Positions 1-28,268 of a stretch of 28,268 nucleotides of DNA are shown piece by piece. Source of the DNA: a virus. The DNA lies in IMG/VR virus record IMGVR_UViG_3300025205_000001, positions 1-28,268 of that record; one strand, 5' to 3'. The stretch's first letter is position 1. Every line of letters starts with the position of its first letter. The position numbers were made by a program, and so were the translations under genes. The notes beneath the pieces are model-generated. The model saw only the letters and a program-made list of their open reading frames with translations. It did not search any database and was not told the origin of the DNA.

Positions 1-15
1 AGAGGAAACCGGCCA

Positions 16-654
16 ATGACCCACCACACCAACCCCGCCGTCATCTACATCAACGGCACCCCGCACATGAAGGACGCCAAGGGCCGCTTGCAGCCGCTCT
101 CGACCGTCAAAGCCCAGGACCAGCTGCAGGACGAGGTGGTCCGCAAGATCATCGGCTATGCCCAGGAGCTGAGCTGCCAGGTTGCCCGCTTCAAGACCCA
201 CACCTTCGAGGATCTGAGCGAGTTCGAGGGCCTTCTGGCTCAGGAATACGGCGAGACGCGCGGCGGCGCGAAAGGCAACAAGACCTTCATGAGCTTTGAC
301 GGATGCATGAAGGTGCAGGTCCAGGTGGCCGACCAGATCGACTTCGGCCCCGAGCTGCAGATCGCGAAAGACTTGATCGACGAGTGCCTGAATGAATGGG
401 CAGCGGATGCGGGCGACGAACTGCGCGCCGTCGTGACCCGCGCCTTCAACACCGACAAGGCGGGTCAGATCAACCGCGCCGAGATCTTCATGCTGCTGCG
501 CCTGGAGATCGCGGACCCGCGTTGGAAGAAGGCGATGGAGGCGATCAAGGACGCCATGCGCGTCGTCGGGTCCAAGACCTACGTCCGCTGCTACCAGCGC
601 GACCACGGCGAGGCCCCCTGGGAGGCCATCACCATCGATCTGGCACGGGCGTGA
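16..654 (+). CDS. DUF3164 family protein (Mu-like early region)
   Basis: The 212-residue product matches the DUF3164 family, a protein of unknown biochemical role encoded in the early region of many Mu-like phages, usually a little downstream of the transposition genes A and B. The start is supported by a purine-rich AGAGGAA about 8 bases upstream. The N-terminus has an INGTPHMKDAKGRLQP stretch typical of the family. The centre is rich in charged helices, and a conserved-looking IEMLLRL/DPRWKKAMEAI-type region lies near residues 155-180 (seen here as IFMLLRLEIADPRWKKAMEA). No membrane segment or signal peptide is visible. It converges with the reverse-strand gene that ends at 661, leaving only 6 bases between stop codons. 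Family assignment is from recognised sequence character; function is unknown. Confidence 0.85.
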   Translation: MTHHTNPAVIYINGTPHMKDAKGRLQPLSTVKAQDQLQDEVVRKIIGYAQELSCQVARFKTHTFEDLSEFEGLLAQEYGETRGGAKGNKTFMSFDGCMKVQVQVADQIDFGPELQIAKDLIDECLNEWAADAGDELRAVVTRAFNTDKAGQINRAEIFMLLRLEIADPRWKKAMEAIKDAMRVVGSKTYVRCYQRDHGEAPWEAITIDLARA

Positions 655-660
655 GGGAGG

Positions 661-1104
661 TCAGCGCGTGAACATCTCAGCCGGATACTCCCTCGCGGGT
701 CCGCCGATGATATACAGCACGGCTGCGCCGGATCGGATCGCCTCGGGCGCATCGGCGGGAAAAGGTACGTCAAGTGCTTCGCGCTCTGTTGCCTCCAACT
801 CACAAGCGACAATGGCGTATTGCCAGCGCCTCCAGAGTTCCTCACCTGCGTCTGACGGAACCTTCAGGTCGCCTTCGAACACGCCGGACCTTGCGACCGA
901 GGCCAACCAATCGTCCAGCAAAGCCGGGGCACTGGGCGTCCAACTGTTTCCGCCATCCACAGCCACTTGCCGTATCATCGACGCGGTGTTGAAGAACATC
1001 TCGGCCAAATCCTTGTATGTGACGTATTCGATTGGCGAGTTCCTGAAATTTGGCCACGCCTTCGACAGGAACGTCAGCAGCAAATCACTTCCAAAACGCG
1101 ACAT
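661..1104 (-). CDS. Hypothetical accessory (moron-like) protein, reverse strand
   Basis: A 147-residue protein on the strand opposite to all its neighbours. The start at 1104 is chosen because a strong GGAGG lies 6 bases upstream on the minus strand; an in-frame TTG at 1137 is less likely. The protein looks genuine: mixed hydrophobic and charged composition, several Trp residues (KAWPNF, NSWTPSAP, LWRRWQYAIVAC) and no low-complexity bias. I recognise no domain. It is soluble, without signal peptide or clear membrane helix; the C-terminal AAVLYIIGG is only a short hydrophobic strand. Codon usage is less GC-biased than in flanking phage genes, which suggests recent acquisition. Its reverse orientation in the early region, with its own ribosome-binding site, fits a gene expressed in the lysogen (a moron), for example in superinfection exclusion or defence. 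That role is inference only. Confidence 0.65.
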   Translation of the reverse strand: MSRFGSDLLLTFLSKAWPNFRNSPIEYVTYKDLAEMFFNTASMIRQVAVDGGNSWTPSAPALLDDWLASVARSGVFEGDLKVPSDAGEELWRRWQYAIVACELEATEREALDVPFPADAPEAIRSGAAVLYIIGGPAREYPAEMFTR

Positions 1105-1415
1105 GGGACACCTCCAAATGCTGGCAGGGTCCGGCAATCCGAGTGTGAGTCGCTACCCCCTTTCGACCAATCACTTGATTTTCTCGGCGAGCCGCTGCAT
1201 GGTGACGCCGTTCGACGGTGCCGTAGCAAGCGCCCCGAACGGTCCACCGAAGGCGGTTACGCCCCGAGACGGCGCATCCCAAGATGCGAACACTCTCCGG
1301 GTGCCATGCGCGCATGTCCAAGGCTTCGGCCCAAAGGCGCATGGGGTCTGTCCTTCGGCGGACTTGCTAACACCCGGTGGCATCCGCCCCCGTGTAACCG
1401 AAGGAGAACCGACCC
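1105..1415. other. Intergenic region between divergent genes; possible gene relic
   Basis: These 311 bases separate the reverse-strand gene from the antirepressor gene, so both 5' control regions should be here. A 12-bp inverted repeat, AATCACTTGATT at 1169-1180, could be an operator. The ribosome-binding site of the antirepressor (AAGGAGAA) is at the right end. I see no convincing -35/-10 pair on either strand. On the minus strand two overlapping open frames (1342 down to 1085, and 1383 down to 1171) each contain protein-like stretches, RLWAEALDMRAWHPESVRI in one and PFGALATAPSNGVTMQRL in the other. This could be a frameshifted relic of a small gene. No tRNA or insertion-sequence end is recognisable. 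Confidence 0.4.
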
Positions 1416-2093
1416 ATGACGGACACCGTCACCCCCATCCCCTTTCGCGGGGACATCATCGACTATCTGAACGCGGGCGGTGCCCGGATCGAATGGCTCT
1501 GGCGCGACCGTCAGGCCTTCATCCCGGTGCGCCCGGTCTGCGACCGGCTGGGGCTGGCCTACCAGCCGCAGCACCGGAAATTGACGGCCCCGGAAACGGA
1601 GGCAACCGTCACCATGAAGGTGACGGTTGGGGCCGACGGGAAGCAGCGCGAAATGCTGCATCTGGCCTACGAGGACTTCCTGATGTGGCTGGGCAATATC
1701 ACGCCCAGCCGGGTCAAGCCCGAGGCGCGCGACGCCTTGCGCCGGACCCGGATAGAAATCCGCGAGGTACTGGCAACGCACTACCGCGAGCGGTTGTTCG
1801 GAGAAGTCGCGGCGGTCCAGATGACCATATCGACCTTCGAGGCCGAGTGGACGTCGATGCGGTCCTGGCACCCGGCGGTGCTGATGGGCTGCCGGTCGGG
1901 CCTGACCTTCCAGCAGATCCGCGCGGCGGCCAAGCCGTCGATCCCGGCATGGCGCATCGCGGACAGCATCCGCGCGGCCTTTCGGCTGGGGCTGATCGAC
2001 TGGACCCCGGCGGACCTGCCCGCACCGCGTGTCGCCAAGGAACCGGAGCCGAAGGACGATCCGCGCCAGACCTCGCTGTTCGGGGAGGGCTGA
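1416..2093 (+). CDS. Phage antirepressor, P22_AR_N-like N-terminal domain
   Basis: A 225-residue protein whose first ~125 residues resemble the P22 antirepressor N-terminal domain: FRGDIIDYLN, then FIPVRPVCDRLGLAYQPQHRKL, then a strand-rich segment ending LHLAYEDFLMWLGNI. Antirepressors of this class bind or displace phage repressors and promote lytic growth. The C-terminal half (about residues 130-200) is helical and contains an HTH-like segment, GLTFQQIRAAAKPSIPAWRI. The start is supported by AAGGAGAA upstream. The extreme C-terminus carries QTSLF (bases 2067-2081), resembling a sliding-clamp-binding peptide. It opens a run of closely packed genes leading to gemA and the activator. The family call is good; the repressor target is not in the window. 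Confidence 0.8.
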   Translation: MTDTVTPIPFRGDIIDYLNAGGARIEWLWRDRQAFIPVRPVCDRLGLAYQPQHRKLTAPETEATVTMKVTVGADGKQREMLHLAYEDFLMWLGNITPSRVKPEARDALRRTRIEIREVLATHYRERLFGEVAAVQMTISTFEAEWTSMRSWHPAVLMGCRSGLTFQQIRAAAKPSIPAWRIADSIRAAFRLGLIDWTPADLPAPRVAKEPEPKDDPRQTSLFGEG

Positions 2094-2096
2094 GCG

Positions 2097-2477
2097 ATGG
2101 AAAAGGAAATCGAGACCTGGTTGCTGTCGCTGGTGCCGCAGGGCAGCACATTGCGCAGCGAGATCGACCTGCGCGCCTTCCTGGACAGCTACGGCTATCA
2201 CGCCCCGGAGGACTGGGAGACCTACACCACCGACGATTTGGTGGAGAAATATGGTCCGACAATCCCGGTCTACATGCTGGTGGCGGTGATGCTCAACGCC
2301 GGCGGCGAGTTTCGCAAGCCCATGTCCAAGGACGGATGGCGCGCGCTTGCGAACGCCCTTGCCCGCTGGCACATTGGGCACTATGTGGCGCCGCTGCTGG
2401 AAGTCGCGTTCTCGCGCGAAAGCCCGGCTATGGCGACGCATCTGGCGCAGCATGCCGCAGGAGTGTCCGATGCTTGA
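2097..2477 (+). CDS. Hypothetical protein in early/middle operon
   Basis: A 126-residue protein beginning 3 bases after the antirepressor stop. Its composition is normal for a soluble protein: SEIDLRAFLDSYGYHAPEDW, VYMLVAVMLNAGGEFRKPM, then a helical stretch WRALANALARWHIGHYVAPLLEVAF. Codon usage is typical of the phage. The two central hydrophobic stretches are too short or too interrupted to be confident membrane helices. I do not recognise a family. The tight spacing and the 8-base overlap with the next gene indicate co-transcription and probably translational coupling with the genes leading to gemA. Confidence 0.75.
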   Translation: MEKEIETWLLSLVPQGSTLRSEIDLRAFLDSYGYHAPEDWETYTTDDLVEKYGPTIPVYMLVAVMLNAGGEFRKPMSKDGWRALANALARWHIGHYVAPLLEVAFSRESPAMATHLAQHAAGVSDA

Positions 2478-2691
2478 TCCCCAGACCGGTTATGACGAGC
2501 GCCTTATGGGCGCCGATCCCCGTGATGCCGTCATCGACGCCGAACTGGCGCTTTGGGGCGTCATCGACCTGCTCACGGAACAGGACCGCGACGTGGACCG
2601 GCGCGGGATCGAAGCCATCCTGCGTCTCATCCACGAACGGCTGGAGCCTGCGGCGCATTCGCTCCAGCATTTTCGGGCCCCTGCTACCTGA
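2470..2691 (+). CDS. Small hypothetical protein
   Basis: A 73-residue acidic protein starting at ATG 2470, inside the end of the preceding gene (8-base overlap). It is almost entirely predicted helix: DPRDAVIDAELALWGVIDLL followed by a charged helix DRRGIEAILRLIHERLEP. No family is recognised. The gene end is followed within a few bases by a perfect inverted repeat (2696-2723) that overlaps the start region of gemA. It is supported by codon bias, gene packing and the absence of any competing frame. Its small size and helical nature would suit a regulatory or adaptor role, but nothing in the sequence proves this. Confidence 0.65.
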   Translation: MLDPQTGYDERLMGADPRDAVIDAELALWGVIDLLTEQDRDVDRRGIEAILRLIHERLEPAAHSLQHFRAPAT

Positions 2692-2695
2692 CCTC

Positions 2696-2723
2696 ATGCG
2701 GCCCTCTGATCGGAGGGCCGCAT
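2696..2723 (+). promoter_or_regulatory. RBS-sequestering stem-loop ahead of gemA
   Basis: A perfect 11-bp inverted repeat: ATGCGGCCCTC (2696-2706) pairs with GAGGGCCGCAT (2713-2723) around a 6-base loop. The only Shine-Dalgarno-like sequence for the next gene, GGAGG (2712-2716), lies in the loop/3' arm, and the start codon follows at 2725. No T-run follows, so it is not a typical intrinsic terminator. Folded mRNA would hide the ribosome-binding site. The inverted repeat is directly visible; the regulatory role is inferred. Confidence 0.6.
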
Positions 2724-2724
2724 C

Positions 2725-3171
2725 ATGACCGCCAATATGATCCGCTCCATCCACGTCGGTTGCCGCCAGCTCGGGATCGACGCAGACACCCGGCACGATC
2801 TGCAGTTGCGCCTGGTGGGCAAGACCAGCCTCTCGGATATGTCCGACGATGAGCGGCAGCGTGTCCTGGACGAGTTGAAGGCGCGCGGGTTCCGGCCCTC
2901 TTCCGGCAAGCGCGCCAAGGCGCCCCGCGCGGACCTGCGCCTGGTCCACGTCCTCTGGGCCAAGTTGGGCCATGCGGGCGAGTTGAAGGACCCGACACGG
3001 CAGGGGCTGAACAAGTTCATCCAGAAACGCTTCGGCGAGGCCTGGGGCTTTGTCCCCGCCGACGTCGACGGGCTGCGCGATCACGACAAGATCGACGCGG
3101 TGCTGCAGGCGTTGATCCAATGGGGCAAGCGGGCGGAGATTGATTTCGACTGGTCGAGGATCGGCAAATGA
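2725..3171 (+). CDS. gemA: GemA-family regulatory protein (Mu gp16-like, DUF1018)
   Basis: A 148-residue protein of the GemA/Gp16 (DUF1018) family. The signature runs from the N-terminus: IRSIHVGCRQLGIDADT (residues 6-22), then a TGK-like VGKTSLSDMSDDERQRVLDE segment (31-50), then LKARGF. The C-terminal half contains LWAKLGHAGELKDPTRQGLNKFI, typical of the family. In Mu, GemA modulates host gene expression and DNA supercoiling and lies upstream of the activator gene mor; here the activator gene follows after one small ORF, reproducing the order. The ribosome-binding site is inside a strong stem-loop (2696-2723), suggesting conditional translation. An alternative ATG at 2737 would shorten the protein by four residues. 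The stop overlaps the next start (ATGA), implying translational coupling. Confidence 0.85.
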   Translation: MTANMIRSIHVGCRQLGIDADTRHDLQLRLVGKTSLSDMSDDERQRVLDELKARGFRPSSGKRAKAPRADLRLVHVLWAKLGHAGELKDPTRQGLNKFIQKRFGEAWGFVPADVDGLRDHDKIDAVLQALIQWGKRAEIDFDWSRIGK

Positions 3172-3431
3172 AAAAGCCGCGCCACAGGGTCACCGATCAT
3201 GCCGTCCTGCGCTACCTGGAGCGGGCGCAGGGCATCGACATCGAGGCCGTCCGGCGTGAGCTGGGCGCACGGATCGACGCCGCCTGCGAAGGTTTCGAGG
3301 GCATGTGCGCGGTGAACATCGAGGGCATCTCGTTCCGCCTGAGCCAGAGCGGCAATGTCACCACTTGTTTCGAGCAGAACCGCCCCGACCGCGGCCACAG
3401 TGGCCCGCCCCGGAAACGCGACATCGAATGA
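3168..3431 (+). CDS. Small basic hypothetical protein between gemA and activator gene
   Basis: An 87-residue protein starting at the ATG that overlaps the gemA stop by four bases, and itself overlapping the activator gene by four bases at its end (ATGA junctions on both sides). It opens with KKPRHRVTDHAVLRYLERAQ, a pattern I associate with small uncharacterised phage and prophage proteins of alphaproteobacteria, followed by a helical segment and a strand-rich part (CAVNIEGISFRLSQSGNVTT). The C-terminal tail is basic and Pro/Arg-rich. Composition would allow nucleic-acid binding, but there is no identifiable motif. The coupling to gemA and to the activator suggests a role in the middle-stage programme. 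Confidence 0.75.
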   Translation: MKKPRHRVTDHAVLRYLERAQGIDIEAVRRELGARIDAACEGFEGMCAVNIEGISFRLSQSGNVTTCFEQNRPDRGHSGPPRKRDIE

Positions 3432-3811
3432 CCGAGCCGGTGGCATATCCACGCCACCCGGCGCACCTGGACCCCTATATCGAGGTCCTGGGGCCGCGCA
3501 TGGCGGTCAGCTTCCTGGTCATGTTCGGCGGCTCGCCTCTCTGGTTCCCGGACGATCCCCGTGGCCGCAGTGCGGCCGAGCAGTTGATCGGCGCCGACAA
3601 GATGCGGGCGCTCGGCGCGCGCATGCGGTCGAACCTGACCGAGATCCCGATGCCCAAGAACTGGCTGATCCGCGCGCTGCACGCGGAGGGCCTGTCGGTC
3701 GGGCAGATCTGCCGCGCCCTCAAAACCAGCAGCACCAACGTCAAGCGGACCCTGCGCGAGGCCGGTGGCGACAAGCCCTCTGCCGATCCCGATCAGCTGT
3801 CTCTGTTCTGA
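3428..3811 (+). CDS. Mor/C-family late transcription activator
   Basis: A 127-residue protein with the architecture of Mu Mor and C: an N-terminal dimerisation part (YIEVLGPRMAVSFLVMFGG, residues 17-35, then a Pro-rich turn WFPDDPRG) and a C-terminal helix-turn-helix (NWLIRALHAEGLSVGQICRA into SSTNVKRTLREAG, about residues 78-113). In Mu these proteins bind next to weak promoters and recruit RNA polymerase. Here there is one such gene, ending one base before a 17-bp motif that is repeated in front of the head protease gene, the expected target. The start at 3428 overlaps the previous gene by four bases. The extreme C-terminus is DQLSLF, a canonical beta-sliding-clamp-binding peptide not expected in Mor itself. 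It could correspond to either Mor or C; its position just before the lysis gene fits C. Confidence 0.8.
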   Translation: MTEPVAYPRHPAHLDPYIEVLGPRMAVSFLVMFGGSPLWFPDDPRGRSAAEQLIGADKMRALGARMRSNLTEIPMPKNWLIRALHAEGLSVGQICRALKTSSTNVKRTLREAGGDKPSADPDQLSLF

Positions 3812-3853
3812 CAACCTTCCCAATGTAGGCACCCGTTTCAACCCGGCATTCTG
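3812..3853 (+). promoter_or_regulatory. Putative activator-dependent late promoter (Plys-like)
   Basis: CAACCTTCCCAATGTAG (3812-3828) is followed 16 bases later by GGCATTCTG (3845-3853). The same 17-mer and an almost identical GGCATTTTG occur at identical spacing before the protease gene (14244-14285). If CATTCT (3847-3852) is the -10 element, transcription should begin near 3859 and the 17-mer would lie around -47 to -31, where Mu Mor and C bind. There is no good -35 hexamer, as expected of an activated promoter. The motif pair is observed; promoter function is inferred. Confidence 0.65.
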
Positions 3854-3854
3854 A

Positions 3855-3869
3855 CCCCGTTCAACGGGG
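3855..3869 (+). promoter_or_regulatory. Hairpin covering the lysis-gene ribosome-binding site
   Basis: CCCCGTT (3855-3861) is complementary to AACGGGG (3863-3869), realistically a 5-bp stem CCCCG/CGGGG with a TTCAA loop. The 3' arm holds the G-run that serves as the Shine-Dalgarno sequence for the muramidase start at 3877. A transcript starting at the proposed late start (~3859) would lack the left arm and leave the site open, whereas read-through RNA from upstream would fold it shut. Structure is visible; timing control is inferred. Confidence 0.45.
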
Positions 3870-3876
3870 GTATCAG

Positions 3877-4503
3877 ATGTCCACGAAACATGACGTGCGC
3901 CGGATGGCCGAGGAGATCGTCGCCCGCGAGGGCGCGTTCGTGAACGATCCTGACGATCCCGGCGGCGCGACCAAGTACGGCGTCACCATCCACACGCTGC
4001 GCAACATCCCCTGGGGCGACCTGGACGGTGACGGCGACATCGATGTGATGGACGTGCGTGCCCTGTCGCAGGACCATGCCATCCTGATTTTCGAGGAGCG
4101 CTATTTCTTCGGGCCGCGCATCGACGAGCTGCCCGAGGCGCTGCAGGCCACCGTCTTCGACATGTACGTCAATGCGGGCGCCAACGCGGTGAAGCTCCTC
4201 CAGCGGCTGCTGTGCGAGATGGCGCCGCCCGAGATCGCCGTCGATGGCGTGATCGGCCCGCAGACCATCGCTGCCGCGAACCGTGCTTGGGAGCGGGCCG
4301 GTGATCGCCTGGTCGATGCCTACGGGATCGAGCGGCGCAACTTCTACTTCCGCATCGCCGACCGGCGCCCGGCCTCGCGCAAATACGCCCGCACTCGCGC
4401 GGGCGGCAAGGGTGGCTGGATCAAGCGCGCCGAGGAGTTCATTTCGCCCGAGTACCACATGACCGATGCGCAATTTCAGGCGCGGGTGGCGGCATGGGGC
4501 TGA
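3877..4503 (+). CDS. Holin-associated N-acetylmuramidase (GH108 endolysin)
   Basis: A 208-residue endolysin that hydrolyses peptidoglycan between MurNAc and GlcNAc. The N-terminal glycoside hydrolase 108 domain contains the EEIVAREGAFVNDPDDPGG motif with predicted catalytic Glu18, then TKYGVT (32-37). The second half has the putative peptidoglycan-binding region with VNAGANAVKLLQRLL and DGVIGPQTIAA (123-133). No signal peptide is present, so release through the adjacent 3TM holin is expected. Residues 48-59 (DLDGDGDIDVMD) form a canonical EF-hand/dockerin-type calcium loop inside the catalytic domain. The gene follows the putative late promoter and is the first gene of the late region, as lys is in Mu. 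Its end overlaps the holin gene by 10 bases. Confidence 0.92.
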   Translation: MSTKHDVRRMAEEIVAREGAFVNDPDDPGGATKYGVTIHTLRNIPWGDLDGDGDIDVMDVRALSQDHAILIFEERYFFGPRIDELPEALQATVFDMYVNAGANAVKLLQRLLCEMAPPEIAVDGVIGPQTIAAANRAWERAGDRLVDAYGIERRNFYFRIADRRPASRKYARTRAGGKGGWIKRAEEFISPEYHMTDAQFQARVAAWG

Positions 4504-5039
4504 TCGGCCAGATCTTCGCCACGCTCTTTGGCGGTGACCGCAACGCGGTGCGCGAACTGGCCGAGGTGTTCCGGGTCAACGCAGAGGCGGCGTCGAAGAG
4601 GGGCCATGATCTCGACAGCGCGGCGCTGGACCAATTCGCGGCCGAGTTTGTCGCGCGGACGCAGCGCACCTGGTGGGACAGCCTGATCGACGGGCTCAAC
4701 CGTCTGCCCCGGCCGCTGCTGGCGCTCTGGGCGCTCTGGGTGTTGGTCTGGACCCCCTATGACCCGGTCTTCATGGCGCAGGTCTTTGCCGCCTGGGCGG
4801 TGATCCCGCAGAGCGTCTGGGCCGTGATCCTGGTGATCGTCACCTTCTTCTTCGGTGGGCGCCAGCAGGTGAAGGGCCTCGATTTCCAGCGCGACGTGGC
4901 GGGGCTTCTGACCCAGACGCAAGCCGTCCTGAAGAGCCGTGCAAGCTTGGATGCGCTGGAAGATGACGAGGCGCCCCAAGCCTCCACCCCCGTGCTTTCC
5001 GACAATCCCGCCCTCGATGCCTGGCGGGCGTCGAAGTGA
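4494..5039 (+). CDS. 3TM-type holin (GTA_holin_3TM family)
   Basis: A 181-residue inner-membrane protein matching the three-transmembrane holin family first described for gene transfer agents. The N-terminal 60 residues are soluble and helical. The conserved TWWDSLIDGLNRLPRPLLAL precedes hydrophobic segments at about residues 74-88 (LLALWALWVLVW), 92-104 (VFMAQVFAAWAVI) and 107-121 (SVWAVILVIVTFFFGG). The C-terminal tail is charged and cytoplasmic by prediction. Holins of this type permeabilise the membrane so that the co-encoded muramidase, which lacks a signal peptide, reaches the cell wall. The start overlaps the muramidase gene, so the two are translationally coupled in a single lysis cassette. 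Confidence 0.88.
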   Translation: MGLIGQIFATLFGGDRNAVRELAEVFRVNAEAASKRGHDLDSAALDQFAAEFVARTQRTWWDSLIDGLNRLPRPLLALWALWVLVWTPYDPVFMAQVFAAWAVIPQSVWAVILVIVTFFFGGRQQVKGLDFQRDVAGLLTQTQAVLKSRASLDALEDDEAPQASTPVLSDNPALDAWRASK

Positions 5040-5056
5040 TCCAGAAAGGACTGACC

Positions 5057-5395
5057 ATGAAATCCGCGACCCTTGGAATGATCGCCTGTTGCCTTGGGGC
5101 AATCCTTGCGCTCCTCGTCTTCGCCTCCCTGTCTGTGCCTGCCGAGGCGCAGACCCTGCGCCACTGCGTGCCCCGTGCAGCCCTGATCGAGGGGCTGGCT
5201 GAGAAATATGGCGAAACCCGCCAGGCCATTGGCCTGGGTGCGAACGGCGCGATCATGGAGGTGTTTGCGTCGGATGCGACGGGCACATGGACAATCACCG
5301 TGACGATGGCCAACGGGATCTCCTGCCTGGTGGCCAGCGGGGACACCTATGAGACGCTCTCCGAGGCGCTCCCGCCCGAAGGGGATGCGCTGTGA
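5057..5395 (+). CDS. Exported small protein in lysis cassette
   Basis: A 112-residue protein with a clear Sec signal peptide: Met-Lys start, long hydrophobic core (GMIACCLGAILALLVFASL) and a probable AEA-Q cleavage site near residue 32. The mature part is about 80 residues with two cysteines (in HCVPRAAL and SCLVASGD) that could form a disulfide in the periplasm. There is no lipobox at the cleavage site. The start at 5057 is preferred over an in-frame start at 5036 because AAAGGA lies upstream of it and it places Lys next to Met, as signal peptides usually have. It lies between the holin and DUF2730 and overlaps the latter by four bases. Location suggests a role in outer-envelope disruption or holin control, unproven. 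Confidence 0.75.
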   Translation: MKSATLGMIACCLGAILALLVFASLSVPAEAQTLRHCVPRAALIEGLAEKYGETRQAIGLGANGAIMEVFASDATGTWTITVTMANGISCLVASGDTYETLSEALPPEGDAL

Positions 5396-5739
5396 GTTAC
5401 GACCTGATCAAAATCCTTCTGGATGGGGCCGCTCTTTTCATCTCCCTGGTCGCGATGGCGGTGGCGGTGATGCGCACGCGCCAGTCGGCGCTCGACGATC
5501 GGCTGAAGACGGGATCGGGCCGCATGGACGCACAGGACAAGCGGCTCAGCACACTTGAGCTGACAGTCGCCAGCCTGCCGGCCAAGGAGGATCTGCACGG
5601 GCTTGAGCTGCGCTTTGGCGAGTTCAGCACGATGCTCTCGCGGATCGAGGCGACCGTATCGTCGCGCCGGGAGGAGACGCAGCGTCTCTACGTCGCGGTC
5701 GAACGGATCGAAAACTACCTTCTGAAAGCCGGGAGCTGA
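5392..5739 (+). CDS. DUF2730 family protein (Mu gp25-like), membrane-anchored coiled coil
   Basis: A 115-residue protein of the DUF2730 family, found at this place in Mu-like phages before gp26 and gp27. It begins with GTG, the GTGA junction overlapping the previous stop. Residues ~8-27 (ILLDGAALFISLVAMAVAVM) are a single transmembrane helix followed by Arg, and the rest is a long charged helix with heptad-like spacing (RLSTLELTVASLPAKEDL, SRIEATVSSRREETQRLYVA) that should form a coiled coil. This topology resembles an inner-membrane spanin subunit, and no other Rz candidate is visible, but the family is normally left unassigned. Function remains unknown. Confidence 0.8.
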   Translation: MSYDLIKILLDGAALFISLVAMAVAVMRTRQSALDDRLKTGSGRMDAQDKRLSTLELTVASLPAKEDLHGLELRFGEFSTMLSRIEATVSSRREETQRLYVAVERIENYLLKAGS

Positions 5740-5741
5740 CC

Positions 5742-6038
5742 ATGAGCTACGCCGAAGAGCTGCGCGAGCACGCCCGCCTCGCGATCCTGCGGATGCTGGA
5801 AGACGCGCCGCGCTACACCTCCAATGTGTCGATGATGACGGATCTGCTGATCCGCTACGGCATTGCCTACACCCGCGACCAGGTGGTGACGGAGGTGCAT
5901 TGGCTGGCCGAGCAGGACCTGGTCACGAAAGAGGACCTGAACGGCTTTATCGTCGCCACGGCCACGGTCCGGGGGGTCGAGGTTGCGCAAGGGGTCGCTC
6001 GACATCCCGGGATCCAGCCCCGCCGCCCGGGGGCCTGA
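5742..6038 (+). CDS. VpaChn25_0724-family phage protein (Mu gp26-like), winged-helix
   Basis: A 98-residue protein with the sequence pattern of the VpaChn25_0724 phage protein family: SYAEELREHARLAILRMLED, then APRYTSNVSMMTDLLIRYG, then YTRDQVVTEVHWLAEQDLV. The order of helices followed by a LVT/VAT beta wing looks like an ArsR-type winged helix-turn-helix. In Mu-like phages the gene sits just upstream of gp27 and its role is not established; proximity to the terminase genes makes a packaging-related or regulatory DNA-binding role plausible. The C-terminal ~15 residues (VARHPGIQPRRPGA) are disordered and overlap a possible TTG start for the next gene in another frame. Confidence 0.82.
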   Translation: MSYAEELREHARLAILRMLEDAPRYTSNVSMMTDLLIRYGIAYTRDQVVTEVHWLAEQDLVTKEDLNGFIVATATVRGVEVAQGVARHPGIQPRRPGA

Positions 6039-6039
6039 T

Positions 6040-6606
6040 ATGCCCCCTCCCAAAAAGTTGGACCTGATCCCCGAAGAGCTACGCCGCTGGCTGGCCGAGG
6101 AGCTGCGCGACCGGGGCTTTGCCGACATTGTCGATGTCACCGAGGGGCTGAATTTCCGTCTGCAGGAGGCGGGTCTTGAACTGTCGGTGGGCAAGACGGC
6201 CGTCGGCGATTTCTCGAAGGCGCTGAAGGATCAGCGTGAGGCTTTCGCCATCGCCGAGACGCTGCTCTCGGACATGGATATCGAGGCCGAGGGCGAGCTG
6301 CACAAGGTGTTGATGCAGATGATCGCCACGAGCGCGGTCCACATGATCCAGTCGGTGCGAGAGAAGGACGAGCATCTCGACCCGAAAGACCTGATGAGCC
6401 TGGGCCGGATGCTCAAGGACCTGATGAGCAGCTCCGGCATGCGCGAGAAGCTCTTGGCGGACGAACGCGCACGCGTTGCCCGCGAGGCGCGCGAGGCGGC
6501 GCAGGCCGAGATGGACGAGGCGCTGGAGGCTACGGCGACCGAGGCCGGGCTGTCCGCCGAGATGCTCGACCGCCTGCGCAAGGGCGTGCTGGGGCTGCGG
6601 TCATGA
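6040..6606 (+). CDS. DUF3486 protein (Mu gp27-like, small terminase candidate)
   Basis: A 188-residue protein of the DUF3486 family, equivalent to Mu gp27 and generally regarded as the small terminase or packaging-initiation partner of the large terminase. The signature is LDLIPEELRRWLAEELRDRG near the N-terminus, then INFRL-type NFRLQEAGLELSVGKTAVGD, then a long amphipathic helical region and a very Ala/Glu/Arg-rich C-terminal helix (residues ~135-175), likely a coiled coil for oligomerisation. I chose ATG 6040; an in-frame TTG at 5983 would add 19 residues starting RKGSLDIPG and cannot be excluded. The gene order gp26-gp27-(insert)-gp28 follows Mu except for four small genes inserted before the large subunit. 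Confidence 0.82.
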   Translation: MPPPKKLDLIPEELRRWLAEELRDRGFADIVDVTEGLNFRLQEAGLELSVGKTAVGDFSKALKDQREAFAIAETLLSDMDIEAEGELHKVLMQMIATSAVHMIQSVREKDEHLDPKDLMSLGRMLKDLMSSSGMREKLLADERARVAREAREAAQAEMDEALEATATEAGLSAEMLDRLRKGVLGLRS

Positions 6607-6800
6607 GCCGGACGCGCGCACAGGTCGACGCGATCCTGCTGGTTGGCGACCACCACTGGCGCAGGGGGCCGAAGTGGCGCGCCGCGCTGGCCTGGTGTCT
6701 TGGCCGTCGCGAGGTCTTTGTCACCCACCTGGGCGATGTCGCCAAGGTGATCTGGTGGCAGGGGGAGCCGTACCTGGTCACACTCAAGGAGGCGACATGA
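6603..6800 (+). CDS. Small basic hypothetical protein (accessory block)
   Basis: A 65-residue, Trp-rich basic protein (RRGPKWRAALAWCLGRRE, KVIWWQGEPYLVTL). It overlaps the DUF3486 stop by four bases (ATGA) and the next start by four bases. No family recognised. The second half could form a small beta sheet. It is the first of four compact genes placed between the small and large terminase genes, where Mu has none, so it belongs to an accessory insertion rather than to the packaging machinery itself. Confidence 0.65.
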   Translation: MSRTRAQVDAILLVGDHHWRRGPKWRAALAWCLGRREVFVTHLGDVAKVIWWQGEPYLVTLKEAT

Positions 6801-7114
6801 CCGAACCGCTGCGCGCCATTGTCCTCACCGACCGGCAAGAGCATCGCCGCAGAGCTGATTGCGGCTCAATCTGGATCGCGCCCTGCGAGGAGGGCGAGGA
6901 AGCCGCGCTCTGGTTCGTCTGCCCTTGCGGGTGCGGCCAGATCAGCCGGATCACGGTCGGCCACCGGCACAAGCCGCATGCCCACGGCGCGACCTGGAAC
7001 TGGAACGGGTCCCGCTCCGAGCCGACGCTGCACCCGTCGGTCAACGTCCACCGCAACGAGATCTGCGCCGGCTGGCATGGCTGGCTGCGGGATGGCTACT
7101 GGGAGGTGGCGTGA
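6797..7114 (+). CDS. DUF6527-like putative zinc-binding protein
   Basis: A 105-residue protein with a striking cysteine/histidine pattern: CPCGCG at residues 42-47, then HRHKPHAHG (56-64), WNWNGSRSEPTLHPSV (67-82), and C90 with H94. This resembles the DUF6527 family of small phage proteins, thought from sequence to bind a metal ion, probably zinc. It is cytoplasmic, lacking signal or membrane segments. Function is not known; such proteins are often found among accessory genes of tailed phages. It overlaps both neighbours by one to four bases, so the four-gene block is translated as a unit. The upstream CAAGGAGG is a strong ribosome-binding site. Confidence 0.72.
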   Translation: MTEPLRAIVLTDRQEHRRRADCGSIWIAPCEEGEEAALWFVCPCGCGQISRITVGHRHKPHAHGATWNWNGSRSEPTLHPSVNVHRNEICAGWHGWLRDGYWEVA

Positions 7115-7527
7115 TGGTTGCATACTCGTTTCAAAAGCGGTTCTGCGATGACGTGGCCGAATGGCGAAAGCGCCAAACCATCCGCGCCAAGAGAAAGCGG
7201 CATGCGCGCCCGGGCGAGTGGCTGCAGCTATACTTCGGAATGCGGACCAAACATTGCCGCAAGCTGGTGAACGATCCGATTTGCACCGGCGTGACACCCA
7301 TAATGATCTGGGTTCCTCTTGATGATGTACCTTGCAGGTACGCCGTACCTGACCAGTCGCTCCCTTTGAAATGGCGCTGGCAAGTCGTGGATGATGCATT
7401 CGCCCATTCCGACGGCTTCGAAGATGAACGTGACTTTCGCACGTTCTGGAAAGACGCGCATGGAGAAGGTGTCTTCGAAGGAGTTCTGATTACCTGGATG
7501 CCCAGTCCAATCAGGCCTCGCCAGTGA
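7114..7527 (+). CDS. ASCH/PUA-like domain protein
   Basis: A 137-residue protein beginning VAYSFQKRFCDDVAEWRKRQ and continuing with QTIRAKRKRHARPGEWLQLY. The pattern of aromatic strand, Lys/Arg-Q-T-I-R, and PG-x-x-L-x-L-Y is that of ASCH-type (PUA-like beta-barrel) proteins, which bind RNA or modified nucleotides; I infer this fold rather than read a catalytic motif. CRKLVNDPICTGVTPIMIWV continues the barrel. The C-terminal half contains DEFED-like acidic helix (DGFEDERDFRTFWKDAH). Codon choice is clearly less GC-biased than that of the structural genes around it, suggesting separate acquisition. The start overlaps the previous stop by one base (TGATG). A role in nucleotide-modification handling would fit a phage accessory gene but is untested. 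Confidence 0.6.
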   Translation: MVAYSFQKRFCDDVAEWRKRQTIRAKRKRHARPGEWLQLYFGMRTKHCRKLVNDPICTGVTPIMIWVPLDDVPCRYAVPDQSLPLKWRWQVVDDAFAHSDGFEDERDFRTFWKDAHGEGVFEGVLITWMPSPIRPRQ

Positions 7528-7805
7528 TGGCCTCTCCAGCCGAAATCGCCAACGACATGGACGCCCACGCGCGCTTCTGGGCGGGGCGTGACCGAGACGC
7601 CGAACGCGCATGTCGCGACGCCGCGCGGGCGATCCGGGTCCTGCTGGCCGGGAAGCGGCTGGATGGCAGGTTTTGGGGCGGGCTGCACCGGCGGTTGTTG
7701 CGGTTGGAGCGGCATGATGTCGATTGGCACGTCAAGGGCTATCCCGATTTCACCCGCGCGCGCCTTTGCATCGAGCGTCTTCAGCGGGAGGCTCGCGCCG
7801 CATGA
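7527..7805 (+). CDS. Small Arg-rich hypothetical protein upstream of terminase
   Basis: A 92-residue basic, helical protein (DAERACRDAARAIRVLLAGK, then GGLHRRLLRLERHDVDWHVK). An overlapping GTG at 7524 would add one residue; ATG 7527 at the TGATG junction is preferred. It overlaps the large terminase start by four bases. I recognise no family. Its high Arg content and helical nature would permit DNA or RNA binding. It is the last of the four-gene insertion between gp27-like and gp28-like genes. Confidence 0.65.
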   Translation: MASPAEIANDMDAHARFWAGRDRDAERACRDAARAIRVLLAGKRLDGRFWGGLHRRLLRLERHDVDWHVKGYPDFTRARLCIERLQREARAA

Positions 7806-9430
7806 CCCAGCCTGTCCTCTCCCGCAATCCCGAGGAGCTTCCCGCCGATCTGCCGCGCGGCGGCGACATCCCTGCGGATCTCGACCCGCTCGCCGAGGGC
7901 ATCCTCATGGAGCACCAGAAGACCTGGCTGGAGGATACCTCCGACCTCAAGGTCTGCGAGAAAGGGCGCCGGACGGGCATTACCTTTGCCGAGATGCTGG
8001 GTTGCACCCTGATCGCCGCCGCGTCCCGTTCCGCTGGCGGACAGAACTGCTTCTACATCGGTGACACCAAGGACAAGGGCCGCGAGGCTATCGGCTATGT
8101 TGCCCACTTCGCCAAGGTGGTGGCCGGCGAGCTGGGGCAGGTCGAGGAGTTCCTCTTCGAGGATCAGCAGCCCGACGGCACGACCAAGCAGATCGCCGCC
8201 TACCGCGTGCGCTTCGCCTCCGGTTTCCGGGTCGAGGCGCTGTCGTCGAACCCGGCGAACATTCGCGGCCTTCAGGGCACCGTGGTGATCGATGAGGCGG
8301 CGTTCCACCGGGACGTGCGCGAGGTCATCGACGCCGTGAACGCCCTGCTGATCTGGGGCGGAAAGGTGCGGGTGATTTCGACCCACAACGGCCACCTGAA
8401 CCCGTTCAACGAGCTGATCCGCGAGGCGCGGGCGGGCAAGAACGGCTTCAAGGTTCACACCTACACCTTCGCGGACGCGGTGTTGAACGGCCTCTTCAAG
8501 CGGGTCTGCCTGATGAAGGGCGACGCGTGGAGCCAAGAGGCGCAGGACGCCTGGGAGGCGCAGATCCGAGGCTCCTACGGCGCGCGCGACGCGGCCATGA
8601 AGCAGGAGCTGGACGCCGTTCCCAGCGAGATGGCCGGCGCCGCGCTGACCCGCGTGCAGATCGAGGCCTGCCTTGTCGAAGGCGCGCCCTTCGAACGCTG
8701 GCACCAGCCGGACGCCTTCAAGAACGCACCGGAGGAACAGCGCAAGGCCGAGACGCTGGCCTGGTGCGAGGAACACCTGAAACCGGTTCTCGACAGCCTG
8801 GACCCCAAGCGCCGCCACAACCTGGGCGAGGACTTTGCCCGGTCCGGCGACGCCACCGACATCGTGATCATGGAAGAGGGCGAGGACCTGCGCCAGCGCT
8901 GCAAGCTGATCGTCGAGATGCGCAACATCCCCTTCGGCCAGCAAAAGCAGGTCTTCTTCTACATCGCCGACCGGCTGCCCCGCTTCATGAAGGGGGCCGT
9001 CGACGCGACCGGCAACGGTGCCTACCTCGCCGAGGAGGCGGCCATGCGCTACGGCAGCCGGATCGAGGAGGTCAGCTTCAGCCGCGAATGGTACGCCTCC
9101 GAGATGCCCTCGTACATCGAGGCCTTCACCGACCGCACCATCGAGCTGCCCAGGCATGCCGACGTGCTGGCGGATCACCAGGCGCTGCAGTTCGTGGATG
9201 GGATCATCCGCGTGCCGCGCGACTTCCGCTTCAAGGGATCGGACGGGCTGGATCGTCACGGCGACAGCGCCGTGGCCGGGGCGCTCGCCTGGTACGCCAG
9301 CCGACAGACCGGCACTGAGATCGCCTACCAGCCGGTGACAGAACGCCAGGACGGTCCCGACGACAGGGACACCGAACGGCCCTGGTGGCGCCAGCCGCTG
9401 GGCGCGCGCCTGCGCGGTGGCGTGTTTTGA
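7802..9430 (+). CDS. Large terminase subunit (Mu gp28-like TerL)
   Basis: A 542-residue packaging motor. The start at 7802 overlaps the upstream stop (ATGA) and gives a normal family length. The ATPase domain shows a Walker A-like CEKGRRTGIT (residues 52-61), Walker B VVIDEA (161-166) and a coupling motif ISTHNG (192-197). The RNase H-like nuclease domain shows acidic positions in LGEDFARSGDATD (D344), VDATGNG (D401) and RHGDSAVAGALAW (D488). It pumps phage DNA into proheads and, in Mu-like phages, cuts host-flanked DNA by a headful mechanism. It should work with the DUF3486 protein and the DUF935 portal. The C-terminus ends with a basic tail RARLRGG-like segment that may contact the portal. 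Confidence 0.92.
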   Translation: MTQPVLSRNPEELPADLPRGGDIPADLDPLAEGILMEHQKTWLEDTSDLKVCEKGRRTGITFAEMLGCTLIAAASRSAGGQNCFYIGDTKDKGREAIGYVAHFAKVVAGELGQVEEFLFEDQQPDGTTKQIAAYRVRFASGFRVEALSSNPANIRGLQGTVVIDEAAFHRDVREVIDAVNALLIWGGKVRVISTHNGHLNPFNELIREARAGKNGFKVHTYTFADAVLNGLFKRVCLMKGDAWSQEAQDAWEAQIRGSYGARDAAMKQELDAVPSEMAGAALTRVQIEACLVEGAPFERWHQPDAFKNAPEEQRKAETLAWCEEHLKPVLDSLDPKRRHNLGEDFARSGDATDIVIMEEGEDLRQRCKLIVEMRNIPFGQQKQVFFYIADRLPRFMKGAVDATGNGAYLAEEAAMRYGSRIEEVSFSREWYASEMPSYIEAFTDRTIELPRHADVLADHQALQFVDGIIRVPRDFRFKGSDGLDRHGDSAVAGALAWYASRQTGTEIAYQPVTERQDGPDDRDTERPWWRQPLGARLRGGVF

Positions 9431-9460
9431 TGCCCGCGCTGACATCAGGCCCGAAGGGGC

Positions 9461-9483
9461 CGGGAGCAGTACCAGTGCTCCCG
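9461..9483. other. Inverted repeat between terminase and methylase genes
   Basis: CGGGAGCA (9461-9468) pairs perfectly with TGCTCCCG (9476-9483) around a 7-base loop. It lies 30 bases past the terminase stop in the 152-base gap before the methylase start. There is no following T-run, so it is at most a weak attenuator or RNA-processing site. Apart from this hairpin I see nothing definite in 9431-9582; the methylase frame is open through it. Confidence 0.4.
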
Positions 9484-9582
9484 ACACGGGGAGCCGGCTA
9501 TGCCACCCCGCCGACCGCCTTACTCATCCGGCCGCCCGATGCAGACCCTGCACGACAAGCGGCAAAGATGAGGTTAACCGAC

Positions 9583-10410
9583 ATGAGCGATCCAAAACTG
9601 CGCCAGGCGCGACCCATCGCCCCCTACCTGGGGGGCAAGCGCAACCTGGCGAAACGGATCTGCGCGATCATCGACGCCACCCCGCACACCACCTATGCCG
9701 AGCCATTCGTCGGCATGGGCGGGATCTTCCTACGCCGTCGGCGGGCTGTGCGGGCGGAGTTCATCAACGACTTCAGCTGCGAGGTCTACACGCTCTTCCG
9801 CGTCCTCCAGGAACACTACGTCGCCTTCCTGGACCTTCTGCGGTTCCAGATCACGACCCAGGCAGGGTTTGAACGGCTGATCGCCGTCGATCCGGACACC
9901 CTGACCGACATGCAGCGCGCTGCGCGGTTCCTCTTCCTGCAGCGCTGCGCTTTCGGCGGCAAGGTCAGCGGGCGGAATTTCGGCCTTTCAACCGACCGTC
10001 CCGCCCGGTTCAACCTGACCACGCTGGAGCCGGACCTCGAAGCCCTGCACGAGCGCCTCACCGGGGTCACGGTGACCTGCCTGGACTTCACCGAGTTCAT
10101 CAGGCGGATCGACCGCGAAGGGACGCTCTTCTACCTCGATCCGCCCTACTGGGGCAGCGAAGGCGACTATGGCAAACACGCCTTCACACGCGAACGCTTT
10201 GGCGACCTGGCCAATCAGCTCCGCAACGCAAAGGGGCGGTTTCTCCTGTCGATCAACGACGTGCCCGAGGTGCGCGAGATCTTCGACTGGGCCGAGCTGA
10301 CGTCAGTCCGGACAACCTATTCCGTCGCCAAGGGCGTAGCCCAGACCGGCCGGGGCGAGCTCTTGATCTCGAATTTCCTGCTCTCGGCCGACCCACCCGC
10401 AAAGGAGTGA
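9583..10410 (+). CDS. DNA adenine methylase (D12 class, Dam-like)
   Basis: A 275-residue N6-adenine DNA methyltransferase of the D12/Dam class. The AdoMet-binding PYLGGKRNLAKRI (residues 14-26) and AEPFVGMGGIF (39-49), and the catalytic DPPYW (186-190), are in the order expected for this alpha-type enzyme; a target-recognition region rich in RCAFGGKVSGRNFG lies between. It transfers a methyl group from S-adenosylmethionine to adenine in a short target; the target cannot be read from the sequence, GATC being only the commonest for the class. ATG 9583 is chosen because GAGG lies upstream; the frame is open back to an ATG at 9430 overlapping the terminase stop. Its insertion between terminase and portal suggests protection of packaged DNA. 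Confidence 0.88.
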   Translation: MSDPKLRQARPIAPYLGGKRNLAKRICAIIDATPHTTYAEPFVGMGGIFLRRRRAVRAEFINDFSCEVYTLFRVLQEHYVAFLDLLRFQITTQAGFERLIAVDPDTLTDMQRAARFLFLQRCAFGGKVSGRNFGLSTDRPARFNLTTLEPDLEALHERLTGVTVTCLDFTEFIRRIDREGTLFYLDPPYWGSEGDYGKHAFTRERFGDLANQLRNAKGRFLLSINDVPEVREIFDWAELTSVRTTYSVAKGVAQTGRGELLISNFLLSADPPAKE

Positions 10411-10413
10411 CCA

Positions 10414-12039
10414 ATGACCCAACTGGTCGATCAATGGGGCCGCCCGGTTCGTCGGCGCGAGCTGACCCGCGAGGTGGCCGGGCCGTCCCTGACGGGCGTA
10501 CGCTCGCCGCTCACCGGCTATCCCGGCGACGGGCTCGATCCGCGCCGCCTGGCGAATATCCTGCGCGAAGCGGACGAGGGTCACCCGGAACGCCAGTTGG
10601 AGCTGGCCGAGGCGATGGAAGAGCGCGACCTCCACTATGTCGGCGTCCTGGGCACGCGGAAGCGGTCCGTCACCCAGCTCGACATCACGGTCGAAGATGC
10701 CAGCTCGGAGGCGACCGACAAGCGGATCGCCGAGGAACTGCGCACCTGGCTCCTGCGAGACGAGCTGGAGGAGGAACTCTTCGACATCCTCGACAGTATC
10801 GGCAAGGGGTATTCGTTCACGGAGATCATCTGGGAGCAAAGCACGGGTCAGATCTGGCCGGTGCGGCTAGAGGCGCGGGACCCACGATGGTTCCGCTTCG
10901 ACCGCCGCGATCTCAAGACGCCCATGCTGATCGGCGAAAACGGCCAGGACGAACCGCTGCCGGCGTACAAGTTCATCCACCCCCGGATCCGGGCCAAGAG
11001 CGGGATCACGCCGCGCTCGGGGATCTGCCGGGCCGTGACCTGGGCCTATCTCTTCAAGATGTACACGCTGCGGGACTGGGCGATCTTCACCCAGACCTAT
11101 GGCCAGCCGCTGCGCGTGGGCAGGTATCCGGTGGGCGCCTCCGAGGATGACCGGAACACTCTGTTCCGGGCGGTCGCAAACATCGCCGGGGACTGCGCCG
11201 CGATCATGCCCGAGGGCATGGAGATCGAGTTCGTCGAGACGAAGAATGTCGGCGCCTCGGTGGATCTTTACGAGAGCCGGGCCGACTGGCTGGACAAGCA
11301 GGTTTCCAAGGCGGTGCTGGGCCAGACCGCGACCACAGACGCCGAGGTCGGAGGGCTGGGGTCCGGCAAGGAGCACCGGATGGTGCAGGAGGACATCGAG
11401 CGGGCGGACGCCAAGGCGCTCTCGGGCGCGCTCAACCGGGACCTGGTGCGGCCTTGGGTGGATGTGAACTATCCCGAGCACGGTCGTTACCCCCGGATCG
11501 TCATTGCCCGGCCCGAGGCCGAGGACCTGGTCAAGTGGATGCAGACCGTGGGCGCGGCGGTGGACCGCGGGCTGGCCGTGGCAGAGGACGATGTCTATGC
11601 CAAGCTCGGCCTGCGCCGGCCCTCCGAAGGGGCCAAAATCCTGCGTCCAGGAGGGCAGAATGCGCCGCAGGCGCCAGGTCAACCGGCGGCAGGGGACGGA
11701 AACCCTCCTGAGAGCGCCGTTAAATACCCATTGAATACCCTTGCCGCTCTTTCGGCGGCGGTGGGCCGTGACGAGGCAAGAGGCTCCTCAGAGGGCGACA
11801 CAGCGCCTCTCGACATCGCGGTCGACCAGCTGGCCGAGGAGACCGCGCCCGAGATCGAGGCGATGCTGGTGCAGATCGAGGCGATGATGGGCTCGGCCGA
11901 GAGCCTGGACGAGCTGCGCGAGATGCTGCTGGGCGCCTATCCCGCGATCTCGCAGGACGCGCTGGCAAAGGTGCTGGCGCAGGCGTTCATCGCGGGTGAC
12001 CTTGCAGGGCGTCTGATGGCCGGGGATGGCGATGGCTGA
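10414..12039 (+). CDS. Portal protein (DUF935, Mu gp29-like)
   Basis: A 541-residue portal protein, the dodecameric ring through which DNA enters and leaves the head. Family signatures include a YLFKMYTLRDWAIFTQTYG segment at about residues 211-230, a preceding RFDRRDLKTP, and QTATTDAEVGGLGSG at about 303-317. An AAGGAG lies 8 bases upstream of the start. Length is close to Mu gp29. The C-terminal ~120 residues carry a low-complexity linker (about 410-440, Pro/Gly/Asn/Gln-rich) and then an acidic helical tail (EEIEAMLVQIEAMM-type), probably the crown. The gene overlaps the next one by 14 bases. It should contact TerL during packaging and the MuF protein in the head. Confidence 0.92.
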   Translation: MTQLVDQWGRPVRRRELTREVAGPSLTGVRSPLTGYPGDGLDPRRLANILREADEGHPERQLELAEAMEERDLHYVGVLGTRKRSVTQLDITVEDASSEATDKRIAEELRTWLLRDELEEELFDILDSIGKGYSFTEIIWEQSTGQIWPVRLEARDPRWFRFDRRDLKTPMLIGENGQDEPLPAYKFIHPRIRAKSGITPRSGICRAVTWAYLFKMYTLRDWAIFTQTYGQPLRVGRYPVGASEDDRNTLFRAVANIAGDCAAIMPEGMEIEFVETKNVGASVDLYESRADWLDKQVSKAVLGQTATTDAEVGGLGSGKEHRMVQEDIERADAKALSGALNRDLVRPWVDVNYPEHGRYPRIVIARPEAEDLVKWMQTVGAAVDRGLAVAEDDVYAKLGLRRPSEGAKILRPGGQNAPQAPGQPAAGDGNPPESAVKYPLNTLAALSAAVGRDEARGSSEGDTAPLDIAVDQLAEETAPEIEAMLVQIEAMMGSAESLDELREMLLGAYPAISQDALAKVLAQAFIAGDLAGRLMAGDGDG

Positions 12040-13513
12040 TCTCGCCACAACCTTTCGGAAGCCGTTCAAGGAGCAGGTCACGGCCTTCCGGCTGCGGCTG
12101 GCCAACCAGGTGCCCACGGCCAAATGGGACGATCTGTGGAAGGCGCAGCACGACCGCGCCTTCATGGTGGCGGGCGCTGCCAAGGCGGATCTGCTGGCTG
12201 ATTTGGCCAAGGCTGTCGAGAAGGCCATCGCGGAGGGCACGTCCCTGGAAGAGTTCCGGCGCGACTTCCGCAAGATCGTGGAGCAGCGCGGCTGGCACGG
12301 CTGGACCGGCGAGGGCACGAAGAAGGGCGAGGCCTGGCGCACCCGGATCATCTACCAGACGAACATGCGCACCAGTTACGCCGCCGGGCGGCACGCCCAG
12401 CTGGTCGAGGGCGGGTTCAAATACTGGGTCTATCGCCACGGTGGCTCAATCGAGCCGCGCGAGCAGCACTTGGCCTGGGACGGGCTGATCCTGCCGGCGG
12501 ACCACCCGTTCTGGGCCACGCACTATCCCCCGAACGGCTGGGGCTGCAGCTGCTACGTCATCGGCGCGCGCTCTATCCGGGGCGCGCGGCGCGTAGGCGG
12601 CAACCCGAACGTCACGCTGCCCGAGAACTGGCGGGATCTCAGCCCGAAGACCGGCGAGCCGGACGGGATCGACCGGGGCTGGGGATATGCGCCGGGCGGC
12701 AGCGTGGTCGAGGAGGTGCGGAAGCAGATCCGGCGCAAGGCCGGTGCCTTGCCCGAAGGGTTGTCCACGGCGCTGACCGAAGATGCCGCCGACCCGCCGT
12801 CGCCGTCCGTGCCGCCTCTGCGACCGGCGACGTCCCTGAAGGATGCGGCGGTGCTGGTGGTGGAAAGCGGGCTGGCCGAGAAACAGGTCGCTTGGCCCGG
12901 GAAGGTGAAGCTCGATGCGGTCAACGAGGTGGTGCAAACGCTCTGGGAGTTGAAAAACCGCTTCGATATGGTGCCGTTGCAGGCCGTGGGCTCCGCGAAG
13001 GTCATAGCCACGGCAACCGGAGGCAGGCTCAAGCCTTCGCCGAACGCCAGTGCCTGGTACGCACCCGGATACAAGGTCATGGGCTGGAACAGGGTCGGGC
13101 TGTCCAGGGAGCCCTGGTATGCGCCCGAGGCACAAGCCAAGCGATTGGAGACCTGGGCAACGGAACATGCGAAGGCGATTGCAAAGCTGCCGGATGGTCC
13201 AGCACGCCGCGCGGCCGAACGCGCAACATGGCAGCACACGGTGGTGATCGGGGGCGACGACTATCCACGCTCCGTGGCCATTCACGAGACCGGCCACCAG
13301 TTCCACTTTTCCCATTGGGAGGCGGTGAACGCAGCGATTGAAGGCTGGGATCGCGACGGGTGGAACTTCGCGGTTTCGATCTACGGGTCGACAAACTTCA
13401 AGGAGTTTGTCGCTGAGAGCTTCGTGCTGTATATGTTGGGGCCGGAGTATCACGCCCGGATCAAGCCCGAGCTGCTCACTCTGTTCAAGGCAAGGGACCG
13501 CCGGAATGTCTGA
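12026..13513 (+). CDS. MuF head morphogenesis protein fused to metallopeptidase-like domain
   Basis: A 495-residue two-part protein. Residues ~1-225 are a phage Mu F/SPP1 gp7-type minor head protein: RIIYQTNMRTSYAAGRHAQL (108-127), FKYWVYRHGG, a PREQHLAWDGLILP motif and CSC (174-176). This part sits on the portal inside the head and is injected or needed for early infection. After a Pro-rich linker (~255-270) comes a domain of about 225 residues ending with a zinc-peptidase signature: VAIHETGHQFHF (H420, E421, H424) followed by NFKEFVAESFVLYM (E460/E464), the third-ligand region of gluzincins. Such C-terminal domains define MuF polymorphic toxins of temperate phages. The C-terminal part uses less GC-biased codons than the N-terminal part. 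Start 12026 or 12032 are both possible. Confidence 0.85.
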   Translation: MAMADLATTFRKPFKEQVTAFRLRLANQVPTAKWDDLWKAQHDRAFMVAGAAKADLLADLAKAVEKAIAEGTSLEEFRRDFRKIVEQRGWHGWTGEGTKKGEAWRTRIIYQTNMRTSYAAGRHAQLVEGGFKYWVYRHGGSIEPREQHLAWDGLILPADHPFWATHYPPNGWGCSCYVIGARSIRGARRVGGNPNVTLPENWRDLSPKTGEPDGIDRGWGYAPGGSVVEEVRKQIRRKAGALPEGLSTALTEDAADPPSPSVPPLRPATSLKDAAVLVVESGLAEKQVAWPGKVKLDAVNEVVQTLWELKNRFDMVPLQAVGSAKVIATATGGRLKPSPNASAWYAPGYKVMGWNRVGLSREPWYAPEAQAKRLETWATEHAKAIAKLPDGPARRAAERATWQHTVVIGGDDYPRSVAIHETGHQFHFSHWEAVNAAIEGWDRDGWNFAVSIYGSTNFKEFVAESFVLYMLGPEYHARIKPELLTLFKARDRRNV

Positions 13514-13712
13514 CGTCACGCAGCAGATCATGGACCTGATCAACGCGGAGCCACTGCCGGCGGATGCGGAGGATCGCTTGTCGGAGCTGATCGAGCAGTT
13601 GCCGGAGGAAGACCAGGACATGGCACGCGCCACCTGGTCGGAGGCGCTGTTCATGGCGCGGCAGTCCGCAGATTTCGATCCCGCCGCACCAACGGTCGAA
13701 CTGGATCTCTGA
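13506..13712 (+). CDS. Small acidic protein after MuF toxin (immunity candidate)
   Basis: A 68-residue, strongly acidic helical protein (about 17 Asp/Glu against 3 Arg) that starts inside the last codons of the MuF-peptidase gene with an 8-base overlap. Segments ADAEDRLSELIEQLPEEDQD and ARATWSEALFMARQS look like two or three amphipathic helices. No family is recognised. A small acidic protein directly coupled to a polymorphic toxin is the usual arrangement of a cognate immunity protein; alternatively it may be an ordinary small head-assembly protein. The phage gpG gene follows after 6 bases. Confidence 0.65.
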   Translation: MSDVTQQIMDLINAEPLPADAEDRLSELIEQLPEEDQDMARATWSEALFMARQSADFDPAAPTVELDL

Positions 13713-13718
13713 GCCGGC

Positions 13719-14234
13719 ATGATCACCGTCGACGTCACCACGGACACGCTGCGCCCCGCCCTGGCCGAGGCAGAACAGGCGCTTTCCGACCTGACGCCGC
13801 TCCTTCAGGACATCGGCGAATTGATGGTCGAGCGGACCAAGGGCAATTTCAAGACTGGCACAGCGCCCGACGGTACGGCCTGGGCACCGCGCAGCCAGAC
13901 AACGCTGGACGCCTATGCCGCGCGGGGCGACACGCCGAAAGGTGGCCCGCTGGTCGGGGTGACACGCGCGCTGTCGACTACGATTGCCTATGAGGTTGCG
14001 CCGGGGCATGTCGACTGGGGATCGAACATGATCTACGCGGCCGTGATGCAGTTCGGGGCAGAGCAGGGACAGTTCGGCGCGCGGATCGGCAAGGACAAGA
14101 ACGGTCGCGACTTCTTCATGACGATCCCCTGGGGCGACATTCCGGCCCGGCCCTTCGTGGGCATCGGTCCCGAGGACGAAAACGCCATTCTGGAGACCAT
14201 TGAAGACTATCTTCAAGGCCTGATCGAAGACTGA
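13719..14234 (+). CDS. Virion morphogenesis protein (Mu gpG-like, tail completion)
   Basis: A 171-residue protein of the phage virion morphogenesis/tail completion family (Phage_tail_S type, Mu gpG). Diagnostic parts are MVERTKGNFKTGTAPDGTAW (residues 44-63), LVGVTRALSTTIAYEV, and the C-terminal IPARPFVGIGPEDENAI, which is strongly conserved in the family. In Mu, G is needed for joining heads to tails. It ends the transcription unit before the second promoter-like motif; a 7-bp inverted repeat (14200-14216) lies within its last codons. Family call is firm; exact position in the virion neck is from homologues. Confidence 0.88.
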   Translation: MITVDVTTDTLRPALAEAEQALSDLTPLLQDIGELMVERTKGNFKTGTAPDGTAWAPRSQTTLDAYAARGDTPKGGPLVGVTRALSTTIAYEVAPGHVDWGSNMIYAAVMQFGAEQGQFGARIGKDKNGRDFFMTIPWGDIPARPFVGIGPEDENAILETIEDYLQGLIED

Positions 14235-14243
14235 TCGTCCGCG

Positions 14244-14285
14244 CAACCTTCCCAATGTAGCGGGGCCGTGTTGGCGGGCATTTTG
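14244..14285 (+). promoter_or_regulatory. Putative activator-dependent late promoter (PI-like)
   Basis: CAACCTTCCCAATGTAG (14244-14260) is an exact copy of the 17-mer at 3812-3828. GGCATTTTG (14277-14285) matches GGCATTCTG at 3845-3853 with identical spacing, while the 15-16 bases between are unrelated, as for a binding site plus -10 element. A start about 7 bases past CATTTT would coincide with the protease ATG at 14291, implying a leaderless transcript. In Mu the equivalent place holds the C-dependent PI promoter. Function is inferred from repetition and position. Confidence 0.65.
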
Positions 14286-14290
14286 CCCTC

Positions 14291-15295
14291 ATGAACACGC
14301 GTCCCGATATCTCGTCCTTCGAGGCGGTGGCCCTGTCGCTGGAAGGCGAGGCCCCGCCCGATTGGATCCAGCTCCTGCCCGCGCCAGGCAAGAAGTTCCG
14401 CTCCATCGATGGGCGGGGCCCTTGGTTCTACGACAGCGCCGAGGAGCTGATCGCCGCAAGCACCGCCTCCGGTGAGCGGATCTTCATCGATGTGAACCAC
14501 GCCACCACGCGCTCCGCCCCGAAGGGCGGCGATGCGCCAGCCGTGGGCTGGATCGAAGAGCTTCAGGGTCGTCCCGACGGGATCTGGGGCCGTGTGACCT
14601 GGAACAGCAAGGGCGCCGAGCTGATGGCGGACCGCGCCTACCACGGCATTTCGCCGGTGATGTCCTTCAACAAGGCCACCGGCAAGGTGGCGCGGATCTT
14701 CCACGCCTCCCTGACCAATACCCCCGCCCTGGGCGGGGCCATCGCATCCCTTTCCGAGGAGACAGACGACATGAACATGGCCGCAATCGCGAAGGCCCTG
14801 GGCCTCGCGGAAGATGCCGGTGAGGACGCGATCCTCGCCGCCATCTCCAAGCTGAAGAAAGGCGCGGAAAAGCCCGCCGAGCTCTCCACCCTGGCGCTTG
14901 CGCTGGGGGCCGAGGAGGGCGCCAGCGTGGCGGAGCTGACTGTCCTGGCCAAGGCGGCCGTGGCGAATGCCGGCGACGCCGACCAGGTCGCCGAGCTGAC
15001 CGAGCAGCTGGGCGAGCTGCGCGCTGAACGGTGGCTGGACGAGAAGGTGGCCGAAGGCCGCGCCATCGATGCCGACTTCCGCGTCGAGCTCTCGGCGCTC
15101 TGGCTCGAAAATCCCGACCGCGCCGAGAAGGTGGCGAGCCGCCTGCCGAAGCTCTCCCCGACCCATACAGCCAAGTCGGCCCCGAAGGGCGAGGCGATCA
15201 CCGAACTGAGCGCCGACCAGAGGAAGATCGCAGAGCAGATGGGCTACTCCGAGAAGGAGTATCTTGAGCTGCTGCAGGCAGAGGAGGCAGCCTGA
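14291..15295 (+). CDS. Head maturation protease/scaffold (Mu gpI-like)
   Basis: A 334-residue protein of the Mu prophage I protein family. Residues ~1-155 are the protease: IDVNHATTRSAPKGG with His70, VGWIEEL, and YHGISPVMSF with Ser121 are the probable catalytic His and Ser regions, followed by LTNTPALGGAI. Residues ~161-334 are an acidic, Ala/Glu/Leu-rich helical scaffold (AAIAKALGLAEDAGEDAI, VAELTEQLGELRAERWLD). In Mu the scaffold Z is also made separately from an internal start in I; a well-placed internal start exists here at 14771. There is no good Shine-Dalgarno sequence before 14291. The stop overlaps the next start by one base. Confidence 0.88.
   Translation: MNTRPDISSFEAVALSLEGEAPPDWIQLLPAPGKKFRSIDGRGPWFYDSAEELIAASTASGERIFIDVNHATTRSAPKGGDAPAVGWIEELQGRPDGIWGRVTWNSKGAELMADRAYHGISPVMSFNKATGKVARIFHASLTNTPALGGAIASLSEETDDMNMAAIAKALGLAEDAGEDAILAAISKLKKGAEKPAELSTLALALGAEEGASVAELTVLAKAAVANAGDADQVAELTEQLGELRAERWLDEKVAEGRAIDADFRVELSALWLENPDRAEKVASRLPKLSPTHTAKSAPKGEAITELSADQRKIAEQMGYSEKEYLELLQAEEAA
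14771..15295 (+). CDS. Putative nested scaffold protein (Mu gpZ-like) from internal start
   Basis: Within the protease gene, in the same frame, ATG 14771 (Met161) is preceded by GAGGAGA (14756-14762) with 8 bases spacing, a far better ribosome-binding site than that of the full-length gene. It lies exactly at the boundary between the protease and the helical scaffold part. The product would be 174 residues, acidic and helical. Mu makes its scaffold Z in this way, so a nested gene is expected; expression is inferred. Confidence 0.55.
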   Translation: MNMAAIAKALGLAEDAGEDAILAAISKLKKGAEKPAELSTLALALGAEEGASVAELTVLAKAAVANAGDADQVAELTEQLGELRAERWLDEKVAEGRAIDADFRVELSALWLENPDRAEKVASRLPKLSPTHTAKSAPKGEAITELSADQRKIAEQMGYSEKEYLELLQAEEAA

Positions 15296-16056
15296 TGGCC
15301 GCATTGACCGCAGACCGCAACACGCCCCGGTTCGAGGGCGACATCCGCCAGGGCGACGTTGCCGCCTCGACCCTGATCTATGCCGGCACCCTGGTGATGC
15401 GCGATGCCTCGGGCAACCTGGTCGAGGGCCAGACCGCCACGGGCCTTGTCGGCGCCGGCCGCGCAGAAGAGCGGGTCGACAACTCCGCAGGGTCGGCGGG
15501 TGACCTGACCTGCGATTACCGCCCTGGCATCTACCGCTTCGCCAACTCTTCGGCAGCGGACGAGATCACCAAGGTCGAGATCGGCGCGCTGTGTTACGCG
15601 GTCGACGATCAGACCGTCGCCAAGACGGATGGCGATGGCGCCCGTTCGCCCGCCGGCCTCATCGCTGGCGTCGATGCCAACGGCGTCTGGGTGGCGATGG
15701 ACGAAGGCGCCGCTGCAGCAGCGCTGGCCGCGGCTGTCACCACCGGCTCGACCGCCATCGCCGCAGATGTCCTGGCGATCCCGGTAACGCACCGCTTCGT
15801 CGCCAAGACCACAGGCGCCGATGCCGAGGCCCTCACCCTGGCAGATGGCCTGCCGGGTCAGAAGCTGACCGTCTCGCTGGTCACCGACGGTGGCGGCGCC
15901 GGTACCCTGACGCCGACCACCTGTTCCGGCTTCGTGGACATCGTATTCGCCGACGCCGGCGACACGGCGACGCTGGAATACATCGACGACACCGTCGGGT
16001 GGATCGTCACCGGCGCGCTCGGTGCTGCCGCGCAACCCGCCGTTTCCCTGAGCTGA
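15295..16056 (+). CDS. Head decoration-like protein
   Basis: A 253-residue Gly/Ala/Thr-rich beta protein located between protease and major capsid genes, where Mu-like phages of this group encode a decoration or cement protein. The N-terminal ~140 residues (RFEGDIRQGDVAASTLIYAG, then GLVGAGRAEERVDNSAG and VEIGALCYAVDDQTVAKTDG) look like the capping/decoration fold of DUF2190-like proteins. A short Ala-rich linker (~141-160) leads to a second beta domain (HRFVAKTTGADAEALTLADG, TLEYIDDTVGWIVTG) that may be surface-exposed. Start overlaps the protease stop (TGATG). Role on the capsid surface is inferred from position and composition. Confidence 0.7.
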   Translation: MAALTADRNTPRFEGDIRQGDVAASTLIYAGTLVMRDASGNLVEGQTATGLVGAGRAEERVDNSAGSAGDLTCDYRPGIYRFANSSAADEITKVEIGALCYAVDDQTVAKTDGDGARSPAGLIAGVDANGVWVAMDEGAAAAALAAAVTTGSTAIAADVLAIPVTHRFVAKTTGADAEALTLADGLPGQKLTVSLVTDGGGAGTLTPTTCSGFVDIVFADAGDTATLEYIDDTVGWIVTGALGAAAQPAVSLS

Positions 16057-16066
16057 GGACCCTGAC

Positions 16067-16960
16067 ATGCTCATCAATGCCGCAAACCTGAACAACCTGC
16101 GCGTCGGTTTCTCCGGGGCCTTCAAGAACGGCCTGGGCATGGCGCCCAGCCAGTGGAACCGGATCGCGACCGAGGTGCGCTCCTCTCAGACCAGCCAGAA
16201 ATACGGCTGGCTGGGCCAGATGCCGAACGTCCGCGAGTGGATCGGTCCGCGCGCCGTCCAGAACCTCGAACAGCACGACTACTCCATCGAGGAGAAGGGC
16301 TTCGAACTGACGGTCTCGGTCAAGCGCCGCCACGTCGAGACCGACAACCTCGGGATCTACGCGCCCATGTTCACCGAGATGGGGCGGTCCACCGGGGCCA
16401 AGAAGGAACAGCTGGTCTTTTCCCTGCTGAAGGCGGGCTTCACCACCGAATGCTACGACGAGCAGAACTTCTTCGACACCGACCACCCGGTGAAGGACGA
16501 GAAAGGCAACGACACCACGGTCGCCAACACCGACGGCGGATCGGGCACGCCCTGGTTCCTGCTGGATACCTCGCGCGCGCTCAAGCCGCTGATCCTGCAG
16601 ATCGGCAAGGAGTTCAAGTTCGTCTCCAAGGACCGGGACCAGGACGACAACGTCTTCGACAACGACGAGTTCGTCTATGGCGCGGACGGCTACATGAACG
16701 TGGGCTTCGGCTTCTGGCAGATGGCCTGGGGGTCCAAGCAGACGCTCAACGCCGCCAACTACGCCACGGCACGCGCCGCGCTCTCGGGCATGAAGGGCGA
16801 CTATGGCCGCCCGCTGGGCCTGATGCCGAACCTCCTGGTGGTGCCGCCCTCGCTGGAAAGTGCCGCTCGCAAGATCCTCAACTCCGAGTACGCCTCGGGC
16901 GGCGAGACCAACGAGTGGAAAGGCACTGCCGAGCTGCTCGTCGTGCCCTGGCTGGCGTGA
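16067..16960 (+). CDS. Major capsid protein (Mu gpT-like)
   Basis: A 297-residue protein of the Mu-like major head subunit gpT family, an HK97-fold capsid protein. Characteristic parts are LNNLRVGFSGAFKNGLG near the N-terminus, YGWLGQMPNVREWIGPRAVQ (residues 44-63), LTVSVKRRHVETDNLGIY (80-97) and a C-terminal PNLLVVPPSLESAARKIL. A GAGGA lies upstream of the start. It assembles on the scaffold encoded just upstream and is packaged with the portal. Very regular GC-ending codons fit a highly expressed gene. The C-terminus ends WKGTAELLVVPWLA, about where the family normally has further residues, so it is slightly short. Confidence 0.93.
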   Translation: MLINAANLNNLRVGFSGAFKNGLGMAPSQWNRIATEVRSSQTSQKYGWLGQMPNVREWIGPRAVQNLEQHDYSIEEKGFELTVSVKRRHVETDNLGIYAPMFTEMGRSTGAKKEQLVFSLLKAGFTTECYDEQNFFDTDHPVKDEKGNDTTVANTDGGSGTPWFLLDTSRALKPLILQIGKEFKFVSKDRDQDDNVFDNDEFVYGADGYMNVGFGFWQMAWGSKQTLNAANYATARAALSGMKGDYGRPLGLMPNLLVVPPSLESAARKILNSEYASGGETNEWKGTAELLVVPWLA

Positions 16961-16971
16961 GGAGGTGAGGG

Positions 16972-17433
16972 ATGACCCGCGAGGAGCTTGACGCACGCGC
17001 CGCCAAACTCGGGATCTCCACCAGCTCGCGCTGGAAGGACGAGACGGTGGCCGAGAAGATCGCCGAGGCCGAGGCAGAGCAGGCCGGATCGGATACCACG
17101 CCGGAAGGGGCCTCCGACGGTCCCGGGCCGGTGGAGGGGGCGGGCGAAGGCGCCGCCCCCACACAATCCGCCGCCGAGGAAGGCCAGGGGGCTGCGCCCG
17201 CCGCAGAAGTGGCGGCGGCGCCTCAAGAAGCGGCAAAGCCTGCCGTCCCCGACCCGGAACAGCCGCCCGAGGGCGTGCTGACTGTCACCGGCCCCAAGAA
17301 GGGGCGCTGGCGCGCCGGGCGGCACTTCACGCCCGAGCCGGTGAAGATCCCGCTGGCCGATCTGACCGAGGACGAGATCGCGATGCTCGCGGCCGACCCG
17401 AAACTCACCCTGTCCGGTCTGCCTCAAGACTGA
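16972..17433 (+). CDS. FluMu_N / HI1506-like protein
   Basis: A 153-residue protein with a very strong ribosome-binding site (AGGAGGTGAGGG). Its ends are ordered and its middle is not: residues 1-38 form a small HeH/LEM-like helical domain (TREELDARAAKLGISTSSRW), residues ~39-105 are a low-complexity Ala/Pro/Glu/Gly linker, and residues ~108-153 match the Mu-like FluMu N-terminal domain (GRWRAGRHFTPEPVKIPL, LTEDEIAMLAADPKL). Related proteins follow gpT in Haemophilus FluMu-type prophages. It is likely a head or neck accessory protein; its exact role is unknown. The HeH-like domain could bind DNA. Confidence 0.75.
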   Translation: MTREELDARAAKLGISTSSRWKDETVAEKIAEAEAEQAGSDTTPEGASDGPGPVEGAGEGAAPTQSAAEEGQGAAPAAEVAAAPQEAAKPAVPDPEQPPEGVLTVTGPKKGRWRAGRHFTPEPVKIPLADLTEDEIAMLAADPKLTLSGLPQD

Positions 17434-17471
17434 CACCGCACGCCGTGCCGGGGGGCGCGGCGGGCCACTTT

Positions 17472-17506
17472 CCCGGCGGTTGCGCCCCCGCGCCGCCGGG
17501 GCTTTT
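17472..17506 (+). terminator. Terminator-like hairpin after capsid operon
   Basis: CCCGGCGG (17472-17479) pairs with CCGCCGGG (17493-17500); within the loop GCG (17482-17484) and CGC (17489-17491) can pair further. GC then TTTT follow (17503-17506), and another TTTT comes at 17513-17516. This looks like a weak intrinsic terminator in the 97-base gap between the head and the connector/tail genes. No gene is visible in the gap. Confidence 0.5.
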
Positions 17507-17530
17507 CACCCCTTTTGAACGGTCCTGCAC

Positions 17531-17959
17531 ATGTCCTACTGCACCCAGGACGATCTCGAACAGCGCTACGGCACCCAGCTGCTGGTCGACCTGACCGACC
17601 GGGGCGAGCTGGCCACGGGCGCCATCGACGCCGACACGGTGACCCGCGCAATCTCCGAGGCGGACGCGCTGATCGACGGCTACGTCAAGGGCCGCTACAG
17701 GCTGCCCTTCGCCGTGACGCCGGACCCGATCCCGAAGATCAGCCGCGAGATCGCGATCTACACGCTGCACGTCTACGAGCCGAACGAGAAGATCGTCCGC
17801 GACTACAGCCAGGCCATCAAGACGCTGCAGGAGATTGCCAAGGGCAACGTCATCCTGGACGCCGACGGCGTCACCCCCTCCGAGACCGGGGCCGGCGGCG
17901 TGCGTGTCAACGACCGCGACCGCCCCTTCACGGCTGACAACCTCAAGGGCTTCATCTGA
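17531..17959 (+). CDS. DUF1320 head-tail connector protein (Mu gp36-like)
   Basis: A 142-residue protein of the DUF1320 family (Mu gp36/gpJ position), a head-tail adaptor related to gp6-type connectors. Signatures: SYCTQDDLEQRYGTQLLVDL at the N-terminus, AISEADALIDGYVKGRYRLP (residues 47-66), then ISREIAIYTLHVYEPNEKI. The C-terminus is a Gly-rich loop region (ADGVTPSETGAGGVRVNDRD) that probably lines the portal channel. The gene begins 97 bases past the previous one, after a terminator-like hairpin, and opens a tightly packed connector and tail operon; its stop overlaps the next start (TGATG). Confidence 0.88.
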   Translation: MSYCTQDDLEQRYGTQLLVDLTDRGELATGAIDADTVTRAISEADALIDGYVKGRYRLPFAVTPDPIPKISREIAIYTLHVYEPNEKIVRDYSQAIKTLQEIAKGNVILDADGVTPSETGAGGVRVNDRDRPFTADNLKGFI

Positions 17960-18393
17960 TGCTGGCCGATATCAAGACACGGCTGGAGGCGCGGGTCGTG
18001 GAGCTGGACGGCCGGGTCGGTCTGGCGTCTGATTTTGCCGCCGCGCTGAAGTCCGGACGGGCGCCGCGCGGCGGTGTCAATGTCTACGTCCTGCCTGGCA
18101 CGACACAGGGCCTGCCCGTCGAGGTCACCGGCGCGGGAATGTTCGTACAAACGGTCCGGCGCGGTGTGACCGTGGCCTCGCTCCTGCAGTCCACCGACCC
18201 GCGCGGCATTCGCGCCCTGGAAACCATCGACGCTTTCCTGACCGACATCCAGCAGGCGATTTGCGGTTGGGCGCCGGGCGACGAGGTCGGCGTCTTCGAA
18301 CTGGTCGCAGAGCGCCAGGCACCGGCGCAGAACGGGCTCTTCGCCTACATCACCGAGTTCCGCATCAACGACCAGCTGAGGATCCCCACATGA
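17959..18393 (+). CDS. Tail terminator-like protein (gp37/DUF1834 position)
   Basis: A 144-residue protein in the position of Mu gp37. It has the alternating strand/helix pattern of tail terminators: LADIKTRLEARVVELDGRV, then NVYVLPGTTQG, VEVTGAGMFVQTVRRGVTVA, and AICGWAPGDEVGVFELVAER, ending with FRINDQLRIPT. Tail terminators cap the growing tail tube and connect it to the head. I infer the role from order (connector, terminator, tube, chaperones, tape measure) and from similarity to siphovirus terminators rather than from a catalytic motif. It overlaps genes on both sides by one to four bases. Confidence 0.75.
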   Translation: MLADIKTRLEARVVELDGRVGLASDFAAALKSGRAPRGGVNVYVLPGTTQGLPVEVTGAGMFVQTVRRGVTVASLLQSTDPRGIRALETIDAFLTDIQQAICGWAPGDEVGVFELVAERQAPAQNGLFAYITEFRINDQLRIPT

Positions 18394-18527
18394 CCAGGCT
18401 CCCGCAATCCGGAGGCAGCTTCACCCGCACCGAGAAGGGAGGGCTGAAGCAGACCGTCGCCCCGCCGAAACCCGCGCCGCGGCCCAAACCTCCCGCGCCG
18501 AAACCCGCCCCGAAAAAGGAGGCCTGA
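18390..18527 (+). CDS. Small Pro/Lys-rich protein
   Basis: A 45-residue basic, disordered protein. The N-terminal part (TRLPQSGGSFTRTEKGGLKQ) is followed by a repeated P-K-P-A-P tail of about 20 residues. It overlaps the tail terminator stop by four bases and is followed after three bases by the tail tube gene, whose AAGGAGG ribosome-binding site lies in its last codons. The frame is conserved by the strict gene packing, but no function is recognisable. Proline-rich basic tails can act as anchors for assembly partners. Confidence 0.6.
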   Translation: MTRLPQSGGSFTRTEKGGLKQTVAPPKPAPRPKPPAPKPAPKKEA

Positions 18528-18530
18528 CCC

Positions 18531-19463
18531 ATGCCGATGTATTTCCGCAAGAAGGTCCTGCTGGCCAAGATCGAGACCACCTACGGCACCGACCCGACCC
18601 CGACCGGCGGGGCCAACGCGATCCTCGCCTCCGAGATCAGCATCCAGCCCATGCAGGGCGCCGATGCGGACCGGGGTCATGACACACCTTACCTGGGCGC
18701 CAACGCGACGATCCCCTATGATCTGCATGCCGTGATCAGCTTCAAGGTGGAGCTGGAACCCTCCGGCACCGCCGGGACCGCGCCTTCCTGGGGGCCGCTC
18801 ATGCGCGCCTGCGGCTGCGCCGAGACCGTCGGTGCCGGCACCGACGTGGTCTACAACCCGATCTCGGACAGTTTCGAGAGCGTCACGCTCTACCTGCACA
18901 TCGACGGGCATCTCTTCAGCCTGACCGGCGCGCGGGGGAACTGCGACATCACGGTCAATGCCAGCGGCATTCCGGTGCTGGAGTTCACCTTCACCGGCCT
19001 CTGGACCAAACCCGCCGCCGGTACCCTGCCCACGCCCGACTACAGTGCCTGGCAAAAACCGCGCATCGCGTCGAACACCGCCACGCCGACGTTCACCATC
19101 AACAGCGAAGACATGGTGATGCGCAGCTTCAAGCTGGCCTTGGGCAACCAGGTGGAGGGGCGGTTCCTGGTCGGCGCCGAGGAGATCGTCATCGTCGACC
19201 GATCCGATATGGTCGAATGCCAGGTCGAGGCCGTGGCCCTCTCGACCCTCGACCCCTGGGCGCTGGCGCGGGACCAGACCGCTGTCGCGGTGGCCCTGAC
19301 CCACGGCACCGGCGCCGGCCGCATCGCGGCGCTCTCGGCCCCGACCTGCCAGATGCAGCGCCCCGGCAATCCCACCGAGGCGCAGGGCATCATGGAATGG
19401 CCGCTCAACCTGGTCCCGCTGCCCGGCAGCGGCAACGACCAGTGGACCCTCACCCTGACCTGA
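18531..19463 (+). CDS. Major tail tube protein
   Basis: A 310-residue protein placed between tail terminator and tail chaperones. It opens YFRKKVLLAKIETTYGTDPT, a common start of siphovirus tube proteins, and continues with beta-rich segments (YDLHAVISFKVELEPSGTAG, GHLFSLTGARGNCDITVN, VLEFTFTGLWTKPA). A second strand-rich half (MVMRSFKLALGNQVEGRFLV) follows, so two related beta-barrel halves are likely. It forms the hexameric rings of the non-contractile tail; no sheath gene is present anywhere in the window, which supports a siphovirus tail. AAGGAGG upstream gives efficient initiation, suiting an abundant structural protein. Confidence 0.82.
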   Translation: MPMYFRKKVLLAKIETTYGTDPTPTGGANAILASEISIQPMQGADADRGHDTPYLGANATIPYDLHAVISFKVELEPSGTAGTAPSWGPLMRACGCAETVGAGTDVVYNPISDSFESVTLYLHIDGHLFSLTGARGNCDITVNASGIPVLEFTFTGLWTKPAAGTLPTPDYSAWQKPRIASNTATPTFTINSEDMVMRSFKLALGNQVEGRFLVGAEEIVIVDRSDMVECQVEAVALSTLDPWALARDQTAVAVALTHGTGAGRIAALSAPTCQMQRPGNPTEAQGIMEWPLNLVPLPGSGNDQWTLTLT

Positions 19464-19476
19464 CGGAGATCCCGCA

Positions 19477-19788
19477 ATGGCATTTCGTATCGCTGAAGAG
19501 CGTGTTTTCACGCGCACAGTCCAGACCGCCGACGGGCAGGACTTCCGCGCCGAGTTCCTCATCCTGCCGGACGAGGAAATGACCGGCATCGAAGCCCAGG
19601 GCGTCGAGGGCGAAAAGGCGATCATGCGCAAGATCGTGCGGCGCCTCGACGACATCGAGGGCGCGGACAAGCAGCCGGTCCCGCACTCGCCCGAGCTGCT
19701 GGAGCAGGTGATCGGCTTTGCCGACCTGCGGATCGCGCTCCTGCGGGCCTACAACGAAGGCCGCATCGAGGCCCGCCGGGGAAACTGA
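19477..19788 (+). CDS. Tail assembly chaperone (lambda G-like, zero-frame product)
   Basis: A 103-residue acidic helical protein directly after the tube gene and before the tape measure gene, where siphoviruses encode the chaperone that coats the tape measure protein during tail assembly. It starts FRIAEERVFTRTVQTADG with beta strands, then helices (KAIMRKIVRRLDDIEGA, LEQVIGFADLRIALLRAY). Its last codons, gga-aac, form the slippery heptamer GGGAAAC (19779-19785) just before the stop, and a -1 shift opens the following frame, giving a predicted 220-residue fusion. The zero-frame product corresponds to lambda gpG and the fusion to gpGT. Confidence 0.82.
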   Translation: MAFRIAEERVFTRTVQTADGQDFRAEFLILPDEEMTGIEAQGVEGEKAIMRKIVRRLDDIEGADKQPVPHSPELLEQVIGFADLRIALLRAYNEGRIEARRGN

Positions 19789-19845
19789 GATGGGCCGGGC
19801 GGGCGCTGATCGAGGGGCATTTCTCGGACCAGTCCGGCCCGGCCC
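19779..19845 (+). promoter_or_regulatory. Programmed -1 ribosomal frameshift signal
   Basis: The heptamer G-GGA-AAC (19779-19785) fits X-XXY-YYZ in the chaperone frame and lies immediately before its stop (19786-19788). After a 6-base spacer (19786-19791), GGGCCGGGC (19792-19800) pairs perfectly with GCCCGGCCC (19837-19845), a 9-bp all-GC stem; inside the 36-base loop CGAG (19811-19814) can pair with CTCG (19823-19826). Slippage leads into the frame reading LRWAGRALIEGHFSDQ. Lambda uses GGGAAAG at the same place. Confidence 0.85.
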
Positions 19846-20138
19846 GACAGATCGACCAGGACGCGGCGTTCTGGGGTATCCCGCCCGAGCTCTTGCGGAC
19901 AGAGGACGCCGAGGAGGCGCTCTGGCCCGAGCATGTCGCCGCGCTGGAGGCCTTTGCCGTCGTCAGCAGCCAGTGGCGGATCGAGCCGCGCTTTGGTGCC
20001 CCGACCCGCTGGCTGGGCCTGGACCACGCCGCCGCCGAGGCCGGGCTGCGCCTGGCGGGGATCGAGGTCACGCCCGACCTCTGGGCGGACATCCGGCAGA
20101 TCGAGCAGGGGGCCAAAGAGGCCTTGAACGGGGATTGA
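19785..20138 (+). CDS. Frameshift extension of tail chaperone (DUF1799-like, lambda T equivalent)
   Basis: An open frame of 117 codons entered by -1 slippage from the chaperone gene. It has no ATG or GTG start and its first TTG is at 19893, yet protein-like sequence with phage codon bias runs from the slippery site: RWAGRALIEGHFSDQSG, DQDAAFWGIPPELL, then WPEHVAALEAFAVVSSQWRI and RWLGLDHAAAEAGLRLAGIE, ending with WADIRQIEQGAKEAL. The second half resembles the DUF1799 family that precedes tape measure genes. As in lambda gpGT, the extension probably recruits tail tube protein to the tape-measure-chaperone complex. Synthesis only from an internal TTG is possible but would discard a third of the conserved-looking part. 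Confidence 0.75.
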   Translation: MRWAGRALIEGHFSDQSGPARQIDQDAAFWGIPPELLRTEDAEEALWPEHVAALEAFAVVSSQWRIEPRFGAPTRWLGLDHAAAEAGLRLAGIEVTPDLWADIRQIEQGAKEALNGD

Positions 20139-20150
20139 ACGGGGGGTGAC

Positions 20151-22703
20151 ATGACGCTGAACATGCATGCGCGCCTCACGGCTGACGGCAAGCAGGCGCA
20201 GGCGGAACTGGCAAAGACGGGCCAGGGCGCGCGCGGGCTGAAGACCGACGTCGATGCCCTGGGGCAAAGCGGCCAGGAGGCCTCGGCCGACTTCGTGGCC
20301 CTGCAGAAGCAGCTGCAGGCCTACAAGGTCGACCTGGTCAACCTGCGCACCGAGCACGCGGCGGCGAAGAAGCAGATCGACGGTCTGCGCGGCGAGCTGA
20401 CCAAGCTCAAGACAAAGGCCAACGAGACCAGGGCGCCTTTCAACAGCGCGGCGGGATCTGTCGGTAACCTGACCTCGCAGTTCAACGATATCGGTGTGAT
20501 GCTCGCGGCTGGTCAGAACCCCCTGCAACTGGCGATCCAGCAGGGGACGCAGATCGGGCAGGTGTTCCAGCAAACTGGTGCCAAAGGCAAGGATGCCTTC
20601 AAGCTCTTGTTGCAGGGCGCCACGGCGATGATCAGCCCGGTCAATCTGATCACCATCGGCACCATCGCTATGGGCGGGGCGCTGGTAAACTGGCTTAGCC
20701 GTAGCTCGGAAGAAGCGGAGAACGTAGAGGACGTCCTTGAGCGGCTTTCCGGTGGTGTCGACGCCCTGCGGCAGAGCGCGGCCCTGAGTGCATCCGAGAT
20801 CGTCGAACAGTTCGGTAGCATCAATCCTGAATTGGCCAGGATGCTGGCTCAGATCCGGGATCGGGGCTTGTCTGCCGTTGAGGCAGACGCGCGGGCTGCA
20901 GCGCAGGCATTGATCCGCGAGTCGGGCGGACTTGCGCTGGAGATATCTCGGATCGTGAGGCGTTCCGGAGATGCAGAAGGGCGGCGGTCAATCCAGGAAG
21001 CCCTGGGCGATCTTTACAATGCCGGGACTGTCGATGACCAGGTACGGGCCGTCGAGAACCTGAAACGCGTTGTCGATGGCGTTTCCGTCGGGGTGGCGGA
21101 TGCTCGTGACAAGCAGAAGGAGTTCCTGGACGCGGTTCTCGATACCGAACGGGAATTGCGGCGCGCGCAACAGGCCGGGAACGCCGTTGTGGACGTCTTG
21201 CGAGACGGCTGGTCCGGAGCGGTAGAGCGTGTCGAGGAGTATGCCCGGCTGCGCATTGAAGCCTGGCAGTCGGGCCAGGCGATGCTTGCAACCCTGCAAG
21301 AGGAAAATCACCTCCGAGCCACAGCGCTGGCCTTCGGCGAAGACAGTGTCGAGTTGGCAGAGGCCCGCGCGGCTGCGGAGCGTCGGGCATTCGAAGAGGT
21401 CCTGGCGGGTCTGGATGTGTCCGCCGATCTCAAGGACGAGATGCGTCTTGCCTTCGAGCACGGGCAGGCGCTCTCGCGTATCGAGCTGGCGGGCGGAATT
21501 GGCAGTGCCGCCGATGAAGCCACACGCCTCGCCAGCGAACTCGGCCGTGCGCTGAATGCGGCGATTTCCCTGTCTGCCCAGGGCGTCGCCGACATGCGGA
21601 CTGCGGAGATCAACTGGCAGTTCCGGGACGATCCTGTCGGACGGGCAGGCGCGCTGGCGGGCGAACGCTTCGACGCCGATGTCGGAGCCAATGCGGATCT
21701 GGATCCGCTCGCGCAGGATTTTTTGGCACAACAGCGTGCGGAGTATGTCGCCAACGCCAAGGCCGTCGAGGAGTTGCGTCAAAAGACCATCGCCTGGAGG
21801 AAGGAACAGGCCGAAGCCGGGCGGGCTGCAGGAGGCGCGGCCAAGGCCAGCCGCAAGGAACGCGAAGCCGTCCAGGATCTGATCGCGGCCAAGCGGGATG
21901 AACTGGCTCTCCTGCGCGAGAGCGACCCGATCCAGCAGGAGATGATCCGCCTGCGCGAGGACCTCGCCGGGGCGACGGAGGGCGAGCGGCGGGCGGTGGC
22001 GGGGCTGATTGCCTCGATCCGGGAGGAGGAGCTGGCCAAGGCGCAGGCGGCGGAATCCTCGGAGTTTTTCCGTTCCAGCATGGCGGATCTGATCCCGGAC
22101 CTGGTGCGCGGCGGGGATGAGGCGGCCTCGGCCTGGCAGCGCATGGCCCGGGCGCTGGAGGAAGCCGCCTGGCAGGCGCTGCTCTTGGGCGAGGGACCCC
22201 TGATGGGGCTGGTCAACATGCTCTTCGGGATCTCGGGGGGCGGTGGCGGCGCCCTTGGCTGGATCGGCAAGATCTTCGGCCTGGCCGAAGGTGGCGGGCA
22301 CGATGCGGTTGGCATGCACTACGGTCTGGGTGGACCGAAGGCGGACCTGATCCCGATCCTGACCTCGGCTGGCGAGTTCACGGTCAACGCCCGCGCGACC
22401 CAGAAGCATCGCCCGCTGCTGGAGGCGATCAATGCTGGCGCGCCGATCCCCGGCTTTGCCTCGGGGGGCGCGCATGGCGGCGGCAGCTACGTTGCGCCCG
22501 CGCCCCAGGTGAGCCTCAACCTCTACGACCAGACCAGCCGGGGCATCCGCCTGGAACAGGTGGAAGAGACCGGTCCCGACGGGTCGCGCCAGACTGCCTT
22601 CGTCGCCTCCGACATGGTCAACGACGCCATGAACCTGCCGGGCGGCAAGGCCCGCCGCTCCTTGCGCCGCAAGGGGCTGCGCGAGCCGCTGGTGCGCACA
22701 TGA
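20151..22703 (+). CDS. Tail tape measure protein
   Basis: An 850-residue protein that sets tail length and is ejected with the DNA. The N-terminal ~100 residues are coiled coil (LQKQLQAYKVDLVNLRTEHA). Residues ~109-137 carry the hallmark of the TMP_2 tape measure family (NDIGVMLAAGQNPLQLAIQQ), followed by a hydrophobic stretch at ~152-182 (ISPVNLITIGTIAMGGALV) that may insert in the inner membrane. A long helical middle leads to a C-terminal Gly-rich region with LAEGGGHDAVGMHYGLGGPK and SAGEFTVNARATQKHRPLL, typical of tape measures. The middle (about 20700-21870) uses visibly less GC-biased codons than both ends. Its length predicts a tail of roughly lambda size. The stop overlaps the next start (ATGA). 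Confidence 0.92.
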   Translation: MTLNMHARLTADGKQAQAELAKTGQGARGLKTDVDALGQSGQEASADFVALQKQLQAYKVDLVNLRTEHAAAKKQIDGLRGELTKLKTKANETRAPFNSAAGSVGNLTSQFNDIGVMLAAGQNPLQLAIQQGTQIGQVFQQTGAKGKDAFKLLLQGATAMISPVNLITIGTIAMGGALVNWLSRSSEEAENVEDVLERLSGGVDALRQSAALSASEIVEQFGSINPELARMLAQIRDRGLSAVEADARAAAQALIRESGGLALEISRIVRRSGDAEGRRSIQEALGDLYNAGTVDDQVRAVENLKRVVDGVSVGVADARDKQKEFLDAVLDTERELRRAQQAGNAVVDVLRDGWSGAVERVEEYARLRIEAWQSGQAMLATLQEENHLRATALAFGEDSVELAEARAAAERRAFEEVLAGLDVSADLKDEMRLAFEHGQALSRIELAGGIGSAADEATRLASELGRALNAAISLSAQGVADMRTAEINWQFRDDPVGRAGALAGERFDADVGANADLDPLAQDFLAQQRAEYVANAKAVEELRQKTIAWRKEQAEAGRAAGGAAKASRKEREAVQDLIAAKRDELALLRESDPIQQEMIRLREDLAGATEGERRAVAGLIASIREEELAKAQAAESSEFFRSSMADLIPDLVRGGDEAASAWQRMARALEEAAWQALLLGEGPLMGLVNMLFGISGGGGGALGWIGKIFGLAEGGGHDAVGMHYGLGGPKADLIPILTSAGEFTVNARATQKHRPLLEAINAGAPIPGFASGGAHGGGSYVAPAPQVSLNLYDQTSRGIRLEQVEETGPDGSRQTAFVASDMVNDAMNLPGGKARRSLRRKGLREPLVRT

Positions 22704-23125
22704 CGGTCCCGACCTGGCCCAGCGAACTGCCCCGGCCCCTGCGGAATGCCTATGCCGAGACGCTGCAGGACAACCGCCGCCGCCGCGCCGCCGAACATGG
22801 TGTGCCGCGCTATGCCCGCCGCTATTCCGGGGTGCCCGCGCTGCTGCAGCTGAAGCTGGTGCTGGATCCCGAGCAGCAGGGCATCCTCGACCGGTTCTTC
22901 CGGGCCGACCTGGTCACCGGGACCTTGCCGTTCTGGATGCCGGACCCGCGCCGCGATGGTCTGCCCATGCTCGATACCGATGGCACACCGCTGCTCTTCG
23001 AGGATGACACGCCGATCCTGGGCGAGCGCGTGATGCTCTGTCTCTGGGGGGATGAACCGCCGCTTAGTGGCCCCATTCGCGGGACCTCCGTCGACTATTC
23101 CTTCACCGTCTACGACCTGCCATGA
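22700..23125 (+). CDS. Minor tail / distal tail-like protein
   Basis: A 141-residue beta-rich protein directly after the tape measure gene, where lambda-type tails encode gpM. It opens VPTWPSELPRPLRNAYAETL, then RRYSGVPALLQLKLVLDPEQ and GILDRFFRADLVTGTLPFWM, a pattern common in small tail-tip proteins of proteobacterial siphoviruses, and ends SVDYSFTVYDLP. I infer that it forms part of the ring at the tail tip on which tape measure and tube assemble. Four-base overlaps at both ends (ATGA) couple its translation to its neighbours. Confidence 0.72.
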   Translation: MTVPTWPSELPRPLRNAYAETLQDNRRRRAAEHGVPRYARRYSGVPALLQLKLVLDPEQQGILDRFFRADLVTGTLPFWMPDPRRDGLPMLDTDGTPLLFEDDTPILGERVMLCLWGDEPPLSGPIRGTSVDYSFTVYDLP

Positions 23126-23643
23126 GCCGCTCTGTTTCCATCACCGCCCGCCGCCACGACGAGGCACGCAGTTCCACCGAGGTCGAGGTGTTGCTGATGC
23201 AGTTCGAGCATGCGGATCTCGACGCGCCGATCCGCATCTCCTCGGACGCGACACGTCTGTCGGTCGACCCGCTGCTTTACGGCACACGGTCGACCTGGAA
23301 CGGGGCGGACCCTGCGACCGAGTATTACGAGTTCGCCTTTGCCAGCTACCAGATGCCCGGGGACCAGGAGGATGCGCCTGCGGCCGTGCGCGTCATCCTC
23401 AGTCTCTTCGATGACACCCTGGTCAAGAAGTTGCGCTCGACCATCACGCCGGCGACGGCGCACCTGGCGGTTGTCTATGCCGCCTCGCCGGACACGGTCG
23501 AGATCGAGTACCGGGGCCTGGAGGTCTCGGACATCTCCTACAGCGACCAATTGGTCATCACCTCCGCCCGCCGGGCGATCGAAGAGCGTGGCGTCCCGCG
23601 CGACCTGATGACCAAGGACCGGTTCCCGGGACTGTTCCGATGA
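23122..23643 (+). CDS. DUF1833 tail protein (lambda L-like position)
   Basis: A 173-residue protein of the DUF1833 family: SITARRHDEARSSTEVEVLL near the start, then LDAPIRISSDATRLSV, YYEFAFASYQMPGDQEDAPA (residues 69-88), and DISYSDQLVITSARRAIEER near the end. The family is found between tape measure and NlpC/P60 genes, the place of lambda gpL, and is thought to form part of the tail-tip complex. No cysteine cluster for an iron-sulfur site, as lambda gpL has, is visible. It overlaps both neighbours by four bases. Confidence 0.85.
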   Translation: MSRSVSITARRHDEARSSTEVEVLLMQFEHADLDAPIRISSDATRLSVDPLLYGTRSTWNGADPATEYYEFAFASYQMPGDQEDAPAAVRVILSLFDDTLVKKLRSTITPATAHLAVVYAASPDTVEIEYRGLEVSDISYSDQLVITSARRAIEERGVPRDLMTKDRFPGLFR

Positions 23644-26600
23644 GCTGCTGGTCGGTCGAATACCTCGGGATCCCGCAGCAGGACCACGGGCGCAGCCGCG
23701 CGGGCGCGGACTGCTGGGGGCTGGTGCGCCTGGTTTATTGGGGCGAGCTGGGGATCGACCTGCCCAGCTACACCGACGTCTGCCCGGACCTGGCGGAACG
23801 GGCGGAACTGGGCGCGTTGATCACGGGCGAGCGGGACAAGGGACCGTGGCGCGCGGTCGAGGAGATCGCGCCTTTCGACGTCTTGCTGTTCCGGGTGGGG
23901 GCGCATGCCACCCATGTCGCCGTGGCCGTGGATGCCCGCGACATGCTGCACATCCACGGCCACAGCGAGAGCTGTACCGTCCCGATCCGGGATCCGATGT
24001 GGCGCAAGCGGCTGATGGGGGTCTACCGCTATGCCCGGCCCGCGCCGGTCCATGTGATCGCCGCGCGGGGCATGTTGCCTGACCAACTGCGCCAGAGCTT
24101 TGATCTGGCGCCCACACTGACCATCGCTCAGATCGTCGACCGGGTGTTCCCCGGTGCGCCGGACAGCGTGCTGAGCCGGGTCCGGGTGACGATGGCGCAT
24201 GGACGTGACTGGCGCCCGGTCCCGCGCGCTTGGTGGTGCCGCATCACGCCGCACGCCGGCACCCATGTCGCCCTGCGCGTGGTGCCGGGCGTGGGCGCCC
24301 TAGCCATCAAGGCTGCGGTTTTCCTTTCCGGTCTGGGGTTGGCCACGCCGGTGGTCAACATCCTCGCATTCGGGGGAGCCCTGGCCGTCACGGCGCTGGG
24401 GGCGGCGGCGCTGAACTCGCTGATCCAGTTGCCGCAGTCGCCGGATGGTCCAGGGGGTCCCGAGACCGATTACGCGGTTGAGGGATTGCGCAACCAGGCC
24501 ATCCACGGCGAGCCCGTTCCCATGCCGATGGGTCGTATCCGGGTCGCACCCGTCTTTGCCATGCAACCCTACCAGCAGATCGTCGGCGACGATCAGTATA
24601 TCCGGGCGCTGTTCCTCTTCGGCTATGGCCGTCTTGATATCTCTGACATCCGCATAGGCGATACGCCGATCACCGAGTTCAGCGACATCGAGTACGAGTT
24701 GCGCGAGGGGGCGCTCGACGATGATCCGGTGACCATCACGTCGATCCAGGCGATCGAGCAACCCGAGCAGATCGAGCTGATCCACGACTACGGTCTTGAC
24801 GACGACGGCAACCCGGACAAGGCGGGTGGGCTGATCGAGACGCCGGTGATCCGGAGGCTGGCATCGGACGCGGTGCGCGGCGGGATCGTGCTGAACTTCC
24901 CCGGCGGTCTCTACCGCTTCGACGTGAACTCGGAGGAGAACAAGCGCCACACCGTGACGTTCCGGCTCGACCAGCGCGAGGTCGGGTCAGTGAGCTGGAC
25001 TGAGGTCGCCGAGCTGGAATACTCCGCCGCCAGCGCCAAGCCATTCCGCCGGCAATACACTTGGGCGCTGCCCTCGCGCGGGGACTGGGAGATCCGCCTG
25101 ACACGGACCTCCTCCAGCGAGGATCATTCGAGGATCTCCCGCACGGTCTACCTGACCGCGGTGCAGGGCTACCGGCCGGAATACCCGATCGACCTTGAGC
25201 GCATGAGCGCGCCGCTTGCGATGATATCGGTGAAAATGCGCGCCACGTATCAGCTCTCCGGCACGCTCGACCAGCTCAACGCGCTGGTGCAGCGCTACGC
25301 GCTCGACTGGGATGGCGAGACCTGGACCGAGGCGCTGACCCGGAACCCGGCCTCGGCCTATCTCTTGGCGCTGCAGGGGCCGGACAATCCCGAGCCGGTC
25401 GCCGACGCGGAGATCGACTGGGAAGCGCTGGCGGACTGGCACGAATTCTGCACCGCGAAGGGCCTGCACTATGACCGCGATCAGCGGCGCTGGGAAAGCC
25501 TGCTGGACCGCCTGACCGTCATCGCCGCCGCCGGCCGGGCCAGCCCCTGGCACGATGGCGCGGCCTGGTCGGTGATCATCGACCGGCAACCGCCCCGCGA
25601 GCGAACCCATATCGCGCCGCGCAACAGCCGCAACTTCCAGGGGCAGCGCAGCTTCCTGCGCACGCCCGATGCGGTAAGGGTCCACTTCAAGGACGAGGAC
25701 AACGACTATCTCGACGGCGAGGTCGTGGTGCCCTGGCCAGGCAAGAGCGCGCCCTATGACCTGGTCGAGGAGTGGCAGAAACCGGGCAAGACCAACGCCA
25801 CCGAGATCGCCCGCGAGATCTACCGCGACATGCTGGTGGTCGAGCATCGGCGCGACCGCTGGACGGTCGAACGATCGGGGGCGGCACGCGTGGAGACGCG
25901 CGGCGATCATGTCTGGCTGACACACCCGGTCCTGGACAGCACGCAGGCCTCGGCATGGGTGCTGTCCGCCCAGGACGCGCTGATCATCCTCGACGAGATG
26001 GTGACAATGGAGGCCGGGCAGAGCTACGCGATCCGCTTCATCGGCTTCGACGAGGAAGATCCGGTGGGGCAGTCTGTGCTGAGCGCGGTGCAGACGGTGC
26101 CGGGGCAGACCAGGACGCTGCATGTCACCGGGGCCGATGTTCCGGCCGAGGGGGCAATGATCCTCTTCGGTCCGGTCTCGGACGTCTCCGAGCGGGCGCT
26201 GGTGCTGGACATCGAGCCGGGTGAGGATTTCTCGGCCACGGTCACGCTGACCAATGCCGCGCCAGAGATCGAAGAACTGACCGATGCCTATGTGCCCGAG
26301 ACCTGGTCCCCCATCGTCGGGCAGATCGTGGACGTCGGCATCGACCCGCTGGCGCCGGTCTTCGCCGGGATCGAAACCACGGCGGCCGAGGGGGTCTACG
26401 GCAGCGACGCGCGGAGCTTGCAGGTCACCCTGGCCACCGCCCCCGACGACCGGGCGCTGATCGCCTCCTTCGAGCTGGACCACCGGCTGCAGGGAGCAGG
26501 GTCCTGGACCACGGTGGCGACGGCGCTCTCGGCCGAGCTGAGCTATGACCAGGACGACGTGGTCGAGCTGCGTGCGCGTGCGCTCGACTTCGATGGCGAC

Positions 26601-27341
26601 TGGGGTGACTACACCGCCACCGCGACCGTCACCGTGGGCGCTGATCTCGGGGCCTTGCCCGCCGAAATCGATCTTGATGCTGCCAGTGTCAGCGCAGGCC
26701 TCGGCGTGGCCCTGATCACCGTGGCGGTGGGCGATCCGAACACCGCGAGCGTGCAGATCTTCCGCACGGCGGTCGGCGACAGTTTCGACCCGGTTGCGGA
26801 TGTCCTCGGTGCGCCGGAGACCGAGACGGACGAGGATTTCCTCGGCCAACCAGTGCCCTCCGGCCAGCCCGTCACCTTCACCGATGGCGACAGCACCCGT
26901 GCCGATCTGCTGGCGGCGACCTGGACGAACGGCGGCGGCTGGGGCAGCGCAACGCTTCCCTCGGCGCACACGCCGGGCGCGGCATCCACCCTGTCACAGT
27001 CCCTGAGCCTCACAGTAGGAGAGACCTACCGGGGTCAGGTCACGATTTCCGGCCGGACGGCCGGGTCGGTCACCGTGCAGCTGGCGGGCGGGACCGCCGT
27101 GCCCACGAGCGCGATCAGTGCCGATGGCCAGGCGCTCTTCAGCCTCGACGCGGTGACTGGAAATGACAGGATCGAGGTTGTGTCGACCTCCGATTTCGAC
27201 GGCACGGTCGAGAGCCTGACCCTGATCCGCGAGACCGCCGCAAGTGCCCCTCAAGGGGCGTTTGAATACCGATTTGCAGCCCTCAACAGCGACGGGATCG
27301 GCTCGGCCGTGTCCGCCGCCACCACAGTCACAATCATCTGA
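23640..27341 (+). CDS. NlpC/P60 peptidase fused to TipJ-like host-specificity tail-tip protein
   Basis: A 1233-residue fusion. Residues 1-133 are a C40 NlpC/P60 endopeptidase: RAGADCWGLVRLVYWG with Cys25, and AHATHVAVAVD with His92, then HIHGHSES. This is the lambda K-type tail peptidase that cuts host peptidoglycan during entry. Residues ~137-216 (HVIAARGMLPDQLRQSFDLA, LTIAQIVDRVFPG) match the start of TipJ-type proteins, followed by two hydrophobic segments (~219-262) and the J-like hub (~270-870, e.g. EPVPMPMGRIRVAPVF, FLFGYGRLDISDIRIGDTPI). A fibronectin III-like domain (~900-1000) and a beta-sandwich carbohydrate-binding-like domain (~1090-1200, NDRIEVVSTSDFDGTVESL) end the protein and are the likely receptor-binding part. 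The frame is open throughout with uniform codon bias, so it is not an assembly artefact within this sequence. Confidence 0.88.
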   Translation: MSCWSVEYLGIPQQDHGRSRAGADCWGLVRLVYWGELGIDLPSYTDVCPDLAERAELGALITGERDKGPWRAVEEIAPFDVLLFRVGAHATHVAVAVDARDMLHIHGHSESCTVPIRDPMWRKRLMGVYRYARPAPVHVIAARGMLPDQLRQSFDLAPTLTIAQIVDRVFPGAPDSVLSRVRVTMAHGRDWRPVPRAWWCRITPHAGTHVALRVVPGVGALAIKAAVFLSGLGLATPVVNILAFGGALAVTALGAAALNSLIQLPQSPDGPGGPETDYAVEGLRNQAIHGEPVPMPMGRIRVAPVFAMQPYQQIVGDDQYIRALFLFGYGRLDISDIRIGDTPITEFSDIEYELREGALDDDPVTITSIQAIEQPEQIELIHDYGLDDDGNPDKAGGLIETPVIRRLASDAVRGGIVLNFPGGLYRFDVNSEENKRHTVTFRLDQREVGSVSWTEVAELEYSAASAKPFRRQYTWALPSRGDWEIRLTRTSSSEDHSRISRTVYLTAVQGYRPEYPIDLERMSAPLAMISVKMRATYQLSGTLDQLNALVQRYALDWDGETWTEALTRNPASAYLLALQGPDNPEPVADAEIDWEALADWHEFCTAKGLHYDRDQRRWESLLDRLTVIAAAGRASPWHDGAAWSVIIDRQPPRERTHIAPRNSRNFQGQRSFLRTPDAVRVHFKDEDNDYLDGEVVVPWPGKSAPYDLVEEWQKPGKTNATEIAREIYRDMLVVEHRRDRWTVERSGAARVETRGDHVWLTHPVLDSTQASAWVLSAQDALIILDEMVTMEAGQSYAIRFIGFDEEDPVGQSVLSAVQTVPGQTRTLHVTGADVPAEGAMILFGPVSDVSERALVLDIEPGEDFSATVTLTNAAPEIEELTDAYVPETWSPIVGQIVDVGIDPLAPVFAGIETTAAEGVYGSDARSLQVTLATAPDDRALIASFELDHRLQGAGSWTTVATALSAELSYDQDDVVELRARALDFDGDWGDYTATATVTVGADLGALPAEIDLDAASVSAGLGVALITVAVGDPNTASVQIFRTAVGDSFDPVADVLGAPETETDEDFLGQPVPSGQPVTFTDGDSTRADLLAATWTNGGGWGSATLPSAHTPGAASTLSQSLSLTVGETYRGQVTISGRTAGSVTVQLAGGTAVPTSAISADGQALFSLDAVTGNDRIEVVSTSDFDGTVESLTLIRETAASAPQGAFEYRFAALNSDGIGSAVSAATTVTII

Positions 27342-27349
27342 GGCCCCAC

Positions 27350-28268
27350 ATGAGCACAGGCATACGCATTTCCGACAAGGACGTTTTGGCAGGGTTCGAT
27401 TTTGTCTTCGCGCTGCACAACGGATCCACCGGGCCATTGTCCTCGACCGCCCTTGCGACGGCTCTCGCCGCGACGGGGGCGGTGGCCGATGCGATTGCGG
27501 CCAAGGCCCCCACGACGGTCACCGACGATCACGAGACACGCATCGAAGCGCTGGAGGCCGCCGTGGGTGACTTTGCCCTACAGGGTGGATGGGATGCGTC
27601 GTCTGGAAGCTTCCCCGCCGCAGCATCGGCCAATGACCTCTGGGAGGTGAATACCGCTGGCACGGTGGACGGCATCCCGTTCGTTGTCGGTGACCAGGTG
27701 GTCGCATTGGTTGATGCCGCGAGCACGACGACCTACGCGGGAAACTGGTACAGGCTGGAGGACAAACAGGTGCTGTCGGTCGCAGGCAAGACCGGCACGG
27801 TCACGCTGGTCAAGGGCGACGTGGGCCTGGGTAACGTCGACAATACCGCCGATGCGGACAAGCCTGTCAGCACCGCGACACAGACCGCGCTGAATGCCAA
27901 GGCCCCACTGGCAGGACCGGCCTTCACGGGCGACGTGGACATGACCGGCGCGGACACGGTGACGGTGCCGGACGCCACGGCGGACGGACATGCGGTCAAC
28001 AAGGGACAGCTTGATGCGGCGACGGAGGCGTCTGGCTCTGGTATCCCCTATGGCGTGATGGCTGTACAGCCGCTCGGCGTGCAGACCCCTTCTGGGTGGG
28101 AGCGCACCGGAACTTATACCGATATTGACGGCACGCTCACGCCAGTCGTGCAGCGTGTCGGCAGTGACGCTGGGCGGCTCGCGGCCACTATTGGCGGTCT
28201 GCTGGTGCGCATCGACCCGACGCTGTGCTTTCAGGAGGCGGATTACGGAGCGACGACGCCAGCGGCGG
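27350..28268 (+). CDS. Tail fibre protein, 3' truncated by window end
   Basis: The frame is open from ATG 27350 to the end of the window (306 codons, no stop), so the gene is partial. Residues ~1-75 are helical and probably attach to the tail tip. Residues ~78-145 (LQGGWDASSGSFPAAASAND, GDQVVALVDAASTTTYAGNW) are a beta domain common in tail fibres. Residues ~148-188 hold the classic fibre repeat GLGNVDNTADADKPVSTATQ followed by LNAKAPLAGPAFTGDV, typical of trimeric phage tail fibres. The remainder (WERTGTYTDIDGTLTPVVQR) begins a distal domain. It lies 8 bases after the TipJ-like gene. It should carry or connect to the adhesin that chooses the host receptor. Confidence 0.85.
   Translation, partial: MSTGIRISDKDVLAGFDFVFALHNGSTGPLSSTALATALAATGAVADAIAAKAPTTVTDDHETRIEALEAAVGDFALQGGWDASSGSFPAAASANDLWEVNTAGTVDGIPFVVGDQVVALVDAASTTTYAGNWYRLEDKQVLSVAGKTGTVTLVKGDVGLGNVDNTADADKPVSTATQTALNAKAPLAGPAFTGDVDMTGADTVTVPDATADGHAVNKGQLDAATEASGSGIPYGVMAVQPLGVQTPSGWERTGTYTDIDGTLTPVVQRVGSDAGRLAATIGGLLVRIDPTLCFQEADYGATTPAA

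Follow-up and report, generated by a model that had tools for sequence, protein, structure and literature searches.

The predicted late transcription activator of a Mu-like phage ends in QLSLF, a pentapeptide identical to the bacterial consensus for binding the beta sliding clamp, and comparable tails are carried by many related Mor/C-type activators, including both of those of Mu. The gene lies in the window, by which we mean the whole 28,268-base stretch of DNA analysed here, the virus record of this phage. Such a tail therefore characterises the Mor/C-type family and not the window phage alone, a point that was overlooked in an earlier sequence-only reading of the same DNA. Judged from its sequence, the tail is likely to bind DnaN, the host clamp. 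On balance, we lean towards a fuller account in which the activator docks on DnaN through this tail and favours middle and late transcription on phage DNA that has been replicated. Because the tail is common to many related activators, Mu's among them, Mu-like viruses may link the expression of their late genes to replication of their DNA.

The genes of this region run in the order DUF3164, antirepressor-like, GemA, small ORF, activator and endolysin (Table 1). This arrangement contains the GemA-activator-endolysin order of the wider Mor/C superfamily, with the activator in the slot that is occupied by Mor and C in Mu and by the single activator in RcapMu. Mameliella sp. CS4 carries an activator that is 98% identical to that of the window, and the nearest relatives are found in Mameliella and other Rhodobacterales. 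A perfect inverted repeat (CCCCGTT-C-AACGGGG, 3855-3869) is located just before the endolysin start and is kept in eight of nine aligned close sequences; it may serve as an operator or form a hairpin at the ribosome site, close to where the late promoter is expected. Further downstream, an ORF at 9385-10410 between terminase-like and portal-like ORFs reads, by eye, like a DNA adenine methyltransferase.

Table 1. Positions in the window of the activator gene, its parts and its neighbours.
Feature	Coordinates	Strand	Basis or remark
Predicted late transcription activator gene, phrog_836 branch of Mor/C	3428..3811	+	127 aa, ATG start, TGA stop (3809-3811)
Predicted helix-turn-helix (HTH) DNA-binding part, residues 77-111	3656..3760	+	AF2 helices 77-86, 91-98, 102-111; generic HTH Pfam matches at 81-112
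Variable linker, residues 113-119	3764..3784	+	codon comparison, nine close sequences; low pLDDT
Conserved C-terminal tail DPDQLSLF, residues 120-127	3785..3808	+	codon comparison
QLSLF, consensus beta-clamp-binding pentapeptide	3794..3808	+	consensus from the accessible parts of PMC12309361 and PMC9690074
GemA-like gene, two genes upstream of activator, Mu-type context	2725..3171	+	PF06252 E 5.8e-19
Endolysin (glycosyl hydrolase 108), first gene past activator	3877..4503	+	PF05838, PF09374
P22_AR_N antirepressor-like protein, tail DDPRQTSLFGEG	1416..2093	+	PF10547 E 7.9e-23
Small ORF between GemA-like gene and activator	3168-3431		
DUF3164 gene, upstream of activator	16-654		

The description of the protein as Mor/C-like in the sequence-only reading is correct in kind, whereas a direct assignment to the Pfam Mor family fails. 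The protein matches the phrog_836 profile, annotated as 'late transcriptional activator', over nearly its full length (E 7.6e-17, residues 7-127 on positions 9-132 of 133). It is filed under phrog_836 because Pfam Mor PF08765 gives no match to it at E<=1. RcapMu27, likewise a phrog_836 member, does match PF08765 (1.1e-9), and the phrog_836 profile also matches Mu Mor (1.2e-10) and Mu C (2.1e-11). Furthermore, a profile-profile comparison (hhalign) of 36 relatives with 12 gamma Mor/C proteins gives a probability of 95.8 (E 7.8e-9) in an alignment spanning both the HTH and the tail. These relationships point to a predicted role as a Mor/C-type activator of the phage late genes for lysis, head and tail.

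Structurally, the AF2 model of the window protein (pLDDT 83.6) consists of an N-terminal helical domain with two short strands followed by the C-terminal HTH. Residues 112-127 have no secondary structure in the model and a block pLDDT of about 56-59, so that the tail is predicted to be disordered, which agrees with the earlier suggestion that the motif sits at an exposed C terminus. A fold search with this model reached a best Foldseek E of 0.31 and a best VIA Z of 4.7, with nothing at E<=0.001 and without 1rr7 among the matches listed; a model of Mu C does retrieve 1rr7, 9l0x and 9l0y. The lack of a clear fold match for the window model is not counted against homology.

The protein ends in SADPDQLSLF, as had been reported, with the last eight residues encoded 2 nt upstream of the place first given for them (3787-3810). 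Codon comparison among nine close sequences, window included, reveals a sharp difference between this tail and what precedes it. Expressed as pairwise sums, which are not independent, there are 95 synonymous and no non-synonymous differences in the tail codons (120-127), compared with 60 and 120 in the seven linker codons before the tail, and 872 and 543 in the rest of the activator. Because synonymous sites vary and non-synonymous sites do not, selection acts on the tail peptide and not on its DNA. This pattern, with the next gene starting only at 3877, also eliminates a DNA-level constraint on the last codons from an overlapping gene or promoter. Across 13 sequences with identity down to 30%, Q123 and L126 never vary and F127 hardly does, while the length and sequence of the preceding segment vary. 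The conservation among homologues that the sequence-only reading had called for is therefore present, as invariant Q and L positions, purifying selection on the tail and recurrence of the motif across Mor/C proteins, including those of Mu.

Among window ORFs of at least 60 amino acids on both strands, Q..[LM][FL] occurs within the last 14 residues of only two, the activator and the ORF at 1416-2090. The latter encodes the antirepressor-like protein, whose tail, DDPRQTSLFGEG, gives this early region a second clamp-like pentapeptide (QTSLF, 2067-2081). When relatives of this protein were sought in a single scan, one distant locus was recovered, where the match stops at query residue 125.

According to the accessible parts of two studies, bacterial clamp-binding peptides follow the consensus QL[S/D]LF or the looser QxxLF, in which positions 1, 4 and 5 are critical, and QLSLPL is a tight-binding variant (PMC12309361, PMC9690074). 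QLSLF itself is the motif of PolC, for which the available text describes measured DnaN binding (PMC12309361). The tail of the window protein thus has the canonical form claimed for it from sequence. The likely host clamp partner is ordinary: Mameliella DnaN contains TDGHRLA, FPDY and a C-terminal VVMPMR, and we take these blocks to be those that line the peptide-binding cleft in E. coli beta.

A survey of the wider family was used to establish how common such tails are. There were 133 matching ORFs, of which 129 closed ORFs passed the thresholds (E<=1e-6, profile span 80) and 115 were distinct. Thirty-seven further places, and another 40, were picked by hand from among those listed. The 115 comprise 48 with the pentapeptide, six with a hexapeptide, 14 that keep LF or LL and lack the Q, and 47 with none of these. 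Adding distinct closed matches from phage records, Mu C and RcapMu27, excluding open ORFs and keeping lengths of 70-190 amino acids gave 204 sequences, which reduced to 111 representatives at 50% identity. Q..[LM][FL] is found in the last 16 residues of 46 of these 111, against a shuffle mean of 1.1 and a maximum of 6 (2000 shuffles). When the penta- or hexapeptide is sought in the last 18 residues, the count is 55, against 2.1 expected and a maximum of 7 (1000 shuffles). Placement is similarly restricted, since in the wide set 48 occurrences have fewer than 15 residues after them and three lie elsewhere. QxxLF and QxxLxL-like forms are both found at this same C-terminal place, and among members from virus records either the penta- or the hexapeptide is present in 36 of 41.

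The remaining 56 representatives lack both peptides in their last 18 residues, and some of these adjoin GemA. Several motif-less relatives, again including some near GemA, retain only a terminal LF without the Q (for example PLPLF and EPDLF), and others end at the HTH. Activator-like members with GemA nearby carry the motif in 80 of 110 cases, compared with 22 of 92 for those without GemA, and it is absent from all 112 GemA-like proteins encoded at these loci. On a poorly resolved tree, the representatives need 27 label changes versus a shuffled mean of 36. The motif label is therefore clustered and the tail often lost or changed, with an order of gains and losses that is not readable from such a tree. 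Some short PF08765-like proteins form a subgroup that stops directly after the HTH, without a tail, and that may have a different role. In one genome of the family of G001, three activator-like stretches stand in tandem (G515:C55 12743-14288).

These data bear on the prospect that the tail arose by chance or was inherited without function. Close relatives do share the tail by descent, and the pairwise counts above are not independent. Nevertheless, the shuffle controls, the absence of non-synonymous changes amid many synonymous ones, and the recurrence of the motif at 30-40% identity leave this explanation scarcely credible, and chance origin was rejected on the shuffles and the codon counts.

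The same tail is evident in named phages. In five annotated phages with 273 CDS in total, the motif is present in the last 12 residues of all six Mor/C-type proteins and in one of the 267 others (Fisher 1.3e-11), where three of the six come from phages found via the window protein and Mu and RcapMu were chosen as reference phages. The six tails are QMRLF (RC1), QLSLF (ThpS-P1), QMDLF (StopSmel), QLPLF (RcapMu), QPSLL (Mu Mor) and QPDLF (Mu C). Additional phages provide QRDLF (Pmp9), QRRLF (HS6 and MuM16-1), QPDLF (MuM16-2), QGKLF (PhiKM), QPNLF (martha), QFDMF (AFS-2018a), QMPLL (Bise), QPELF (ZX4290), QGDLF (Komp_PAO1), QNDLF (EBPR4), QFDLF (RR1-B) and QYSLL (YPCBV-1). Seventeen phage records were fetched, representing 13 of 36 and 4 of 9 from two lists, and 13 of them have the motif. 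These 13 are among the 14 annotated records, where Arya is the one without it; the three unannotated records lack it in full form, two having EPDLF with no Q and one QYSLD. In a chosen subset of 12 Mor/C proteins, made up of 10 of the 17 fetched records plus Mu Mor and Mu C, the motif is present in all 12 and its Q falls in one of the eight alignment columns that are invariant. In ThpS-P1, the gene vBThpSP1_033 (26254-26643) matches phrog_836 (1.4e-19) and ends in QLSLF, which contrasts with the accessible text on phage vB_ThpS-P1, where a Mor activator is said to be lacking (PMC5488378).

Some gamma Mor/C proteins also carry Q..[LM][FL] near the N terminus (QHDLF in Mu C, QDDLF in Pmp9, QSELF in HS6 and QLDLL in MuM16-1). 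Within the first 32 amino acids it is found in 4 of 12 such proteins, a number reached by 8 of 5000 shuffles. The residues of the Mu C copy (9963-9980 of the Mu record) are modelled in 9l0x chain J, unlike the tail.

The hydrophobic final residues of the window protein and many relatives could also be understood as a C-terminal protease tag, or another signal that depends on the free carboxyl group, setting the half-life of the activator. Such a degron is disfavoured because several relatives extend past LF while keeping the Q and L (LFPA, LFEKN and, in Mu C, LFSPETPK), and we regard it as very improbable.

Mor and C of Mu are textbook activators with solved RNA polymerase complexes, and these structures are informative about what the tail touches. 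The window protein is a predicted activator whose HTH adjoins the tail, and RNA polymerase is no less universal than the clamp, so a contact with polymerase or sigma could be imagined in place of one with DnaN. However, Mu C in complex with polymerase (9l0x chain J) is modelled over residues 1-129, ending just before its motif at 130-134, and the remaining C chains, judged by length alone, comprise even fewer residues (124, 108 and 105). Likewise, Mor with polymerase (9l0y chain J) is modelled over 12-120 and the crystal structure 1rr7 over 27-120, with the motif at 125-129. The tail therefore appears unmodelled even when the activator sits on polymerase and promoter, as judged from chain lengths and the numbering of placeable chains rather than from maps; no paper on 9l0x, 9l0y or 9vw8 was found in the open-access literature searched. 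Moreover, the occurrence of QxxLF alongside QxxLxL is the pattern of a clamp motif. A polymerase or sigma contact is accordingly disfavoured, and we consider it improbable. The clamp-binding end of T4 gp55 is similarly unmodelled, as far as the accessible text goes (PMC7892883).

The preferred reading, clamp docking that favours transcription of replicated DNA, can be formulated as follows. The last five residues, a short linear motif within a tail predicted to be disordered, would enter the peptide-binding cleft of host DnaN. Mu-like phages replicate by transposition using the host replisome, and clamps would therefore be left on new phage copies. The HTH would bind the promoter while the tail holds such a clamp, and this tethering would enrich the activator on phage copies that have just been replicated. 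Middle and late transcription would thereby be favoured once replicative transposition has begun. In older work, transcription of the Mu late genes reportedly depended on replication; this was not used as evidence here. The accessible text of one paper says just that the Mu late genes are turned on once replication is under way (PMC4461284).

The clamp is unlikely to be strictly required, since the accessible accounts describe Mu C activating late promoters in vitro from linear templates when RNA polymerase is present and the clamp is not (PMC4461284), and Mor activating Pm with RNA polymerase alone (PMC4287176). The tail would thus be modulatory, affecting efficiency or timing, and not required. 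These experiments also leave room for the main rival, namely that the tail binds the host clamp for another purpose: to slow or redirect the host replisome, to keep the activator parked on the host chromosome as long as phage copies are few, or to inactivate the activator. All of the motif evidence fits any clamp-dependent role, and there is a precedent in Hda, described in the available text as a clamp-bound negative regulator that inactivates DnaA (PMC9690074). Yet the motif resides on the class of proteins that sets middle and late timing and is missing from their GemA-like neighbours, and T4 gp33 and gp55, in the accessible description, use a like anatomy to activate. We therefore judge a non-activating role to be fairly unlikely.

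Should clamp-assisted activation be correct, the window phage would possess a host-clamp-coupled transcription activator, and we know of no precedent for one of this kind. Clamp contact would also explain conserved Mor/C tail residues that have no role in the literature examined. Clamp binding by Mor, C or any Mu-like late activator is unreported in the titles and abstract openings listed by our open-access literature searches, and the portions of the Mor and C descriptions consulted mention no clamp contact. We advance only tentatively, as a doubtful extension, the proposal that clamp tethering is general and old in Mor/C activators, such that the host beta clamp, deposited during replicative transposition, serves as a mobile coactivator of middle and late promoters across transposable phages, Mu included, in a second, independent invention of a T4-style strategy that relies on a promoter-binding activator and the clamp of the host.

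Compared with Mor and C of Mu (PF08765, phrog_532), the window protein shares the position between GemA and lysis genes, the C-terminal HTH, the profile match and a clamp-like tail. It differs in its phrog_836 branch, in being missed by PF08765 and in having the exact consensus QLSLF as its tail. The window phage also has a single activator, whereas Mu has a Mor-then-C pair. A second parallel is provided by IS1634 and other transposases, for which the available text reports a C-terminal Q-L-x-L-F shown to bind beta (PMC4549789). These resemble the window activator as mobile-element proteins with a C-terminal clamp motif, but they are recombinases and not transcription activators.

The proposed coupling of late transcription to replication has a parallel in T4. 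No gp55 or gp33 PHROG is among the matches of the window protein at E<=1, and the likeness is one of anatomy. In the accessible descriptions, gp33 and gp55 couple late transcription in T4 to replication by gripping the DNA-loaded clamp through conserved C-terminal epitopes (PMC2988020), and the epitope of gp55 follows a linker that varies in both length and sequence (PMC2988020, PMC7892883). Both systems therefore share a conserved epitope at the far C terminus that follows a variable linker. T4 differs by employing a sigma-like factor, a coactivator and its own gp45 clamp, whereas the window phage would combine a promoter-binding activator with the clamp of its host.

Follow-up and report, generated by a model that had tools for sequence, protein, structure and literature searches.

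How the second of two reading frames in the tail region of this virus is translated is the question raised by positions 19477 to 20138 of the window, by which we mean the whole 28,268-nucleotide stretch of DNA analysed. This frame encodes a DUF1799 domain, lies one base back from the frame of the tail assembly chaperone and offers neither ATG nor GTG as a start. As judged from the sequence, it is very probably entered by a programmed -1 ribosomal frameshift of the lambda G/GT kind. The features concerned are as follows.

18531..19463, + strand: tail tube protein gene, 310 aa (PF18906 Phage_tube_2, E=1.2e-13; phrog_290)
19477..19788, + strand: predicted tail assembly chaperone, 0 frame, 103 aa, gpG-like (phrog_569, E=5.9e-7; homologues match PF08748 Phage_TAC_4)
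19779..19785, + strand: slippery heptamer GGGAAAC (G GGA AAC), in phase with the chaperone ORF
19786..19788, + strand: 0-frame TGA stop, with zero gap after the heptamer
19785..20138, + strand: -1 frame extension with the DUF1799 domain, gpT-like, 117 codons (PF08809, E=5.7e-12; phrog_680, E=1.8e-17; codon-position bias; AlphaFold2 pLDDT 91)
19792..19845, + strand: stem-loop with an inner hairpin, at a 6-nt spacer from the heptamer (folding; excess over synonymous shuffles)
20151..22703, + strand: tape measure protein gene, 850 aa (PF06791 TMP_2; phrog_25241, E=5.1e-81)

The 103-codon ORF at 19477-19788 closes as G GGA AAC TGA, and no stop interrupts the -1 frame between 19497 and its own TGA at 20136-20138, with TTG 19893 as its sole common start codon. 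An earlier note on this DNA had placed GGGAAAC in the correct phase before the chaperone stop, counted 117 codons without ATG or GTG in the -1 frame and predicted a 220-residue product (103+117 aa), all of which we verified. The junction that it gave, GK-LR, has to be revised: tandem slippage with both codons decoded gives ...E-A-R-R-G-N-L-R-W (RRGN-LRWAG), and GN-LR is the likelier junction, since GK-LR would require a slip before AAC is decoded. It should be noted that a third-frame ORF of 119 codons, running from ATG 19790 to 20149, spans the whole DUF1799 stretch and forms a trap for gene callers; we rejected it as a gene, since in four relatives (L011, L024, L027 and L044) it runs into a stop after 13-39 codons.

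The genes are arranged in the order tube, chaperone, DUF1799 and tape measure, with portal, minor head, protease and major head genes farther upstream. The DUF1799 match (PF08809) of the -1 frame product reaches 46.1 bits against a curated cut-off of 26. The window chaperone is itself unmatched by PF08748 Phage_TAC_4, which is matched by 15 of its 37 aligned homologues at E<=0.01 (best 9.8e-37); the homologues also match the tail assembly chaperone family phrog_313. AlphaFold2 predicts a confident helix at residues 2-10 of the DUF1799 extension (mean pLDDT 95 over the first ten residues) and a long C-terminal helix in the chaperone, whose final residues have pLDDT near 69. Foldseek searches of the PDB with both models gave no match below E 0.001, and the VIA matches were weak; the predicted chaperone aligns with the HK97 tail assembly chaperone 2ob9 (Z 3.9, rmsd 4.4, 82 residues) at the level of unrelated folds. 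In BFVD, the matches of the DUF1799 model include Enterobacteria phage proteins named 'tape measure chaperone' (E 0.03-0.15). The C-terminal half of DUF1799 also weakly resembles the bL20 C-terminal domain (GLxY...L..AGIE), the sole match of the profile built on 19785-20135 against PDB sequences (E 0.0013; broadening the alignment weakened the match). Kinship with bL20 was discarded, bL20 not being among the structural matches listed, and the resemblance was taken as chance or convergence. A search of Rfam gave no match, nor did a search of plasmids with the window.

We compared the signal across loci bearing DUF1799. One set of 57 loci, including the window and near duplicates, was found via the window's proteins and partly gathered by DUF1799-protein patterns, the heptamer not being used; in 56 of them an in-phase GGGAAAC or AAAAAAC is followed immediately by a stop codon, the exception being Klebsiella phage JVSB2. 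As an independent sample, a PF08809 search of 398 Pseudomonadota genomes yielded 29 DUF1799 loci from previously unexamined genomes, all of which have an in-phase heptamer (28 AAAAAAC or GGGAAAC, one AAAAAAG), abutting the 0-frame stop in 24. Among the Pseudomonas-group loci (n=80), GGGAAAC is present in all, abutting the stop in 66 and preceding it by 3 nt in 14. By the terms of the earlier note, its reading would fail if homologues began the second gene with an ATG and lacked a conserved heptamer; when the pooled DUF1799 loci were examined for this, the in-phase heptamer was found in 165 of 166 (RRRAAAC, in one case RRRAAAG), which favours the note's reading. The stem sequence, by comparison, is kept at some sites and not at others, and what recurs is only a tendency to structure at the same spacing. 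Redundancy removal at 80% identity left 57 abutting sites, with 29 GGGAAAC and 28 AAAAAAC heptamers and with 46 TGA, 7 TAA and 4 TAG stops. In the window, RRRAAAC with a stop immediately after it is present once, versus 0.11 expected (both strands, any phase), and among 1005 ORFs of at least 100 codons from the 57 non-redundant loci it is the ending only at the 57 pre-selected sites.

Klebsiella phage JVSB2 (L016, 1378-1402), whose two genes overlap, is the only DUF1799 locus examined to lack an XXXYYYZ heptamer; the join between these genes presumably must differ in its working or rely on a weaker slip site. For the Mu-like phage PaMx73, T TTT TTC located 43 codons before the stop has been proposed (PMC4378225); unlike this, the DUF1799-bearing Pseudomonas phage loci (L014, L100-L151) have GGGAAAC at or next to the stop. 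Another idea considered, that the final C of the heptamer is retained to avoid forming ATG, GTG or TTG with TGA, is weakened by the occurrence of C before TAA and TAG as well.

The position of the stop suggests a refinement of the frameshift reading rather than an alternative to it, namely that the abutting stop is active, with slippage occurring mainly when the Asn tRNA occupies the P site while the stop codon waits in the A site; the release-factor level would then set the fusion ratio. Indeed, the adjacency in 24 of the 29 independent genomes and 56 of the 57 pattern-found loci contrasts with the PRFect paper (PMC10885494), where slip site and stop are on average 26 nt apart in the SEA-PHAGES data and 36 nt apart in the Xu set, and AAC is kept before TGA, TAA and TAG alike. 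However, the sites are related by common descent, which could by itself account for the closing codons; moreover, the stop comes 3-105 nt later in 5 of the 29 independent and 14 of the 80 Pseudomonas-group sites, and the junction peptide is identical for either timing, so that the sequence cannot discriminate. Zero distance between heptamer and stop is characteristic of DUF1799 loci and is not unique to them, as Burkholderia phage KL1 has it with another domain. We consider an active stop possible but doubtful. Equally tentative is the broader proposal that DUF1799 is in practice a frameshift-only domain behind a composite RRR-AAA-C-stop signal, in which the abutting stop would function through slow release, defining a stop-assisted subclass of sites.

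A different account would make DUF1799 a separate protein, translated from TTG 19893 or by ribosomes that terminate and then reinitiate close to the chaperone stop. Such a TTG exists, and gene callers often annotate the second CDS on its own in relatives. The distribution of substitutions, however, places coding in the -1 frame already upstream of this codon. Counting distinct substitutions between the window and seven close relatives, we found 44 of 74 on 0-frame third positions in the chaperone, 11 of 17 on -1-frame third positions from the heptamer to TTG 19893, and 23 of 41 on -1-frame third positions beyond it; among close relatives, the codon phase thus appears to switch at the heptamer. 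Together with the DUF1799 match, this bias bears out the claim that the -1 frame is protein-like. In addition, an L-x-x-A-G-R-A-W-A-x-G stretch is conserved from the first post-heptamer codon in 34 diverse homologues, and internal initiation at TTG 19893 would therefore remove a conserved start of the protein. The TTG is missing in the close relatives L008, L010 and L020, the -1 frame has no start ahead of it, and ATG 19790 belongs to the other frame, which is closed early in relatives. We regard separate translation of DUF1799 as highly unlikely.

Still less probable is a frame change by transcriptional slippage, which the six-A run of homologues with AAAAAAC might permit: GGGAAAC, the heptamer at 29 of the 57 non-redundant sites, has no run of more than three bases. 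The notion of one gene split by sequencing or assembly error is refuted by conservation and has a negligible probability, since the break falls at the same heptamer in isolates, genomes and metagenomes, 165 of 166 loci in all.

For the programmed frameshift, the downstream structure provides a further line of evidence. The earlier note described a 6-nt spacer followed by a perfect 9-bp GC stem with a nested hairpin, and we located each of these elements. The spacer from heptamer to stem reads TGAGAT, and the outer stem arms at 19792-19800 (GGGCCGGGC) and 19837-19845 (GCCCGGCCC) are exact reverse complements. The 65 nt at 19786-19850 have a folding energy of -38.6 kcal/mol (z -3.7 vs dinucleotide shuffles), with the nested inner hairpin present. 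We further shuffled synonymous codons of the extension at each of the 57 non-redundant sites, leaving protein and codon usage unchanged. The natural sequences fold better than the shuffles in windows that begin at +4 to +7 (mean z -1.2 to -1.3, Stouffer -9 to -10), whereas the excess is much weaker from +13 and absent further downstream. As the 57 sites are related by descent, the Stouffer value overstates their independence and the position dependence is the safer argument. Selection for folding, over and above what amino acids and codons impose, is confined to +4 to about +60. For the window's own extension z is -2.3, and 2 of 100 synonymous shuffles fold equally well. Individually significant downstream structure (5% or less) was found at 25 of the 57 sites, leaving more than half without; a stimulatory structure is common, not universal, across the homologous sites, and the stem is for this reason possibly dispensable. 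Folding of the vB_ThpS-P1 site revealed no comparable 9-bp stem. As for an upstream Shine-Dalgarno-like stimulator, an SD-like 4-mer was present at only 10 of the 57 sites.

Under the frameshift reading, the majority of ribosomes would read the chaperone to TGA and release the 103-aa protein. A minority would pause on the heptamer, the stem-loop then lying at the mRNA entrance and the codon to be read next probably being the stop. The Gly tRNA would re-pair from GGA to GGG and the Asn tRNA from AAC to AAA, in tandem one base back, with the downstream structure promoting this slippage, and reading would resume at CTG AGA TGG to give the 220-aa chaperone-DUF1799 fusion. As an A-site codon, AAC is regarded as slipping less readily in bacteria than AAA or AAG, which counts against this reading. 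Both forms would bind the tape measure protein, and the DUF1799 part would recruit tail-tube subunits. We infer the slippage itself, its rate and the roles of both products from lambda.

The frameshift of tail chaperones is textbook knowledge, and the equivalent site has already been flagged in Rhodobacter phage RcapMu, where the GenBank record labels the corresponding base a 'potential -1 frameshift'. Our contribution is the finding that an in-phase heptamer, usually touching the stop, precedes nearly every DUF1799 domain examined. The literature searched, outside subscription journals, contains no mention of DUF1799 together with frameshifting, and both the near-universal link and the composite heptamer and stop layout may be undocumented there. 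Recognition of the signal corrects a systematic annotation error, in which the second domain is cut short, labelled 'tail length tape measure protein' by mistake or assigned a false start. By analogy with lambda, DUF1799 likely serves as the gpT-like part of a chaperone fusion. Finally, the near-invariant layout makes stop-codon tuning of phage -1 frameshifting directly testable.

The -1 frameshift in the lambda G/GT tail assembly chaperone was reportedly described by Levin in 1993 and by Xu, Hendrix and Duda in 2004. The lambda heptamer is GGGAAAG. Like the lambda site, that of the window lies between the major tail protein and tape measure genes and has an in-phase XXXYYYZ shortly before its first frame ends, a start-less second frame and an expected fusion product. 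The gene order supports the equivalence to lambda gpGT claimed in the earlier note, as do the domain identity, the phase switch, the absence of an alternative start and, in homologues, the conserved heptamer, the stop and the structure downstream. Unlike lambda, the window has GGGAAAC, a stop directly after the heptamer and DUF1799 as its T domain. In lambda, the chaperone part attaches to the tape measure protein, and tail-tube subunits are brought in by the extension (reviewed in PMC5009743).

The nearest named phage is Thiobacimonas phage vB_ThpS-P1 (KT381864), followed by more distant matches to phages RC1, RS1 and RcapMu, and prophage relatives occur in Mameliella and other Rhodobacteraceae; RC1 and the RcapMu cluster have been described as Mu-type (PMC8601537). 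In vB_ThpS-P1, GGGAAAC followed by TGAGATGGGCCGGGC is preserved at about 41-48% protein identity, and the second CDS is annotated truncated. In Rhodobacter phage RC1 (L012, 1492-1836), the annotated CDS starts on the last base of the heptamer with a CTG codon, an artefact that the frameshift has caused in the annotation; like phrog_569 and phrog_680, this CDS is called 'tail length tape measure protein'. Genes 49/50 of RcapMu (NC_016165) share with the window GGGAAAC, then TGA, then DUF1799, whereas their proteins have diverged (about 28% identity in the extension) and the stem sequence differs. In Burkholderia phage KL1, gp18/gp19 (PMC3483164) are annotated as a joined frameshift product and likewise have GGGAAAC right before TGA (L180, 4450-4459), although the -1 frame domain is the unrelated PF23812 Phage_TAC_18 rather than DUF1799. 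This case suggests that the layout of heptamer and abutting stop spans several chaperone families.
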